From Phycisphaerae bacterium (GTDB lineage: Bacteria > Planctomycetota > Phycisphaerae > Phycisphaerales > SM1A02), in NCBI GenBank assembly GCA_016795035.1, contig JAEUIT010000097.1, positions 1 to 64,000 on the forward strand: 64,000 nucleotides of DNA, written 5' to 3'. The notes under the pieces were generated by a model that was not told the DNA's origin, did no database searches, and worked only from the letters and a program-made list of their open reading frames with translations. Below, in pieces: positions 1 through 64,000 of the stretch. The position numbers and the translations under genes are program-made. The number at the start of each line of letters is the position of its first letter. Within the stretch, counting starts at the first letter, position 1.

Positions 1-147
1 TGCATCGCCCGACTGCGACGGCGTGCCATGGCAACTTCTCCCAGCGAAGCCGCCGCGCGGGCATCCTGCCCAGGTCAGCTCGCGGCCGGTTTCATCGGCT
101 GCGTGAGCGTGGGGAGATGGAGATGTGGGTAATGGTCAGCGAAGCGT
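1..147. other. Left edge, no supported gene
   Basis: I see no convincing gene here. A 34-codon frame opens at 28 but has neither a ribosome-binding site nor a recognisable product. Together with the hairpin repeat that follows, this fills the stretch left of the aldo/keto reductase stop. Confidence 0.4.
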
Positions 148-262
148 GGGGGAGGAGTTGTTCTGCATCCTCGCCCAACTCGAAGAGTTGGGGGAGGGGG
201 ACCATCGCGAAGCGATGGTGGAGGGGGCCGCACCCCCGACGGGGATCGCCCGACCCCGCCTC
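148..262. repeat. Dispersed hairpin repeat, single copy
   Basis: Two perfect stem-loops sit side by side: CCCAACTCGAAGAGTTGGG (174-192) and ACCATCGCGAAGCGATGGT (201-219). Each has 8-bp arms and a GAA loop. The flanks (GGGGGAGGAG, then TTCTGCATCCTC) match the reverse complement of the array at 60286-60645, so this is an inverted copy of that family. The first stem differs in sequence from its counterpart there but still pairs. Like the array, it lies beyond the 3' end of a gene. Function unknown; a REP-like 3'-end element is one possibility. Confidence 0.75.
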
Positions 263-337
263 ACCACCGCTCCGCACGCGTCGGTGTTTCTCAAGCGCGA
301 ACTGCCCTCTCCATTTTCCCTCTCCATTCTCTTCTTC

Positions 338-1432
338 TCACCACCGCTCTTGATCGCTCTTCGGGCTCAGATGCCACGCGTCCGTCGTGATGCCGTTGAT
401 CGTCGTGCCGTTGTGGATCGCGGTGCGCACCATGTCGAGGAAGTCCCACGGGAACGCGCGCGGCACCGCGCTCACCTCGTCGAGGCGCTTCATGTCCTCG
501 TGTGTCAGCGTGATCGAGGCCGCCTTCAGGTTGTCGTCGAGCTGCTTCAGCGTGCGGGCGCCGATGATCGTGCTCGTCACGCCGTCCTTCTGCATGCACC
601 AGCGGAGCGCGGCTTGCGCGATCGTGATCCCGCGCGCGGCGGCGACGTCGCCTAACACGTCGACTACGCGCCACGCGTGTTCGGTGATGCGCTTGTTGTC
701 GGGCTTCATGCGATCGTCACCGTCGGCCTTCGGCGGATTCGTGCGCGAGAACTTGCCCGACAGCAGTCCGCCCGCAAGCGGGCTCCACGGCGTGATGCCC
801 ATGCCCATCGCCTTGGCCATCGAGAAGAGCTCCGGCTCCACCGTGCGCTGCAGCAGGCTGTATTCGATCTGGAGCGCGACGAGCGGCGTCCAATGCTTGA
901 AGCTCGCCTCGCACTGCGCCTGGGCGCACACCCACGCGGGGTGATCGCTGAAGCCGATGTAGCGCACCTTGCCGGCCTTCACGCACTGGTCGAGGGTCTG
1001 CATCATCTCGTCGAGCGGCGTGTGGCGATCCCAGAAGTGCGCCCAGTAGAGATCGATGTAGTCGGACTTCAGGCGACGCAGCGAGTGATGCAACTGGTCG
1101 AGGATCGCCTTGCGCCCGGCGCCGCCGCCGTTCGGGTCGCCAGGGAACGCGTTGCCCATGAACTTCGTCGCGATGACGACGCGGTCGCGCTTTCCCTTGC
1201 CCGCACCGGTGGTGAAGTAGTCGCCGAGGATCGCCTCCGAGTGACCCTTCGTGTACATGTTGGCGGTGTCGATGAAGTTGCCGCCGCCGTCGAGATAGCG
1301 CGAGATCACCGCGTTGCTGGTCTCGACGTCGGAGCCGAAGCCCCATTCGGTGCCGAACGTCATGGCGCCGAGGCAGAGCGGTGAAACGCGGAGACCGGAA
1401 CGACCGAGCGTGACGTAGTGGGCGTTGGACAT
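338..1432 (-). CDS. Aldo/keto reductase
   Basis: A 364-aa cytosolic NADP(H)-dependent oxidoreductase of the AKR superfamily (TIM barrel). The catalytic tetrad is visible: D55 and Y60 in DTANMY, K90 in VIATKF, and H132 in YWAHFWD. The C-terminal cofactor loop (TSTIIGARTLKQLDDNL) is intact, so the protein looks full length and active. The N-terminal LGRSGLRVSPLCLGAMTFG is the usual opening strand of the family. The true substrate cannot be read from sequence; many planctomycete homologues are annotated only as general stress protein 69-like AKRs. The gene appears monocistronic and is followed by the hairpin repeat at 148-262. Confidence 0.93.
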   Translation of the reverse strand: MSNAHYVTLGRSGLRVSPLCLGAMTFGTEWGFGSDVETSNAVISRYLDGGGNFIDTANMYTKGHSEAILGDYFTTGAGKGKRDRVVIATKFMGNAFPGDPNGGGAGRKAILDQLHHSLRRLKSDYIDLYWAHFWDRHTPLDEMMQTLDQCVKAGKVRYIGFSDHPAWVCAQAQCEASFKHWTPLVALQIEYSLLQRTVEPELFSMAKAMGMGITPWSPLAGGLLSGKFSRTNPPKADGDDRMKPDNKRITEHAWRVVDVLGDVAAARGITIAQAALRWCMQKDGVTSTIIGARTLKQLDDNLKAASITLTHEDMKRLDEVSAVPRAFPWDFLDMVRTAIHNGTTINGITTDAWHLSPKSDQERW

Positions 1433-1442
1433 GGAGAAGAAA

Positions 1443-1562
1443 GGGGTCAGGGGTCAGGGGTCAGGGGTCCAGCCTTGGGGGCAGGGTTTGGGGATCGGGG
1501 CAACGACGTGGGGCGTCGAGGATCTGCACCCTGACCCCTGGCCCCTGAACCCTGAACCCTTA
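1443..1562. repeat. Intergenic GGGGTCA tandem repeat with inverted partner
   Basis: Positions 1443-1470 carry about four tandem GGGGTCA units. Positions 1531-1562 carry the opposite-strand counterpart (CTGACCCC, GCCCCTGA, CCCTGAA units). The two blocks can pair across a roughly 60-base loop. They lie between the aldo/keto reductase start and the metallopeptidase stop. Comparable blocks built on GGATCAA or GGAGTCA occur near 6.7, 8.7, 27.6 and 59.4 kb. Confidence 0.7.
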
Positions 1563-1565
1563 CCC

Positions 1566-3566
1566 TCACTCGCGCGGCTGACTCGCCTTCAACGTCACCG
1601 TGACGTCGAGGTCCTTGCCGTCGCGGCGGAGCGCGATGCGCACCTTGTCGCCGGGGCGATGGTCGCGCAGCCGCGACATCAGGTCGCCGGGGCCGCCGAG
1701 CTCCTTGCCGTTCCACGAGAAGAGGATGTCGCCCTTCTGGATGCCGGCGTCGGCGGCCGAGGTTCCGGCGCTCACCGACTCGACGAGCACGCCGCCGGCG
1801 TCGGCGTCGTTCATCGAGGGCATCACGCCGAGGCGCACCGACGCGTAGCCGCGATCTTGGCCAGGCGTCCCCTCGCTCGACTGGAACTCGAGGCGTTGCG
1901 GGTCGTCGGCGAGATCCGCCGCGATGTCGCCGACGAGCCTCACGATCTTCGTCGCGCCGGCGGGGTTCACGGTGTAGCCCTTGTCGCTCGGGCGGTGGTA
2001 GTTGTCGTGCGTGCCCGTGAAGAAGAAGAGCACCGGAACGCCGACGCGATAGAAGCTCGCGTGATCGCTCGGGCCGCTGCCGCTCGGGTCGGCGTGCACG
2101 AAAAGCCCGCTCGACTTGATGTGCGGCTCGAGCTTCGCGTCGAAGCCCTTCGCCGTGCCCGTGCCGCCGATCGACAACTCGTCGTTGCGGAGTCGGCCGA
2201 TCATGTCCATGTTGAGCATCGCCGTCACGCTCTTCGGCGGAATCGACGGGTTCTTCGTCCAGTATGCCGAGCCGTCGAGGCCGCTCTCCTCGCCGCTGAA
2301 GCAGAGGAAGAGGACGCTGCGGAGATTGGCGTCGCTCGGCGCCGCGGCGTAGAGCTCGCCGAGACGGCGCGCCGAGACTAACACTCCCGCGGTGCCGCTC
2401 GCGTTGTCGTCGGCGCCGGGATGCAGTTGGCCGCGATTGGCGGGATCGGTGCCGAAGCGGCCGTAGCCGACGTGGTCGAGGTGCCCGCCGATGATGATCC
2501 ACTCGTCCTTCAGCGAGCCCTTGCCCTGCAGGATGCCGCCGACGTTCGCCGCAGGCACCGTCGACTCGCCGATCTCGGCGGTCATCGTGACCTTCACGTC
2601 GGGCTTGCCCGCGAAATCCTTCAGCGTGCCTTCGTCGGCGAGCGAGCGCAGCGTGCGAAGGTCGCGGCCTTGGGGATCAGCGGCGCGCATGAGCGCGTCG
2701 GCCGCCTCGACCGTGATCTGCATCACCGGAATGCCGCGCGAGCCGCCCCAGCGCGACGTGCGGAGGTCTTCGAGCGGTCGATCCGCGCTCTTCGCGTCGG
2801 GCGCGTTCACGACGAGGATGCCCGCCGCGCCGCGCTCCGCGACTTCGCGCAGCTTGTCGGCCATGCGGATGCGCGGCGCGCCCTCCTGCCCTGCCCAACG
2901 CTCGTTGCCGTCAGGGCCGAGCGGTGCGAAGCGGAAGAGCACCGCGATCTTGCCGCGCAGGTCGTCGTCGCCGTCGAAGCTCGTGTATCCGTCCTTGCCT
3001 TCCTTGATCGCGTAGCCCGCGAACGCGATCGGCGCCGTGACCGAACCTCCCGCGGAGGCGGCTGCAACGATGAAATCCTTGTCGCGCGCGAGCGCCTTGC
3101 CTTGCACGTCGAGCGCGCCGGCCTTCACGATCGGCTCGGCGCCGGTCAGCGTGAACGGCTGGCGATACGAGCTCGAGCCCGCCGCCGAGTCGCCGAACGC
3201 CGGCGCGAGTCCGAGCTTCTCCATCCACCACGCGATGTACTCGACCGCGCGCTCGTGTCCTTCAGAGCCGGGGCAGCGACCTTCGAACCACGGGTTCGAG
3301 AGCGTCTGCACATGTTGGTACCACTCGATCGCCTCGGGTCCGAGCGCTTCGAAGGTCTCGCGCAGGTTCACGTTCGGGCCGGCCGCGACCGACACGTCCT
3401 TCGGCTGGAACGTGTAGGGATTCACCTTCTCGTGCACCACGCGGCCCTCTGGCTGGGGGGCCTGTTGGGCAGCCTGTTGGGGAGCCTGTTGAGGAGCCTG
3501 CGCGAGGAGCGTCGACGCGGGAATCGCAAAAACGGCGAGGAGGACGGCGAGCGAGCGAGTGTGCAT
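1566..3566 (-). CDS. Secreted M28-family metallopeptidase with PA and PDZ domains
   Basis: About 666 aa. A signal peptide (MHTRSLAVLLAVFAIPASTLLAQ) is followed by a Gln/Pro linker made of APQQ-like repeats. A PA-type inserted domain occupies roughly residues 150-330. The M28 zinc peptidase core follows, with metal ligands H362 (GHLDH), D386 (PGADDN), E426/E427 (FSGEE), D454 (NMDMIG) and H520 (TGTH). A C-terminal PDZ domain spans about residues 565-660. Expected role: zinc aminopeptidase acting outside the cytoplasmic membrane. All ligands are present, so it should be active. An ATG at 3578 (MPHAM) is an alternative start; neither has a clear ribosome-binding site. Divergent from gcvP. Confidence 0.9.
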   Translation of the reverse strand: MHTRSLAVLLAVFAIPASTLLAQAPQQAPQQAAQQAPQPEGRVVHEKVNPYTFQPKDVSVAAGPNVNLRETFEALGPEAIEWYQHVQTLSNPWFEGRCPGSEGHERAVEYIAWWMEKLGLAPAFGDSAAGSSSYRQPFTLTGAEPIVKAGALDVQGKALARDKDFIVAAASAGGSVTAPIAFAGYAIKEGKDGYTSFDGDDDLRGKIAVLFRFAPLGPDGNERWAGQEGAPRIRMADKLREVAERGAAGILVVNAPDAKSADRPLEDLRTSRWGGSRGIPVMQITVEAADALMRAADPQGRDLRTLRSLADEGTLKDFAGKPDVKVTMTAEIGESTVPAANVGGILQGKGSLKDEWIIIGGHLDHVGYGRFGTDPANRGQLHPGADDNASGTAGVLVSARRLGELYAAAPSDANLRSVLFLCFSGEESGLDGSAYWTKNPSIPPKSVTAMLNMDMIGRLRNDELSIGGTGTAKGFDAKLEPHIKSSGLFVHADPSGSGPSDHASFYRVGVPVLFFFTGTHDNYHRPSDKGYTVNPAGATKIVRLVGDIAADLADDPQRLEFQSSEGTPGQDRGYASVRLGVMPSMNDADAGGVLVESVSAGTSAADAGIQKGDILFSWNGKELGGPGDLMSRLRDHRPGDKVRIALRRDGKDLDVTVTLKASQPRE

Positions 3567-3691
3567 GGCGTGGGGCATTGAAGCAGATGCGTGGTTCGAC
3601 GAACCGTGATCGCCCAACGCCGTTGCGGACGCGGACGAGATCGGCGGGCGAGACATGCGTTCAGAGGCAGAAACTGGAGTCGGCCCGCCTT

Positions 3692-3697
3692 TATACT
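3692..3697 (+). promoter_or_regulatory. -10 box of gcvP
   Basis: TATACT lies 26 bases before the gcvP ATG, at a distance that gives a short leader of about 20 nt. I see no good -35 at 17 bases upstream. The box is in the intergenic gap with the divergent metallopeptidase. Confidence 0.45.
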
Positions 3698-3723
3698 GGG
3701 AGTTTTTCCCGGCGAAAACGACC

Positions 3724-6678
<2,955 letters not shown>

Positions 6679-6690
6679 CGAGGGGATAAA

Positions 6691-6713
6691 GGATCAAGGA
6701 TCAAGGATCAAGG
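6691..6713. repeat. GGATCAA tandem repeat
   Basis: Three and a half tandem copies of GGATCAA directly after the gcvP stop codon. Same unit as at 8712-8733 and 59351-59383. Confidence 0.75.
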
Positions 6714-6775
6714 GTGACGGAGTCCGGAGATACGTGGGGCTGAAACGGGGAGTGATGCGATCTCGGCTCAACGTT

Positions 6776-6793
6776 GCACCAAACTTTTGGTGC
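6776..6793. promoter_or_regulatory. Palindrome abutting the rbfA-rtcB promoter
   Basis: GCACCAAACTTTTGGTGC is a perfect inverted repeat with 8-bp arms and a 2-base centre. It ends four bases before the -35 hexamer. It is AT-rich compared with its surroundings. The position and symmetry suit a dimeric regulator binding just upstream of RNA polymerase, either an activator or a repressor. No regulator gene is adjacent. Confidence 0.6.
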
Positions 6794-6797
6794 AGGG

Positions 6798-6825
6798 TTG
6801 ACACCGCTCGCTCTCGATGTATGTT
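6798..6825 (+). promoter_or_regulatory. Strong sigma-70-like promoter of the rbfA-rtcB operon
   Basis: A perfect -35 TTGACA (6798-6803), 16 bases, then -10 TATGTT (6820-6825). It is the closest match to the vegetative consensus in the window. Transcription would begin near 6832, giving a leader of about 280 nt before the RbfA-like gene. Confidence 0.8.
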
Positions 6826-6839
6826 TCGCCCACTCAATT

Positions 6840-7112
6840 GCGGCTTCGGCCGCTGGGAGTCCACCATGCGTGCGATCACGACTCCATCTCTTCGTGCGTA
6901 AGACGGCTCGGCCTGCTCGCTGACGTTGCGCGGTTTCCGCGCGACCGTCGTGCGGGGCGACACCGGGCCGCCACAACGCACACCCCCCTTCCATACGGCT
7001 GAATCCGCCTCGCGGATGGCCGGCCGCTGTCTCGCGGCCTCGGCGCATCCTCGCAGGCAGTCTTTCACGACGCGGCGATCGCATGCGCGCTCGCCGCCGG
7101 AGTCTCTCGATC
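6840..7112 (+). promoter_or_regulatory. Long structured 5' leader of the rbfA-rtcB operon
   Basis: Contains the very stable hairpin GCGGCTTCGGCCGC (6840-6853, UUCG tetraloop) just ahead of an 11-codon ORF. Further hairpins follow: GCGCGG-TTT-CCGCGC near 6928-6942 and ATCCGC-CTC-GCGGAT near 7004-7018. The layout (tiny ORF plus successive hairpins) resembles attenuation-type leaders, but no known riboswitch was recognised. Confidence 0.45.
6866..6901 (+). CDS. Putative 11-aa leader peptide upstream of rbfA-rtcB
   Basis: ATG to TAA encodes MRAITTPSLRA. A good ribosome-binding site, GGGAG (6855-6859), lies six bases before the ATG, better than those of most genes here. A UUCG-capped hairpin lies just upstream. 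It has no enrichment for any single amino acid, so classical amino-acid attenuation is not indicated. It could sense ribosome function instead, which would suit the downstream genes, but that is inference. Confidence 0.35.
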   Translation: MRAITTPSLRA

Positions 7113-7547
7113 ATGACGCGCTCACGCGTTCGAGGGCCGCGAGCTATCGCTGCGCCCACCGTCGACGACGACGTCGACGACTGTGTTTTCGTCCGTTTCA
7201 ACAAGTCCGACCGTTCTCGCGAAGCGTCCGAGCGATCCACGCTCTCGCGCAAGGACGCCCAACTCTGCAAGCAAGTGCTCGTCGCGGTGCAAACCTCGCT
7301 CGCCGAATGGCGCGCCGATCCGATCCTCGGCAACGTGGAGATCGTCGAGGCCGTTCCATGGCCTCGCCTCTCGCGCATTCGGCTCACGGCGCTGGCGCCG
7401 GCCGACGCCGAGTCGCTGGTGCGCGACGCGCTCGACCGGGCGCGTCCGTTCCTGCGCGCCTCCGTCGCCGCGGCCATCAGCCGCAAGCGCACGCCGGGGC
7501 TCGTGTTTCTCGTGCTGCCGTACGCCGGCGGAGGCGCCGATGCCTGA
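7113..7547 (+). CDS. RbfA-like ribosome-binding factor paired with RtcB
   Basis: 144 aa from ATG 7113, which has GGAG (7099-7102) ten bases upstream; ATG 7083 would add ten residues. The C-terminal 90 residues follow the RbfA KH-like pattern: SRKDAQLCKQVLVAVQTSL, then DPILGNVEIVEAV, SRIRLTALAP, and finally ALDRARPFLRASVAAAIS with RKRTPGLVFLVLP. RbfA binds the 30S subunit near the decoding centre and helps 16S 3'/5' end maturation. The N-terminal 40-50 residues are an unrelated Arg/Asp-rich extension. The stop overlaps the RtcB start in ATGCCTGA, implying translational coupling. It may be the genome's only RbfA or a specialised paralogue; the usual nusA-infB-truB neighbours are absent. Confidence 0.7.
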   Translation: MTRSRVRGPRAIAAPTVDDDVDDCVFVRFNKSDRSREASERSTLSRKDAQLCKQVLVAVQTSLAEWRADPILGNVEIVEAVPWPRLSRIRLTALAPADAESLVRDALDRARPFLRASVAAAISRKRTPGLVFLVLPYAGGGADA

Positions 7548-8688
7548 TGTTCCGCTCGCTCCGATGTGCGCGTGGACGGTCGACGGGATCCCCGCCGACG
7601 CCAAGCGCGCCCTCGAGCGCATCCGACGCTCCGACGACGTCGAGCGCGTGGCCGTCCTTCCGGATGTGCACGTCGCGGGAGAGACCTGCGTCGGGGTCGC
7701 CGCTGCAACGACGAGATTGCTGTATCCGGCGCTCGTCGGCCAGGACATCGGCTGCGGCCTCGCGACCATCGCGTTCGACGCCGAGGCGACGTCGCTCGAC
7801 GGCCATCGCGAGACGCTTCTTCGTGCGCTTCTCGACGCCGTGCCGATCATCCAGCACCGCAGCGGCGAGGCCACGCTCGAGCACGTCGATCCGACGGCAC
7901 TGTCGGATCGCTCCCTCGCCACGCTGTCCCGGCGCGACGGCGCCCGCGAGTTCGGCACGCTCGGGCGCGGCAACCATTTCGTCGAGTTCGAGCGCGACGC
8001 CGAGGATCGCCTCTGGCTGCTCGTGCACTCCGGGTCGCGCGTGATGGGCGAGGCGATCACGCGCCTCCACGTTGCACGCGCCGAACCTCGACGCGGGGGA
8101 CTGGTGGCGCTCGACGCCACCACCGACGCCGGTGCCGCCTACGCAAGCGATGTGGCGTGGGCCCGCGCGTTCGCGCGCGAGAGCCGGCGCCGGATGCTCT
8201 TGCGCGTCTCGTCGCTCGTGCGTGCCTCGCTCGGCGTTGCAGCTGACGACGCGACCCATTTCGACTGCGACCACAACCACGTCGCAAGCGTCACGGTCGA
8301 CGGGCGCGCGCTCCTCGTCCACCGCAAGGGGGCGAGCTCGGCAGCGCTCGGCGAGCCTGCGCTCATTCCCGGCGCGATGGGGCGCGAGTCGATGCACGTG
8401 ACCGGGCGAGGCGTCGACGCGTCGCTTCACTCAAGCTCGCACGGCGCGGGCCGGGTCATGAGCCGCGGCCGAGCCCGTCACGCGATTGCCCCGCGGGCGC
8501 TCGACGCATCGCTCGCGTCGGTGACGGTGGCGCGATCGATCCGAGGTCGGCTGGCCGAGGAGTCGGCGCCGGCCTATCGCGACATCCAGGCCGTCATGCG
8601 GGCGCAGCGCGAGCTTGTCCGCACCGTGCGCGTGGTCCGAGGCTTCGTGGTGCATCGGGCCTGCCCGACTGGCTCGCGGGACGCGTGA
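7540..8688 (+). CDS. rtcB: RtcB-family RNA ligase
   Basis: 382 aa, close to the shorter bacterial RtcB2/RtcB3 type. RtcB joins a 2',3'-cyclic phosphate or 3'-phosphate end to a 5'-OH using GTP and Mn2+. Visible motifs: PDVH (41-44), GQDIGCG with metal ligands D69 and C72, GRGNHFVEFE (142-151), VHSGSR (162-167), CDHNH (243-247), and SSSHGAGR in which H301 corresponds to the guanylylated histidine. All key residues are present, so it should be active. It starts inside the last codons of the RbfA-like gene. Other bacteria pair RtcB2 with release factor PrfH for repair of damaged ribosomes; the RbfA partner here suggests an analogous role. No archease gene is seen nearby. Confidence 0.92.
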   Translation: MPDVPLAPMCAWTVDGIPADAKRALERIRRSDDVERVAVLPDVHVAGETCVGVAAATTRLLYPALVGQDIGCGLATIAFDAEATSLDGHRETLLRALLDAVPIIQHRSGEATLEHVDPTALSDRSLATLSRRDGAREFGTLGRGNHFVEFERDAEDRLWLLVHSGSRVMGEAITRLHVARAEPRRGGLVALDATTDAGAAYASDVAWARAFARESRRRMLLRVSSLVRASLGVAADDATHFDCDHNHVASVTVDGRALLVHRKGASSAALGEPALIPGAMGRESMHVTGRGVDASLHSSSHGAGRVMSRGRARHAIAPRALDASLASVTVARSIRGRLAEESAPAYRDIQAVMRAQRELVRTVRVVRGFVVHRACPTGSRDA

Positions 8689-8711
8689 GTCATTGAGGCC
8701 CGAGGAAGAAT

Positions 8712-8827
8712 GATCAAGGATCAAGGATCAAGGAGAAGAGTGACCGATCCGTCACATGGCGCACGGTCGTCATAGCGCGAGTGCTTTCCCCCCCTGACTC
8801 CTGACTCCTGACTCCTCACTCCTGACA
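8712..8827. repeat. Intergenic tandem repeats GATCAAG and CTGACTC
   Basis: 8712-8733 holds three GATCAAG units followed by GAG; 8794-8827 holds about five CTGACTC-like units. They fill the gap between the convergent rtcB and sugar-isomerase-like genes. No hairpin with a T-run was found. Confidence 0.75.
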
Positions 8828-8862
8828 CCCGATCACGGCACGCCGCGCCCTCGACGTCGTCA

Positions 8863-9777
8863 TCACCACTGATCCGCCGCCCTGTATGCCTCGATGAGCT
8901 TCAGCTCGCCGTCCTTGCCGCCGTGCTTCTTGCCGTGCTCCATGCCGAGCACGCCCTTGTAGCCGCGCTCGTTGATGAACTTGAAGACGTTGCGATAGTT
9001 GATTTCACCGGTGCCGGGCTCGCAGCGACCGGGGTTGTCGCCGATCTGGAGGTAGCCGATCTCATCCCAGCAGCGCCCGATGTTGTCGATGAGATTCCCC
9101 TCGCTCGCCTGCTGGTGGTAGATGTCGAAGAGGATCTTGCAAGACGGGTGATTGACCGCCTTCATGATCTCGTAGGCGTGATCGCTGTAGCGCACGAAGA
9201 GGCCGGGATGATCGCGCCAATTCAAGGGCTCGAGCACCATCACCAAGCCTGACGGCGCGCAGACGTCGCAGGCGCGCTTCAACGTTTCAACCACGTTCGC
9301 CGTCTGAATGCCTTGCGGAAGATTGCGTGCTTCGACTCCGGGCACGATCGTCGTCGTCTTCGTGTTCATGCGCTTCGCGACCTCGACGGAGTCGCGGATG
9401 TTCGAGACGAAGCGGTCGCGCGCGCCGGCGTCGCCGGTCGTCAGCGTGGGCTCCGACCAGTCGATATCGGCGCCGACGAAGATCCCCATCATCACGCCGC
9501 GGCGCTCTAACTCCTTCGCGATCGCCGTCTGCTCCTCGACGCTTCGGCCCTTCATGCCGTTGTCTTCGAAGCCCGTGAACCCCTGGTCGGCGAAGAACGC
9601 AATTTGGTCGACCACCGAGTCGCCCGCGTGCTCGCGGAACATGCCGGGATGCGGGCCGTAGCGCATGCGAAACGGCGCGGGTGCGGACGTCGCTGCAACG
9701 GAGAGCGATCCGGTCGCGAGGCCGACGCCTCCAAGGACTCCGGACGCGAGGACGGAACGGCGCGAGGCGTTGGTCAT
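8863..9777 (-). CDS. Tat-exported hydroxypyruvate isomerase/sugar-epimerase-like TIM-barrel protein
   Basis: About 304 aa. The N-terminus MTNASRRSVLASGVLGGVG is a twin-arginine signal followed by an Ala-rich cleavage region. The rest is an AP-endonuclease-2-type TIM barrel similar to hydroxypyruvate isomerase, with the metal-site motifs MVLEPLNWRDHPG, ILFDIYHQQASEG, YLQIGDNPGRCEPGTGEI and GVLGMEHGKK. Such exported homologues are abundant in planctomycetes and their substrates are mostly unknown. A start at 9786 adds three residues. It lies 32 bases downstream of the zinc-ribbon membrane gene on the same strand, so they may be cotranscribed. Confidence 0.88.
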   Translation of the reverse strand: MTNASRRSVLASGVLGGVGLATGSLSVAATSAPAPFRMRYGPHPGMFREHAGDSVVDQIAFFADQGFTGFEDNGMKGRSVEEQTAIAKELERRGVMMGIFVGADIDWSEPTLTTGDAGARDRFVSNIRDSVEVAKRMNTKTTTIVPGVEARNLPQGIQTANVVETLKRACDVCAPSGLVMVLEPLNWRDHPGLFVRYSDHAYEIMKAVNHPSCKILFDIYHQQASEGNLIDNIGRCWDEIGYLQIGDNPGRCEPGTGEINYRNVFKFINERGYKGVLGMEHGKKHGGKDGELKLIEAYRAADQW

Positions 9778-9809
9778 GCGACGCATTGCAACCGCTCGGG
9801 CCGAAGCGC

Positions 9810-10760
9810 TCAATGGAGAGCGGTCGCCAAGATCGCAACTCCGAGCCACGTGGCGAGCGTGCCGACCGACGACACCGAAAGCGCGACGGCCCACGGGCGT
9901 CGCATCCGAAGATACCGGGAGGCAATCGCGTGCCACCAGACGACCAGCCACACGAACACGGCCCCCGTGTACGGGAGCGTCCAGATGGAGTCGACGAGAT
10001 GTGTCACGCTGCCCCAGTAGATTCGCGCGTTCATCGCCCATCCCACGACGAACGAGAGAACGCTCAGCATGATCAGGCCCGACGCCAGGATGACCGCGAC
10101 GGCGCGAACGAGATGCGCCGCCCGCACCTTGGCGCGACGTCGTGCGATCGGAAGGATCGCGAAGGCCAACGTCGATGCCACCGCCGTGACGAGCACGATG
10201 CCGCCGATGCGCCAGCCCGGCCACACCATCAAGGTGGCCCAGATCCACTCGGACATCGCCCGTGCATACGTGGCGTGCGGTCCTTGGTGCCAATCCACCG
10301 AGTCAAAGTAGAAGCGTTCCAGCGGCAGGAGCAAGTAGGTACCCGCGTCGCGCACGACAGACGGCCATCCGTACATCGGATGCATGCCGATGTAACACCA
10401 GAACCAGACGATCGCGATGCACTGGTGTATGACGATCCACTCGATCGCCACAAAGACCAACCGCTTCCAACGAAGCGGATCGCTCATCGTCACTCCGCGG
10501 AAGAGCCACCACGGCGCCATTGCGAGAAACGGCGCCGCGATTCCCGCGAGCGGCACGAGCCACGTGCGGCGCGTGCATTCGGGCCATTGACGGAGGGGAT
10601 GAGGCGGCGGAAAGAAGATGTCGCGCCACCGGAACGAGAGGCCGCACTCGGCGCAGGTTCCATCCACCGGACACTCGTGCACCCAGTGCTCGATGACTCC
10701 CGCTTGGTCGTAGCCGCAGCGCGGACAACGGCGCAAGGCATCGGAGGGCGACGCGTTCAT
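9810..10760 (-). CDS. Zinc-ribbon polytopic membrane protein
   Basis: 316 aa. The cytoplasmic head carries a four-cysteine ribbon, CPRCGYDQ near residue 12 and CAECGLSF about 25 residues later. About six hydrophobic segments follow, for example LAGIAAPFLAMAPWWLF, LVFVAIEWIVIHQCIAIVWF and WAVALSVSSVGTLATWLG. Proteins with this head are common in Phycisphaerae and have no assigned function. The ATG at 10760 is preceded nine bases away by a TACGAT box and no ribosome-binding site, which fixes the start. Two other CPECG-type proteins occur in the window (31341-32351 and 56095-56706). Confidence 0.75.
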   Translation of the reverse strand: MNASPSDALRRCPRCGYDQAGVIEHWVHECPVDGTCAECGLSFRWRDIFFPPPHPLRQWPECTRRTWLVPLAGIAAPFLAMAPWWLFRGVTMSDPLRWKRLVFVAIEWIVIHQCIAIVWFWCYIGMHPMYGWPSVVRDAGTYLLLPLERFYFDSVDWHQGPHATYARAMSEWIWATLMVWPGWRIGGIVLVTAVASTLAFAILPIARRRAKVRAAHLVRAVAVILASGLIMLSVLSFVVGWAMNARIYWGSVTHLVDSIWTLPYTGAVFVWLVVWWHAIASRYLRMRRPWAVALSVSSVGTLATWLGVAILATALH

Positions 10761-10769
10761 TCGAGCGAG

Positions 10770-10775
10770 ATCGTA
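10770..10775 (-). promoter_or_regulatory. Leaderless-type -10 box
   Basis: On the minus strand TACGAT lies nine bases before the ATG at 10760. Transcription would start at or within a few bases of the start codon. Confidence 0.55.
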
Positions 10776-10844
10776 CGACGAGTCGCCGCCTGCAACGTCG
10801 AGCACGCTGCCCCGGGAAATTCTCACGTTTCGACGACTTGCGGC

Positions 10845-10872
10845 TTGACTGCGTGCGATGCATCCATAGATT
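10845..10872 (+). promoter_or_regulatory. Sigma-70-like promoter
   Basis: TTGACT (10845-10850), 16 bases, TAGATT (10867-10872). The first ATG is only nine bases further on, so the transcript would be leaderless or nearly so. It is the likely promoter for the tiny ORFs, the 68-aa gene and perhaps the helicase. Confidence 0.65.
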
Positions 10873-10881
10873 CGTCGCACC

Positions 10882-10929
10882 ATGGACCTCTTCGCCGTTC
10901 AGCTCCGTCCGAAGACCGACATCGGCTAA
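10882..10929 (+). CDS. 15-aa ORF at the start of the transcript
   Basis: MDLFAVQLRPKTDIG, starting nine bases after the -10 box, so probably translated from a leaderless mRNA. No homology recognised. It could be a leader peptide for the operon at 11.2-16.3 kb or a remnant of a longer gene. The following 290 bases hold only a 17-codon frame at 10987 and no convincing coding sequence. Confidence 0.3.
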   Translation: MDLFAVQLRPKTDIG

Positions 10930-11222
10930 GCAACTCGCTGCCGACCGGTTCGACGTCGAGCGCGCTCGCCTTCCGCGAGCGGGGCGATGGTCACCAATCC
11001 CAATCCGCCTGACGGATCGCTCCTGCGCGTTGTCGCATGAGTGGCGTTGATCGCGTCCGCTGCGATCCACGCACGTTCGCTCGCCGTTTCATCGCGTCGT
11101 CAGCCTTCGCTCGCTGTGTCACGAACCGCGGCCGTTGCCGCATCCCACCGTCGCGCACGCGTCGTGCGCGATCACACGCGCCGACCTCGCCATCCTGTGC
11201 GAGTCGGCGGAAAGGCTGTCCT

Positions 11223-11429
11223 ATGTCCCGACCGCTTGATGGAACTCCGTCGTCACGTCCGTTTCCCTCGTCGTTGCAGCCTCCGGCGACTCCGCCGTTG
11301 GCCCTGCCCGGGTTCGTCCCCGCGGCGAAGCCCCCGCTGCGCGACGCACGCAACTCGCTTCGCATGAAGCCGCAGAAAGCAGGCCGCGCCTACGGCTCCC
11401 CGCCGCGGCGCGGCATGCGCGGCCAGTAA
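11223..11429 (+). CDS. Small basic proline-rich protein
   Basis: 68 aa, about one fifth proline and very basic at the C-terminus (RAYGSPPRRGMRGQ). Composition suggests a disordered, nucleic-acid- or ribosome-binding protein. No family recognised. GGAAAGG about eight bases upstream of ATG 11223 is a reasonable ribosome-binding site. A strong GC hairpin without a T-run follows 22 bases after the stop. It lies just ahead of the DUF4011 helicase gene and downstream of the promoter at 10845. Confidence 0.5.
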   Translation: MSRPLDGTPSSRPFPSSLQPPATPPLALPGFVPAAKPPLRDARNSLRMKPQKAGRAYGSPPRRGMRGQ

Positions 11430-11451
11430 GTGACGCCGGTTCCGCTCGCAC

Positions 11452-11484
11452 GACGGCCGCCGGGCTTCGCGCTCGGCGGCCGTC
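11452..11484. terminator. Strong hairpin between the 68-aa gene and the helicase
   Basis: GACGGCCGCC pairs perfectly with GGCGGCCGTC around a GGGCTTCGCGCTC centre. No T-run follows. The helicase ribosome-binding site GGAG begins five bases after the stem, so the hairpin could also influence helicase translation or act as an attenuator. Confidence 0.6.
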
Positions 11485-11500
11485 TCGGTGGAGTACGTTG

Positions 11501-14500
11501 ATGCGATTCCTGCACCTCCGCCGAGGGAGATCGCCGTTGCCTCCGCCGACCATCGCCCAGTTGCTCGAGACGAGCCGTCGCGAACTGCTGGACCTCTCGA
11601 ATCGCAATCGTCTCCTCAACATGCCGCTCGAGTCGCGCACGGCGCGGCTCGTGCAGATCGTCGGCGAGGAGGTCGACACCCTCTATCGCGTGCTCGTCGA
11701 CGATGGCAAGGCGATGGGGTTCGTGGCGACGCTGCCGTCGGCGCCCGGCCGAGCGAAGACCGACGACGGCAGCAACGACGAGTCGGACGACATTGATGAC
11801 GCCGAGCTCGACGCGCCCGTGTTGCCGGAGGCGTCACGAAGCGACAACCAACTAAGCGCGCGCCTCACGCCGGAGGCGCTCGAGAAGCGCTTGCTGTCGC
11901 TCTTCCGCGATGCCCAGTCGATCATGGAGGAGCAAGGCGTCAACATCCTCTATCTCGCGCTCGGCCGGCTCACGTGGTTCGAATCGAACGACTCCTCGGT
12001 CGCACGCCACGCGCCGCTCCTTCTCCTGCCCGTCACGCTCACGCGCACCGCGCGGCGCTTCGCGCTTCGCTGGAGCGAAGAGGACCTGCAACACAATCTC
12101 TCGCTCGCCGCGAAGCTGAAGGCCGACTTCGGCCTCACGCTTCCGGAGCTCGGCAACGACGAGAGCTTCCGGCCCTCGACCTACATCGAGTCCGTGCGCC
12201 AATCGGTGAAGGGCGAGACGCGCTGGACGGTCGAGACGAACGGCGTCGCGCTCGGCTTCTTCTCGTTCGCGAAGTTCCTGATGTATCGCGACCTCGACGC
12301 GCGGACATGGCCAGATCCGCAGCGTTTCCTGCAGTCCTCGGCGCTCGGCAATCTCCTCGGCGACGGCTTTGCGCCCGACGAGGCGCCGTTCGCCGAGGAC
12401 GTCGACCTCGACCAGCTCATTCCCGCGGAGAAGCTCGATCACGTCGTCGACGCCGACGGATCGCAGACGCTCGCGATCGAAGCCATTCGCCGCGGCAAGA
12501 GCATCGTCATCCAAGGCCCGCCGGGCACCGGCAAGAGCCAGACCATCACGAACGTCATCGCGACGGCGGCGCTCGACGGCAAGCGCGTGCTCTTCGTGGC
12601 CGAGAAGCTCGCGGCGCTCGAAGTCGTGAAGCGGCGCCTCGAGGCCGCGGACCTCGGCGCCATGTGCCTCGAGCTTCACAGCAACAAGGCGAACAAGCGC
12701 GCGGTGGTCGCGGAGTTCGACCGGACGTGGCGCCTCGGTCGCCCGCGCGGCGACGATCTGGCCTCCGTCGCGGCCCGTTTGGAACAGCTCCGCGCGAAGC
12801 TGAATGCGCATGCCACGCTGATGCACGCGACGCTCGAGCCGCGCGGCGTCACGCCGTATCGCATCCTCGGCGAGCTTGCGCTCCTCACGGCGCAGGGCGT
12901 GCCGCCATCGACGCTCGCGATTCGCGAGGCGCCGCGCTGGGACGAGTCGACCTACGCCGAGTGCCGGGATCGCATCGCCGATCTGGCGCAGAAGGTGGAA
13001 CTGATGGGCGTGCCGGCACGGCACCCGTGGCGCGGATGCCAGCGCACCTCCACGCTCGCCGTCGACTATCCCGAGATCCGTGCCGCGATCGAGGCGCTCG
13101 AGAGCGCGTGCGCGCGCCTCACGCCCGAGGCGGAACGTGGCGCCGCGGCGCTTCGCCAGTCCGCACCGACCGATCTCGCCTCGATGCGGGCGCTCCAGAC
13201 GATGCTCGCGCACGTCGCCGCCGCGCCGCCCGTCGATCGCGAGGCGCTCGGCAACGTGGTGTGGTCGGCGGGCATCGACGGTCTCCGCACGCTCGTCGAG
13301 CGCGGCTGCGCGTTTGCCGCGATCCGCACGACGCTCGGCGATCGCGTGCGCGCGACCGCGTTCGACGGCGACTCACGGCAGACGCTCGCGGCGGTCGAAG
13401 ACAGCGGCCGATCGCTCTTCCGATTCTTCAGCTTCCCGTTCCGCCGTGCGATGAAGGAGTTCCGCGCGCTCGTCGTTGGCGAGCCCCCGCGCGACTTCGA
13501 CGAGCGGGTCGCGCTTCTCAAGGAGATCGTCGCCGGGCAGCAGCACGCGGCCGCCGTGCGGGCAGGCGATGCCCTGGCGAAGCAGGCGTTCGGCGCCGCA
13601 TGGAGCGGCCTCGACTCGAATTGGGCGCAGCTTGCGGCGATCGTGGCATGGGCGTCCAACGCGTCGGTCGCAAAGGTCTGCGCCGACTTCCGCCAGCGCT
13701 TCGCCGCGCTCGACAAGGCGATCGACTATGCGTCGCTTGTCTCCGCGTTGCAGGCCGCAGTGCAGCCGTTCGCCGACGCGCTCGACGCCCTGTCGAAGGA
13801 ACTGGCGCTGGACCCTGCGGTGGCGTTCGGGGCACCGTCGCTCGATCGCATCCCCATCGCCACGCTTCGCGAGCGGATCGCGGAGTGGCGCGGCAACGTG
13901 GAGGCGCTCTCGCGCTGGACGAGCTGGCACCAAGGCGCGACCGACGCGCGCAGTCGCGGGCTCGGCGATCTCGTGACGGCGCTCGAGACCGGCGCCGTCC
14001 CGACGCAGGACGCGGTCCGCGCCTTCCAATGGTCGTACCACCGCGAGCTTCTCCGCGAGGCGGTGCGCCGGCATCCCGAGCTGAGCCGCTTCGACGGCGT
14101 CGAGCATTCGCGCATCGTCGAGGAGTTCCGTGCGACCGATCGCGAACGGCTGCGCCTCGCGAAGTACCGCGCGCTTCTCGCGCACTACGAGTCGTTGCCG
14201 CCGCGCACGAATCTCGGCATGACCGGCGTATTGCTCGGCGAGATCGAGAAGAAGCGCGGACATCGGCCCATTCGCAAGCTCCTGAAGGACGCGGGCTCGG
14301 TCGCGCAGTCGATCAAGCCCGTCTTCATGATGAGCCCGCTGTCGGTCGCGCAGTTCCTCGAGCCCGGCGCGATCGAGTTCGACCTCCTCGTCATCGACGA
14401 AGCCAGCCAGATCCAGCCCGTCGACGCGTTCGGCGCGTTCGTGCGCGCGAAGCAGTATGTCGTGGTCGGCGACAGCAAGCAGTTGCCGCCGACGAAGTTC

Positions 14501-16285
14501 TTCGAGCGCCTCACCAGCAACGACGAGACGGTGGAGCCCGACGACGAGGCGCCCGCCCTGGCGCAGGCCTCGGAGATGGAGAGCATCCTCGGACTCTGCG
14601 TTGCACGCGGCCTGCGCGAGTGGATGCTCCGCTGGCACTACCGCAGCCGGCACCAGTCGCTCATCGCTGTCTCGAACGCGGAGTTCTACGACAACCGGCT
14701 CTTCATCATTCCGAGCCCGGTGCGACATGCCGACGGCCTCGGCCTCCGCTTCGAGTACGTCCCCGACGGCATCTACGACCGCGGCAACACGGGCACGAAC
14801 CGGGTCGAGGCTCGGGCCGTGTGCCGAGCGATCGTCGAGCATGCCCGCGCACATCCGGAGCGGTCTCTCGGCGTTGCAGCCTTCTCGATTCGCCAGCAGC
14901 AGGCGATCCTCGACGAGCTCGACCTCCTCGAGAAGAAGGGCGAGTTCGACCGCGCCGCGTTCGACGCCGAGCATCCGTTCGAGCCCTTCTTCGTGAAGAA
15001 CCTCGAAAGCGTGCAGGGCGACGAGCGCGACGTGATCTTCATCTCGGTCGGCTACGGCCGCGACGCCAGCGGCTACATGGCGATGAACTTCGGGCCGCTC
15101 TCGGGCGACGGCGGCGAACGCCGGCTCAACGTCCTGATCTCGCGGGCGAAGCGGCAGTGCGTCGTCTTCTCGTCGATTCGCGCCGACGCGATCGACCTTG
15201 CGCGGGTCAGCGGCCGCGGCGTGCCCGCCTTCAAGCGCTTCCTCCAGTTCGCCGAGACGGGCCGCATGGACCTCGCGACGCGCTCCGCGCGCGAAGAGGG
15301 TTCGCCGTTCGAGGAAGCGGTGCGGCAATCGCTGGAGGCGTCGGGCTTCACGGTGGAGCCGCAAGTCGGGCAGTCCGGCTTCTTCATCGATCTCGGCATC
15401 CATGATCGGGAAACGCCCGGGCGCTTCATCCTCGGCATCGAGTGCGACGGCGCGAGCTATCACTCGTCGCGCTCGGCGCGGGACCGCGATCGCCTTCGTC
15501 AGGCGGTCCTCGAGAATCACGGCTGGCGGATCCATCGCATCTGGAGCACCGACTGGTTCCAGCGGCGCGACGAGGAATTGAAGAAGGCGCTCGCCGCGAT
15601 CGAGCGTGCCCGCGTCGAGCTTGCGGAAGGAGACCGCGACGCGATGGAGGCGGCGAAGGCCGCAGCCGCCGCGCGCGAGACCGCACGCGAAACCGCGATC
15701 GCCCGCGACGTCGACGTCAACGACGTCGGCGCCGCCGTGACGAGCGAGCCGTACAAAGAGGCGGATCTCGACGTCGGCCTGCGCACGCCGCTCCAGGAGG
15801 TTCCCGCGAGCCATGTCGCCGAGATCGTGCGCAAGGTCGTCGCGATCGAAGGGCCGATTCACGTCGACGAGGTCGTGGTGCGCATCCGTACGTTCTGGAA
15901 CCTCGCGCGCTCGGGCCGGCTGATCTACGAGTCGGTCGTGCGCGGCATCGACGCCGCGCTCGCGGAGAGGCGCGTCGCCCGCGACGGCGACTTTCTCTCG
16001 ATCCCGGGCGCCGCGGTTCGCGTGCGGAACCGTTCGGCGGTCGGGTCGTCGAGCCTTCGCGACGCCGAGATGTTGCCGCCGGCGGAGATCGCGATGGCCA
16101 TCGTGACGGCGCTCGAGGCGAGCCACGCGGCGACCGAGGCGGACGTGGTCACCGCCGTGGCGCGAGCCCTCGGCTTCAAGTCGACCGGCGAGAGCCTCCG
16201 AACCCGCATCACCGACGCGATCCGGCGTCTCGTCGGAGACGGGCGCGTCCAGAGCGAGAATGGAATGCTCCGACTTTCCGAATGA
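11501..16285 (+). CDS. DUF4011/SF1 helicase with C-terminal Vsr-like nuclease and DUF3320
   Basis: 1594 aa from ATG 11501, with GGAG eight bases upstream. The order is: DUF4011 N-terminal region (about 20-250, with LLDLSNRNRLLNMP); SF1 helicase with Walker A GPPGTGKSQT near 340; Walker B VIDEAS near 965; GDSKQLPP near 990; HYRSRHQSL; ESVQGDERDVIFIS; and NVLISRAKRQ. A PD-(D/E)XK/Vsr-type nuclease follows (FFIDLGIHD, GIECDGASYHSS near 1311, HRIWSTDWF). A DUF3320 tail ends the protein. This all-in-one architecture is found in predicted stand-alone antiphage or DNA-restriction proteins. No other defence gene is adjacent. Motifs look intact. The 68-aa protein upstream may be a partner. Confidence 0.88.
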   Translation: MRFLHLRRGRSPLPPPTIAQLLETSRRELLDLSNRNRLLNMPLESRTARLVQIVGEEVDTLYRVLVDDGKAMGFVATLPSAPGRAKTDDGSNDESDDIDDAELDAPVLPEASRSDNQLSARLTPEALEKRLLSLFRDAQSIMEEQGVNILYLALGRLTWFESNDSSVARHAPLLLLPVTLTRTARRFALRWSEEDLQHNLSLAAKLKADFGLTLPELGNDESFRPSTYIESVRQSVKGETRWTVETNGVALGFFSFAKFLMYRDLDARTWPDPQRFLQSSALGNLLGDGFAPDEAPFAEDVDLDQLIPAEKLDHVVDADGSQTLAIEAIRRGKSIVIQGPPGTGKSQTITNVIATAALDGKRVLFVAEKLAALEVVKRRLEAADLGAMCLELHSNKANKRAVVAEFDRTWRLGRPRGDDLASVAARLEQLRAKLNAHATLMHATLEPRGVTPYRILGELALLTAQGVPPSTLAIREAPRWDESTYAECRDRIADLAQKVELMGVPARHPWRGCQRTSTLAVDYPEIRAAIEALESACARLTPEAERGAAALRQSAPTDLASMRALQTMLAHVAAAPPVDREALGNVVWSAGIDGLRTLVERGCAFAAIRTTLGDRVRATAFDGDSRQTLAAVEDSGRSLFRFFSFPFRRAMKEFRALVVGEPPRDFDERVALLKEIVAGQQHAAAVRAGDALAKQAFGAAWSGLDSNWAQLAAIVAWASNASVAKVCADFRQRFAALDKAIDYASLVSALQAAVQPFADALDALSKELALDPAVAFGAPSLDRIPIATLRERIAEWRGNVEALSRWTSWHQGATDARSRGLGDLVTALETGAVPTQDAVRAFQWSYHRELLREAVRRHPELSRFDGVEHSRIVEEFRATDRERLRLAKYRALLAHYESLPPRTNLGMTGVLLGEIEKKRGHRPIRKLLKDAGSVAQSIKPVFMMSPLSVAQFLEPGAIEFDLLVIDEASQIQPVDAFGAFVRAKQYVVVGDSKQLPPTKFFERLTSNDETVEPDDEAPALAQASEMESILGLCVARGLREWMLRWHYRSRHQSLIAVSNAEFYDNRLFIIPSPVRHADGLGLRFEYVPDGIYDRGNTGTNRVEARAVCRAIVEHARAHPERSLGVAAFSIRQQQAILDELDLLEKKGEFDRAAFDAEHPFEPFFVKNLESVQGDERDVIFISVGYGRDASGYMAMNFGPLSGDGGERRLNVLISRAKRQCVVFSSIRADAIDLARVSGRGVPAFKRFLQFAETGRMDLATRSAREEGSPFEEAVRQSLEASGFTVEPQVGQSGFFIDLGIHDRETPGRFILGIECDGASYHSSRSARDRDRLRQAVLENHGWRIHRIWSTDWFQRRDEELKKALAAIERARVELAEGDRDAMEAAKAAAAARETARETAIARDVDVNDVGAAVTSEPYKEADLDVGLRTPLQEVPASHVAEIVRKVVAIEGPIHVDEVVVRIRTFWNLARSGRLIYESVVRGIDAALAERRVARDGDFLSIPGAAVRVRNRSAVGSSSLRDAEMLPPAEIAMAIVTALEASHAATEADVVTAVARALGFKSTGESLRTRITDAIRRLVGDGRVQSENGMLRLSE

Positions 16286-16337
16286 CGATGTCGAAGGACG
16301 TGCCTCGCTCGCACACTCGTCCCGGGAGGTCTCAACG

Positions 16338-16559
16338 ATGGCTGGAAGCGGTGGTCAAGGGTCGGCCGGCAACGTCATCGCGGCCGTGTGCAGCTTCTTC
16401 ATCCCCGGCCTCGGGCAGCTCGTGCAAGGCCGCGTGATGGCCGCGCTCATCTTTCTCCTGCTCGGCGCCGCCGTGTGGGTCGTCACCTTCGGCATGTTCG
16501 GCTGGATCGTGAACATCGTGTCCTGCATCGAGGCGGCGGTCTGGAAGGGACCGCGCTGA
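16338..16559 (+). CDS. Small two-helix membrane protein
   Basis: 73 aa. A short polar head (MAGSGGQGSAGN) is followed by two membrane segments, VIAAVCSFFIPGLGQLVQG and ALIFLLLGAAVWVVTFGMFG. The IPGLGQL-QG turn is the hallmark of TM2-like/DUF small membrane proteins. A good GGGAGG ribbon-binding-type Shine-Dalgarno lies seven to eight bases before ATG 16338. It starts 52 bases after the helicase stop and could be cotranscribed with it, though nothing links them functionally. A related FPGLGQIVLG protein is at 57956. Confidence 0.7.
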   Translation: MAGSGGQGSAGNVIAAVCSFFIPGLGQLVQGRVMAALIFLLLGAAVWVVTFGMFGWIVNIVSCIEAAVWKGPR

Positions 16560-16580
16560 CGCAGCACGCAGCGCTGAAAC

Positions 16581-16615
16581 GACGACGCCCTCGCGGCTCG
16601 CGCGAGGGCGTCGTC
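16581..16615. terminator. Bidirectional hairpin terminator
   Basis: A perfect 15-bp stem (GACGACGCCCTCGCG with CGCGAGGGCGTCGTC) closes a GCTCG loop. It sits between the convergent small membrane gene and the lipoprotein gene. Only a weak T-rich tail (ATTCTGTT) follows on the plus strand. Confidence 0.75.
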
Positions 16616-16638
16616 ATTCTGTTCCTGCAACGCGGAGA

Positions 16639-17166
16639 TCACTTCCGCCGCGTCAGCTCGAAGCTCGCGTGCGACGTGGTCGCACCCTTCTTCATGCTCG
16701 ACCAATTCTGGCGCAGGTGGCTGGGATCATCGATCGTGAGCGTCATCGACGCCATGTACTCGATGTCCGACGACGTGAGGTTCGTGCAGTCGTAGCCGAC
16801 GAACTCGAACGTGTTGCCCTTCGGATTCGTGCAGCGCATTCGCGGCTGGTTGCCCATCGCGCAGTAGTGCGTCATCACGATCGAGTCGCCGTCGAGGTGA
16901 TACATGTTCGTCATCTCGCTGGGAGATCCCGGGAACATCACCTCGCGCACGACCGAGCCGTTCGACGAGACGGTGAAGACCGACGCCAAGACGTCGTTCC
17001 CCTTCTCGTCCTTCATGTTCCATTCGCCGGCGAGCGACTTGAGCGTGTCGAACTCGGCGTTCGTGGTCGCGCTCACGGGAACGACGACCTTCGGACCGGT
17101 GGTCGCGCACGCGGGCACGAGCCCGAACGATGCAACGACGAGAAGCGACAGGAGACTGGTGCGCAT
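16639..17166 (-). CDS. DUF1579-like lipoprotein
   Basis: 175 aa. The N-terminus MRTSLLSLLVVASFGLVPAC is a lipoprotein signal with lipobox LVPAC, so the mature protein is membrane-anchored. The body (FDTLKSLAGEWNMKDEKGND, then VREVMFPGSPSEMTNMYHLD) follows the beta-barrel pattern of DUF1579/heme-binding-like domains with the typical AGEW motif. Function unknown. ATG 17166 is supported by GGGAGAG eight bases upstream. It is the last gene of the minus-strand run that begins at 22707, but the 90-base gap with short GGCCAGAGGT repeats (about 17176-17226) suggests its own promoter. Confidence 0.75.
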   Translation of the reverse strand: MRTSLLSLLVVASFGLVPACATTGPKVVVPVSATTNAEFDTLKSLAGEWNMKDEKGNDVLASVFTVSSNGSVVREVMFPGSPSEMTNMYHLDGDSIVMTHYCAMGNQPRMRCTNPKGNTFEFVGYDCTNLTSSDIEYMASMTLTIDDPSHLRQNWSSMKKGATTSHASFELTRRK

Positions 17167-17255
17167 GCGAGATCTCTCCCAAAGGTGTGGCCAGAGGTCT
17201 GGCCAGAGGTGTGGTGCCGCCCATGCGGGAGCGGCCGCACAAAACGCTACCGCGC

Positions 17256-18125
17256 TCACTTGGGCTTCGCAGCGGCTTCTTCGGTGAGACGGCGATGGGC
17301 GTCGCGAATGGGCCGGAAACTCGCATCCTTCAGGGCCTCGAGCTCGGTCGCGAGGCGATCGGCGATCACGATCCGCGTCGCGAGTTCGATCGTCTGGTCC
17401 TGCGAGGCGAGATACCAGGCCTTCCGGAGTGCGGTGATCTTCCCCTGCGGCGTGGGCACGACGTCCGCGAGGGTGATGAGGGCCTGCGCCGCGTCGTCGG
17501 TGAGGCGCACCTGTCCGTAGAGCTCGGCGGCGGTCGTGGCGGCGTCGGCAGCGAGCGCACGGTTGTCGCCGCCGATCTTCGCGTGCGCCTGGGCCAATCC
17601 GCCCCACGCCATCGCGCGGCCCCACGTGTCGCCTAACGAGTCGGCAAGACGGAGCGACTGCTCGAACGACGCGATCGCGGCCTTCGGGTCGTCCTTCATC
17701 GTCTTCATGCCTTCACGGAAGAGCCTCTGCCCTTCGCGGAACGACACGCGCTCGCTCGGGCTCCAGCTTGCGAACGACGTCGCATAGTCGGTGAATGCCG
17801 TGCCGCCGAACGCCTCGTCGGCGAGCTTCGCGAACTTCACGCCCGTGCGGAAGGACTGCATCGCGTCGGCTTCCTTCGCAGGGTCCTTCTCGATCATCGC
17901 CAAGCCGCCTTCGAGGAAGCTGTCGATGAAAGGCAGCGTGCGGCCCGGATAGCGCTTGAACGTGGCGACGACGAGCGCGCCGTTGTCGGCGTTGAGGAAG
18001 CCGACCAGGCGCTCCTTCACGAAGACGTCGTCTTCGGCCGCTCGGGCGGGAGCGACGAACGTGACGGTGGCTGTGGCTGCAACGACGAGCGCGAAGGCCC
18101 GCAACGAGGACATGGTGATGGTCAT
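17256..18125 (-). CDS. Exported TPR-like protein
   Basis: 289 aa. The signal peptide (MTITMSSLRAFALVVAATA, cleavage near APARA-AED) is followed by an alpha-helical protein with repeat-like segments (DPKAAIASFEQSLRLADSLG, RAMAWGGLAQAHAKIGGDN, AAQALITLADVVPTPQGKI) suggestive of TPR-type scaffolding. No catalytic motif. Start at 18125 is supported by AAGGAG eight to nine bases upstream. It sits 59 bases downstream of the DUF4340 gene on the same strand, so it may belong to the ABC-transporter operon. Function not known. Confidence 0.65.
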   Translation of the reverse strand: MTITMSSLRAFALVVAATATVTFVAPARAAEDDVFVKERLVGFLNADNGALVVATFKRYPGRTLPFIDSFLEGGLAMIEKDPAKEADAMQSFRTGVKFAKLADEAFGGTAFTDYATSFASWSPSERVSFREGQRLFREGMKTMKDDPKAAIASFEQSLRLADSLGDTWGRAMAWGGLAQAHAKIGGDNRALAADAATTAAELYGQVRLTDDAAQALITLADVVPTPQGKITALRKAWYLASQDQTIELATRIVIADRLATELEALKDASFRPIRDAHRRLTEEAAAKPK

Positions 18126-18184
18126 GGAGTCGCTCCTTGAGATCGAGATCGGGGGTGCGTGAGGCCGCGGCACGAGTGCGTGCG

Positions 18185-19246
18185 TCACGGACGCGGCGCG
18201 GCAGGCGGCTTCGGCTGTTCACGGAGGCGCGTCAGCGCCGAGGCTTTCCACGCCGGCAACTTGTACTCCCACGGCTCGACGGACGCGTTCCACGTCGTCC
18301 AGCGCTCGATCCCCGCGGCCGCGTCGCCGCGCGGCACGGCGCGCAGGCGGACCCAGACGGCCTCGCCCTCGCGCATGCCTTCGACGACGACCGTCGAGCC
18401 GTCCACGTCGTACTCGATCGTGAGACCGGGCTCGGGAGTCCACGTCGCGCCTCGTCGGCGCACGCCGTCGAACTCAAGCCGCGCGAGCCATGAGGGCAGC
18501 GTGTTGCGTGCGAGCGTCTGCGCCGCATCGGGCCAGAAGTCCGACTCGATCGGCCCCGCGGCGACGGCCGACACCCACGTGGCGGGCTGGGTCGGGTTCG
18601 CGGGATCCGCTTGGCGCGTGACCACGAGGCCGAGATGACGAACCGCGCGGACCTCGTCGGCGGGCAACGCGACGATCTCCGGATTCATGTAGCGAACCGG
18701 ATTGGCCTCGGGCGCGGCCGTGCCCTTGCAACGCCAGGTCTGGTTCTCGGCGAGAAGCCGCGCGTAGGTTGTCGGCGGGGTGCCCCGCGCGTCGCCGAGG
18801 ACGACCTCGATCGGCGGCTCATCGCCGGCGCGCAGCCGCACGAGCTTCGCGCGACCCGAACTGTCGGGCCAGGCGAGGCCGAGCTCCGCGTGGCGTTCGG
18901 GCTTCGCCGTGAGCGGCTCGTCCTTCTCGAGTGACGCGATCGCCTGCACGAGCGGCGCGATCCTCGCGAAGTCGGCGGGATAGCCGTCCGCACTTCGCAC
19001 GACCCAACGGTCGCCGTCCTTCGCGAGCGCGACGACGCCCGTTCCCGACGAGATCTCGATGAGCGACACGCGATCGGCAGCGCCGGCCAGCGCCGGGACG
19101 AGCGTCCCTGCGGACGCGGCTACCCCTTCGTCGCTCGGCTCGCGGAGGAGATAGGCGGCGCCGGCGACAAGACCCACGGCTGCAACGACGAGTGCGAGCG
19201 TCATGCGCACGCGGCGCTTCCCTTCCGTCGTCGCTCGCCCGATCAC
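18185..19246 (-). CDS. DUF4340 protein of the Gld-like ABC operon
   Basis: 353 aa. One N-terminal membrane helix (MTLALVVAAVGLVAGAAYLL), then a periplasmic DUF4340 region with the usual ISSGTGVVALAKDGDRWVV and DGYPADFARIAPLVQAIASL. Such proteins accompany GldG-like ABC transporter subunits across planctomycetes and other phyla. The start overlaps the stop of the upstream GldG-like gene by four bases (ATGA), so the two are translationally coupled. The CTCGTCGTTGCAGCC motif (reverse at 19178-19192) encodes part of the membrane helix. Confidence 0.85.
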   Translation of the reverse strand: MIGRATTEGKRRVRMTLALVVAAVGLVAGAAYLLREPSDEGVAASAGTLVPALAGAADRVSLIEISSGTGVVALAKDGDRWVVRSADGYPADFARIAPLVQAIASLEKDEPLTAKPERHAELGLAWPDSSGRAKLVRLRAGDEPPIEVVLGDARGTPPTTYARLLAENQTWRCKGTAAPEANPVRYMNPEIVALPADEVRAVRHLGLVVTRQADPANPTQPATWVSAVAAGPIESDFWPDAAQTLARNTLPSWLARLEFDGVRRRGATWTPEPGLTIEYDVDGSTVVVEGMREGEAVWVRLRAVPRGDAAAGIERWTTWNASVEPWEYKLPAWKASALTRLREQPKPPAAPRP

Positions 19247-21162
19247 GTTGCACCTCCGGCGCGCGGAGCCGCGGGGCGTTGCCGCTGGTAGCGGCCGACG
19301 ACCCAGACGAGCGCGATGCCTGCAACGATGAGCGGCCAGAGGACGACGTTCGCGAGCATCACCCGTCGGCCGAGGCGGTCGACATCCTCGCGAAGCGTGT
19401 GCTGCACGGCGCGGAGCTTCTTGCGGGCGTCGGCGACCGACGCCTCGAGCTTGCGCAGCTCGGCCTGCTGCTCCGGCGATAGGACGAGCGCGTTCGTTCC
19501 GCCTCCGCGATCGCGTTGCAGCTGGCTGATGCGCCGTTGCGTCTCCTCAATCTCGCGCTGGAGACGCTCTTCTTCCAGCAGATAGTTCGCCTCGGCGGTG
19601 CGGCGGATCTCCTCGACCTTGTCGAAGGGCCGCCGGTACTCGCCGCGGCTGCGCAAGTCGGCGAGCGTGCGGTTGCCGGCGAGCGTCTCGACGGCGTTGA
19701 CGACGAGCCCCGCGTTGTCGGCGAACGCGGAGTAGCCGACGGTCTGCCCGCCGATGCGCTGCTCCTGCACCCATGTGTCGTTCTGGAGGAAGTCGGCGTC
19801 GGCGATGACGACGATGTTCGCGTTGCCGCTCGCGGGCGCGCCGTCCGCCGCGGGAAACGCGCTCGTGATCGGCCCGCTCACGCGCACCGCAAGCCACTGC
19901 TTCTGGCCGCTCGGCTTGAAGTCCTTGAGCAACTGGTCCGGCTGGCCGAAGAGACCGAGCTTCATCGTGGGGATGAGCTCGCTCCGCTCCGTCGAGACGA
20001 GGATCGGCGACACGGTCGTCGTTGCCGACGGCGTCTTTCGAATCGAGCCCGCGCTCATGATGTTGATGGCATTGAGCGAGCCGGCGATCGGATCGTCCTT
20101 CACGAGCGAGCCCTTCGTGAGCGAGAGCCACGGCAGATACGCGAGCTGCATCGCGGTACCGGCCTGGCTTCGAGCCTGCACGCGCGTCGCGAAGGTCTCG
20201 TCGCCGACGACGAGCGGCACCGGGGCGCCGCCGTTCACGCCCGCGTCACCCGCGAGCTCGATGCCCCATGAGGCGAGCAGCGCGCCGAGATTGAAGGTCG
20301 TGCCCGCAGGCGCGCCGCCTGCGTTCGCCCGCACCGAAGGATCGGTCTCGCACCAGGGATCGACGAGCGCGAGGATCGGCTTGCCCGCCACTGCCCAGGC
20401 GTCGATCGTGCGGAGCGTCGCTTCCGACCAATCGCGCGGTTGGACGAGGATCAGCGCCGACGTGCCTTCCGGCAGGATCGGCGGGACATCGGCTGGAAGG
20501 TCGACATAGCGCACGTCAAAGAGCGCGCGCAGCTGCTCGATGATGAGCGGCGGTCCCCCACGCGCGGCGGGATTGCGAGGATCGAACGGCGGCGTTTCCG
20601 GGATCGAGCTGAGGACCGCGACGACCGGCTTCGATCCGCGCGCGACCGACACGATGCGCCGCGCGATCTCGTACTCGAGGAGCGATTCGTCCTCGGGGCC
20701 GATCGTCGGAATGACTTCGACCTTGTCGGTCGGACCCTCGATCACCACGCCGAGCGTGAGCGACTTGCCGGTTCCGTCCACCGGCTGCACGGCAAGACCG
20801 GCGGCGCGGGCGGCGTCCTCCTCCTCGGAGAACGGCTTGGGATCGACGCGCCGCAGAACGACCTTTCCGCCCGAAGCCGCCGCGAGCTCGTCGAGGAATT
20901 CGTACACGCGTTCCGCGAGCGTCCGGTACTGCGGCAGATCGGTGGCGACGCTCTCCGACCAGTAGAGATGCACGCGCACGTTCTCGTCGAGGTTGCGCAC
21001 CAACTCCTTCACGCCGGGCGAGAGCGTGTAGAGCCGCTCCTGCGTGAGATCGAGGCGCGCGGAACGGAGCGTGAACGCGAGGACGGTGTTGAGTGCGACG
21101 AGACCCGCGGCAACGGCCACGATCGCGACGACGGCGATGAATCGCTTTCCGGATCGCTGCAT
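19243..21162 (-). CDS. GldG-like ABC transporter auxiliary protein
   Basis: 639 aa. An N-terminal helix (RFIAVVAIVAVAAGLVALNTVLA) and a conserved LDLTQERLYTLSPGVKELV stretch begin a large extracytoplasmic domain of the ABC_transp_aux/GldG type. A coiled coil follows (EEERLQREIEETQRRISQLQ and onward to about residue 590). A second membrane helix (VLWPLIVAGIALVWVVG) ends it. ATG 21162 is one base beyond the permease stop. Despite the name, Gld-like modules are widespread in non-gliding bacteria, where the substrate is unknown. Confidence 0.85.
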   Translation of the reverse strand: MQRSGKRFIAVVAIVAVAAGLVALNTVLAFTLRSARLDLTQERLYTLSPGVKELVRNLDENVRVHLYWSESVATDLPQYRTLAERVYEFLDELAAASGGKVVLRRVDPKPFSEEEDAARAAGLAVQPVDGTGKSLTLGVVIEGPTDKVEVIPTIGPEDESLLEYEIARRIVSVARGSKPVVAVLSSIPETPPFDPRNPAARGGPPLIIEQLRALFDVRYVDLPADVPPILPEGTSALILVQPRDWSEATLRTIDAWAVAGKPILALVDPWCETDPSVRANAGGAPAGTTFNLGALLASWGIELAGDAGVNGGAPVPLVVGDETFATRVQARSQAGTAMQLAYLPWLSLTKGSLVKDDPIAGSLNAINIMSAGSIRKTPSATTTVSPILVSTERSELIPTMKLGLFGQPDQLLKDFKPSGQKQWLAVRVSGPITSAFPAADGAPASGNANIVVIADADFLQNDTWVQEQRIGGQTVGYSAFADNAGLVVNAVETLAGNRTLADLRSRGEYRRPFDKVEEIRRTAEANYLLEEERLQREIEETQRRISQLQRDRGGGTNALVLSPEQQAELRKLEASVADARKKLRAVQHTLREDVDRLGRRVMLANVVLWPLIVAGIALVWVVGRYQRQRPAAPRAGGAT

Positions 21163-21163
21163 G

Positions 21164-21943
21164 TCAGTCCGCCTTCTTCCAGTCGACGACGAGCACGTTG
21201 ATGTACAGGCAGCCGATGATGACTGAGCCAAAGTAGATGACGTCGCGCAGGTCGATCACGCCGCGCATCAGCGAGTCGAAGTGCGTGAGCGCGCTCATTG
21301 ACGACAGCGCGACCGCGAGCCGGTCGCCGGCGCTTCCCGGCATCCAGCCGCGCACGATGTCGAGCACCGCCGGGAATCCGCAGAGCAGAACGAGGAACGC
21401 CACCACCGCGCAGATGACGAACGCGATGACCTGGTTCTTCGTGAGCGCCGACAGCACCGACCCGATCGCGAGGAAGCTGCCCGCGAGGAGCGCGCTTGCG
21501 AGGTAGCCCACGACGATCGCGCCGTGATCGGGATCGCCGAGCCACGACACCGTGACCCAGGTCGGCACGGTGAGGAGGAGCGCGAGCGTCGTGAACGCCC
21601 ACGCGGCGAGGAACTTCCCGACCACCAGGTTCGCCGTCGTGAACGGCAACGTGGTGAGCAATTCGATCGTGCCCGTGCGCCGCTCCTCGGCCCAGAGCCG
21701 CATCGACACGGCGGGCACGAGGAAGAGATACAGCCACGGATGGAACTGGAAGAACGGGCGCAGGTCGGCCTGGTCGCGCTCGTAGAGGCCGCCCACGTTG
21801 AACGTGAAGAACGCCGTGAGAAACAGGAAGATCACGAGGAAGACGCCCGCGAGCGGCGTCGTGAAGTAGCCGCGGAACTCGCGGCCGAAGATGCAGAGCG
21901 TGCGGCGGAATCCGCTCGGGATCGCGTGCTCGATCGCGCTCAT
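21164..21943 (-). CDS. ABC-2 type permease (GldF-like)
   Basis: 259 aa with six hydrophobic segments, typical of ABC-2 permeases. The N-terminus TLCIFGREFRGYFTTPLAGVF and the motif MRLWAEERRTGTIELLTTLP are characteristic of GldF-like subunits. It is the membrane channel partner of the ATPase gene upstream, with which it overlaps four bases. The first 27 residues are cytosolic. Confidence 0.88.
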   Translation of the reverse strand: MSAIEHAIPSGFRRTLCIFGREFRGYFTTPLAGVFLVIFLFLTAFFTFNVGGLYERDQADLRPFFQFHPWLYLFLVPAVSMRLWAEERRTGTIELLTTLPFTTANLVVGKFLAAWAFTTLALLLTVPTWVTVSWLGDPDHGAIVVGYLASALLAGSFLAIGSVLSALTKNQVIAFVICAVVAFLVLLCGFPAVLDIVRGWMPGSAGDRLAVALSSMSALTHFDSLMRGVIDLRDVIYFGSVIIGCLYINVLVVDWKKAD

Positions 21944-22707
21944 GTCGTCACCTCCGCGACAGCCGACGCGCTCGTGAGCGATCGGAACACCCAGTCAAGG
22001 CGATTGCGTGTCACCGTTGCAGGCGCCTTCGCTTCCATCGCCTGCGGCGTTCCGTCAAAGACGATGCGGCCGCTCGCGATGATCACCGCGCGGGTGCAGA
22101 CCGCCTCGACCTCTTCGAGGATGTGCGTCGAGAGGACGATCGCGCGCTCGCCGCCCAGCTTGCGAATGAGCTCGCGCACTTCGTGCTTCTGGTTCGGATC
22201 GAGGCCGTCGGTCGGCTCGTCGAGGATCAGGACGCTCGGATCGTGCAGGAGCGCCTGCGCGAGACCGGTGCGCCGCTTGAAGCCCTTCGAGAGCGTCTCG
22301 ATCGACTGGCGGCGCACACGGCCAAGATGCACGAGGTCGAGCGCCGCGTCGACGCGACGCGTGGCTTCGGCACCGACGTAGCCGCGGGCTTTCGCGATGA
22401 AACGGAGAAACTCCTCGACGGTCATGTCGGGATACGCCGGCGCGCCCTCGGGCAGGTAGCCGATGCACGCCTTCGCCGCGAGGGGCGAGTCGGCCATGTC
22501 GATCCCGGCGATGCGCACCGTCCCGGCCGACGGCTCGAGGAACCCGGTCAGCATGCGCATCGTGGTGCTCTTGCCGGCGCCGTTCGGGCCGAGGAAGCCG
22601 AGCACCTGCCCCGCCGGCACGTCGAGGTCGATCCCGCGGACGGCGTGAATCTCGCCGAAGCGCCGCTCCAGTCCGCGGGCCGAGATGAGGATTGGGTCAT
22701 CGCCCAT
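21940..22707 (-). CDS. ABC transporter ATPase (GldA-like)
   Basis: 255 aa. Walker A GPNGAGKSTT near residue 40, signature LSKGFKRRTGLAQAL, Walker B VLILDEPTDGLD, and an H-loop STHILEEVEAV. First gene of the minus-strand operon ATPase-permease-GldG-DUF4340. A GGAGG ribosome-binding site lies about 12 bases before the ATG. Energises export or assembly by the GldF/GldG-like partners; the substrate is unknown. Confidence 0.92.
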   Translation of the reverse strand: MGDDPILISARGLERRFGEIHAVRGIDLDVPAGQVLGFLGPNGAGKSTTMRMLTGFLEPSAGTVRIAGIDMADSPLAAKACIGYLPEGAPAYPDMTVEEFLRFIAKARGYVGAEATRRVDAALDLVHLGRVRRQSIETLSKGFKRRTGLAQALLHDPSVLILDEPTDGLDPNQKHEVRELIRKLGGERAIVLSTHILEEVEAVCTRAVIIASGRIVFDGTPQAMEAKAPATVTRNRLDWVFRSLTSASAVAEVTT

Positions 22708-22800
22708 GAATAGCTAACACCTCCGTGCGAGGGACTACGTCAATGCGAACGAGCCCTTGCCAAGATCCGGACCGGAAAGATACGAACGCGGCGGGGGCCG

Positions 22801-24264
22801 TCAATGTCCTGCGGGGGCCACGAGAAGCCAGTGGACGAGGAGTTGCGCGAGCCCGAGGAACGTGAGGAACGACATGCTGTCGGTGACCATCGTCAGGAAG
22901 ATGGTCGACGCCGTCGCGGGGTCCGCCCCGACGCGCCGCAGGAGCAACGGCATCGCCGTGCCGACAATGCATCCAATCGTGAGGGCGATCGTCATCGAGA
23001 TCGCGATGATCGCGCCGAGCTGCCACGACGGCCCGGCCGGGTGGTCGAAGCTCTCGAGGAGGGCGACCACGATGCCGACCGCGATGCCGTTGATCGCGCC
23101 GTTGAGGAAGCCGACGAACCCTTCGCGGAGGACGAGCGACCGTGCCGTCTGCGGGCGCACCTGGTCAAGCACGATGCCGCGGAGGGTGACCGCGAGCGAC
23201 TGCTGCCCCGCGTTGCCGGCCTGATTCGCGATGACCGGCATCACCACCGCCAGAATCGCGATCTCGGCGATCAGCCCCTCGAACTGCTTCACCACGATCG
23301 CGGCGACGGAACTCGTGAAGAGATTGACGACGAGCCACGGGAACCGGCCCTGGAACTTCTGGCGCGTGGTCGAGAAGACGGCCTCTTCCTTGCCTGCACC
23401 GACCATCGTCTGCGCGTCTTCGGTGCTCTCCTCGCGAATCGAGTCGAGCACGTCGTCGACGGTGACGACGCCGATCAGGCGATGCTGCGCGTCGATGACC
23501 GGCAGGACAAGGTGGTCGTAGCGCTCGAACTCGCGGGCCACGTCCTCGCGCGAGACTTCCGGCTGCACGGCGTCGACCGGCGAGTCCGCGATCTCGATCA
23601 CCTTCTGCTCGGGCCGCGCCAGCAGCATGCGCTTCATGGTCACGCGACCGCGGAGCGTGCCCTTCCAGTCGACGACGAACACGTAGATCCACTCGCTCGC
23701 CGTTTCGCTTCGACGGATCGCCTCGATCGCCTCCGCCACCGTCATGGTGTCGCGGACCGCGAGGTAGTCCGTCGTCATCATGCCGCCGGCCGAACGCTCG
23801 TCGTAGTTCATCAGCCGACGCAGCGCGACGGCCTCGACCTTGCCGAGCATGCCCAGCAGGCGATCGCGCTGCTCGTCGGGCAGCGCCTGCAACAAGTCGG
23901 TCGCGTCGTCGGGCGCCATCTCCGCGATGAGTTGGCCCGCGTACTGCGGATCCTCGTCGATGAGATCTTCGAGCACGCCCACGCCGAGCGGCGTCAACAT
24001 GTGCGCGAGCGCCTCGGCGGCGCTCTCGACATCCATCTCGCCGAGCACTTCGGCGGCTTGGCCCTCTTCCGCGGCCTCGAGCGTCTCAAGCGTGTCGGCG
24101 GCGTCGGCGGCTTCCTGCGCCTCGACCGCTTCTGCGAGAATCGGCACGTCGATCGAATGCTGAAGCAACTGCTCGACGCGCAAGTCCTCCGCCGTCGACT
24201 CCATCGCCTGTTCGACGGCAGACGACGCCGGAGTCTCTGGTGGATCGGCAGTCGGCTCGGGCAT
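22801..24264 (-). CDS. mgtE: Magnesium transporter MgtE
   Basis: 487 aa. The N-terminal MgtE_N domain is followed by two CBS domains (NYDERSAGGMMTTDYLAVRD and onward to about 290). The C-terminal pore domain has five helices, with the conserved PVIANQAGNAGQQSLAVTLRG and IGCIVGTAMPLLLRRVGADP. It is a Mg2+ channel in the cytoplasmic membrane, gated by cytosolic Mg2+ binding to the N and CBS domains. A GTG at 24288 could add eight residues, but ATG 24264 with a TACACT box eight bases upstream is preferred. Divergent from the TrmH-family gene only 27 bases away. Confidence 0.94.
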   Translation of the reverse strand: MPEPTADPPETPASSAVEQAMESTAEDLRVEQLLQHSIDVPILAEAVEAQEAADAADTLETLEAAEEGQAAEVLGEMDVESAAEALAHMLTPLGVGVLEDLIDEDPQYAGQLIAEMAPDDATDLLQALPDEQRDRLLGMLGKVEAVALRRLMNYDERSAGGMMTTDYLAVRDTMTVAEAIEAIRRSETASEWIYVFVVDWKGTLRGRVTMKRMLLARPEQKVIEIADSPVDAVQPEVSREDVAREFERYDHLVLPVIDAQHRLIGVVTVDDVLDSIREESTEDAQTMVGAGKEEAVFSTTRQKFQGRFPWLVVNLFTSSVAAIVVKQFEGLIAEIAILAVVMPVIANQAGNAGQQSLAVTLRGIVLDQVRPQTARSLVLREGFVGFLNGAINGIAVGIVVALLESFDHPAGPSWQLGAIIAISMTIALTIGCIVGTAMPLLLRRVGADPATASTIFLTMVTDSMSFLTFLGLAQLLVHWLLVAPAGH

Positions 24265-24272
24265 CCGAATCG

Positions 24273-24278
24273 AGTGTA
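24273..24278 (-). promoter_or_regulatory. Leaderless-type -10 box of mgtE
   Basis: Minus-strand TACACT eight bases before ATG 24264. The gap to the divergent gene is only 27 bases, so promoter elements for both directions must overlap neighbouring codons. Confidence 0.55.
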
Positions 24279-24291
24279 AACCACGCACTGC

Positions 24292-25134
24292 ATGACTGTG
24301 CCCACGTTCACGATCGAATCGGCGTTAGACCCTCGACTCGAGGACTACCGCGCCATGCGCGATCGCGACCTCCGTGGAGATGGGGCGCGCCCCGGAGTCT
24401 TCATCGGCGAGAGCCGGTTGGTCGTCGAGCGCATGGTCGCGCTCGGGATCCCGATGCGCTCCGTGCTCGTCGAACGTCGCCACGCGGAGTGGATGCGCGA
24501 CCTGCTCGGAACGGCGCGGCCGTCCGACACGCCGCTCTTCGTTGCCGACGAGTCGGTCCTTCGCTCCGTCGTCGGATTCGACGTGCATCGCGGCGTGCTC
24601 GCGATCGGGGAGCGGCCGACCCGCGACGCGCTCACCATCGACCGGGCGGTTCCGCGTCGCGACCGTCTGACGGTCCTTCTCGTCGATGGCGTGAACAACG
24701 CGGACAACATGGGCGGTCTCTACCGCAACGCCGCGGCATTCGGCGTCGACGCCGTCGTCCTCAGCCCGACGTGCCACGACCATCTCTACCGAAAGGCGAT
24801 CCGCGTCTCGCTCGGTCACGCCCTCGCGGTGCCGACGGCGCGCTCCGAGCATTGGGTGGAAGACCTACGGCGGCTGCGCGACGAGTGGGGCCTCACGATC
24901 GTCGCCGCGGCGATCGGCCCGGGGTCCGTCGATCTCGGCGACCTCGCGTCGGATCCGGCGCTCGAGCGCGTCGCGCTACTCGTCGGGAACGAGTTCTCGG
25001 GTCTTTCCGACGCCGCGCTGCATCTCGCGGACGTCCGCGTCCGTATTGCGATGGCTCCGGGCGTCGACAGCCTCAACGTCGCGACGGCTGCCGCCGTCCT
25101 GCTTCATCGCCTCTCGCGGGCACCGCTATCCTGA
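24292..25134 (+). CDS. TrmH/SpoU-family RNA 2'-O-methyltransferase
   Basis: 280 aa, with an N-terminal substrate-binding domain and a C-terminal SPOUT fold. The three knot motifs are visible: NNADNMGGLYRNAAAFG (motif 1, catalytic Arg), LLVGNEFSGLS (motif 2) and IAMAPGVDSLNVATAAAVLL (motif 3). It methylates a ribose 2'-OH in rRNA or tRNA with S-adenosylmethionine; the exact target cannot be told. Ends 28 bases before eboD, so it may head the ebo operon. Confidence 0.9.
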   Translation: MTVPTFTIESALDPRLEDYRAMRDRDLRGDGARPGVFIGESRLVVERMVALGIPMRSVLVERRHAEWMRDLLGTARPSDTPLFVADESVLRSVVGFDVHRGVLAIGERPTRDALTIDRAVPRRDRLTVLLVDGVNNADNMGGLYRNAAAFGVDAVVLSPTCHDHLYRKAIRVSLGHALAVPTARSEHWVEDLRRLRDEWGLTIVAAAIGPGSVDLGDLASDPALERVALLVGNEFSGLSDAALHLADVRVRIAMAPGVDSLNVATAAAVLLHRLSRAPLS

Positions 25135-25162
25135 CCGATTCCCCACTTCCGGTAGCTCTCCA

Positions 25163-26395
25163 GTGACTGTCCCGCACAACTCGGCGCCCGACGCCCCCAA
25201 CGACATCGCGAACGACTCGCCGTTGGGTGGCGATCTCGTCTCGCGCGGCGCGACCGACGCGGACGTGCGCGTGGACTTCCTGCATCGGGTGCGCTTCACG
25301 CGCGACGTGTTCGACCCCTCGAACTCGACGCTCGCCGACGTCCTCGATCCGACGGGACGCGGGCCGGGAACGTCGCGGCTCCTCGTTGCCATCGACGACG
25401 GCCTGTGCGCCGCGTGGCCACACCTCGAGGCCGCCGTCAACGCCTACGCGGCGGCGCACGCCGACCGCATGCCGGTGCCTGCAACGACGATGGTCGTGCC
25501 CGGCGGCGAAGCGTGCAAGAACGACATGGCCACGGTCGATCGCGTGGTCGAAGCCGTGGATCGCCATCGCATTTGCCGCCGCAGCTACATCCTCGCGATC
25601 GGCGGCGGCGCGATGCTCGACGCGGTCGGATTCGCGTCGACGATCGCGCATCGGGGCGTGCGCCTCGTGCGCATTCCGACCACCACGCTCGCGCAGGACG
25701 ACGCGGCGATGGGCGTGAAGAACGGCGTCAATCGCTTCGGCAAGAAGAACTTCGTCGGCGCGTTCGCGCCGCCGTGGGCAGTCGTCAACGACGAGCGATT
25801 CCTTGAAACGTTGAGCGACGCCGACTTCCGCAACGGCTTCAGCGAAGCGGTGAAGATCGCGCTCCTTCGCGATCCGGCGCTCTTCGCTCGCCTTGAGCGC
25901 GACGCCGAGCGCGTCTGCGCCCGCGATCTCGCGGCCGCGATGCCGATCGTGCGCCGCTCGGCGGAACTGCATCTCAGGCACATCACGCGCGGCGGCGATC
26001 CGTTCGAGACGCGCGAGGCGCGGCCGCTCGACTACGGCCACTGGTCGGCGCACAAGCTCGAGAGCATGACCAGGTTCGCGCTCTCGCACGGCGCGGCGGT
26101 GGGGATCGGCGTCGCGCTCGACACGCTGTATGCGGCGCTCGAAGGCCGGCTTTCGCGCGTCGACGCCGATCGCACGATCGACGTGCAACGGCGCCTCGGC
26201 ATCACGATGTGGCACCCCGCGCTCGACGACGTCGATGCGCTCGTGCGCGGCCTCGAGGAGTTCCGGGAACATCTCGGAGGAAGACTCACGATCACGCTTC
26301 TCCGCGGCATCGGCCAGTCGGACGACGTGCACACGATGGACGCGTCGACGCTTCGTGCGGCGGTCGCGGAGTTGCGGCGCGTCGCGGCGGGATGA
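25163..26395 (+). CDS. eboD: EboD-like sugar phosphate cyclase (3-dehydroquinate synthase family)
   Basis: 410 aa from GTG 25163, the first plausible start after the preceding stop. NAD-binding and active-site motifs of the family: VPGGEACKND, ILAIGGGAMLDAVGFAS, RIPTTTLAQDDAAMGVKNGV, GFSEAVKIALL, LDYGHWSAHKLE and LSHGAAVGIGVALD. The last lacks the Glu of HGEAVAIG found in 3-dehydroquinate synthase, so a different product than dehydroquinate is possible. Placement beside EboB-, E-, C- and F-like genes identifies it as the EboD of an ebo cluster, which in cyanobacteria helps move metabolite precursors to the periplasm. Confidence 0.85.
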   Translation: MTVPHNSAPDAPNDIANDSPLGGDLVSRGATDADVRVDFLHRVRFTRDVFDPSNSTLADVLDPTGRGPGTSRLLVAIDDGLCAAWPHLEAAVNAYAAAHADRMPVPATTMVVPGGEACKNDMATVDRVVEAVDRHRICRRSYILAIGGGAMLDAVGFASTIAHRGVRLVRIPTTTLAQDDAAMGVKNGVNRFGKKNFVGAFAPPWAVVNDERFLETLSDADFRNGFSEAVKIALLRDPALFARLERDAERVCARDLAAAMPIVRRSAELHLRHITRGGDPFETREARPLDYGHWSAHKLESMTRFALSHGAAVGIGVALDTLYAALEGRLSRVDADRTIDVQRRLGITMWHPALDDVDALVRGLEEFREHLGGRLTITLLRGIGQSDDVHTMDASTLRAAVAELRRVAAG

Positions 26396-26400
26396 GCCCG

Positions 26401-26406
26401 TACGAT
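26401..26406 (+). promoter_or_regulatory. Possible leaderless-type -10 box inside the ebo operon
   Basis: TACGAT nine bases before ATG 26416. It could give an internal transcript for the small gene and eboB. Confidence 0.4.
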
Positions 26407-26415
26407 TGCGGCCTT

Positions 26416-26736
26416 ATGGCCACGCCTCCGATTGATCGCACCGCCGTCGTCGATCGCTACTTCATGGAGCATCGGGCGAAGCTGATCGACCTCGCCGCGT
26501 ATCTCGATCGCGTCGAGCGTGCAACGCCGAGAGGATCGGCATCGCACGATTTCCGCCACGACGCGCTCGTCCAGGCGATCGCGATCTTGCTCGATGGCAA
26601 GCCCCAGCGGGCGCGCCGCGTGCTCGAACACTTCAGCGATCCGACGTCGGAGCCGATCGCGAAGGCCCCGATGAAGGGGGCGACCGGCGCCTATCCGGGC
26701 CCACCGAAGGATGCCGCGAAGGGGGGCGCGCGATGA
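26416..26736 (+). CDS. Small conserved-looking protein between eboD and eboB
   Basis: 106 aa. Helical N-terminal part ([20 protein letters not shown], then [20 protein letters not shown]) and a disordered Pro/Gly/Lys tail. The pattern resembles small helical proteins found beside TatD-like genes, but I cannot name a family. An ATG at 26392 overlaps the eboD stop (ATGA) and would add eight residues. The 26416 start was chosen for its TACGAT box and more natural N-terminus. The stop overlaps the next start by four bases. It is not obviously EboA. Confidence 0.65.
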
Positions 26737-27533
26737 CCTACATCGACCCGCACATCCATATGGTGAGCCGCACCACCGACGACTACGAGCGCATGCGGCT
26801 CGCCGGCTGCGTCGCCATCACCGAGCCCGCGTTCTGGGCCGGCTACGACCGCTCGAGCGCGCAGGGCTTCTACGACTACTTCAAGCTGCTCACCGAGTTC
26901 GAGCCGCGCCGCGCCGCGCAGTACGGCATCCGCCATCACACGTGGCTCTGCATCAATCCGAAGGAGGCCGAGGATCCGGTCTTCGCGCGCGAAGTGCTGG
27001 CGCTCATTCCGTCCTTCCTCGATCGCGAGAACGTCCTCGGCATCGGCGAGATCGGGCTCAACAAGAACAGCCGCAACGAGCTCACGATCCTCGAAGAGCA
27101 CTTGCAGTTGGCGGCGACGCACAACTTGCTCGTCCTCGTCCACACGCCGCACCTCGAAGATAAGTTGAAGGGCACGCGGCTCATCCTCGACGCGATCAAG
27201 AATCAGGGCTCGCTCGATCCCGGTCGCGTCCTGATCGATCACGTCGAGGAGCACACGGTGCGACACGTCCTCGATCGCGGCTACTGGGCGGGCATGACGC
27301 TCTATCCCGACACGAAGTGCACGCCGCAGCGCGCCGCGGACATCATCGAGGAGTTCCACGGCGAGCGACTCTGGATCAATAGCGCCGGCGACTGGGGCCA
27401 CAGCGACCCGCTCGCGGTGCCGAAGTGCCAGATCGAGCTCCGCGGCCGCGGGCACACCGAGGACCTGATCCGCAAGATCAGCTTCGATAACCCGGTGAAG
27501 TTCCTCGGCCAGTCGGGGCGGTTTCGGGTGTAG
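26733..27533 (+). CDS. eboB: EboB-like TatD-family metal-dependent hydrolase
   Basis: 266 aa TIM-barrel hydrolase. Metal ligands: DPHIH near the N-terminus, GIGEIGLNK with Glu, [18 protein letters not shown] and a later [11 protein letters not shown] supplying Asp. It matches the TatD-like EboB proteins of ebo clusters rather than the DNase TatD. Chemistry on the trafficked metabolite is unknown. The start overlaps the preceding gene by four bases (ATGA). End of the first half of the ebo locus. Confidence 0.85.
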
Positions 27534-27550
27534 CGCTGCCTTCGGCAGCG

Positions 27551-27650
27551 GGGAGTCAGGAGCCAGGATTCAGGAGTCAGTGCGAGAGCAACCTCGACGA
27601 CGGACGTCGTGCGGTATCCCCCTCACTCCTGACTCCTCAATCCTGACTCC
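27551..27650. repeat. Inverted pair of GGAGTCA tandem repeats
   Basis: 27551-27580 is GGAGTCA-like repeats (with GCCAGGATTC variants). 27622-27650 is its near-perfect reverse complement, so the pair can form a long imperfect stem of about 29 bp with a 40-base loop. It lies between the convergent eboB and DUF3500 genes, where a bidirectional terminator would be useful. Confidence 0.75.
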
Positions 27651-27658
27651 TTTGTTCT

Positions 27659-28723
27659 CTAACGATGTTCCCGCTCCACGTGCTCGCGCAGCACGTCGCC
27701 GCCGAAGTTGCGGGCGGGGTCGTTCCATAGGCAATGCACGTGGTCGGGATTGCCTTGCGTGCAGTCGAACTCGATGACAAAGGTTGGTCCGCCGACGCGG
27801 TAGTAGTGCGGCTTGTCGAGCGCCGGCTCGCCGATGAAGCCGAAGCGGATCGCTTCGAGCCCGGCCGCCTTGATGCGCCGCAACTCCTCGCTCGCGAGGT
27901 CACCGCGCAGGTCTGACGCGTGGCGCACGACGAGCGCCCAGAGGAGGTCGCGCTGCGCTTGCGTGAGGTCGGCCATCGCGATGCCACCGAACGTCGCCGG
28001 GTCTTTCAGCGCCGCCTCGCGGCCCGGGCCGGTGAGGACATCGGCCGGACACGTCGCTCCGACCGTCGCGCGCTTCATCTGCTCGTCGCTCAGCGAACGC
28101 CGCAGCGCGAACGCCGCCTCCTGCAACGAGGAGAGCGGGCGCGCGCCCTTGTCGGCGCCGAGCGCGAGCGACGCGGGGAACGCGCCGAAGAAGAGCGGCG
28201 TCGACGTGACATCGCCGGCGACCGAGCTGAAGTGCAGTCCGATGTGGTGGCCCTCGGCGCGCCAGCCCCACGGCGCCGCGGCCGGATCCTCCGACGGCTC
28301 GCCGAAGATGAAGATCGCGTAGAGATCCTCGCCGTACGTGATCGGCGCGTTGCGCGCCTTCTCCTCGTTGCCGTTCGCCTCTTCGATCGCGCGGATGATC
28401 CGCACGCGCTCGATGCCCTCTTCGGAGAGGCCGGACTTCATGAGGTCGAGCGCGAGCGCCTTCTGCGCGGCCGTCATGTCGCGCAGGAAGAGCCCCGCGC
28501 GATTGCCGCGGACGTACGACCAGTTGGTGCGCTCGGGAGCGTCGAACGGCCGGCGCGCGCTCGCGCGCTGCTCGTCCGACAGCGACGCGAGAAACGCCTT
28601 TGCCCGCTCCGCCATCGCCTTCGATGCCGCGGCGACTGGTGCGGGCGGCGCGGGTGGCGGCGGAGACGACGGTGCCTGCTGCGAGGCGACGAGGAGCGAA
28701 AGAAGTGCGGCGGCCAAGGGCAT
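27659..28723 (-). CDS. Exported DUF3500 protein
   Basis: 354 aa. Signal peptide (MPLAAALLSLLVASQQAPS), a Pro-rich linker, then a full DUF3500 domain. Conserved segments: YVRGNRAGLFLRDMTAAQK, GEDLYAIFIFGEPSED, WGWRAEGHHIGLHFSSVAGD, SLQEAAFALRRSLSDEQ and the C-terminal PTFVIEFDCTQGNPDHVHCL. Function unknown; abundant in Planctomycetes. It interrupts the ebo locus in reverse orientation. The GATGAT six bases before the ATG resembles the leaderless -10 boxes elsewhere but lacks the leading TA. Confidence 0.88.
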   Translation of the reverse strand: MPLAAALLSLLVASQQAPSSPPPPAPPAPVAAASKAMAERAKAFLASLSDEQRASARRPFDAPERTNWSYVRGNRAGLFLRDMTAAQKALALDLMKSGLSEEGIERVRIIRAIEEANGNEEKARNAPITYGEDLYAIFIFGEPSEDPAAAPWGWRAEGHHIGLHFSSVAGDVTSTPLFFGAFPASLALGADKGARPLSSLQEAAFALRRSLSDEQMKRATVGATCPADVLTGPGREAALKDPATFGGIAMADLTQAQRDLLWALVVRHASDLRGDLASEELRRIKAAGLEAIRFGFIGEPALDKPHYYRVGGPTFVIEFDCTQGNPDHVHCLWNDPARNFGGDVLREHVEREHR

Positions 28724-28762
28724 GGGCGCATCATCGCCCAGAAGGCCCGCTCATGCGACGAG

Positions 28763-28768
28763 TATCCT
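28763..28768 (+). promoter_or_regulatory. Leaderless-type -10 box
   Basis: TATCCT eight bases before ATG 28777. Likely promoter of the second half of the ebo locus (28777-33740). Confidence 0.55.
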
Positions 28769-28776
28769 CTTCGCCC

Positions 28777-29439
28777 ATGCGACGCCCGCTCATCGGTCTC
28801 ACGCCCTCGATCGACGTACGCGACGGCCGAACGATCGTCCGCGTGAACGCGACGTACCTCGAGATGCTCGTGGAAGCGGGGGGCGCCCCGGTCATCCTCA
28901 CGCCCGACGCCGCACTGATCGGCGACTACGTCGCGAGGCTCGACGGCTTCGTCCTGACCGGCGGCCCCGACATCGACACGCGCCCGTTCGGCGTTCCGCT
29001 GCACGAGAAGGCCGAGATCATGGACCCGCGGCGCCAGGCGTTCGACTTCGCGTTGCTGCGCGCGCTCGAGCGAGAACCGGCGAAGGCCACGCTCGGCATC
29101 TGCCTCGGCATGCAGGAGATGGGCGTGAGCGCCGGGTGCCCCCTGATCCAGCACATGCACGACGTCGTGAAGGACGCCGACCGCCACGGCAACGACAACA
29201 CGCACGCCGTCACGAGCACGCTCTTCGGCGACGGCGCGGCCGCAAGCTGGCACCATCAGGCGCTGGCCGATGCGGGGCGCTTCGAAGTCATCGCGCGCAG
29301 CGACGACGGCGTGATCGAGGGCATTCGCGACGCCTCGCGCCCCTACTACGTCGGCGTGCAGTGGCACCCGGAGCGCACGAAGGACCGCACGCTTGGCCTC
29401 GGCGTCTTGCGTTCGCTCGTGGAGGCCGCGAGCCGATGA
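28777..29439 (+). CDS. Class I glutamine amidotransferase-like hydrolase (peptidase C26/PuuD type)
   Basis: 220 aa. The N-terminal RPLIGLTPSIDV and LVLTGGPDIDTRPFG are typical of gamma-glutamyl hydrolases of the PuuD group. The nucleophile Cys is in LGICLGMQEMG, and the catalytic His is in YVGVQWHPER, so the active site is intact. Such enzymes remove glutamyl groups from amides such as gamma-glutamyl-GABA. It heads a plus-strand run coupled to the methyltransferase and to eboE-C-F, so it may act on a glutamylated intermediate of the trafficked compound. That is inference. Confidence 0.85.
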   Translation: MRRPLIGLTPSIDVRDGRTIVRVNATYLEMLVEAGGAPVILTPDAALIGDYVARLDGFVLTGGPDIDTRPFGVPLHEKAEIMDPRRQAFDFALLRALEREPAKATLGICLGMQEMGVSAGCPLIQHMHDVVKDADRHGNDNTHAVTSTLFGDGAAASWHHQALADAGRFEVIARSDDGVIEGIRDASRPYYVGVQWHPERTKDRTLGLGVLRSLVEAASR

Positions 29440-30227
29440 CGACCGACGCCTCGCAATGCAGCTCGCAACGGGGAGATTGGTGGACGACGTTCTTCGACGA
29501 CACCTATGCGAACCTCGGCCTCATCGCGCGGCAAGGGGCTGACGCGACGCACATCGTCGAGGTCGCCATCCGCGAGCTGAAGCTCGAGCCGGGCATGCGG
29601 GTCTTCGACCAATGCTGCGGCATCGGGCGCATCGCGATTCCGCTCGCCCAGCGCGGCATGATCGTGGAAGGCGTCGAGCTCGCGGCGAGCTACGTCGAGC
29701 GTGCGCGGGCCGACGCGGCGAAGCTCGGGGTGTCGGCGACCTTCGTCGAGGGCGACGCATTTCGCTACGTCGCATCTCTTCCCTGCGACGCGGCGATCAA
29801 CGTCTTCACGAGTTTCGGCTACGCGGCCGACGCCGCCCGCAACGAGGAGATGCTGCGCCGCGCGTTCGAATCGCTGAAGCCGGGCGGCCGCTTCCTGCTC
29901 GAGCGGTTCAATCCGTGCAGGATCGTCGCGTTCGGACTGACCCCCTACGGCTCACGCGTTCCGCTGCCGGAGTGCGGCGGCGACGCGATCATCCTCGACG
30001 AGCCGGTGGCCGACTGGCATCGCGGCGTGATCACGTCGACGTGGACGATCTTCTTTCCCGACGGCCGACGCGAGGTGCGATCGTTCGAGACCGCCATGCT
30101 CTTCCCGCACGAACTGATCGCGATGGCGCGGTCGGTCGGCTTCGTCGACATCGAGTTGCGGAGCGGCAACGGCGAGCCGTACGACCGTCACGCGCGGCGA
30201 CTCCTGCTTCTCGCTCGCCGCCCTTGA
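29436..30227 (+). CDS. Class I SAM-dependent methyltransferase
   Basis: 263 aa. SAM-binding motif I is VFDQCCGIGRIAIPLAQ, the acidic end of the next strand is VEGVELAASY, and later EGDAFRY and PGGRFLLERF are seen. The start overlaps the preceding hydrolase stop (ATGA), and eboE begins four bases after its stop, so it is part of the ebo-type operon. The substrate is unknown. The N-terminal WWTTFFDDTYANLGL is shared by many small-molecule methyltransferases. Confidence 0.87.
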   Translation: MTTDASQCSSQRGDWWTTFFDDTYANLGLIARQGADATHIVEVAIRELKLEPGMRVFDQCCGIGRIAIPLAQRGMIVEGVELAASYVERARADAAKLGVSATFVEGDAFRYVASLPCDAAINVFTSFGYAADAARNEEMLRRAFESLKPGGRFLLERFNPCRIVAFGLTPYGSRVPLPECGGDAIILDEPVADWHRGVITSTWTIFFPDGRREVRSFETAMLFPHELIAMARSVGFVDIELRSGNGEPYDRHARRLLLLARRP

Positions 30228-30231
30228 ACCC

Positions 30232-31344
30232 GTGAACCCTCGCATCGCCTATTGCACGAACGTTCACGCGGGCGAGACGCTCGCGACGACGATCGCGCAG
30301 CTCGAACGTCACGCGACGGCGGTTCGCGCCGCGCTCGGCTTGACGGAACCGTTAGGCATCGGGCTATGGCTTTCGGCGGCGGCGCTGGAGGAACTCGCGA
30401 CGAACGACGACGCACGGCGCCTGCGTGACCGACTGGCCGCGCTCGGACTTGCGGTGCGCACGTTCAACGGATTCCCGTACGGCAACTTCCACCACGAGCG
30501 GGTGAAGCACGACGTGTACGAGCCGCACTGGGCGCGCCCGGAGCGCTATCGCTACACGCGGCGGCTCGCCGAGCTCGCACCGGATCTCGTGCCACAGGGC
30601 ACGGCGCACGTCTCGATCTCCACGTTGCCGCTCGGCTGGCGGCAGGCGTTCTCGAACGAAGGCTGCGGCGCGAGCGTCGGACTTGCGGCGGCGCAGCTGA
30701 CGACGCTCGCCGGCGACTTGGCGCGCGTCGAGGCGGCGCGTGGAGTGCGCGTGACCGTCGATCTCGAGCCCGAGCCGGGTTGCTTGCTCGACCGCAGCGA
30801 GCACGTCGTCGACCTTTTCGAGCAGTGCTTCCGCGACGAGGTCTCGCGCCGACATCTCGGCGTGTGCCATGACGTGTGCCACGCCGCCGTCATGTTCGAG
30901 CGGCAGGCGGAGGTGCTCGCGGCGTATCGCAAGGCGGGCATCGGCGTGCACAAGGTCCAGGTGTCCGCCGCCGTCGAAGCCGACGGCTCGGAGGCGTCGC
31001 TCGAGGCGCTGGCGAGCTTCGTCGAGCCGCGCTACCTGCATCAGACGTGCGTGGCGTCCCGCGGAGCGGTGCAGCTCTTCGAGGACCTGCCGCTCGCGCT
31101 CGCCGCGCGACCTCGCGGGACGTGGCGCACGCACTTCCACGTGCCGATCTTCCAGACGTCGATCGGTCCGCTCCGGGCAACGCAGGCGGAAATCCTCGAG
31201 TGTCTGGCGGCCCTCGGCGGCGACACGCCAACGCTCGAAGTCGAGACCTACGCGTGGAACGTGCTTCCCTCCGCGTTGCAGCCGGTGTCGCTCGCCTCGG
31301 GCATCGCGCAGGAAGTCCGTTGGCTCGCGGAGCGCGTGCCGTGA
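30232..31344 (+). CDS. eboE: EboE-like metabolite traffic protein (xylose isomerase-like TIM barrel)
   Basis: 370 aa from GTG 30232. Matches the EboE pattern: IAYCTNVHAGETL at the N-terminus, TFNGFPYGNFH, VKHDVYEPHW, LDLEPEPGCLL-type LEPEPG, HLGVCHDVCHAAVMFE and a C-terminal ETYAWNVLP. The His/Asp/Glu residues are consistent with an AP-endonuclease-2-like metal site. In ebo clusters the protein helps process or export a metabolite precursor. Overlaps the next gene by four bases (GTGA). Confidence 0.88.
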   Translation: MNPRIAYCTNVHAGETLATTIAQLERHATAVRAALGLTEPLGIGLWLSAAALEELATNDDARRLRDRLAALGLAVRTFNGFPYGNFHHERVKHDVYEPHWARPERYRYTRRLAELAPDLVPQGTAHVSISTLPLGWRQAFSNEGCGASVGLAAAQLTTLAGDLARVEAARGVRVTVDLEPEPGCLLDRSEHVVDLFEQCFRDEVSRRHLGVCHDVCHAAVMFERQAEVLAAYRKAGIGVHKVQVSAAVEADGSEASLEALASFVEPRYLHQTCVASRGAVQLFEDLPLALAARPRGTWRTHFHVPIFQTSIGPLRATQAEILECLAALGGDTPTLEVETYAWNVLPSALQPVSLASGIAQEVRWLAERVP

Positions 31345-32351
31345 ATTCCACGCTTCGCGCGTATCTCGAACTCTCGCGCATCTCGAACGCGCCGACCGTC
31401 GTGAGCAACGCGCTCGCCGGCGCGGCGCTCGGGGCACGCGCGTTTACGACCGAGCCGACGGCGTGGAGCATCGCGGCCCCCGCAATCGCCTGCACCTGCT
31501 TCTACACCGCAGGCATGGCCCTCAACGACTTCATCGACCGCGACATCGACGCAGCCGAACGTCCGCAGCGCCCCATTCCGGCCGGCCGCGTCTCGGCGGC
31601 CGGCGCGCTCGCGTACGCCAGCACGCTGATGACCGTGGGCCTCGCGCTCCTGCTCACCGTCGGGGCGTTGCCGTTTCAGCTCGGGCTCGCGCTTGTCGGC
31701 TGCATCATCCTCTATGACGTCCTCCACAGCCGCACCGCATGGACCGTGCTTCTCATGGGCCTGTGCCGGGGGCTCGTGTACGTCGTTGCCGCCGCGAGCG
31801 CTGGTATCGCGCTCGACGCCTCGGTGCTGGGCCCGGCCGCGATCCTTGTGCTCTACGTTGCAGGCTTCAGCCTCACGGCCCGCCATGAGGCGGTCGCCTT
31901 CGCGGCGGCGCGCGGCGTCGCGTGCGTGCGCTGTGCGTACCCGCTCGCGCGGCCCGACGACACCTGCCCGGAGTGCGGCCATCGGGAGGGCGGCGGACGG
32001 CTGCGCATTCGCTTCCACTTCTCGCTGCTCCTGCCCGCGGTCCTCTTGGCCGCGATCCTCTTCTCGCCGCCGGAACTGATCGGCGCGAAGTACCGCAGCA
32101 ACTCCGACATCGCGATGATGGTGACGGCGGGACTGACCGCGGGCTTCCTCGCCGCGTGGCTCGCCTCGGCCACCCGCCTCGTCGAGCTTCGCCCGCCGAA
32201 GATCGGCCCCGCCGTCCTGATGTGGATCGCGGCCATCGCGCTCTACGACACCTATCTTCTCCTTCTCACGAAGTCGTTCGTCCTTGCGGGCATCGCGCTC
32301 GCCGCGTTCGCCCTCACCCGCGCCCTGCAACGGCGCATCGCCGGAACCTGA
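31341..32351 (+). CDS. eboC: EboC-like UbiA prenyltransferase with inserted zinc ribbon
   Basis: 336 aa integral membrane protein from GTG 31341. The first prenyl-diphosphate motif is NDFIDRDIDAAERPQRPIP; the second is reduced (LYDVLHSR) and followed by MGLCRGL, as in EboC proteins. About nine membrane helices. Between helices, near residue 195, lies a four-cysteine zinc ribbon (CVRCAYPLARPDDTCPECG) in a cytosolic loop. I do not know this from other UbiA-type proteins; the ribbon resembles that of the other zinc-ribbon membrane proteins in this window. The product is unknown. Confidence 0.85.
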   Translation: MNSTLRAYLELSRISNAPTVVSNALAGAALGARAFTTEPTAWSIAAPAIACTCFYTAGMALNDFIDRDIDAAERPQRPIPAGRVSAAGALAYASTLMTVGLALLLTVGALPFQLGLALVGCIILYDVLHSRTAWTVLLMGLCRGLVYVVAAASAGIALDASVLGPAAILVLYVAGFSLTARHEAVAFAAARGVACVRCAYPLARPDDTCPECGHREGGGRLRIRFHFSLLLPAVLLAAILFSPPELIGAKYRSNSDIAMMVTAGLTAGFLAAWLASATRLVELRPPKIGPAVLMWIAAIALYDTYLLLLTKSFVLAGIALAAFALTRALQRRIAGT

Positions 32352-32354
32352 CCT

Positions 32355-33740
32355 TTGGTCCCAGTCGCCGTCCTCAATGTCGTCGGACTCTCGCCCTCGC
32401 TCATGGGCTCGTTCGCGCCGCGTCTCAGCGACCACGCGCGCGAAGGCGGCGGCGTGCGCACGCTTCGACCGTTTCTCCCGGCCGTCACGTGCACCTCGCA
32501 AGCATGCATGCTCACTGGCCGCACCCCGGCAGAGCACGGCATCGTCGGCAACGGCTGGTTCGACCGCACGCTCAACGAAGTGCACTTCTGGAAGCAGTCG
32601 AACGGCCTCGTCGCCGGCGACAAGGTGTGGGACGAGGCGAAGCGCCACGAGCCGAATCTCCGCGTTGCAAACCTCTTCTGGTGGTTCAACATGGGCTCGA
32701 CCGCGGACGTCGCCGTGACGCCGCGCCCGCTCTATCGCGCCGACGGCCGCAAGATCCCCGACTGCTGGACGATGCCGCCGTCGTGGCGCGACGAGCTGCA
32801 ACGCGAACTCGGTCCGTTTCCGCTCTTCCATTTCTGGGGGCCCGGCGCCGACATCCGCTCGACCGACTGGATCGCCGCCGCCGCGAAACGCACCGCAGAG
32901 CGCTTCGATCCCGCGCTCTCGCTCGTCTATCTGCCGCATCTCGACTATCCGCTTCAGAAGCTTGGACCGGAGCATCCCGAGATCGCTCGACACGTGCGCG
33001 AGATCGATCGCGTCTGTGGCAGCCTCATCGACTTCTTCCGCGCCCGCGGCTCGCGCGTGCTGGTCGTCAGCGAGTACGGCATCGCGCCGGTGAAGCGCGC
33101 GGTCCTCCCGAATCTCGCGTTGCGCGACGCCGGCCTTCTGGTGACGCGCGACGAGATGGGCGGCGAGCATCTCGACGTCTACGCGAGCCGCGCCGTCGCG
33201 GTCGCGGACCACCAGATCGCGCACGTGTACGTTCGGGACCATGTCGACGTTGCAGCCGCGCGCGCCGCGCTCGACCGGCTCGACGGCGTGGCCCGCGTGC
33301 TCGATCGCGCGGCGCAGCGCGAGGCGCGCATCGATCATCCGCGCGCGGGCGACCTTGTCCTTGAGAGCACCGCCGACACCTGGTTCGGCTATCGCTACTG
33401 GGCGGACGGTCGCGAGCCCGACTTCGCGCGCACCGTCGACATTCACAAGAAGCCCGGTTACGACCCGTGCGAACTCTTCATCGACCCGGCGATCCGTATG
33501 CCGCGGCTCGCCGTCGCGTGGCGGCTCTTCAAGCGCTCGCTGGGGTTCCGCACGCTTCTTGACGTCATCCCGCTCGACGAATCGCTCGTACGTGGGTCGC
33601 ACGGGCGCATCGACGTCGCGCGCGGCCTCGATCCGGTCCTTTTCGGCGACGGCCTCGATGCGTTCGATCCGCCGACGAACGATCCGCATCTTCCGATCAC
33701 CTGCGTGCGCGACGCCATCTTGACCGCGCTCTTTCGGTAG
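32355..33740 (+). CDS. eboF: EboF-like alkaline phosphatase-superfamily phosphodiesterase
   Basis: 461 aa; a TTG at 32355 gives the family-like N-terminus VPVAVLNVVGLSPSLMG three bases after the eboC stop. Nucleotide pyrophosphatase/phosphodiesterase fold: nucleophile Thr in FLPAVTCTSQACMLTG, substrate loop NGWFDRT, YLPHLDYPLQ, VVSEYGI and IDPAIRMPRL, all typical of the phosphatase found in ebo clusters. Probably acts on a phosphorylated or nucleotide-linked metabolite. Last gene of the ebo run. Confidence 0.87.
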   Translation: MVPVAVLNVVGLSPSLMGSFAPRLSDHAREGGGVRTLRPFLPAVTCTSQACMLTGRTPAEHGIVGNGWFDRTLNEVHFWKQSNGLVAGDKVWDEAKRHEPNLRVANLFWWFNMGSTADVAVTPRPLYRADGRKIPDCWTMPPSWRDELQRELGPFPLFHFWGPGADIRSTDWIAAAAKRTAERFDPALSLVYLPHLDYPLQKLGPEHPEIARHVREIDRVCGSLIDFFRARGSRVLVVSEYGIAPVKRAVLPNLALRDAGLLVTRDEMGGEHLDVYASRAVAVADHQIAHVYVRDHVDVAAARAALDRLDGVARVLDRAAQREARIDHPRAGDLVLESTADTWFGYRYWADGREPDFARTVDIHKKPGYDPCELFIDPAIRMPRLAVAWRLFKRSLGFRTLLDVIPLDESLVRGSHGRIDVARGLDPVLFGDGLDAFDPPTNDPHLPITCVRDAILTALFR

Positions 33741-33743
33741 GCT
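33738..33743 (+). promoter_or_regulatory. Possible leaderless-type -10 box
   Basis: TAGGCT six bases before GTG 33750. The TAG is also the stop of the preceding gene, so this match is weaker than the others. Confidence 0.3.
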
Positions 33744-33749
33744 CTTCGC

Positions 33750-34445
33750 GTGCGGATTCTGTGGCTATTGCTCGCGCTCCTGATAGGCATCGGCGTCGGT
33801 CTCGCGTTCCTCGCGCCGGGCGGCGCGCCCGCGGCCACGCCGGTCGTCGCCGAGCGCGAGCCCGTGCCCGCGAGCGCGCCCCCGCCTACGCCTGCACCGG
33901 CGATGGTTGCCCCCGCAGCGCCGACGCCCGCGCCGCCTGCGACGGAGCCGGCGCGCGATTCGAGTCCGAAGCCCGACTCCGTGCGACGCACCGGCGAGCG
34001 GACCGTTGTCCTCGCCGACCGCTTCGAGGTCACCGGCAACGGGACCGAGGCCGATCCCTATCGCATCCGCTGGGAGTTGCTCGACTCGGTGCGCGACGGG
34101 CTCTCCGCCGATGGGTCGACGTTCGCGCCGCCGCCCTGGATCGCGTCGCTCGACAGTTCATGGGTCGAACTGTCCGGCTACGTGTCGACCCCACTCGTCG
34201 TTGCCGAGACGCGCGACGTCCTCTTCACGAAGAACCGATGGGACGGTTGCTGCATCGGGATTCCGCCGACGCCGTTCGACTCGATCGAGGTGAAGCTCGA
34301 TCGCTCGTTCTCGTTCACCGAGAAGCACGGACTTCGCTTCGCGGTTCTGCGAGGGCAGCTGCGCATCGATCCGATGATCATGGCCGGCACGATCCTCGGC
34401 GTCTATCGCATGGAGCACGGCAAGATCACCACGCGCGCCGAGTGA
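33750..34445 (+). CDS. Membrane-anchored DUF3299-like protein
   Basis: 231 aa from GTG 33750. N-terminal helix (ILWLLLALLIGIGVGLAFLA), a long Pro/Ala linker (about 25-75), then a globular domain. The key segment LFTKNRWDGCCIGIPPTPFD and the preceding LSGYVSTPL correspond to the DUF3299 core (a Gly-Cys-Ile-x-Pro-Pro-Pro type metal or substrate site). Function unknown; the family is periplasmic. No obvious link to the ebo cluster beyond position. Confidence 0.7.
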   Translation: MRILWLLLALLIGIGVGLAFLAPGGAPAATPVVAEREPVPASAPPPTPAPAMVAPAAPTPAPPATEPARDSSPKPDSVRRTGERTVVLADRFEVTGNGTEADPYRIRWELLDSVRDGLSADGSTFAPPPWIASLDSSWVELSGYVSTPLVVAETRDVLFTKNRWDGCCIGIPPTPFDSIEVKLDRSFSFTEKHGLRFAVLRGQLRIDPMIMAGTILGVYRMEHGKITTRAE

Positions 34446-34475
34446 CGCACGCGACGCGCGCGGGGCGCGGACGGC

Positions 34476-34481
34476 TACGCT
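34476..34481 (+). promoter_or_regulatory. Leaderless-type -10 box
   Basis: TACGCT six bases before ATG 34488, no ribosome-binding site. Confidence 0.5.
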
Positions 34482-34487
34482 GCAGCG

Positions 34488-36971
34488 ATGCGCTGCGTGC
34501 TTCCTGTCGTATTCATCTTCACCGCCGCATCGTTCGCCGACTCGTCGTTGCCGTACACGTTTGACGAGGCGCTCGTCATCGGCGGCGTGAGCTCCACGCA
34601 GCGCTCCGCGTTGCGGCTCGACGCGATCGAGCACGCGCTCGTGCGGGGGGCGTTCGCGACGCCGAAGGCGGGCGACACGGTGACCGCGCCGGACGGCATG
34701 GTGCGCACGTGGGAGCGCGTCGAGAAGCCGGAAGACGCCGACCGATTCCGGCATCAGGGACTCGTGGGCGGCTACGCCTTCGTCACCTACGACTCGCCGG
34801 ACGATCAGGTCGTGCTGCTCGACGCCCGGGAACACGGGATGGTGTACGTGAACGGAGTGCCGCGCGTCGGCGATCCGTACGGCAACGGATACTCCGTGTT
34901 GCCGATCGCTCTCAAGAAGGGCGTGAACGAGCTTCTCTTCGCGTGCGGGCGCGGGGGCCTGTCGGCCCGGCTGCTCGAACTTCCGTCGCAAAAGCCCTTC
35001 TTTTCCGGCCGCGACGACACCGCACCGGTCCTCGTTGCAGGCGACGCCGTCGACACGGAGTTCGGCATCACGGTCGTGAATCCGACGCAGGAGGTCGCGC
35101 GCGGCCTCGCCATCGAGCTGATCCTGCCGGACGGCACCGCGACGCTCACTCCGGTGCCCGCGTTGCCTCCGCTCTCGATGCACAAGGCGCGCGCGAGCCT
35201 CGAGGGCCGCGCGATCCGCGAGCCGGGCAAGGCGATCGTGCGGGCGCGACTGCTCTCGAACGGCACGCCGCTCACCGACGCCGTCGCCACGCGCGATCTC
35301 GACGTTGCCGTGGTGTCGGCCGCCGATCGCCGGCGCGTCACGTTTGTGAGCGACATCGACGGCAGCGTGCAGTACTACTCGGTCGTGCCGCCCGCCGCGG
35401 GCGCCGCCGCCACGCCAGGCCTGATCCTCTCGCTGCACGGCGCGAGCGTCGAAGCGGAATCGCAAGCCGCCGCGTACACGCCGAAGACGTTCGCATACGT
35501 GGTCTGTCCGACGAACCGCCGCCCGTTCGGATTCGACTGGGAAGACTGGGGACGTCTCGACGCGCTCGAGGTTCTCGCCGACGCGCAATCGCGCTTCGCC
35601 ACCGATCCGCAGCGCCAGTGGCTGACCGGCCACTCGATGGGCGGGCACGGCACGTGGCAGCTCGGCGCCCACTTCCCCGATCAGTTCGCGGCCATCGCGC
35701 CGAGCGCCGGATGGATCTCGTTCCGCACGTACGGCAACGCGCCGACGTTCGGGACGCAGGGCGTCGAAGGCATGTTCGGCCGCGCGGCGAGCCCGAGCGA
35801 AACGCTGGTGTTAGGCCGGAACTACGCGGGGCTCGGCGTCTACGTCCTGCACGGCGACGCCGACGACAACGTGCCGGTCACGCAGGCGCGAGCGATGCGG
35901 CAATTCCTCGCGACGCCCGCGACCGACGACGCCGGCAAGCCGCTGGAGAAGCCGGGGGCGGATCATCGCGACTTCGCGTACCACGAGCGCGTGGGCGCCG
36001 GACACTGGTGGGGCAACGAGTGCGTCGATTGGCCGCCGCTGATCGACTTCCTCGAGGCCCGATCCCTGCCGGTGCCGAGCGAAGTGCCGACGATCGAGTG
36101 GGTGACGGCGGCGCCGTTCGTCTCCGCGAGCAATCGATGGGTGACGATCGACCAGCAACGCGAAGCCATGCGGCCGAGCTCCGTGCGCATCACCCGCACC
36201 GCAACTGGATACGAGGGCACGACGACGAACGTCGCACGCCTCGGCCTGCGGGACTGGCCTGAAACGGGGAAACCGCTGACGCTCGCGATCGACGGTGCAA
36301 CGTTGAGCGCCGAGGCACCGAGGGACGGCACGCTCTGGCTCGAACGCACCGCCGACGGCTGGACCGTCGCGTCGGCGGCCGAGGGCAAGCGCGCGGACCG
36401 CGGCGGCCCGTTCAAGGACGCATTCCGCAACAACATGCTGTTCGTCTATGGCACCGCGGGAGACGACGAGAGCGACGCGCGGCTTCTCGCCAAGGCTCGC
36501 TACGACGCGGAAACGTGGAGATACCGCGGGAACGGCGCCGTCGAGATCGTGGCCGATGCCGAGTTCGACTCGACCGAGCACGAAGGCCGCAACGTGGTCC
36601 TCTTCGGCAACGCGGACACGAACGCCGCGTGGAACAGGCTGCTGGGCTCGTCGCCCGTCCTCATCCGAAACGGCTCGCTGAAGGTCGGCGATCGCGAGCT
36701 CGCCGGCGACGATCTCGCCTGCGTCTTCGCGTATCCGCGCGCCGACGCCGACGGTGCGATGGTCGCGGTCGTCGCGGGAACCGGCGCGGTCGGCGATCGC
36801 GTGACCTGGCGGCTCCCCTACTTCGTGTCCGGCGCCGGCTTCCCGGACCTCGTCGTGTTCGACGAGGACACCCTGATGAAGGGCGCGGGCTCGGTCCGAC
36901 TCGCCGGCTTCTTCGGCAACGACTGGTCGGTCGAGCGCGGCGAGTGGGCCTCGGCGCCGACGCTTCCGTAA
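34488..36971 (+). CDS. Large secreted alpha/beta hydrolase (esterase/peptidase-like)
   Basis: 827 aa. A signal peptide (RCVLPVVFIFTAASFADSS) precedes an N-terminal beta-rich region of about 260 residues. The alpha/beta-hydrolase domain (about 285-530) has nucleophile Ser in TGHSMGGHGTWQLG, acid in YVLHGDADDNVPVT and His in VGAGHWWGNEC. A C-terminal beta region of about 280 residues follows. The layout matches planctomycete prolyl-oligopeptidase-like proteins. It presumably cleaves an ester or peptide outside the cytoplasm. The active site is complete. Intact for its length; no frameshift seen. Confidence 0.85.
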   Translation: MRCVLPVVFIFTAASFADSSLPYTFDEALVIGGVSSTQRSALRLDAIEHALVRGAFATPKAGDTVTAPDGMVRTWERVEKPEDADRFRHQGLVGGYAFVTYDSPDDQVVLLDAREHGMVYVNGVPRVGDPYGNGYSVLPIALKKGVNELLFACGRGGLSARLLELPSQKPFFSGRDDTAPVLVAGDAVDTEFGITVVNPTQEVARGLAIELILPDGTATLTPVPALPPLSMHKARASLEGRAIREPGKAIVRARLLSNGTPLTDAVATRDLDVAVVSAADRRRVTFVSDIDGSVQYYSVVPPAAGAAATPGLILSLHGASVEAESQAAAYTPKTFAYVVCPTNRRPFGFDWEDWGRLDALEVLADAQSRFATDPQRQWLTGHSMGGHGTWQLGAHFPDQFAAIAPSAGWISFRTYGNAPTFGTQGVEGMFGRAASPSETLVLGRNYAGLGVYVLHGDADDNVPVTQARAMRQFLATPATDDAGKPLEKPGADHRDFAYHERVGAGHWWGNECVDWPPLIDFLEARSLPVPSEVPTIEWVTAAPFVSASNRWVTIDQQREAMRPSSVRITRTATGYEGTTTNVARLGLRDWPETGKPLTLAIDGATLSAEAPRDGTLWLERTADGWTVASAAEGKRADRGGPFKDAFRNNMLFVYGTAGDDESDARLLAKARYDAETWRYRGNGAVEIVADAEFDSTEHEGRNVVLFGNADTNAAWNRLLGSSPVLIRNGSLKVGDRELAGDDLACVFAYPRADADGAMVAVVAGTGAVGDRVTWRLPYFVSGAGFPDLVVFDEDTLMKGAGSVRLAGFFGNDWSVERGEWASAPTLP

Positions 36972-36983
36972 GCGCGCTCGTCT

Positions 36984-36989
36984 TACACT
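36984..36989 (+). promoter_or_regulatory. Leaderless-type -10 box of dus
   Basis: TACACT six bases before GTG 36996. It supports the GTG start. Confidence 0.55.
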
Positions 36990-36995
36990 CGCGGC

Positions 36996-38084
36996 GTGAC
37001 GCTCCGGATCGGGCAACTCACCCTCGAGACGCCGCTACTCCTTGCGCCCATCGCGGGGCATTGCGATCTCCCCTTCCGCATCCTCTGTCGGGAGGAGGGC
37101 GGTGTCGGTCTCGCCAGCACCGATCTCCTGAACTCTCGGGCGATCCTGAAGGAGACGCCGCGCACGCTCGATCTCGCCGCCACGAACGGGCTCGACCAAC
37201 CGTGCGGCATGCAGCTCTACGGAAACGCGAGCGACCCGCTGCCCGAAGCGGCGGTGTGGGCCGTCGACCACGGGGCGCGGCTCATCGACATCAACATGGG
37301 CTGTCCGGTCGACAAGGTCGCGAAGAAAAACGGGGGCTCGCTGCTTCTCTGCGACGTGCCGAGCACCGTCGAACTCGCCGCGCGAATCGTGCGAGCGGTC
37401 GAACGGCATAGTTCGGGACGCGTCCCGGTCACCGCGAAGATGAGGCTCGGCTGGGATCCGGAACACAAGGTCGCGCCCGCCCTCGCCCGTGCCCTGGAGG
37501 CGGTCGGGATCGCGGCGGTCACCGTGCACGGCCGGTACACCGTCCAGTTCTTCTCGGGGACGGCCGATTGGGACGCGATCGGCGAGGTGGTCGAAGCGGT
37601 CTCGTCGATCCCGGTTATCGGCAACGGTGACGTCGAGGAGCCGCAGCATGCAGTCGAGCTTCGTCGTCGCTCCGGCTGCGCCGGCGTGATGATCGGTCGG
37701 GGTGCGTTACGGACCCCGTGGATCTTCCGTCGGACGGCGGCGCTTCTTGAGACTGGGGTCGCGCTGCCGGAGCCGAGCGTCAACGCGAAGCTTCGGACGA
37801 TTCGTCGTCATATAGAGTTGCTTGCCCGCTACCACCCGGCAGAGGTCGCGCTACGAGTTATTCGCCAGCGCATCGCGTGGTACGGGAAGTCGCTCGGACA
37901 CGCGAAGCCTCTCAAGGAGGCGATTCGACTCGCGCACTCACTTCGAGATGCCGCGACCGCAGTAGAGGCGAGCGTCGATCCCGCATTCGACGAGCTCACC
38001 ATGGTCCCGCCTGGGTACCGATTCCCACCCGCGGTGATGGAACTCGCCGGGCGACACGCCCCCGATGCCGTCAGCGATGCGTGA
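36996..38084 (+). CDS. dusB: tRNA-dihydrouridine synthase (DusB type)
   Basis: 362 aa flavoenzyme that reduces uridine to dihydrouridine in tRNA D-loops. FMN and active-site motifs: [45 protein letters not shown] with catalytic Cys, [36 protein letters not shown] and [12 protein letters not shown]. DusB-like, though the exact subclass is uncertain. Codon use near its end (from about 37.6 kb) drifts to lower GC, as in the downstream PEP-CTERM genes. Confidence 0.93.
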
Positions 38085-38271
38085 AAAACCACATTTTGGC
38101 GAACGCGTGGGTAGTTCACGGGAGCGAACCACCGCAACCCCGGCGATCACGATATCTCGTCCGGGAACGGTTTCCCCGGTGTCGAACGCGGCCGTTACCG
38201 GTCTCGGATGCTCCGAATCGCACGTAAGTGCTGGCTCCAAAAGACGGTAGAAACTGTCCAAACGCACCCTT
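38085..38271. other. Gap upstream of the PEP-CTERM genes
   Basis: No gene seen. The region is less GC-rich than its surroundings and has a short inverted stretch CCGGGAACGGTTTCCCCGG (38161-38179) of uncertain meaning. Probably a mix of dusB 3' region and upstream control DNA. Confidence 0.4.
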
Positions 38272-38300
38272 TTGACTTGCGACCCCCTGAGGGGTGTGTT
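38272..38300 (+). promoter_or_regulatory. Candidate promoter with palindromic spacer
   Basis: TTGACT (38272-38277), 17 bases, TGTGTT (38295-38300). Within the spacer ACCCC-CTGA-GGGGT (38282-38295) is an inverted repeat that could be an operator. The -10 is poor. About 100 nt of leader follows, containing CGCTCC-TTGGGA-GGGAGCG, a hairpin near 38356-38372. Confidence 0.45.
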
Positions 38301-38403
38301 AGTTTGCAAGTGGGAAAAGGGCGGCGCTACGGCACCGCCGGAAACGTCATCATCGCTCCTTGGGAGGGAGCGGTGATGGACCTCATCGGAGGAAGGGGTC
38401 TCA

Positions 38404-39165
38404 ATGGCTGCCGTCAAGACATGGTCTGTTGTAACTGGGTGTGGCTGCGCGTTCATCGCGCTCGCGTCGTCGGTCAACGCCGACACGACCACAATCCCGG
38501 ATCTGGCGATTCGCATCGGTAACGGCGTGTCTTCGTACACGTTCAACGCGAAGGACCAGGGGAATGCGTGGTCGAACGGCAATAGCACGTTCGGCTACCA
38601 GGGAACCGTTACCAATCCGTTCGATGGCTCGGGCTTCGGCCTGAGTTGGGGTCTCCTTGCGAACCCCGATCCGTTCATCGTCGGAAACCTCGTTGTCACG
38701 AACACGAGCAACACGACGCAAACGTTCTTCTTAGACGTTGCGTTGCCGATTAACAGCCCGCTCGCAGCGACGCTGATTGGTGGTTCGATCACCGGTACGG
38801 TGACCGACCTCAATGGCGACGGTGCGACGGTGTCGTCACTTCCAACGGGCGGTCCGATCTATACCGCTCTTACGGACGTCGACGGCGGCTTTAACGGCAG
38901 TGTTGCCGGAACGCTCCTCGCGGGTGCCTCCGCGAGCACGGGCGCCTTCCAGTCTGCGACCATCGGCCCCGACTCGTTCGGATCGCCGATTCCGTCGCTG
39001 CCTTACGGCGCTGTGAACACCAACATCGCTATCCGTCTCGCGTTCACGCTGACGGCTGGTGACTCGGCTTCGTTCACGAGCTTGTTCGTCGTCATCCCGG
39101 CGCCGGGCGCTGCGGTGGCCATGTTTGGCCTCCTCGGCATCGGTTCTCGTCGCCGCCGCGCCTGA
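38404..39165 (+). CDS. PEP-CTERM-like secreted surface protein, copy 1
   Basis: 253 aa. Signal peptide about residues 1-27 (GCGCAFIALASSVNA). A Ser/Thr/Gly/Asn-rich beta domain follows. The C-terminal sorting signal is VIPAPGAAVAMFGLLGIG-SRRRRA: PAPGA, a membrane helix and an Arg cluster, the planctomycete PEP-CTERM form recognised by an exosortase-type system. Adjacent copy 2 shares a region SFGNPIPSLP/SFGSPIPSLP, then ASFTS and the sorting tail, so the two are paralogues. The GGAGG-type site at 38389-38396 (GGAGGAAGGGG) lies about 8 bases before the ATG. Codon third positions are T-richer than neighbours. Confidence 0.85.
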   Translation: MAAVKTWSVVTGCGCAFIALASSVNADTTTIPDLAIRIGNGVSSYTFNAKDQGNAWSNGNSTFGYQGTVTNPFDGSGFGLSWGLLANPDPFIVGNLVVTNTSNTTQTFFLDVALPINSPLAATLIGGSITGTVTDLNGDGATVSSLPTGGPIYTALTDVDGGFNGSVAGTLLAGASASTGAFQSATIGPDSFGSPIPSLPYGAVNTNIAIRLAFTLTAGDSASFTSLFVVIPAPGAAVAMFGLLGIGSRRRRA

Positions 39166-39204
39166 GTCTTACTGCGACTCAGGTTCGGGAATCGGATTCA
39201 ACGT

Positions 39205-39237
39205 GTGATTCGCCGACGACCGTCGTCGGCGGATCAC
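39205..39237 (+). terminator. Hairpin between the two PEP-CTERM genes
   Basis: GTGATTCGCCGACGAC (39205-39220) pairs with GTCGTCGGCGGATCAC (39222-39237), with one bulge each. No T-run, so it may be a terminator or an mRNA-stabilising stem. Confidence 0.6.
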
Positions 39238-39339
39238 GGAATTGAGAGAGGACTTGACCTTCGGGAAAAGGGTCAGTCCACACGCCGGATTTGCGGTCTC
39301 CCGCGCTCCGGCAGAGAAGGATTGAGGGAGGGATTCATC

Positions 39340-40071
39340 ATGTTCCGTCTTGGTGTTCGCGGGTCACTTGCGTCTGCTGCGTGTGCGCTCGCGGCATTCG
39401 CTACAACTCTTGCTGCTGCTGACGGCCCGGCCGTGACGCTCGACGTCACCGTCAACGGTTCGGCTCAGAGCCAGAATCTCTCTGGCACTGCGACGAGCTT
39501 CCCGTCTGTTTACAACTACCAGGGCAGCCTCCTCGATGGTGGCGGCAACTGGCTTCTTAACTGGGACTTCAACGCGTCGAACTCGGCGAACGCTGGAGTT
39601 CAGGCTTTCACGGCCGGCAACTACGTGATTCAGAACCTCAGTGCTGAGGCTCTCGAATTCGAGCTGACCGTGACTCTGCCCGTCGCGCTTGTCGGCCCGA
39701 CGCTCTACGGTGGTTCGGTCTCCGGTGGTCTCACGACCAGCGGCCCGGGCTTCATCACTGATCTCGGTGGTCCGGTTTGGACCGCTGCGACCGGCAATGT
39801 CACCGTCGAGACGCTCTTCGACACGCTCAACGTCGTGCGTCCCGATCCGGGCAGCTCTTCGCTCGGCTTCGAGTCGTTCGGCAATCCGATCCCGAGCCTC
39901 CCCGGCCCGGATATCGGTGAGAACATCTCGGTCACCCTGAAGTTCTTGCTTGGTGCGAATTCGTCCGCGTCGTTCACGAGCGTCTTTGTCGCTCGCGTCC
40001 CGGCTCCGGGTGCCTTCGCCCTGCTCGGCCTCAGTGGCCTTGCGTCGCTCGGCCGCCGTCGGCGCTCGTGA
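39340..40071 (+). CDS. PEP-CTERM-like secreted surface protein, copy 2
   Basis: 243 aa from ATG 39340, preceded by GAGGGAGG about eight bases upstream. An in-frame ATG/ATT region further up is rejected because it runs through the leader. Signal peptide MFRLGVRGSLASAACALAAF and onward. The C-terminal tail is VPAPGAFALLGLSGLASLG-RRRRS. The body resembles copy 1 at its C-terminal third (ESFGNPIPSLP versus DSFGSPIPSLP). Presumably both are exported and anchored or trimmed by the same exosortase-like enzyme, which is not in this window. GGGAAAAGGG occurs in both leaders (38312 and 39263). Confidence 0.85.
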   Translation: MFRLGVRGSLASAACALAAFATTLAAADGPAVTLDVTVNGSAQSQNLSGTATSFPSVYNYQGSLLDGGGNWLLNWDFNASNSANAGVQAFTAGNYVIQNLSAEALEFELTVTLPVALVGPTLYGGSVSGGLTTSGPGFITDLGGPVWTAATGNVTVETLFDTLNVVRPDPGSSSLGFESFGNPIPSLPGPDIGENISVTLKFLLGANSSASFTSVFVARVPAPGAFALLGLSGLASLGRRRRS

Positions 40072-40190
40072 GGTCTCCTAAGGGCTTGCTCGTGCTGCCC
40101 TCGCAGGGCTAGCCCGTGCGACCAAGTCCTCCGGCAGGCCGCACAAACGTGGTGTTCGGAAACGAACGACACGTAACCTCTCAATCCACC

Positions 40191-40227
40191 AGCCACGACC
40201 GTTCACTCGGTCGTGGCTGCTTTCTTC
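40191..40227 (+). terminator. Rho-independent terminator after the PEP-CTERM pair
   Basis: AGCCACGACCG and CGGTCGTGGCT form a perfect 11-bp stem around TTCACT, followed by GCTTTCTTC. A clear end to the PEP-CTERM transcript. Confidence 0.85.
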
Positions 40228-40387
40228 AACCGACCTGTGGTGTTCCGGGCTCGCAGGTCGGTGTGTTCGACGTCTCAGCGCTCGCGCTGGGGATGCTGGG
40301 CCACGCCGTGGCCTCTTCGTCGATCGTCCAGTAGCATGCTCGGCCCTCTACGACCTTTCGTCCGCCCCCCTGCCCTCGAGGAATCAC
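40228..40387. other. Gap before atpC
   Basis: No gene seen. A TAGCAT box at 40332-40337, about 50 bases before the GTG start, is a candidate -10 for atpC. Otherwise unremarkable. Confidence 0.35.
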
Positions 40388-40798
40388 GTGCCCGCTAGTT
40401 TCCGCTGCTCGATCGTGACGCCGTCCCAGTCGGTTCTCAACACCGACGCGAGCTACGTCTCGTACGAAGCGTGGGACGGGCAACGCGGCGTCCTCGACGG
40501 TTCGAGCGCGAGCCTCACCCAGCTCGCGGTCGGTACGGTTCGCGTCGATCTCGCGGCGGGCGGCACCAAGACCTACGTCATCGACAGCGGCTTCGCTCAG
40601 ATGCGCGGCAACGCGCTCACGATCCTGACTGACGTCGCCGTCGACTCGGCCGAGATCAACGCGGCCGCCGCGGAACGCGAGTATGCCGACGCCCGCGCGA
40701 GGGTGGTCGAGCCCGGCAACGTCGCTCCGGAAGCGCGCGCGCGCCTCGAGCGCGCACAGCGTCTCGCCGCCACGAAGGTTCGCGTCGCCCGCGGGTAA
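40388..40798 (+). CDS. atpC: ATP synthase F1 epsilon subunit, orphan
   Basis: 136 aa from GTG 40388 with GAGG about seven bases upstream. The family pattern is clear: FRCSIVTPSQSVLN, YVSYEAWDGQRGVLDG, TVRVDLAAGG, YVIDSGFAQMRGNALTILTD, then the helical C-terminal domain. It regulates the F1 rotor. The usual atpD neighbour is not present; scpB follows. Whether this is a dispersed subunit of the main enzyme or part of a second ATPase cannot be told from the window. It is full length for the family and shows no damage. Confidence 0.87.
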   Translation: MPASFRCSIVTPSQSVLNTDASYVSYEAWDGQRGVLDGSSASLTQLAVGTVRVDLAAGGTKTYVIDSGFAQMRGNALTILTDVAVDSAEINAAAAEREYADARARVVEPGNVAPEARARLERAQRLAATKVRVARG

Positions 40799-40876
40799 GT
40801 CCGGTGATGCCATCCGCGCGGTTCGGCGTGCGGCACGGCGCGACCCGCGCACTGGCGCTTTCCATCGCCCCTGTGG

Positions 40877-40882
40877 TAGCCT
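40877..40882 (+). promoter_or_regulatory. Leaderless-type -10 box of scpB
   Basis: TAGCCT eight bases before ATG 40891. It argues for that start over an ATG at 40807, which would add 28 residues without family support. Confidence 0.5.
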
Positions 40883-40890
40883 GCGAACCC

Positions 40891-41616
40891 ATGTCGACCG
40901 AGGTCGGTCACGAGGAAATCGTTCACGCGGACGCGTTCGCCGGCACGCAGCCAGGCGAGATGGCCGTGTGCGCCGACCTTCCGCTCGAACAGCGGATCGA
41001 AGCGCTCCTCCTCGCGGCAGACCGCCCGTTGAGTGACGTGCGATTGGTCGACCTGCTCGGCCTCCTTCCGCCGCCGAGCGCGAAGCCGAAGAAGCGAAAG
41101 TCGACGAAGACCGACAACGCCACCCCTGGCGAGGTCGTCGAGGAGCCCGAACCCCACGACGATCCCGCGACCGCTCGGGCCCGGAAGCACGCCGTCGAAG
41201 CGATTCATCAGGCGATCGCAACGCTGAATGAGGCGTACGCCGCGACCGGCCGCACCTTCCGCATCGAGCCGATCGCGGCCGGCTGGCAGATCCTCACGGT
41301 GGCCGCTGTCGGTCCGCTCATCGCCCGATTGCGCGGCGAGAGGCAGCAGACTCGTTTGAGCCAACCCGCGCTCGAGACGCTCGCGATCATCGCCTACCGG
41401 CAGCCGATCCTTCGCGCCGACCTCGAGTCGATCCGCGGCGTCGCGTGCGGCGAAGTGCTGAAGAGCCTCATGGATCGGCGCCTCGTGCGCATCGTCGGTC
41501 GCGCGGAAGAGGTCGGTCGTCCGATGCTCTACGGCACGACGAAGGAGTTCCTGCGCATCTTCGGCATCGCCAACATCTGCGATCTTCCGAACGGCAAGGA
41601 ACTCAAGGGCGCCTGA
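40891..41616 (+). CDS. scpB: Segregation and condensation protein B
   Basis: 241 aa. ScpB dimerises through two winged-helix domains and joins SMC-ScpA in chromosome condensation. Domain pattern: PLEQRIEALLLAADRPLS, then RIEPIAAGWQILT, then ALETLAIIAYRQPILRADLE (second winged helix) and LMDRRLVRIVGRAEEVGRPM with TTKEFLRIFG. An unusual acidic/basic insert (about residues 55-90, KPKKRKSTKTDNATP and EEPEPHDDP) interrupts the first domain. No scpA or smc in view. The over-represented motif CTCGTCGTTGCAGCC occurs 13 bases after its stop. Confidence 0.9.
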   Translation: MSTEVGHEEIVHADAFAGTQPGEMAVCADLPLEQRIEALLLAADRPLSDVRLVDLLGLLPPPSAKPKKRKSTKTDNATPGEVVEEPEPHDDPATARARKHAVEAIHQAIATLNEAYAATGRTFRIEPIAAGWQILTVAAVGPLIARLRGERQQTRLSQPALETLAIIAYRQPILRADLESIRGVACGEVLKSLMDRRLVRIVGRAEEVGRPMLYGTTKEFLRIFGIANICDLPNGKELKGA

Positions 41617-41667
41617 CGGCGGGCCAGTCTCGTCGTTGCAGCCAGAGGCCGGGGCGCAGGCCTCGCG

Positions 41668-42996
41668 TCACTCCACGCGCCGAGCGACCCGACTCTCGGG
41701 ATCGCCGAGGATGATTCGCGCGCCTTTCGTGTAGAGGAGATACGTGATCGCCCAAGAGAGGCTCACGAAGACGCGGTTGCGGAAGCCGATCAGGAAGAAG
41801 ACGTGGACGAAGCTCCACAGGCACCACGCGACGAACCCCTTGAAGTGGCGGCCCCAAAGGTCGGCGACGGCCTTCGCGCGGCCGATGGTCGCAAGCGACC
41901 CCTTGTCGAAGTAGGCGAACGCGGGGCGCGGCGGTGACCCGGACGCTCGATGCCTCGCGTGCACGTCGCTCGCGATGATCTTCGCGACGTGCGTCCCCAT
42001 CTGAACCGCCGCCGGGCACACGCCCGGCACCGGTTGCCGCGACTTCGCGCAGGTGACCGCCGCCATGTCCCCGATCACAAAGACATGCGGATGTCCGGGC
42101 ACGCTCAAGTCGGGCTCGACCACCACGCGGCCGGCCCGGTCGCAGGTCACCCCGAGACTCGAACCAAGCGGACTCGCCATGACTCCCGCGGCCCAGAGGA
42201 TCGTGTCGGCTCGGATCGCTTCGTGATGCCCACCATGCTCGAGCGTGACGCCCTCGCGGGTCACGCTGATCACGCGCGTGTCGAGGCGCACGTCGACGCC
42301 GATCTTCGCCAGCGCCTCCCGCGCCGCGTGCGAACTCTCGCGTGACATCGCCGGCAAGAGCCGGTCCTGCGCTTCGACGAGGAGCACTCGCGCGTCGCCC
42401 GCGTTGACGCGATGGAAGTCGCGCGCGATGGCATCGACCGCGAGCTCCTTGATCGCGCCGGCGAGCTCGACGCCCGTCGGTCCCGCGCCCACGACCACGA
42501 ACGTGAGGTGCGACTTGAGCGCCTCGGGATCGACCTCCGCTTCGGCGTCCTCGAACGCCTGCAGCACGCGGGCGCGAATGCGAGCGGCGTCTTCGAGCGT
42601 CTTCATGCCCGGTGCGAACGCTTCCCATTCGGGCCGACCGAAGTACGACTGCCCCGCGCCCGCGGCGAGGATGAGGTAGTCGAACGACGTGCGCGTGCCG
42701 TCGTCATGGACCACCTCGTTGGAGTCGAGGTCGACGCCCGCGACGTTCGCGCGGAAGACCACCACGTTCGGGCGATTCCGGAAGACCCGGCGAATCGGGA
42801 ACGCGATGTCGGCCGGACTGAGGACCGCCGTCGCGACCTGGTAGAGGAGCGGCTGGAAGAGGTGGTGATTCGATCGATCGAGGATGACGACCTCGACCGG
42901 CGCTTTCGACAACCGGATCGCGGCTTCCAATCCTCCGAACCCTGCTCCCACGACGACGATGCGAGGACGTTTCGCGTCTGCTCGATCTTGTGTCAT
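41668..42996 (-). CDS. ndh: Type II NADH dehydrogenase (NDH-2)
   Basis: 442 aa, non-proton-pumping NADH:quinone oxidoreductase of the respiratory chain. FAD-binding motif VVVGAGFGGLEAAIRL at the N-terminus, NHHLFQPLLYQVA, then the second dinucleotide motif VVGAGPTGVELAGAI, and FVIGDMAAV. The C-terminal membrane-association part follows (WGRHFKGFVAWCLWSFVHVF, then FLIGFRNR). It converges with scpB at the 3' side (52-base gap) and diverges from the heme oxygenase gene; their shared 120-base interval contains the Fur-like palindrome. Confidence 0.94.
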   Translation of the reverse strand: MTQDRADAKRPRIVVVGAGFGGLEAAIRLSKAPVEVVILDRSNHHLFQPLLYQVATAVLSPADIAFPIRRVFRNRPNVVVFRANVAGVDLDSNEVVHDDGTRTSFDYLILAAGAGQSYFGRPEWEAFAPGMKTLEDAARIRARVLQAFEDAEAEVDPEALKSHLTFVVVGAGPTGVELAGAIKELAVDAIARDFHRVNAGDARVLLVEAQDRLLPAMSRESSHAAREALAKIGVDVRLDTRVISVTREGVTLEHGGHHEAIRADTILWAAGVMASPLGSSLGVTCDRAGRVVVEPDLSVPGHPHVFVIGDMAAVTCAKSRQPVPGVCPAAVQMGTHVAKIIASDVHARHRASGSPPRPAFAYFDKGSLATIGRAKAVADLWGRHFKGFVAWCLWSFVHVFFLIGFRNRVFVSLSWAITYLLYTKGARIILGDPESRVARRVE

Positions 42997-43002
42997 GGCA
43001 CG

Positions 43003-43008
43003 AGCGTA
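43003..43008 (-). promoter_or_regulatory. Leaderless-type -10 box of ndh
   Basis: Minus-strand TACGCT six bases before ATG 42996. Confidence 0.55.
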
Positions 43009-43055
43009 GAGGAGACGCCGGGCGAGAGTGTGCGATGCGGTCGCCCTCAGATGCC

Positions 43056-43078
43056 TTGCAGTTGAGACTCAGTTGCAA
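43056..43078. promoter_or_regulatory. Fur-box-like operator
   Basis: A 23-bp interrupted palindrome centred on 43067: TTGCA, two bases, TGAG, one base, CTCA, two bases, TGCAA. The half-sites resemble classic Fur boxes of the TGAGA/TCTCA type flanked by TGCAA. It abuts the -10 box of the heme oxygenase promoter and so would block transcription when bound. Heme oxygenases are commonly iron-regulated. It is also 48 bases upstream of the ndh box. Confidence 0.6.
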
Positions 43079-43084
43079 TACGCT
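43079..43084 (+). promoter_or_regulatory. -10 box of the heme oxygenase gene
   Basis: TACGCT directly after the palindrome. Transcription would start near 43091, leaving a leader of about 26 nt that ends in CGGAAC before the ATG. Confidence 0.5.
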
Positions 43085-43116
43085 CCGCCCCTTCGATCAC
43101 CCTTTTCGGAACGCTC

Positions 43117-43827
43117 ATGACGCCCAACCTCGCCTCGCCCCCCGCCATCCCGACGCCGCACTCGAACGGTCACGGCCATACCGCGACGCCCGCGGCAACC
43201 GATCCGACGGCGTCGCTGGCCGGGGCGCTCAGGTCAAAGACCCACGACCTGCACGTCATGGCGGAGAAGCACCCCTTCCAGCAGCGTCTCCTCCGCGGCC
43301 AAGTCAGTCGGGACGAGCTTGCGGCGTACCTCCACGAACTTGCCCACGTCCATGCGGCCCTCGAGCGGGCGTTCGAGTCGACCGCGCACCCGATCCCGCG
43401 ATCGCTCTTCCGCGACCACCACTACCGGTCGGGCCTGGCGAAGCACGACGTCGCCGCGCTCGACGGCCTCTTCGCCGAGCTTCCTCGCACCCGCTCGGCC
43501 AAGTCGTTCGTCAGTGCGATCGATGATCTCGCGAGCGCCGATCCGGTGAGCCTGGTCGGCGTCCTCTACGTCCTCGAAGGTGCGACCAACGGCAACGTCT
43601 TCCTCGCCCGCGCCTTGGAGCAATCGCTCGGCCTCGAGCGTCGCGTCGCGACGTCGTCGCTCGACCCGCACGGCGACGACCAGCGGCCGCGCTGGATGGC
43701 GTTCCGCTCCTTGCTCGACACCCTCAGCGTTCCTGAGGCCGAGGCCGGCCGCATCGTCGCGGCCGCTCGGGCGACCTTCCGCGCGGTGCACGACATCGCC
43801 GACGAACTGGCGCCGTCGCGCGGCTGA
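43117..43827 (+). CDS. Heme oxygenase
   Basis: 236 aa. After a 35-residue low-complexity Pro/Thr/His head comes a biliverdin-producing heme-oxygenase fold: LRSKTHDLHVMAEKHPFQQR with the proximal histidine, then DDLASADPVSLVGVLYVLEG-ATNGNVFLARAL, the helix that lines the heme. It splits heme to biliverdin, CO and iron. The Fur-like operator and NDH-2 opposite make a role in iron acquisition plausible. The catalytic Gly-rich helix (ATNGN) differs from the more usual SLGG, so activity should be checked. Confidence 0.8.
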   Translation: MTPNLASPPAIPTPHSNGHGHTATPAATDPTASLAGALRSKTHDLHVMAEKHPFQQRLLRGQVSRDELAAYLHELAHVHAALERAFESTAHPIPRSLFRDHHYRSGLAKHDVAALDGLFAELPRTRSAKSFVSAIDDLASADPVSLVGVLYVLEGATNGNVFLARALEQSLGLERRVATSSLDPHGDDQRPRWMAFRSLLDTLSVPEAEAGRIVAAARATFRAVHDIADELAPSRG

Positions 43828-43832
43828 GCGCC

Positions 43833-44366
43833 TCAGGCGTCGTTCGGAAGTCCGACGATCGCGAGCGCCGCGTTGCGGTAGCGCGCGTCGAACGTGACGT
43901 CACGCGCGACGAGACCGTGCGTCCACGTGGGCATCTCAGGCACGACGCGCTCATTGGGCAGCTCGACCTCGAGCATGACGAGCGGAAGGTCGTGGAAGCG
44001 ATCGAGCTCCCAGACGAACCCACCGTCGCGTATGCGAAAGCGCGTCTTCGTGATGCGCCGACCTTTCGTGAGCGGCCACAGTCGCTCGAACTCGGCGCTC
44101 GTGATCTCGCGCTCGGTCTCTTCGCGCACGAGCCCCGTGCCGCGCTTCACGGTGTGCCGGCAGAGGACGTCGCCCGTGCCGGTCGTGATGCGACGGATGC
44201 GCCCTTCGGGAAAGTCGTGCTGCGAGGCCGCGTCGGTCTCGGGCAGGTAGCCCTGCTCGATCTCCCACCGCTCGCAGGTCGCGAGCGGCGCCGCCGTCGC
44301 CGACGGCATCTCGCGCAGCACCCACACGCGTTCAATCTCAAGCCCGTCGGGGGCGCCGCTACTCAC
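43833..44366 (-). CDS. CYTH-domain protein
   Basis: 177 aa, starting at GTG 44366 inside the stop of the preceding gene (GTGA overlap). CYTH-type triphosphate tunnel: GLEIERVWV (EXEXK-like opening, here EIER), WEIEQGYL, RRITTGTGDVLCRHTVKRG, TKTRFRIRDGGFVWELDRF and LVMLEVELPNE. It could be a thiamine- or inorganic triphosphatase-like enzyme. The first motif lacks the lysine of EXEXK, so the activity is uncertain. Cotranscribed with holB. Confidence 0.8.
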   Translation of the reverse strand: MSSGAPDGLEIERVWVLREMPSATAAPLATCERWEIEQGYLPETDAASQHDFPEGRIRRITTGTGDVLCRHTVKRGTGLVREETEREITSAEFERLWPLTKGRRITKTRFRIRDGGFVWELDRFHDLPLVMLEVELPNERVVPEMPTWTHGLVARDVTFDARYRNAALAIVGLPNDA

Positions 44367-45484
44367 GCGCCCGCTCCGACCGCACCCGAACGGCCCGCCG
44401 GCGAGGCGATCGACGAATCGACCCATTGCGCCACGAGGTTCGCGAGGACGTGCTTCAGGTTGAGGTGACGGCGGATGGCTTCGTCGGCGTCGGAGAGGAC
44501 ATCGGCGAGTCGCGCGAAGCGCTCGACGAGCGCCCCATCGCCCGCAGTCGCCGCCGCGGTCATGCCGTCGCGCACGTTCTGACCGAGCACGCCAAAGAGC
44601 ATCCGGAGGGCGACGCGGTTCGCCGCTTCCTTGCTCGCCTTCGCGTTCCCCTTCACCATCGCCTCTGCGCATTCGCCGACGAGCTCGGCCATCCGCTCGG
44701 AGAGCCCGGCCGTGAGCTTTCCGCGCGAGAGTTCGGCGAGCGGCTTCGCGAGTTCACGGGCCCATCCGTGCACGCCGTACGCGGCGACCATCGAGGCCCA
44801 GCCGGGCGAACCTTCGGCGGCGCGAAGGATCCACTCGCGCTCCGAGTCGCCGAGATCCTTGAGCGGACTCGTTTCGACCCACTGGCGCATCGATCCGGGA
44901 TCGAGCGGCACGAAGCCCACGCGCTGGCAACGGCTTCGGATGGTCGGCAGAAGTCGATCCTCGCGGGTCGTCACCAGGATGATGAACGTGTTGGGCGGAG
45001 GCTCCTCGAGCGTCTTCAGGATCGCGTTCTGGCCGACGCCGTCCATGAGTTCGGCTTCATCGATGACGAAGACCTTGCCGTGACCGAGGTACGGCGTGCG
45101 GGCAATCGCGCCGTCGAAGCTGCGGCCGTCGATCTCGCCGCCGAGCATGAGCTCGCGCAGAAGGTCGATGGGGATGTTCGTCTGCTTCTTGTCGCGGAGC
45201 GACGCGATCTCCGAGGTCTCCGCACGCTCCTTGCGGATCACGTGGAAGTCGGGATGCGAGCCGGCATCGAGGAGTTCGTGCACGCGCGAGCCCGCGGGCG
45301 GCTCGAACCGGTCGACGTGTTCGTCGCGCACCGCGGGGTCGAGAAGGAGCGCCGCGAACTCGCGCGCGGTGGTGAACTTCCCGACGCCGAACGGTCCGTG
45401 GAAGATCCACGCGTGATGCACGTGTCCGGTGCGCAGCGACTTCGTGATCGTCGCGATGGCTCGTGATTGGCCGAGGATCCGCAT
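44363..45484 (-). CDS. holB: DNA polymerase III delta prime subunit
   Basis: 373 aa clamp-loader AAA+ protein. ILGQSRAIATITKSLRTGHVHHAW, Walker A-like FHGPFGVGKFTT, Walker B VIDEAELMD, then NAILKTLEEPPPNTFIILVT and LPTIRSRCQRVGF (sensor 1 with SRC). An insert between about residues 60-110 (residues DPAVRDEHVDRFE and on) is longer than in E. coli. It assembles the sliding clamp. It overlaps the CYTH gene. A TAAGGT six bases before the ATG coincides with the stop of the upstream gene. Confidence 0.9.
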   Translation of the reverse strand: MRILGQSRAIATITKSLRTGHVHHAWIFHGPFGVGKFTTAREFAALLLDPAVRDEHVDRFEPPAGSRVHELLDAGSHPDFHVIRKERAETSEIASLRDKKQTNIPIDLLRELMLGGEIDGRSFDGAIARTPYLGHGKVFVIDEAELMDGVGQNAILKTLEEPPPNTFIILVTTREDRLLPTIRSRCQRVGFVPLDPGSMRQWVETSPLKDLGDSEREWILRAAEGSPGWASMVAAYGVHGWARELAKPLAELSRGKLTAGLSERMAELVGECAEAMVKGNAKASKEAANRVALRMLFGVLGQNVRDGMTAAATAGDGALVERFARLADVLSDADEAIRRHLNLKHVLANLVAQWVDSSIASPAGRSGAVGAGA

Positions 45485-45490
45485 GAAGAG

Positions 45491-45496
45491 ACCTTA
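45491..45496 (-). promoter_or_regulatory. Possible leaderless-type -10 box
   Basis: Minus-strand TAAGGT six bases before ATG 45484. Its TAA is also the stop codon of the upstream gene, so it may be coincidental. Confidence 0.3.
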
Positions 45497-46516
45497 CCGC
45501 GGGACTTCGACCAGACGGCACCCTTGCGGCTTCGTCTTGCCCTTCGGATCGCGCGGGTCCACCGGCACCAGGACTTCCTCGCCGTTGAGAAGGTGCCGCG
45601 GGAAGCGCTTCATCAGCGCCTCGACCTCGGGCGCGAAGAGCGTGCTCTTCGAGTCGTAGGCATTTCCGTCGAAGTGGCCGACGGTCACGATGCTCGTGTT
45701 CGTCGTGCCGTCGTGGTGCACCCACGCCTCGTAGCCCTTCGCGCGGAGTTCCTTGCCGTACTTCTCCGCCGCCGTGCGGATCGCCGACGGCGAAAGGCCC
45801 TTGTCGCCGAACGTGCTCCAGGCCGCGACTTGCAGGCTGTAGAGCGGCACGACGTCGGGGAAACGCTCGCGGAGATGGCGGATGTCGAGGGTGCCCGCGC
45901 CTTCGCTGTCGGTGCTCGTGCGCGTGAGCATCGCCATCGCGAACGGGCGCCGGCCTTCCGAGACGATCGCCTTCACTTCCTTGAGCTTGGCTTGAGCGGC
46001 AGGATCGTCGGGACCCTTGAAGCGCCCGACGAGCACCACCGAGCCGCCGCCGACGCGCTCGACGAACGCGTCGCGAAGCTGCGGATAGCGCGCCGCGAGC
46101 CGCTCGCGCATCGCGCGGGCGACCTCGGCATGGTCTTCCTTGGCGAAGCTCGCGACTAGGACCGACCAGGTCGGGGCATCGTCACCGTTCGGATTCGGGG
46201 TCGAGGAGTCGGCGGGCTTCTTCGCGCCGTTGCCCTTGCCGGCCGCGCCGTTCGACGGATCTTTCGGGTCGATGTTGTCGTCGTTCGGGTCCCACAGCTC
46301 CGGTTGCGAGCCGGGCTTGTTGGACGGTTTCGTCGTGGGAGGTTTCGTTGTTGGGGGCTTCGTCGTTGCAGGCGCCTTCGACGGCTGCTTCTCCGGTCGA
46401 CTGGGGAGCTCCGGAAATTGCGCGTGAAGAAGCGAAGTCGCCGCGAGACTCGCCGCGCTTGCGATTACCCATAAGAAAGTCGGCGAGAGGCGTTGCCGGG
46501 CGTTTTTACGAGACAT
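45494..46516 (-). CDS. Exported SPOR-like repeat protein
   Basis: 340 aa. Signal peptide (PTFLWVIASAASLAATSLLHAQF), then a low-complexity linker with TTKPP tandem repeats (about 45-75) and a Pro/Asn/Gly segment. Two SPOR-like segments follow: WSVLVASFAKEDHAEVARAM and SLQVAAWSTFGDKGLSPSAI. These suggest two septal peptidoglycan-binding domains, though the match is by eye. GGAGG nine bases before ATG 46516 fixes the start. The final part (PRHLLNGEEVLVPVDP) is unremarkable. A role in the cell envelope is likely. Confidence 0.65.
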   Translation of the reverse strand: MSRKNARQRLSPTFLWVIASAASLAATSLLHAQFPELPSRPEKQPSKAPATTKPPTTKPPTTKPSNKPGSQPELWDPNDDNIDPKDPSNGAAGKGNGAKKPADSSTPNPNGDDAPTWSVLVASFAKEDHAEVARAMRERLAARYPQLRDAFVERVGGGSVVLVGRFKGPDDPAAQAKLKEVKAIVSEGRRPFAMAMLTRTSTDSEGAGTLDIRHLRERFPDVVPLYSLQVAAWSTFGDKGLSPSAIRTAAEKYGKELRAKGYEAWVHHDGTTNTSIVTVGHFDGNAYDSKSTLFAPEVEALMKRFPRHLLNGEEVLVPVDPRDPKGKTKPQGCRLVEVPR

Positions 46517-46767
46517 CGAAAGCTGCCTCCGATTCATCGGGTCGCTGGGTTCGAGCATCAATCCACGGGCCGTTCACAACTCACGACAGCCGCGAGAGTT
46601 GCGGGCTAGCGCGCGGCGAACGCAATCTTCAAGCGTTCACCGGGCAAGCGCCGATGGTTGTGCCCGGGTAGGACACCCTGACTCAGTCGCGATCGGCTGA
46701 GCCACCAACCGCTGTCGGCACTCACGCCAGACTCGGCGCCAGGACGGTAAAGAAGTTCCCTTTCAGA

Positions 46768-46803
46768 CCGCGCGGCCATTCTACGATTGGGCCGCGCGGG
46801 GAG
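46768..46803 (+). promoter_or_regulatory. Hairpin and promoter region of the FlgM-like gene
   Basis: CCGCGCGGCC (46768-46777) pairs perfectly with GGCCGCGCGG (46790-46799). The 12-base loop holds TACGAT, a candidate -10. The ribosome-binding site GGGGAG (46798-46803) touches the stem and lies nine bases before ATG 46813, so folding of a longer transcript could hide it. The rest of 46517-46767 has no gene. Confidence 0.45.
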
Positions 46804-46812
46804 TATCGCTCC

Positions 46813-47160
46813 ATGCCTGACATCGGCAATATCGGTTACTCGTCTGGTTCTGGTGGCGCTGGCCCCATTGCACGCTCGTCGCTCGACACGACGGCGCGAA
46901 CGCGGCAGACGGCCACAACGTCCACCTCGGCGCGGGTCGATCGGACCGATCGCGTCGAACTCTCGGATCACGCCAAGTGGCTCGATGTCCTCCGCAACCT
47001 CCCGCCCGTTCGGGCCGAGAAGGTCGCGACGATCAAGGCGGCGATCGAAGCCGGCACCTATGAGACGGAAGACAAGCTGAACGTCGCCCTCGATCGCCTG
47101 CTCGAAGAGATCGGCGACGAGACGGACGGCGGATCGGCTGGTCCGAACGAAGGCTCGTAA
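46813..47160 (+). CDS. flgM: FlgM-like anti-sigma factor
   Basis: 115 aa. A disordered Ser/Thr/Arg head, then the FlgM signature DRVELSDHAKWLDVLRNL and RAEKVATIKAAIEAGTYETE, with DKLNVALDRLLEEIG. FlgM holds sigma-28 inactive until the flagellar hook is complete. It indicates a flagellated organism. No other flagellar gene in the window. A strong terminator follows. Confidence 0.88.
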   Translation: MPDIGNIGYSSGSGGAGPIARSSLDTTARTRQTATTSTSARVDRTDRVELSDHAKWLDVLRNLPPVRAEKVATIKAAIEAGTYETEDKLNVALDRLLEEIGDETDGGSAGPNEGS

Positions 47161-47190
47161 CCGACGCATCGCTCACTCGTCGGAGTCACT

Positions 47191-47234
47191 CGCGGCTGTC
47201 GAAGGCTTCCCTTCGGCAGCCGCGTGCTTTTTGG
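47191..47234 (+). terminator. Rho-independent terminator of the flgM-like gene
   Basis: CGCGGCTGTCGAAGG and CCTTCGGCAGCCGCG form a long stem around CTTC, followed by TGCTTTTT. Confidence 0.88.
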
Positions 47235-47270
47235 ACTCCAACCGATCACACTCCGTTCGTGGTTCGACGA

Positions 47271-50200
47271 ATGACCCTCGGACGTGTGGCCGGACTCGCA
47301 CTCGTGGTTGGGGCGCTCGGAGCATTCGTTCCGCTCGCCGACGCGCAGGTCGCGCCCCCTGCGGCGATGCGTCCGGCGGAAAGCGGGCCGCAGGCGATTC
47401 TCGGCGCGACCGTGATCCCCGCGCCCGACGCGCAACCGATCCCGAACGCGATCGTCCTGATCCGCGACGGTCGCATCGAACGCGTCGCGTCGGCCGCCGA
47501 TCTCGGCCAGCGCGCGCCCGCCGGCTATCGCGTGTGGAACGCCGAAGGGCTCACGCTCTATCCCGGCCTGATCGAGACGGCGTACGTCGTCGACTCGAAC
47601 GCCGCGGCCCAGCGCGCCGCCTCGGGCGCCGGTGCGCATTGGAATCGCCGCGTGATTCCGCAGGTCGGGCCCGAAGATCTCGAGCCGCTCAAGCCCGATG
47701 CGATCTCCGCGTTGCACAAGCTCGGGTTCACGACCGCACAGGTCCTTCCCGAAGACGGCCTCTTCCGCGGGCGCGGGTCGGTGCTCCTTCTCGACACCGA
47801 TCCCGGCTACGCGAAGGCGCTCGTGCCGGAGTCGGCGCTCTTCGTGGGATTCGACCTGCAACGCGGAGTGGAGGGCGAACCGCTCGGCACGGCGTATCCG
47901 TCGTCGCTCATGGGCGCGATCGCGCTCGAGCGGCAGACGTTCCTCGACGCCCGCTGGCACGCCGCGCAGACCCGCGCCTGGGCCGAGCGTCCTGACCGCG
48001 CCGCCCCGCCGATCGACGCCCGCGCGCTCGACGCGCTTCTCCCCTACGTCGGCCGCGCCGGCCCTGGCATGGTCGTCTTCGACGCGCCGAACGAGCGCGA
48101 CTTGGTGAGGCAACTCCGCGTGGCCGACGAGTTTGACCTGAAGGCGGCGTTCCTCGGCACCGGTACCGAGTTCCGCCGCGCGAAGCAGTTCGACGGCCAG
48201 ACCGTGATCGTGCCGCCGCGCTTCCCGCGCACGCCCGACGTCTCGAGCCCGGCGAAGACCGATTCGCTGACGCTGTACGACCTGCGCACGTGGCGTTACG
48301 CGCCGACGAACGCGGCTCGGCTCGAACGGGCCGGCGCCGACGTCGTCCTCACGAGCGCGAAGCTCGAGGATCGCGGCGACTTCCGCAAGCATGTGCGCAC
48401 CGCCATCCAGCACGGCTGGTCGCCGTCGGCGGCGCTTGCCGCGCTCACGACGCGCCCCGCGCGGCTCCTCGGATGCGACGCCACGCTCGGCACGATCGCG
48501 CCGGGCAAGATCGCGAATCTCGTCCTCGTCAACGGAACGCTCTTCGGCGACGACCGCTCCGAGCCGGGCGCGGTGCGCGCCGTGTGGGTCGCGGGCCGGC
48601 GTCACGAGGTCGAGCCGGCGCCGCTCTTCCCGATCGACGGCCCGTGCGTACTCACCGTTGCAGGCGGACCGTCGCGAGAGGCCCGCCTCGATCTCGCCGA
48701 CTCGACGTTGCAGGTGAAGATCGACGCCGAGCGCGTCGTCACCGTGCGCCGCGTGGCCATCGATCGCGACCGATTCACCGCGACGTTCGACGGCGCGATC
48801 CTCGGGCGCGACGGCTCGTGGCGCGCGAGCGGCGTCGGGGTCGGAGGCGCCGTCGAAGGCACCGCCATCGGCGACGACGGCACGACCCTCACCTTCCGCA
48901 TCGAGCGGGGAAACTCGAGTCTCCCTGCCGCGCCGGTCGAGGCGCCGAACGCCGAGCTTCTCGCCGCGAAACGCACGCTCGCCGACGACCCGCTGCCCTT
49001 CCCCTTCGGCGACCACGGGCTTGCCGAGGCGCCCAAGCCCGAGACGGTCCTCGTGCGCAACGCGACGATCTGGACCTCGTCCGACCGCGGCATTCTCGAG
49101 GGAGCCGATCTCCTCGTTGCAGGCGGCAAGATCGAGGCGGTCGGCACAGGGCTCGCCGCGCCGGAGGGCGCGCGGGTGATCGACGCCGCGGGCCGACACG
49201 TCACCCCCGGCCTCATCGACTGCCACAGCCACACGGGGATCGACGGCGGCGTGAACGAAGGCACGCACGCGAATAGCGCCGAGTGCCGCATCGGCGATGT
49301 CGTCAATCCCGAGGACGTCGGCTGGTACCGCGAGCTTGCGGGCGGTCTCACCGTGGCGAACCAGCTGCACGGATCGTCGAATCCGATCGGCGGCCAGAAC
49401 AGCGTCGTGAAGCTGCGCTGGGGCGAGGACGAGCGCGCATTCCCGATCAAGGGCGCGATCCCCGGCATCAAGTTCGCGCTCGGCGAGAACGTGGTGCGCA
49501 CCCGCGGCCGCTACCCCGACACGCGCATGGGGGTCGAGACCTTCATCCGCGACGCCTTCGAGGCCGCGCGGCGCTACGACTCGCTCAAGACCGACGACAC
49601 GCGCCGCCCCGACCTCGAGCTCGAGACGCTCGCCGAGATCCTTCGCGGCGAGCGCATCATCCACTGCCACTCGTATCGCCAAGACGAGATCCTCATGCTG
49701 ATCCGCCTCGCGGACTCGCTCGGATTCCGCATCGGCACCTTCCAGCACGTCCTCGAGGGCTTCAAGGTCGCCGACGAGATCGCGAAGCACGGCGCCGGCG
49801 CGAGCTCCTTCAGCGACTGGTGGGCGTACAAGATGGAAGTCATGGACGCGATCCCCTGGAACGGCGCGATCCTCGACAAGATCGGCGTCGTCACGAGCTT
49901 CAACTCCGATTCGGGCGAGCTCGCGCGGCGCATGAACATGGAGGCGGCGAAGGCGGTGCGCTACGGCGGACTCGAGCCGCACGAGGCGCTCGCGTTCGTC
50001 ACGATCAATCCTGCGAAGCAGCTCCGTATCGACGCGCGCGTCGGCTCGCTCGAGCCCGGCAAGGACGCCGACTTCGTGATCTGGAGCGCGAATCCGCTGT
50101 CGGTGTACGCACGCGTCGACGAGACCTGGGTCGACGGCGCGCGGCGCTTCGAGCGCACCGAGGACGCGGAGCGGACGGCCCGCGATCTCGTCGAGCGGGA

Positions 50201-50462
50201 GCGGCTCCTCGTCGATGCCGCGGCGATCGCGGACGAGGCACGGCAGAAGGCGCGGCGCGAGCGCGAGAAATCGGACGGCACGACGATCGACGGAAGCGAC
50301 GCGAAGCCCGACGCCTCCGCGAAGCCGCGCCCGTTCCTTCTCGGCCTCCTCGCCGCGCGCGAGGCGGCCTTCATGGAGTTGGTGCGTCGCGGCTACGACC
50401 CCGACGACATGCGACCGGGCGACTGCGGCTGCGAAACGCAACGCATGGGAGGCAACCAGTGA
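47271..50462 (+). CDS. Secreted two-domain amidohydrolase
   Basis: 1063 aa from ATG 47271 (an in-frame GTG at 47259 is less likely). Signal peptide with cleavage near PLADAQ. The first half is an amidohydrolase-like domain whose metal motif is lost: LTLYPGLIETAYVVDS has no HxH. The second half is complete, with VTPGLIDCHSHTG (His near 651 and 653), ECRIGDVVNP, QLHGSSNPIGGQNS, IIHCHSYRQDE, GTFQHVLEG and SFNSDSGEL (Asp near 880). Such fused proteins occur in Planctomycetes; substrate unknown. It overlaps the next gene by four bases (GTGA). Confidence 0.88.
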   Translation: MTLGRVAGLALVVGALGAFVPLADAQVAPPAAMRPAESGPQAILGATVIPAPDAQPIPNAIVLIRDGRIERVASAADLGQRAPAGYRVWNAEGLTLYPGLIETAYVVDSNAAAQRAASGAGAHWNRRVIPQVGPEDLEPLKPDAISALHKLGFTTAQVLPEDGLFRGRGSVLLLDTDPGYAKALVPESALFVGFDLQRGVEGEPLGTAYPSSLMGAIALERQTFLDARWHAAQTRAWAERPDRAAPPIDARALDALLPYVGRAGPGMVVFDAPNERDLVRQLRVADEFDLKAAFLGTGTEFRRAKQFDGQTVIVPPRFPRTPDVSSPAKTDSLTLYDLRTWRYAPTNAARLERAGADVVLTSAKLEDRGDFRKHVRTAIQHGWSPSAALAALTTRPARLLGCDATLGTIAPGKIANLVLVNGTLFGDDRSEPGAVRAVWVAGRRHEVEPAPLFPIDGPCVLTVAGGPSREARLDLADSTLQVKIDAERVVTVRRVAIDRDRFTATFDGAILGRDGSWRASGVGVGGAVEGTAIGDDGTTLTFRIERGNSSLPAAPVEAPNAELLAAKRTLADDPLPFPFGDHGLAEAPKPETVLVRNATIWTSSDRGILEGADLLVAGGKIEAVGTGLAAPEGARVIDAAGRHVTPGLIDCHSHTGIDGGVNEGTHANSAECRIGDVVNPEDVGWYRELAGGLTVANQLHGSSNPIGGQNSVVKLRWGEDERAFPIKGAIPGIKFALGENVVRTRGRYPDTRMGVETFIRDAFEAARRYDSLKTDDTRRPDLELETLAEILRGERIIHCHSYRQDEILMLIRLADSLGFRIGTFQHVLEGFKVADEIAKHGAGASSFSDWWAYKMEVMDAIPWNGAILDKIGVVTSFNSDSGELARRMNMEAAKAVRYGGLEPHEALAFVTINPAKQLRIDARVGSLEPGKDADFVIWSANPLSVYARVDETWVDGARRFERTEDAERTARDLVERERLLVDAAAIADEARQKARREREKSDGTTIDGSDAKPDASAKPRPFLLGLLAAREAAFMELVRRGYDPDDMRPGDCGCETQRMGGNQ

Positions 50463-51823
50463 CAAACGTCCGAAGCCTGCTTCTCTCGGCCCTCGCCCTC
50501 GCCTCGTCCGCGTTCGGCCAATCGGCGCAGATCCCGGCGCCGCCGCAAGAGCGACCGATCCTCCTCGAGCACGCGACGATCCACACCGCAGCGGCCGACG
50601 GCCCGCGCGTGATCGCGAACGGCCACGTCCTCTTCGACAAGGGCGTGATCGTCTCGGTGGGCGAAGGCGTCCCCGCGACGTTGCCCGAGAATGTCCTGCG
50701 CCACGACGCCACCGGCCTCCACGTGGCGCCGGGATTCATCTCGACGATGTCGACGATCGGCCTCGTCGAGACGTTGCAGGTCGTCGCGACCGACGATCGC
50801 AGCGAGACCGGGCAACTCCACCCCGAAGTCGTCGCGGCCACGGCCATCAACCCCGACACCGATCTCTTCCCGGTCGCGCGGGCGGCGGGCGTCCTGCTCT
50901 CGTTGACCGCGCCGACCGGCGGCCTCGTGTCGGGCCGCGCGAGCGCGCTGCGCCTCGACGGCTGGAATCCCGAGACGATCGCGGTCGTGCGCGACGTCGG
51001 CGTCGTCGTGAACTGGCCGCTGGTCGAACCCGTCCAGGCATGGTGGACGACGAAGGGCGTTGACGAACAACGAAAGTCGATCCGCGCGAACCTCGCGATG
51101 CTCGATGACTTCATCAATGACGCCCGCGGCTACATCGTGCAGAAGGCGCGCTTCCCGGAACTGCCGACCGATCAGCGCTTCGAGGCGATGCGCGGCGTGA
51201 TCGTCGAAGGCGATCCGGTCTACGTCACCTGCGGCAGCCGCGGTCAGATCGAGTCGGCGATCGCGTGGGCGTCGCGCCACTCGCTCAAGCCGATCATCGT
51301 CGGCAGCCGCGGCGTCGAGGAGTCGATTCCGCTTCTCAAGCCGATCGCGCTCGGCGTCATCGTCTCGGGCACGCATCGGCTTCCGGGCAACGACTACGAG
51401 TCCTACGACGCCGCGTATCGGCTGCCCGCCAAGTTGCGCGACGCCAAGATCCCGTTCGCCATCGCAACCGGCGGCGAGCCCGCGCACGACCGCAATCTTC
51501 CGCATCACGCCGGCACCGCCGCTGCGTTCGGCCTCACGCCCGACGAAGCCCTCGCCGCGATCACGCGGCAGGCGGCGGAACTGAGCGGCATCGGCGATCG
51601 CTACGGCTCGCTCGCCGCCGGCAAGAGCGCCACGCTGATCGTCACGACCGGTGACCCGCTCGAGATCACGAGCGACGTCCTCCTCGGCTACATCGACGGC
51701 CGCACCATCGACCTCTCGTCGCGGCAGACGCGGCTCTTACGAAAGTACGCCGAGAAGTACCGACAACTCGGCATCGACCTGGCGATCGCGCCGCCGGCCG
51801 TGCCCAGTCCCGACGTCAAGTGA
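50459..51823 (+). CDS. Secreted amidohydrolase-like protein lacking the HxH motif
   Basis: 454 aa from GTG 50459 (SLLLSALALASSAFGQ signal). Composite-domain amidohydrolase fold (ILLEHATIHTAAADGPRVIA, LHVAPGFISTMSTIGLVETL, AAAFGLTPDEALAAITRQAA, YGSLAAGKSATLIVTTGDPL), but the place where HxH should be reads STMSTIG, and later metal ligands are poor. Probably catalytically inactive; perhaps it assists the upstream enzyme. The two genes are translationally coupled. Confidence 0.85.
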   Translation: MTNVRSLLLSALALASSAFGQSAQIPAPPQERPILLEHATIHTAAADGPRVIANGHVLFDKGVIVSVGEGVPATLPENVLRHDATGLHVAPGFISTMSTIGLVETLQVVATDDRSETGQLHPEVVAATAINPDTDLFPVARAAGVLLSLTAPTGGLVSGRASALRLDGWNPETIAVVRDVGVVVNWPLVEPVQAWWTTKGVDEQRKSIRANLAMLDDFINDARGYIVQKARFPELPTDQRFEAMRGVIVEGDPVYVTCGSRGQIESAIAWASRHSLKPIIVGSRGVEESIPLLKPIALGVIVSGTHRLPGNDYESYDAAYRLPAKLRDAKIPFAIATGGEPAHDRNLPHHAGTAAAFGLTPDEALAAITRQAAELSGIGDRYGSLAAGKSATLIVTTGDPLEITSDVLLGYIDGRTIDLSSRQTRLLRKYAEKYRQLGIDLAIAPPAVPSPDVK

Positions 51824-51826
51824 AGG

Positions 51827-52354
51827 TCACCAGGTGACGCTGCCGGTCGCCGTCGGCGCCGCGCCGTCCAAGCCGAAGTAGAAGACGTCGATGCGCACCG
51901 CGCTGCCCGAGGCCGGCGGCTTCGTCCACTCCGGCGTGAGCGTGATGCGGTAGGTGTCGGTGACGTCGTCGAAGAGCGCGGCGTTCTCGGCGCGGGTTCG
52001 CAGCGGCACGGTGAACCGCGTTTCCTGCGGCACCGCCGACGAGCATTGAATTGCGATCACGACGGTGCCGACCGCGCGAGTGCGGCTGCCGTCAGCGTCG
52101 GAGAATTCGAGCCGCACGTCGAGGGAGGGCGGCACCGCATTCGGATTCGCGCGGCTGAGGGGGTGCACGCGCACGGTGGTGGGCCAGAAGAGCCACGCGC
52201 CGGCGTTCGATGCGGAGCCGCGGTCGATCGACTCCTCGTTGGCGATCGCGGACGACGACGTGCGCGTCGTCGCGCAGCCGAGCGTCAGCGCGCCGAGCAG
52301 AGATCCGACCAGACCGAGGAACGCGAGCCGACCGCCGAGTGAGACGAGCCGCAT
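51827..52354 (-). CDS. Lipoprotein of unknown function
   Basis: 175 aa from ATG 52354, with GGAG about nine bases upstream. The N-terminus (RLAFLGLVGSLLGALTLGCA) ends in a lipobox (LTLGC). The body is beta-rich with VRLEFSDADGSRTRAVG and FYFGLDGAAPTATGSVTW; no family recognised. It converges with the amidohydrolase (3-base gap). The following 83-aa gene is on the same strand. Confidence 0.6.
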   Translation of the reverse strand: MRLVSLGGRLAFLGLVGSLLGALTLGCATTRTSSSAIANEESIDRGSASNAGAWLFWPTTVRVHPLSRANPNAVPPSLDVRLEFSDADGSRTRAVGTVVIAIQCSSAVPQETRFTVPLRTRAENAALFDDVTDTYRITLTPEWTKPPASGSAVRIDVFYFGLDGAAPTATGSVTW

Positions 52355-52380
52355 ACGTCGATACTCCAAAGGCAGAACGA

Positions 52381-52632
52381 TCAGACCGGTTCGATGACGC
52401 TGTAGCGATCGAGGTTCAGGATCACGAGTTCGCCGTCATCCTTCTTCACCTCAAGCCGGTCAAGCCAGAGCCTGTCGCCGTGACTGTGGGCGAACCACGA
52501 GCCGGTCTTCGACTGGCGATAGCGAACGATCGTTCCTTCGATGGTCGTAGTCCAAACGCCCTCGACCTGCGGCACCTGTTGGGTGACGCGAACGCGGGTT
52601 CCGGGAGAGAGCGCGACGGATTCGAGCGACAT
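52381..52632 (-). CDS. Small conserved-type protein
   Basis: 83 aa. A small beta-rich protein: SLESVALSPGTRVRVTQQVP, TTIEGTIVRYRQSKTGSWFA, DRLWLDRLEVKKDDGELVIL. It reads like an SH3-like or nucleic-acid-binding barrel found in planctomycete genomes, but I cannot assign a family. No catalytic motif. GAATCT five bases before the ATG only loosely resembles the leaderless -10. Confidence 0.6.
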   Translation of the reverse strand: MSLESVALSPGTRVRVTQQVPQVEGVWTTTIEGTIVRYRQSKTGSWFAHSHGDRLWLDRLEVKKDDGELVILNLDRYSVIEPV

Positions 52633-52754
52633 GGCGGAGATTCAGGAGATCGAGGTTCGCGAAGAGTCAGCGCCCGCGAGACGAGTGCCGCGGACGCGGG
52701 GCAGAGTGTACCCCCCTCATCCGCAATGCCTGGTGCCCAACGCCTGCACGGGTC

Positions 52755-54020
52755 TCACCACGTGAGCGGCTTCGGGCCGATCGTCGCCGTCGTACGGCTC
52801 GTGCGCCACGCGCTTCCGAAGGCCTTCGCGATGTACGCGTTGAGTCGGTCGAGGGTGACCGCGTCGACTTCCGCGGCAAGTTCGGCGAGCGAACGGACCC
52901 GGCCGAGGCGATACCAGTCGCCGGCGGCGGCCGCGGCTCGAGCGCCGGTGCTCTCGCCGCTCATGACGAGCCGGCTCTTGTAGCCCACGACCGCGCGGGC
53001 AAATTCGGGCTCGGTCACGCCGCGTTCGAAGTTCGCGACGACCTCGCTGATGCAATCGACGGTCTCCTGCGCCCTTTCAGGGGTCGACCCGGCGTAGAGC
53101 GCAAGCATGCCTCGGTCGCGGCCCCCCGAGTACCCCGCGCTCACCGAGTAGCAGAGGCCCCGCTTCTCGCGGACCTCCATGAAGAGACGGCTCGACGTGT
53201 CGCCGCCCAAGATGCGCGTGGCGAGACGGAAGAGCGTCGCGTCGGGATCGCGCTCGGGCGGCGCCTTGAAGGCGATGCCGATGTGCGTCTGTGACGACTC
53301 GCTCGTCTCGTGCGTGGTGCCGCCGAGGGGCGGGCGCAACTCGACGGCATCCGTCGACGCGCCGTTCCATCCTTGGAGGAGCTGCTCGCAGGTGGCGCGG
53401 ATCGCATCGGCCTGGACGTCGCCCGCAATGCCGAGGATCGACCCGCGGGGAAGGCACCGCGACGTCCACGCCGTCCGGAGCGTCTCGATCGTGACGGCCT
53501 CGAGCGCCTCGCGGTTGCCGAGGCCGGACCGATTGAAGGGTGGCGGCAGGTGCCGCTCGCGCAGTTGGAGCATGACCCGCTGCTGCGGATCCTCTTGGAG
53601 ACCTTCGATCGCTTGGATCGCCAAGCTCCGAACGGGATCAAGGTGTTCCGCCGGAAGGGCCGGGGCACGGATGATCGACGCCAATAAGGGCAACGCCTCG
53701 AGCAGCCGGTCGCCGAGAAGGGTCGCCGACAGTTGGATGTGGGCCGGTCCGCACGTCACCGACCGCTGCACGCCCAGGCGGTCGAGGGCGTCACTCAGTT
53801 GCCGACTCGACAGGTCGCCCGCTCCGCGCAGGACGAGTTCCGAGAGAAGGACGGACTGCCCGTCGCCAGCCTCGCCCTCGGGATCGCTGGCGTTGCCGAC
53901 CGGCACGAGCCAGCAGATCGCGACCGACCGCACGTTCTCCGCGCGCTCGACGAGGAGCGGCATTCCGCACGACAGCGTGAACGTGCGGAGGTCCTGTTCG
54001 ACGGCGACGGAGGTCGGCAT
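52755..54020 (-). CDS. M16-family peptidase homologue without the zinc motif
   Basis: 421 aa. M16B-like fold: TFTLSCGMPLLVERAENVRS, GSILGIAGDVQADAIRA, LFMEVREKRGLCYSVSAGYS and EPEFARAVVGYKSRLVMSGE. Where active M16 enzymes have HxxEH, here the segment is LLSELVLRGAGD, with no histidine. So it is predicted non-catalytic, like the partner subunit of some M16 pairs. No second M16 gene is nearby. ATG 54020 is chosen because a TACATT box lies six bases upstream; an upstream in-frame stretch is not supported. Confidence 0.85.
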   Translation of the reverse strand: MPTSVAVEQDLRTFTLSCGMPLLVERAENVRSVAICWLVPVGNASDPEGEAGDGQSVLLSELVLRGAGDLSSRQLSDALDRLGVQRSVTCGPAHIQLSATLLGDRLLEALPLLASIIRAPALPAEHLDPVRSLAIQAIEGLQEDPQQRVMLQLRERHLPPPFNRSGLGNREALEAVTIETLRTAWTSRCLPRGSILGIAGDVQADAIRATCEQLLQGWNGASTDAVELRPPLGGTTHETSESSQTHIGIAFKAPPERDPDATLFRLATRILGGDTSSRLFMEVREKRGLCYSVSAGYSGGRDRGMLALYAGSTPERAQETVDCISEVVANFERGVTEPEFARAVVGYKSRLVMSGESTGARAAAAAGDWYRLGRVRSLAELAAEVDAVTLDRLNAYIAKAFGSAWRTSRTTATIGPKPLTW

Positions 54021-54026
54021 GGCGTG

Positions 54027-54032
54027 AATGTA
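54027..54032 (-). promoter_or_regulatory. Leaderless-type -10 box of the M16 gene
   Basis: Minus-strand TACATT six bases before ATG 54020. Confidence 0.55.
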
Positions 54033-54193
54033 AACGGTCTGTAGCGGTGGCGCGGATCGCACACCCCGGACAACCCGCGGACTCTGCGGAAGACGGACAA
54101 ACGATGCGAAATCGCGTGGGGCGAATGCGATTCTGTCCATGGATGGATCGTGGCGCGGCAACGACGCCGCGCGACAGCGAGGGCAACGCCCCT

Positions 54194-54742
54194 ATGGGAA
54201 TCTGGCGCTCATGGATCGCTCTTCGTCGGGACAGCCTTCGGCGCATCGTCGCCGACGTGCTGATCGTCGTCGGCCTGAGCGCCATCGGGTTCGCCATCTA
54301 CGACTCGATGCGGCATGACGAGGAGCGGGCGACCGCCATCGCGTCGACCCGGGCGAACGTGCGGGCGATCCAGGCACAACTCGATCTCTACGTTGCCGGC
54401 GAGAGCGTTTCGATCAACGACCAGCGCTTCCCGAACGCGATCTCGGCGGACTGGTTCGACGGCGTTCGCCCGCTGAACACGCTGCTCGGCGTCGATCGCC
54501 CGTGGGTCGAGCTCGCGTCGATCGACGAACTCGCACGCACGCACCCGACCGACGTCACCGTCGGCGGCGGGGACGGCGCCATGTTCTGGTACAACCCCGC
54601 GCGCGGCGTCGTCCGTGCACGCGTCCCGCGCACGCTGACCGACGCCGAGGCCATCCGCATCTACAACGAGGTCAATGAGACCGCCTACGAGGGTCCCATG
54701 ACCGAAACGACGAAGGTCGCCGCCCAGGCGAAGCCGGAGTGA
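54194..54742 (+). CDS. Pseudopilin-like single-pass membrane protein
   Basis: 182 aa. One N-terminal helix (VADVLIVVGLSAIGFAIYDS) followed by a long amphipathic helix and RAIQAQLDLYVAGESVSIND, resembling the alpha1 stem of type II secretion pseudopilins without the usual G|FTLxE cleavage site. The C-terminal globular part (MFWYNPARGVVRARVPRTL) is short. Start uncertain: in-frame ATGs at 54047 and 54122 would lengthen it with an unconvincing head. No operon partner. Confidence 0.55.
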   Translation: MGIWRSWIALRRDSLRRIVADVLIVVGLSAIGFAIYDSMRHDEERATAIASTRANVRAIQAQLDLYVAGESVSINDQRFPNAISADWFDGVRPLNTLLGVDRPWVELASIDELARTHPTDVTVGGGDGAMFWYNPARGVVRARVPRTLTDAEAIRIYNEVNETAYEGPMTETTKVAAQAKPE

Positions 54743-54767
54743 GCGGCACTCCGTCCCCGGTCATTCC

Positions 54768-55514
54768 TCATGCGGGGAACGTGTCCTCGATGCGATAGCG
54801 ACCCGCGGGCTTGCCCACGAGCCAGGCACCTGCTCGAATCGCTCCACGGGCGAAGAGGTCGCGGGTCGTTGCGGTATGGCGGATCTGAAGGATCTCGCCG
54901 GCCCCGGCGAACTGCACGATGTGATCACCGATGACATCGCCCGCCCGGATGGCGTGCACGCGGTCTCGAGAAATTTCGCGACCCCCTTCGACGACCGACG
55001 CGGCAAGCGCCAACGCGGTTCCGGAGGGGGCATCGAGCTTCTTGGTGTGGTGCGTTTCGATGATGTCGACGTCATAGGCCGCACCGAGAAGACGAGCCGC
55101 CTCCCGCGCCAAGCGGCGCGCGACCGCGACGCCCAACGAGGTGTTCGAACACACCATCACGGGCACCTGGCGCGCGAGGTCTTCGAGCGCGCGTTCGGTG
55201 TTCGGCGCGAGCGCGGTCGTGCCAACGAGCAGCGGCACGCGCAGCTTCGCGGCAAGGAGCGCGGCGTCCGCGGCGCCCGCATCGGAGGTGAAGTCGATGA
55301 TGACGTTGCCGCTCGCAAGCGTCGATGGCACCGAAGGTTGCTGCAACGCCTCGGCGATGTCGCCGCGGTCGAGGCGAGCCGCGATACGGACCGATGCATC
55401 GCCTTCGGCGCAGGCCGCGATGCGTGATCCCATGCGCCCAAGCGCGCCATTCAGGATGATCGCGACGGTGGCGCTCGAGCGGGTGTTGGACGTCGTCATG
55501 GGCGTGTTCGACAT
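54768..55514 (-). CDS. dapB: 4-hydroxy-tetrahydrodipicolinate reductase
   Basis: 248 aa from ATG 55514. NAD(P)-binding ILNGALGRMGSRI, VIIDFTSDAG, LLVGTTAL, and the signature IIETHHTKKLDAPSGTAL with catalytic His and Lys. It makes tetrahydrodipicolinate in the lysine/diaminopimelate pathway. The Gly-x-x-Gly loop reads LNGALGRMG, slightly variant. No dapA beside it. Confidence 0.93.
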   Translation of the reverse strand: MSNTPMTTSNTRSSATVAIILNGALGRMGSRIAACAEGDASVRIAARLDRGDIAEALQQPSVPSTLASGNVIIDFTSDAGAADAALLAAKLRVPLLVGTTALAPNTERALEDLARQVPVMVCSNTSLGVAVARRLAREAARLLGAAYDVDIIETHHTKKLDAPSGTALALAASVVEGGREISRDRVHAIRAGDVIGDHIVQFAGAGEILQIRHTATTRDLFARGAIRAGAWLVGKPAGRYRIEDTFPA

Positions 55515-55559
55515 GCGAGGTTCTTCTTCGTGGTGGCTTCGTGATGGCTTCAACGTGAC

Positions 55560-55658
55560 GCATGCGAAGCGCGTCACGCAGTCGTCGTTGCCGCATGCGC
55601 GACGCGCTCCAAGCACGTCGATGCATGCGCGCGAATCGCATGTCGGCGGCGCATGCGC
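55560..55658. repeat. Phased array of GCATGCGC sites
   Basis: GCATGCGA at 55560, GCATGCGC at 55593, 55623 and 55651, spaced 33, 30 and 28 bases, roughly three helical turns. They lie in the gap between dapB and the divergent 32-aa gene. Symmetric core GCATGC. May be protein-binding sites. Confidence 0.5.
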
Positions 55659-55810
55659 AGCCCGCCCGAAATCGGGGAGCTTGAATCTTTTCTGTCAAGA
55701 GGCTTTTCTTCCACGGCCGATAGGTGTACAACTTCACTGGCCAAGCGCTTTGTTACGCCGGCGCAAGGTCCGACTCCGACACCAAGAGCGTAACTACAAG
55801 GGAGCCAACC

Positions 55811-55909
55811 ATGGCTGCGAAGAAGAAGGCTGCTAAGAAGGCAGCGAAGAAGACGGCGAAGAAGAAGGCCTCGAAGAAGGCCGGCATGCGCCGCACCAAG
55901 AAGGGCTAA
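55811..55909 (+). CDS. 32-aa lysine-rich histone H1-like mini-protein
   Basis: MAAKKKAAKKAAKKTAKKKA and onward to AGMRRTKKG: half of it is lysine and a third alanine, in AAKK/KKA repeats like the tail of histone H1 or of bacterial Hc1/alanine-lysine-rich proteins. It probably binds DNA or RNA. GGGAG lies about six bases upstream of ATG 55811. An AT-rich region (55678-55740) precedes it and a strong terminator follows, suggesting high expression of a stand-alone transcript. Too short for a family call. Confidence 0.75.
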   Translation: MAAKKKAAKKAAKKTAKKKASKKAGMRRTKKG

Positions 55910-55996
55910 TCAGCTAACACTGAAAGCCCGAGGACCTTCGAAGTCCTACGCAGCTCCGACTGGCGTACGACTCACCGAAGCGTTCATAGGAACACG

Positions 55997-56034
55997 ACCG
56001 GAGATCGCTGCGAGGCGGTCTCCGGTGTTTTTTT
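55997..56034 (+). terminator. Strong rho-independent terminator
   Basis: ACCGGAGA (55997-56004) pairs with TCTCCGGT (56019-56026), with further pairing inside (ATCGC/GGCGGT partial), followed by GTTTTTTT. The best classical terminator in the window, ending the 32-aa gene. Confidence 0.92.
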
Positions 56035-56094
56035 GGCCTGTTTTGCAGCGTTTTCGCGGCACCCTCGTCGCGACACCGTTCGCCCCGCGCGCCC

Positions 56095-56706
56095 TCACGC
56101 GACTCGCACGTCCACTCCGCGTTGCAGGAGAAAGACTCGCAAGCGATCGACCGTGAGCGCCCGCGACGCGTCCGCGACCTCGCCGATCGCAAGTCTCCAC
56201 GTTGCACCCTCGCGGGTCTCGAGTTCGAGCGTGAGGCGGCCCGGCGCCGGCACATCGGCGCAGAAGGTGACACGCGCGATCGATGCGACTGGCACATGCG
56301 CCTCGCGCCGCGCGGACACGTACGTGGCGATGCCGTCGTCTTCGACGACCCACGCGACGGTCGGGTCGAAGGCGACGAGCGAGAGAAAGACGGCGCTCGC
56401 GAAGGCAAGAAGGATGATGGTCGCCACCGTCGTCACCGGTCCCGCCAACCCGCTCATGCAGCAACCTGCGAGGCCGAAGGTGACCGGGATCGTGATGAGG
56501 ACGACGGTCTTCCGCATACGGCCTTGCGCCGAACGGTCGATCACTCGACGACCGTGGATCACGATGTCGGCGTCACTCGGTGCCTGCCGCGGAGTGGCGC
56601 CGCACTCGGGGCAGGGCGCCTCGAGGCCAAGTCGTCGGCGGTCGTAGCCGCATTCGCAGCGGATCGCCCAGTCGTTGAAGGCGGGTTCGTCGCTCGTCGC
56701 GGTCAT
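56095..56706 (-). CDS. Zinc-ribbon membrane protein
   Basis: 203 aa from ATG 56706. The N-terminal ribbon is IRCECGYDRRRLGLEAPCPECG (split here: CECGYD near residue 18 and CPECG near 32). Two membrane segments follow (VVLITIPVTFGLAGCCMSGL and VTTVATIILLAFASAVFLSL). A C-terminal beta-rich domain ends it (VASIARVTFCADVPAPGRLT), perhaps PH-like. The family is frequent in Phycisphaerae; function unknown. Divergent from ferredoxin. Confidence 0.7.
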   Translation of the reverse strand: MTATSDEPAFNDWAIRCECGYDRRRLGLEAPCPECGATPRQAPSDADIVIHGRRVIDRSAQGRMRKTVVLITIPVTFGLAGCCMSGLAGPVTTVATIILLAFASAVFLSLVAFDPTVAWVVEDDGIATYVSARREAHVPVASIARVTFCADVPAPGRLTLELETREGATWRLAIGEVADASRALTVDRLRVFLLQRGVDVRVA

Positions 56707-56798
56707 TCCGGGCACGCTCCGCCGCAATGGTCCGGGGTCTGCTCCCGAGGCGACCTTGGCCACCGTCGTCGGTGCCACCGCGATCCCGCCTCTGCCAC

Positions 56799-56804
56799 TA
56801 TCCT
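56799..56804 (+). promoter_or_regulatory. Leaderless-type -10 box of the ferredoxin gene
   Basis: TATCCT nine bases before ATG 56814. Confidence 0.55.
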
Positions 56805-56813
56805 CTCCGCCAT

Positions 56814-57080
56814 ATGGCTCACATCATCGCGGAACCATGCATCGGTACCAAGGACACCGCGTGCGTCGAGGTCTGCCCGGTCGACTGCATCCATCCGACC
56901 AAGGGCGAAGCGGATCACGGCGCCGCGACGCAGCTCTACATCGATCCCGACACGTGCATTGACTGCGGCCTTTGCGTCGACGAGTGCCCGGTTCAGGCGA
57001 TCTACCCGCAGGAAGACCTTCCTGCCGAGTGGCACAAGTACATCCAGATCAACCTGGACTACTTCAAGAAGAAGGCCTGA
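56814..57080 (+). CDS. 7Fe-type ferredoxin
   Basis: 88 aa. Two cluster motifs: an N-terminal CIGTKDTACVEVCPVDCIHP (a [3Fe-4S]/[4Fe-4S] type spacing as in Thermus- and Azotobacter-like seven-iron ferredoxins) and CIDCGLCVDECPVQAIYP for a [4Fe-4S] cluster. It carries electrons in the cytoplasm; partner unknown. A hairpin terminator follows. Confidence 0.9.
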   Translation: MAHIIAEPCIGTKDTACVEVCPVDCIHPTKGEADHGAATQLYIDPDTCIDCGLCVDECPVQAIYPQEDLPAEWHKYIQINLDYFKKKA

Positions 57081-57202
57081 GCGCCCGCCGCTCGGACCGC
57101 GTTCGACGCTGTTAGTCCCGCTACCCACGGACCGCGCCAGGTCTCCGTTCCCATCGTGCGCCGGCATCCCGGGGCCCTCACGCGGCGCCACCGATAGAAA
57201 CC

Positions 57203-57233
57203 AGCAGCCCCGAGCTCAAGGCCCGGGGCTGCT
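57203..57233 (+). terminator. Hairpin terminator after ferredoxin
   Basis: AGCAGCCCCG pairs perfectly with CGGGGCTGCT around an 11-base loop, followed by GTCCTCT. Shared with the convergent gene at 57269. Confidence 0.75.
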
Positions 57234-57268
57234 GTCCTCTCCAATGATCGTTGTCGTTCGGGGCGGGG

Positions 57269-57745
57269 TCAGCCAGCCTTGCGGCGCGGCTGCTCGTCCT
57301 CGTCCGCTTCCTTCCACACGCCGCTCGGGGCGTCGGGCTTCTCCGTCCAGTCTTGGACGCGCGACCCGAGCTTGAGTTCGGAGGCCATGGTCTTCCGGTA
57401 GCCGAGCTTGCGGAGGACTTCGAGGACGTCGGTCCACGTCGGGAAGGTCTTCCCGTTCACGCGCTTGAAGGCGTCGATTGCGGTGACGAAGAGGAATTGC
57501 TCCTGCGTCATCTCGCCTTCCTCGGCGGCCTTCAGGTAATCGGTGCGTCGGCGACCGGGGCCGCGACGGCGTTCGAGGTTGGTGTCGTTCGGGGCCGACT
57601 GCCGGCGATCAAGGCCACTGCGACGATCGACCACCGAACCGCTGCGCGGGTCGATCGCGTGGAGCTGCGGGCTCGGCGCGCTGTCGCCGTCGTCCTCGCA
57701 CTGGTCTTCGCAATGGTCGTCTTGTCGGCCTTCGTTGGTCGCCAT
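57269..57745 (-). CDS. Conserved-type hypothetical protein
   Basis: 158 aa from ATG 57745. A polar head ends in an Arg cluster (RRSGLDRRQSAPND, then LERRRGPGRRR). A helical domain follows: AEEGEMTQEQFLFVTAIDAF, NGKTFPTWTDVLEVLRKLGY, LGSRVQDWTEKPDAPSGVWK. The end is acidic/basic. No membrane part. I cannot name a family; the helical part resembles small winged-helix or adaptor proteins. A plus-strand frame over the same region is not favoured because it lacks domain-like sequence until 57956. Confidence 0.6.
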   Translation of the reverse strand: MATNEGRQDDHCEDQCEDDGDSAPSPQLHAIDPRSGSVVDRRSGLDRRQSAPNDTNLERRRGPGRRRTDYLKAAEEGEMTQEQFLFVTAIDAFKRVNGKTFPTWTDVLEVLRKLGYRKTMASELKLGSRVQDWTEKPDAPSGVWKEADEDEQPRRKAG

Positions 57746-57955
57746 GGATCTCCCCCTCGTTCGGCAATCCAACCCGTCGTGGTCCGGTCGATACACTTCG
57801 CGACCTCCGCCGACGAGTCGATTGCCGCATCGATCGGCGAATCGGTCATCCTCCTTTGGCGCTCGCGCGGCGGAATCGCGCGGGCCCGCGTGCCGATGCG
57901 TCTCTGGCGCGGTCACGCTGACTGTTCCGCTCACGTAGGCAACGCTGGTAACTCT

Positions 57956-58483
57956 GTGGCTCACCACGACTCTACGGACGAACAACGGATCAACCTTGGC
58001 GCTGCCGTAGCCGCGTGGGTGTTTCCGGGCCTTGGACAGATCGTGCTCGGCGATCGCCGGCGCGGCGTCTTTGCCATGATCGGCGTCTTGATCCTCGTCG
58101 TCACCGGCGTCTTCGTCGGCGGCCTCGACGCGGTCGACCGCGACGAAGACCGACTTTGGTTCATTGGGCAAGCGGTCGCCGGTCCGCTCGTGATCGGCGT
58201 CTCCTTCGCGAACGATGCCATCGTGAAGTCCGGCCGCGCCGGCGAACTTCTCGATGCACCGAGCCGCACGCCCGGTCCGCGCGTCGAGACGAAGCCCGCG
58301 AAGGTCTCGACCCTCAAGGGCCTCGCGCACCCGAACGAGTTCGGTTCGCTGCTCGTCTTCTTGGGCGGCCTGATGAATCTCGTCGTCATCCTCGATGCCC
58401 TCGTCCGCGTGCCGCCGGAACCTCAGTTCGGACCCGGGTTCGGCCGACGCGCCGACGATCTCGGCAAGAAGGGGGCCGCATGA
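57956..58483 (+). CDS. Four-helix membrane protein (DUF6677-like)
   Basis: 175 aa from GTG 57956. FPGLGQIVLGDRRRGVFAMI is the TM2-like start; four hydrophobic segments follow up to FGSLLVFLGGLMNLVVILDA. Between, a loop DAVDRDEDRLWF and a Lys/Pro/Thr stretch. DUF6677-type proteins are found in Planctomycetes; function unknown. It overlaps the next gene by four bases (ATGA). Confidence 0.7.
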   Translation: MAHHDSTDEQRINLGAAVAAWVFPGLGQIVLGDRRRGVFAMIGVLILVVTGVFVGGLDAVDRDEDRLWFIGQAVAGPLVIGVSFANDAIVKSGRAGELLDAPSRTPGPRVETKPAKVSTLKGLAHPNEFGSLLVFLGGLMNLVVILDALVRVPPEPQFGPGFGRRADDLGKKGAA

Positions 58484-58749
58484 CGGCGGCAACGACGATG
58501 TCCGCGCTCCTCGCGCACATGCCGTTCATCGAGCCGTTCCCGCTCGCGCACCGCTATTGGTGGCTCCTGATCGTCCCCGTCGCGATCGGCGTCTCGATGG
58601 CGTGGAAGGCCGTGCGCCTGAAGACGCTCGAGGAATACTGGCGCCACGTCGTCTCGATGTCGGTGCAGGTGGTTCTCGGCGTTGCAGGCATCGCCGTCGG
58701 CCTCTACGTCCTGATCATCGTGGTCCTGCCGCGGCTGCCTGCGGAGTGA
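58480..58749 (+). CDS. Small two-helix membrane protein
   Basis: 89 aa. Helices WWLLIVPVAIGVSMAWKAV and VQVVLGVAGIAVGLYVLIIV. Starts in the stop of the preceding gene (ATGA), so they are cotranscribed and coupled, perhaps forming one complex. Its last 35 bases overlap the convergent gene at 58715. Confidence 0.75.
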   Translation: MTAATTMSALLAHMPFIEPFPLAHRYWWLLIVPVAIGVSMAWKAVRLKTLEEYWRHVVSMSVQVVLGVAGIAVGLYVLIIVVLPRLPAE

Positions 58750-59338
58750 CCGGCCGAGCGGGACCCCGCACGAGGCGCGGCACGAGCACGAGAAAGATCG
58801 GAAACGCGAAGAAGAGGACATTGATCGCGACACCGTCCCAGAGCGTGACGTCGCGGGCGATCGCCATCGGCTCGAACGCGTGCTTCGCCATCTTCGAGAT
58901 GGTGAAGCCGTCGTCATCGACTTCCGAGTGCGGCACGAAGAGCCGATCCGCTTCCCATTCGCTCCACTGACGAACCCGCATCGGGGCCGGCCATCCGATC
59001 GCGAGCGAGCCGACGCGCCACGCGCCCTCGGCGCTCGGGAGTTCGACGCCATCGGCTGCGGTCGGGGGCTCCGCCCACACGGGAACGGCCGGGACCTCGA
59101 GCGACGGATTGATCGACGCCCGATGCAACCGATCGAGGTTCACCCAGCGCAGCCCAAACGCGCGGTCGAAGGCGACCATCCAGAATCGCCCTTCTCGGAC
59201 GTGCAGGACGCCGTTGTAGGGCGCCACCCCCTGCTCGACGCGGAAGAGCGCGTACCACGCGACGCCCGCCGCGATCGCCGCGCCAAGCGCGAGCGATACG
59301 ACGAGATGAATGAGGAGGCGCGTGAGCCAGATTGGCAT
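58715..59338 (-). CDS. Two-helix membrane protein of unknown function
   Basis: 207 aa from ATG 59338. Helix 1 LTRLLIHLVVSLALGAAIAA, a roughly 130-residue extracytoplasmic part (YNGVLHVREGRFWMVAFDRA, MRVRQWSEWEADRLFVPHSE), then helix 2 (AINVLFFAFPIFLVLVPRLV). No family recognised. The last 35 bases overlap the opposite gene; both frames look real. Tail rich in Ala/Arg. Confidence 0.65.
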   Translation of the reverse strand: MPIWLTRLLIHLVVSLALGAAIAAGVAWYALFRVEQGVAPYNGVLHVREGRFWMVAFDRAFGLRWVNLDRLHRASINPSLEVPAVPVWAEPPTAADGVELPSAEGAWRVGSLAIGWPAPMRVRQWSEWEADRLFVPHSEVDDDGFTISKMAKHAFEPMAIARDVTLWDGVAINVLFFAFPIFLVLVPRLVRGPARPVTPQAAAAGPR

Positions 59339-59350
59339 GGAGAGGAGCCG

Positions 59351-59470
59351 AAGGATCAAGGATCGAGGATGAAGGATCAAGGGGCACGACGCCAAATCCC
59401 CTGAGACGCGCGTCCGAGCCTCAAAACCGCCTCCAAACCCTTGATCCTTGCTCCTCCATCCTTGCTCCTT
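59351..59470. repeat. Inverted pair of GGATCAA-type repeats
   Basis: 59351-59383 holds GGATCAA/GGATCGA units; 59438-59470 the opposite strand CTTGATC, CTTGCTC, CATCCTT units. They can pair across about 55 bases. Located between divergent genes 59338 (minus) and 59508 (plus), unlike the others, which follow gene ends. Confidence 0.7.
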
Positions 59471-59507
59471 CTACCCGGCACACCAATTGCCAAGCCCGCA
59501 CCCACCT

Positions 59508-60257
59508 ATGGGCATTCTCAAGCGACTTCGCCGGGCTCGAATCCTTCGACGTGACACCACTCCCGCCTGGCGACTCGGCATGAGCGCCGTCAGGCACCTT
59601 CGCGACCTCGACCCCGAACGACGCGAGCGCGTCGAGCAGGATGCGAAGGTCTTCGCGGGCCAAACCCACTGGGAAGGCTGCGGCGGACTCACCCTCACGG
59701 ACGGCATGAAGGCGGTGGTTTCCGCCATGGCATGCCTCCTCGTCTGCGACACGCGACAGACCCTCTACGAGGACGTCTCGAGCGTGATCCTCTATCCGCA
59801 AGGCTACGTCGCGCGGAGTTCGACCGGACCGCTCGGCATCGTGAGTGAAGGCATGGCGCGGCTCGGCGAGGCGCACGTCAACGGGCCGGTCATTCTGTCA
59901 TGGTCCGATGCGCTGCGCGATGCGACGCAGTACACCGGACGGAATCTCGTCCTACACGAGTTCGCGCACCGGCTCGACATGCTGAATGGCTATGTCGACG
60001 GCGCGCCGCCGATGCCCGCGTGGATCGACATCGGCCGTTGGAAGCACACGATGACGCACGAGTACGGCGCGTTGCACGCGTCGCTCGACCAAGGCGCGCC
60101 GACGCCCCTGACCCCCTACGCCGCCACGAATCCCGCGGAGTTCTTCGCGGTGTCGACCGAGGCGTACTTCGAGCGCCCGTTTGCGCTGCGCACGCTGCGG
60201 CCGGAGCTGTACGGGCTTCTCAAGGACTATTACGTGATCGGAGGGATGGAGGCGTAG
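59508..60257 (+). CDS. mtfA: MtfA-family zinc metallopeptidase
   Basis: 249 aa. The HExxH site is LHEFAHRLDML (residues about 148-158), with Glu from NPAEFFAVSTEAYFE as third ligand. The pattern GCGGLTLTDGMKAVVSAMAC and SSVILYPQGYVARSS matches MtfA, which in E. coli titrates the Mlc repressor and has weak peptidase activity. In other bacteria the partner is unknown. No Mlc-like gene in the window. The start lacks a clear ribosome-binding site. Followed by the hairpin array. Confidence 0.92.
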   Translation: MGILKRLRRARILRRDTTPAWRLGMSAVRHLRDLDPERRERVEQDAKVFAGQTHWEGCGGLTLTDGMKAVVSAMACLLVCDTRQTLYEDVSSVILYPQGYVARSSTGPLGIVSEGMARLGEAHVNGPVILSWSDALRDATQYTGRNLVLHEFAHRLDMLNGYVDGAPPMPAWIDIGRWKHTMTHEYGALHASLDQGAPTPLTPYAATNPAEFFAVSTEAYFERPFALRTLRPELYGLLKDYYVIGGMEA

Positions 60258-60285
60258 CGCGCGGACTCAGCGTTGCAGCGAACGC

Positions 60286-60645
60286 TCTCCTCCCCCGAAC
60301 GCGAAGCGTTTGGGGCGTGGTGTCATCGCGCCAGCGATGACGGTAGGGGCGGGCTTCCATCACACCCCCACCACCATCGCTTTGCGATGGTCCCCCTCCC
60401 CCGAATCGAAGATTCGGGGGAGGATGCAAAACACTCTCCTCCCCCAACCGCCTCGGTTTTGGGGGTGGTGGCATCGCGCCAGCTATGACGGTGGGGGCGG
60501 GCTTCCATCACACCCCCACCACCATCGCGTCGCGATGGTCCCCCTCCCCCGAATCTTCGATTCGGGGGAGGATGCAAAACACTCTCCTCCCCCGAACGCG
60601 AAGCGTTTGGGGGAGGTGGCATCGCGCTAGCGATGACGGTGGGGG
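60286..60645. repeat. Array of stacked hairpins, 2.4 units of about 148 bp
   Basis: Units 60286-60433 and 60434-60582 are full; 60583-60645 is partial. Each unit has up to four stem-loops: (1) CCCCGAACGCGAAGCGTTTGGGG-like; (2) TCATCGC-GCCA-GCGATGA; (3) ACCATCGC-TTT-GCGATGGT or ACCATCGCGTCGCGATGGT; (4) CCTCCCCCGAATC-GAA or TTC-GATTCGGGGGAGG. Between them are GGGGCGGGCTTCCATCACA and GAGGATGCAAAACACTCT. The loop GCGAAGC corresponds to the exceptionally stable DNA mini-hairpin. It lies between the convergent MtfA and DEAD-box genes; one more copy is at 148-262. Confidence 0.9.
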
Positions 60646-60659
60646 CCGCCTCCCGCTTC

Positions 60660-62126
60660 TCACCCGATCTTCTTCACGCCCTTCCCGGGGCGCTGCTTCG
60701 GATCGACCGGCTTCATGCGAGCGCCGCCGCGGAGTTGGACCTTCGACTTGCCCGCGCGCTTCGTCGTCTTCTTGCGATTCGCGCCTGAGAGCTTCTCGCG
60801 CTCGCGCTTCTCTTTCTCCGCATCGTCGAGCGCTCGAACCGCCGCCGCGTCGCGCCGCGCGCGCTTCTTCGCTTCCGCCTGCCGCTCCACCGCCGCGAGA
60901 CGCTCGCGATCTTCTGGCCGCAGCCATCGCGAGAAGTCCGGTACCGGCACGGGCACGAGTTCGACTTCCGACAACCGACACACCCGCTTCCAGCGCTCGC
61001 GCTCGTCCGGCTCCGGCGTCACGAACGTGAAGCTCTCGGCGAACCCGGATCGCGGCGAAGGTCCGTGCCCCGCGCGGCCGACGCGATGCACGTACTCCTC
61101 GGGCATCATCGGAATGTCGTAGTTGATGACGGTCTTCGCGGCGGGAATGTGCAGGCCGCGCGCGGCGATGTCCGTCGCGACCAGCACGCGCGCATCGCCG
61201 TTGGTGAAGTCCTCGAGCGCCTTCTCGCGCTGCACCTGCGAACGGTCGCCGTGCAGAAGCGCGGTCGACACGTCGTGCTTGCGGAGCGCCCCCGCGACCC
61301 AGCCCGCGCGGCGGCGGGTGCGCACGAAGACGAGGACGCCGCGGCGCTTCGCGCCGGCAATCAATTCCAGCGTGAGCGCCGTCTTGAAGGCGTCGTCGAC
61401 GATGTGGAGCGTCTGGCCCACATGCGCGGCGGGCTTCGTATGCACGCCCGCCTCGATGCGCGTCGGCTCGCGCAGGAACCGGGCCATGAGCTCCTCGACC
61501 GCCGGCGGGAACGTCGCGCTCAGGAAGAGCATCTGCCGATCGGGCGGCATGCGTTCGAGGATGCCTTCGACCTGCGGCAGGAACCCGAGGTCGAGCATGC
61601 GGTCGGACTCGTCGACGACGACGTACCGGACGTGCGCGAGCGACAGCGCGTCGAGGTCGAGCAGTTCGCGGACGCGCCCGGGCGTGCCGACGAGAAGATC
61701 GACGCCCCGGTCGATCAACTCCTTCTGCGGGCCGATCGGCGACTTTCCCCACACCGCGCCGACTTGCAACAGAGAGCCCTTGGTGATCGCGAACGCGTCC
61801 TTCGCGACCTGCTGCGCGAGTTCTCGGGTCGGCACCAGGACGAGCGCGCGCAAGCGGCTGCGCGGATCGACGCGCGCCGACCGCTTGCCGCCGCCGCGCT
61901 TCTTCGGCCCCTTCAAGAGTGGCGGCGGCGAGGCGAGCAACCGATGCGCGATCGGCAGCACGTACGCGAGGGTTTTTCCGGTGCCGGTCGGAGCGAGTCC
62001 GACGAGGTCACGCCCTTCGATCGCGGGCGGAAGGAGCACGGATTGAATGGGCGTCGGTTCGGTGAATCCGAGCGCCGCGAGTCCGCGCAGGAGCGTCGGA
62101 TGAAGACCGAGACCGTCGAATGGCAT
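60660..62126 (-). CDS. DEAD-box RNA helicase (RhlE-like)
   Basis: 488 aa from ATG 62126. Q motif FTEPTPIQ, Walker A APTGTGKT, VVDESDRMLDLGF (DESD in place of DEAD), SATFPPAV, and motif VI HRVGRAGHGPSPRSG, which is altered compared with HRxGRxGRxG. The C-terminal 100 residues are Lys/Arg-rich (SEVELVPVPVPDFSRWL, then a long KKRARRD type tail), as in RhlE-type proteins that bind structured RNA. The helicase core is otherwise complete. A TACGAT box six bases before the ATG sets the start. Confidence 0.9.
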   Translation of the reverse strand: MPFDGLGLHPTLLRGLAALGFTEPTPIQSVLLPPAIEGRDLVGLAPTGTGKTLAYVLPIAHRLLASPPPLLKGPKKRGGGKRSARVDPRSRLRALVLVPTRELAQQVAKDAFAITKGSLLQVGAVWGKSPIGPQKELIDRGVDLLVGTPGRVRELLDLDALSLAHVRYVVVDESDRMLDLGFLPQVEGILERMPPDRQMLFLSATFPPAVEELMARFLREPTRIEAGVHTKPAAHVGQTLHIVDDAFKTALTLELIAGAKRRGVLVFVRTRRRAGWVAGALRKHDVSTALLHGDRSQVQREKALEDFTNGDARVLVATDIAARGLHIPAAKTVINYDIPMMPEEYVHRVGRAGHGPSPRSGFAESFTFVTPEPDERERWKRVCRLSEVELVPVPVPDFSRWLRPEDRERLAAVERQAEAKKRARRDAAAVRALDDAEKEKREREKLSGANRKKTTKRAGKSKVQLRGGARMKPVDPKQRPGKGVKKIG

Positions 62127-62132
62127 GCGGCC

Positions 62133-62138
62133 ATCGTA
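62133..62138 (-). promoter_or_regulatory. Leaderless-type -10 box of the DEAD-box gene
   Basis: Minus-strand TACGAT six bases before ATG 62126. Confidence 0.55.
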
Positions 62139-62264
62139 CGGATGTTGCACGAACGCTGAAGGCGGCGCGACTCGCGTCCGATGTACCACGCGGCCCGCGA
62201 CTCGGCCGCACGCGACAACATCCTGCGGTTCGGCCCGTTTCGCGCGGCCACCGGAGGATTCGCG

Positions 62265-63068
62265 ATGGAGCGTTGCCCCAACGAGGGCGCGCGTCGAGAC
62301 ACCTGCGCCACCCCGAGCGACTCGCTGCGACAACGAAGCGCCATCGCGGCCGCCCTTGGGCTCGCGCCGCCCTTCCGGATCCGCTGGCACCGAGAGCCCG
62401 CCGACGCCTACGACGGCTTCGCGACGCTCGAACTCGGTCCCATCACCACCGACGACTTCCTCGCCGCACTACAGGCGGCGACGCGCCCGCTCGAGACGAT
62501 CGTGCTGGTCGACGCACGCCGCACCTTCGGCGGCCGCGCCGAGCACATGAGCCGGGCGCTGTCGTCCCTCTTCGAGCGACAGGGTCTCTCGCGCAGTCTC
62601 GTCGTCGACAGCTCGACGTTGCGGGTCTTGGCGCACAGGGCCGAGAAGCGACTCACGATCGCGCGGGTCGACGGCCCGGTCGACATCTCGGACGCTCGCG
62701 CCCTCGAAGGCGCGTTGCGCTCGGGTCGCGCGCCGCTCGAAGCGGAACTCCGCGCGACGTCGATCGTGCAGATCTCGCCGAGCCGTCACGCGTCCGCCGT
62801 CGCGTGGGGGCAATTCCGCGCCGACGAGAGCGCTCGACGCCTCCTCGGCGAGTGCTTCGCACGCTGGCTTTCACGCTCGCTCGGCGGTCTCCACGTTGCG
62901 GCTCCGAACGACACGATCGTGCGCCGCGCGCTCGCCGCAGACCGCACGATCCGCACACGTGATCTGCGCGAGGTCACCGGCATGCTCGACATCGCCGTGC
63001 GCGCGCCGCGTGGTCGCATCGAATCACGCATCACGCTCGATCGAGCGACGGGCGCGTGGTACGGGTGA
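62265..63068 (+). CDS. Unknown protein
   Basis: 267 aa from ATG 62265, with GGAGG seven bases upstream; an ATG at 62181 would add 28 residues. Mixed alpha/beta protein: GFATLELGPITTDDFLAALQ, LVDARRTFGGRAEHMSRAL, TLRVLAHRAEKRLTIARVDG, DESARRLLGECFARWLSRSL. No membrane segment, signal peptide or known motif. A strong terminator follows. Divergent from the DEAD-box helicase, no functional hint. Confidence 0.6.
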   Translation: MERCPNEGARRDTCATPSDSLRQRSAIAAALGLAPPFRIRWHREPADAYDGFATLELGPITTDDFLAALQAATRPLETIVLVDARRTFGGRAEHMSRALSSLFERQGLSRSLVVDSSTLRVLAHRAEKRLTIARVDGPVDISDARALEGALRSGRAPLEAELRATSIVQISPSRHASAVAWGQFRADESARRLLGECFARWLSRSLGGLHVAAPNDTIVRRALAADRTIRTRDLREVTGMLDIAVRAPRGRIESRITLDRATGAWYG

Positions 63069-63189
63069 GGCAAGGAACTCCGTCTGTGCAAGCAGACGCG
63101 CGACACGAAGTCACGAGAAGCGCGTGACGAACTTGAGTGACCGCCACGTGCGGCCGATCTCATTGCCGCCGGAAGAAAGTGAATGCCAC

Positions 63190-63225
63190 GACGGACCGCC
63201 GGAGGGACGGTCCGTCATGGTTTTT
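63190..63225 (+). terminator. Hairpin terminator with T-run
   Basis: GACGGACCG (63190-63198) pairs with CGGTCCGTC (63208-63216) around a 9-base loop, then ATGGTTTTT. The stem includes the stop codon of the convergent ThuA gene. Confidence 0.85.
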
Positions 63226-64000
63226 GGGCCGGTGCGTCTTGGGCGTGGGGCTTTTGGGCCGAGGGCTCTTGCGGGGTGGGCGTTGCCGGCGTGCCGTTCG
63301 TCGCTGGTTGACCGCTCGTCGTTGCAGGCGCGGTCGGCACGACGCCCATCGCCCAGAGGATGCCGCCGCGGAGGTGACCGCGGAAAAGCTCGTCCTTGAA
63401 CGACTCCTTCGTGTGGCCGCCGGCCGTGTACCAGGCGCGGCCGCCGTCGTACTCGTGGTACCAGGCGATCGGATGGTCGCCCATCGCGCCGGGGCCGGGG
63501 TTGTAGGTCGTCTCGTCGAGCCGCGCGAGCACCTTCACGCGGGCTCGCGGGTTGTCGCGGAAGAAGTACCACTCGTCGGTGCGCTCCCAGCGCTCGGGGA
63601 GCATCGACGTCGACGGGTGCGTGCGGTCTTCGACGATCACCGTCGCCTTCTGGATGTCCGGGTGTCCCTTGAAGTACGCCCCGACGAGCTTCGCGTACCA
63701 GGGCCACTCGTACTCGGTGTCCGACGCCGCGTGCACGCCGACGTACCCGCGGCCGGAGCGGATGAACCGCTCGAACGCCGCTTGCTGCGTGTCGTCGAGG
63801 ACGTTGCCGGTCGTCGAAAGGAAGACGACGGCCGCGTACTTCGCGAGGTTCGCGTCGGTGAAGGCGGCGGCGTCTTCGGTCGCATCGACCTCGAAGGCGG
63901 GCGTCGCACCGGCGAGCGACACGACGCCGAGCTCACGGATGGCGGCGATACCGTCGGGAATCGAGTCGTGGCGGAAGCCGGCGGTCTTCGAGAAGACAAG
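63215..64000 (-). CDS. ThuA-domain protein (partial, 5' end beyond window)
   Basis: 262 codons visible; the frame stays open to the right edge (reading LVFSKTAGFRHDSIPDGI at the edge), so the start lies outside. ThuA-like trehalose-utilisation fold with a class I glutamine-amidotransferase-like topology: AAVVFLSTTGNVLDDTQQAA, GRGYVGVHAASDTEYEWPWY, RTDEWYFFRDNPR, GDHPIAWYHEYDGGRAWYTA and GGHTKESF. The C-terminus is a Thr/Pro/Ala/Gln tail (TPATPTPQEPSAQ). These proteins are abundant in Planctomycetes, often exported; role in sugar metabolism inferred only from family. Confidence 0.92.
   Translation of the reverse strand, partial: LVFSKTAGFRHDSIPDGIAAIRELGVVSLAGATPAFEVDATEDAAAFTDANLAKYAAVVFLSTTGNVLDDTQQAAFERFIRSGRGYVGVHAASDTEYEWPWYAKLVGAYFKGHPDIQKATVIVEDRTHPSTSMLPERWERTDEWYFFRDNPRARVKVLARLDETTYNPGPGAMGDHPIAWYHEYDGGRAWYTAGGHTKESFKDELFRGHLRGGILWAMGVVPTAPATTSGQPATNGTPATPTPQEPSAQKPHAQDAPAQKP

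Follow-up and report, generated by a model that had tools for sequence, protein, structure and literature searches.

The window analysed here, a 64,000-nt stretch of a Phycisphaerae bacterium genome, carries a paralogue of the 30S maturation factor RbfA (RbfA2) whose gene overlaps that of an RtcB-family RNA ligase, and this pairing is conserved in three phyla. We consider it probable (roughly 0.6) that the pair acts as a 30S-directed, self-contained and mobile two-gene unit for the repair of 16S rRNA. This candidate ribosome-repair kit is apparently undescribed: the pair was nowhere described in the literature searched, of which our coverage is incomplete so that an earlier description is possible, and RtcB and RbfA were named together there only in unrelated co-mentions.

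Gene pair in the window

The locus comprises the following features.

6798..6825, + strand: sigma-70-type promoter TTGACA-16-TATGTT, a consensus match only, 40 nt before the leader ORF
6866..6901, + strand: probable leader ORF of 11 codons (MRAITTPSLRA, stop), with a Shine-Dalgarno-like GGGAG at 6855-6859
7113..7547, + strand: rbfA2, ATG start, 144 aa, RbfA paralogue
7540..7547, + strand: start/stop overlap of rbfA2 and rtcB, ATGCCTGA, 8 nt, translational coupling
7540..8688, + strand: rtcB of the RbfA2-linked clade, ATG start, 382 aa

An earlier note on this DNA had described overlapping genes that share a consensus promoter and have nothing else in their operon, and this description stands with one refinement. 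The overlap is 8 nt long, and a GGAGG at 7530-7534 precedes the rtcB start. Scanning the locus for promoters returned the single listed match, against a mean of 0.0 in shuffled sequence. The neighbours of the pair, gcvP upstream and a convergent TIM-barrel gene downstream, fit a two-gene operon; the refinement is the probable leader ORF between promoter and rbfA2.

Short tandem GATCAAG repeats flank the two-gene unit (6684-6713 and 8712-8734) and also occur at 59351-59382; they could be an insertion mark or simply a repeat that is common between genes in this genome. Another tandem repeat, with a 148-bp unit in 2.5 copies (87% match), lies at 60281-60646. At 11498-16285 (+ strand), 2.8 kb downstream of the pair, the window encodes a 1595-residue helicase-like protein with a strong match (1800 bits) to the PADLOC phage-defence candidate PDC-S37. 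PADLOC matched neither RbfA2 nor RtcB of the window pair.

RbfA2 is a paralogue of RbfA

The product of 7113-7547 belongs with RbfA, an assignment that is borderline for the window protein alone and firm with its relatives. On its own it matched Pfam RBFA (PF02033) at E 0.011 and 16.5 bits, under the cut-off of 34.7, while 30 of the 35 members of the RbfA2 alignment matched at E ≤ 0.01 (best E 2e-11) and three relatives exceeded the cut-off. Searched against PDB sequences, the family profile gave seven matches (E 6e-8 to 5e-5), all of them RbfA. In the AlphaFold2 model the type-II KH-like core (approximately residues 46-136) has pLDDT >90 and the order helix-strand-strand-helix-helix-strand, and the N-terminal extension is of low confidence. 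With this model, Foldseek ranked RbfA structures on top (prob 1.00, E 1.5e-4 to 6e-4), the first matches being RbfA of Thermus, Staphylococcus, E. coli and mitochondria. Profile and fold searches thus bear out the RbfA-like label of the earlier note, which had named failure to place the protein in the RbfA fold as an outcome that would refute its proposal.

RbfA2 shares the type-II KH-like fold and core motifs with canonical RbfA (PF02033, NF001802), and its identity to solved RbfAs is about 15-26%. The RbfA core pattern ending R..P.L.F is retained across the family, and many relatives have the AxG interhelical kink, which reads ARP in the window copy. Unlike canonical RbfA, most RtcB-linked members carry a DDGxDPR-like motif in an N-terminal extension, and the window gene is coupled to RtcB and lies away from infB. 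The source genome has its canonical rbfA directly after infB on another contig (C68), as the search for a second rbfA proposed earlier revealed, and the window gene is therefore a paralogue, additional to the housekeeping copy. Six other carrier genomes likewise each had one canonical rbfA and one RbfA2 gene.

The paired RtcB is a distinct ligase clade

The RtcB identification was confirmed by a match to PF01139 at E 5e-64 (217 bits against a cut-off of 27). Alignment to solved RtcBs matches D69, C72, N145, H146, H163, H245 and H301 of the window protein to their metal and guanylylation sites, and these positions are invariant or nearly so among the paired RtcBs; judged from this alignment, the active site is complete. 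K373 of the paired clade is replaced by R in the window copy. Archaeal and human RtcB structures match the predicted model, which has a pLDDT of 94.

In the RtcB tree the paired proteins grouped in a single clade with 99/98 support, and canonical, PrfH-linked and NF007153-type RtcBs all fell outside it; the PrfH-linked type was represented by two rows. The clade mixes phyla, which points to horizontal transfer. The window copy is among the most divergent members of the pair: its RtcB has the longest end branch in the clade (1.18), and the N-terminal motif of its RbfA2 is degenerate (DDDVDD).

Two other rtcB genes are present in the source genome. The canonical one, on contig C22, stands between a Ro60-like vWA gene and rtcA. 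Its product shares the ligase fold and active site of RtcBs from rtcBA RNA repair operons with the window protein, but is 497 aa long against 382 aa. The third (contig C6, 982-1974) encodes a short RtcB-like protein of 331 aa that is very divergent, with an end branch of 5.9 in the RtcB tree. Among curated models, NF007153 (PRK09588) is nearest to the window RtcB and of similar length; the score of 164 bits is under its 407-bit cut-off, however, and the sampled relatives of that type lacked RbfA2.

Conservation and distribution of the pair

We found the pair at 31 distinct loci, the window included (L010 and L039, which have the same RtcB, were counted once), in Planctomycetota, Myxococcota/Deltaproteobacteria-type MAGs and Parabeggiatoa. 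At 30/31 loci the overlap of the two genes is exactly 4 or 8 nt, and at the remaining one it is 17 nt. The rtcB gene runs off the contig at L058, L141, L211 and L213, looks frameshifted at L219, and has a start placed by alignment only at L217. Flanking genes vary by locus. The earlier note had called for a neighbourhood survey of RtcB loci for RbfA and had named a sole rbfA without conserved RtcB linkage as the contrary outcome; the survey found the linkage conserved in relatives.

Eight of the further pairs came from a planctomycete survey. An RtcB-alignment scan of 84,980 species genomes then showed a sharp gap between RbfA2-linked and unlinked loci: where upstream DNA was present, RtcB loci of at least 42% identity had RbfA2 directly upstream (L036-L041, L058), and none of the 72 RtcB loci at 37% identity or less had RbfA2 nearby. 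Later genome searches added more pairs, most of them in genomes assigned to the same phylum as a Myxococcota-type MAG. Among 40 genomes picked for having RbfA2-family genes, 18 contained the high-scoring RtcB clade, with RbfA2 adjacent in each (in two, rtcB is split between contigs), and the remainder had other RtcB types only or no RtcB. The distribution is patchy, and the pair was absent from nine genomes of the window's own family.

RbfA2 genes without a ligase

More than half of the Planctomycetota RbfA2-family genes and about half of the Myxococcota-type set had no rtcB in the examined flanks, so coupling to RtcB is limited to a subset of the family. Most of these stand-alone genes lack the DDGxDPR-like motif, although four (L155, L208, L209 and L234) retain it with no RtcB within 1.5 kb. 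Their existence implies that RbfA2 can serve some purpose with no ligase gene beside it. The rtcB-less genes (L155, L157-L175, L208-L210, L212, L214-L216, L221, L223, L225, L226, L232 and L234) occur in Planctomycetota, Myxococcota-type genomes and one genome of Parabeggiatoa's class, alongside canonical rbfA where checked. No alternative RNA-repair partner was seen in their 1.5-kb flanks.

A short leader ORF precedes the pair

In 16 of the first 17 pairs, rbfA2 was preceded by a short ORF of 8-30 codons that has its own strong Shine-Dalgarno sequence, where shuffles predicted 1.1 and natural controls gave 5/57 and 3/72. A later set gave 12/14; the two sets together, with the window left out, make 27/30 operons, against about 1 in 15 in shuffles. 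Such leaders also preceded 7/12 stand-alone RbfA2 genes. The Shine-Dalgarno sequence of the window leader is weaker than in most other loci; a strict scan picks another, probably chance, ORF there, and we settled on 6866-6901 because it directly follows the promoter and resembles MR-starting leaders. The loci considered here were the window, L007-L014, L036-L041, L058, L141, L154, L191 and L207-L231.

The leader profile was built from 29 sequences, with the window and L191 added by hand and with no leader at L217 and L229. Leader starts have a common AUGCNNCYCNUUG, with C at position 4 and U at position 12 each in 22/29. Promoter matches lay upstream of the leader in 4/29 (0.6 expected) and never between leader and rbfA2. 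Some leaders, most clearly those of L037, L038, L040 and L141, have the potential for alternate pairing with a segment further downstream, which is also able to cover the rbfA2 start region. Over all loci this three-segment pairing beat shuffles (Fisher p about 1e-4), but it was clear in few loci and had no support in the window, and we treat it as hypothetical rather than universal. Rfam families gave no match in 14 of the loci. We also considered a wider regulon with a common leader motif: 15 matches were found in 33 genomes, six of them rbfA2 leaders, and the reversed control pattern gave a similar total spread over the genomes, hence no sign of other genes under the leader. The recurrence of the leader ORF suggests a translation-sensing control, possibly an attenuator.

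Comparison with PrfH-RtcB2

The earlier note had likened the pair to RtcB2-PrfH, and the comparison is apt in that both are two-gene operons of sporadic spread with a dedicated RtcB and a ribosome-directed partner, the latter predicted here (PMC9223846, PMC6514570). It does not extend to membership of that module. The partner is an RbfA paralogue rather than a release factor and is encoded first, and no release factor gene is present at the window locus. The window RtcB scored 137 bits against TIGR03073, far under the cut-off of 272, and its clade was separate from the PrfH-linked branch, of which the tree held only two rows. PrfH was also considered as a co-partner and rejected: none scored above the cut-off in the source genome, and only 3/288 planctomycete genomes had one that did. 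Most likely, then, the pair works like PrfH-RtcB2 and is no member of it.

A proposed 30S repair unit and its alternatives

RbfA at the 30S neck disturbs h28 and delays folding of the h44/45 linker, and it has been described as a gatekeeper close to the 3' end of 16S rRNA (PMC9032327); human RBFA contacts h28, h44 and h45 (PMC9943654). Once the subunits have split, RtcB2-PrfH reseals 30S-bound 16S rRNA cut by colicin E3 (PMC9223846), and religation of MazF-cut 16S rRNA by E. coli RtcB is cited in PMC9223846 and PMC13247085. Given where RbfA binds and that RtcBs repair 16S cuts, an RbfA paralogue would be well placed to act as an adaptor for cuts there.

The target we propose is a 30S subunit with cut 16S rRNA, the cut lying close to the decoding centre or to the 3' end. 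RbfA2 would bind free or damaged 30S at RbfA's site on the neck and platform (h28, the h44-h45 linker and the 16S 3' end), keep the bound subunits out of translation, and present the broken ends (2',3'-cyclic phosphate and 5'-OH, the kind that ribonuclease toxins leave) to the co-translated RtcB, which would reseal them. The leader ORF may act as a readout of translation and raise output of the unit when translation fails. We infer 30S binding, RbfA2-RtcB contact, catalysis and substrate, and with them the delivery of the ligase to damaged or immature 30S subunits that the earlier note had suggested.

In an unlikely but credible alternative, the main task of RbfA2 is to block initiation by damaged 30S, and RtcB mends these lesions with no contact between the two proteins, the overlap merely balancing their amounts. 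RbfA does hold immature 30S back from translation (PMC9032327), and RbfA2 genes standing alone would suit such a role; the 4- or 8-nt overlap and the one ligase clade suggest a tighter bond between the proteins, and neither proves contact. The divergence of RbfA2 from RbfA, with 15-26% identity and an extra N-terminal segment, leaves some room for a KH-like surface retargeted to guide RtcB to tRNA anticodon-loop cuts or to mRNA. We think this improbable, as the R..P.L.F-ending core pattern is kept throughout the family.

Giant sulfur bacteria carry 16S introns, and the pair might instead serve assembly rather than damage repair, either ligating pre-16S rRNA of immature 30S that contains introns or intervening sequences, or putting right precursors that were mis-cut. 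The role of RbfA in 30S maturation (PMC9032327) is in keeping with this idea, as is the pair being taken as one expression unit. The patchy spread of the pair, with nine genomes of the window's own family lacking it, is ill suited to a general maturation step, however, and we rate this reading as improbable, marginally more so than retargeting to other RNAs. That the genes are chance neighbours with no functional meaning has next to no probability, being already refuted by conservation: the overlap recurs at 31 loci from three phyla, amid variable flanking genes.

Returning to 30S-directed repair, a more specific and more tentative suggestion is that the pair represents a so far undescribed class of ribosome repair unit: a paralogue of an assembly factor, in place of a release factor, would deliver a dedicated ligase to broken 30S, with production set by a translation-sensing leader. 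A translated leader would fold the rbfA2 start away, and failing translation would expose it. We regard this full scheme as possible, though we would not bet on it.

Implications

What is apparently new is a candidate two-gene RtcB repair unit whose predicted ribosome-directed partner is of a different kind, an RbfA paralogue. The analysis names a concrete gene pair and, beside it, a family of stand-alone RbfA paralogues, and the leader ORF is a candidate built-in sensor of ribosome damage. If the proposed function is true, the pair would be a second, independent coupling of rRNA repair to the ribosome, made through the 30S assembly machinery, and would connect checks on the quality of newly made subunits to the repair of old ones.
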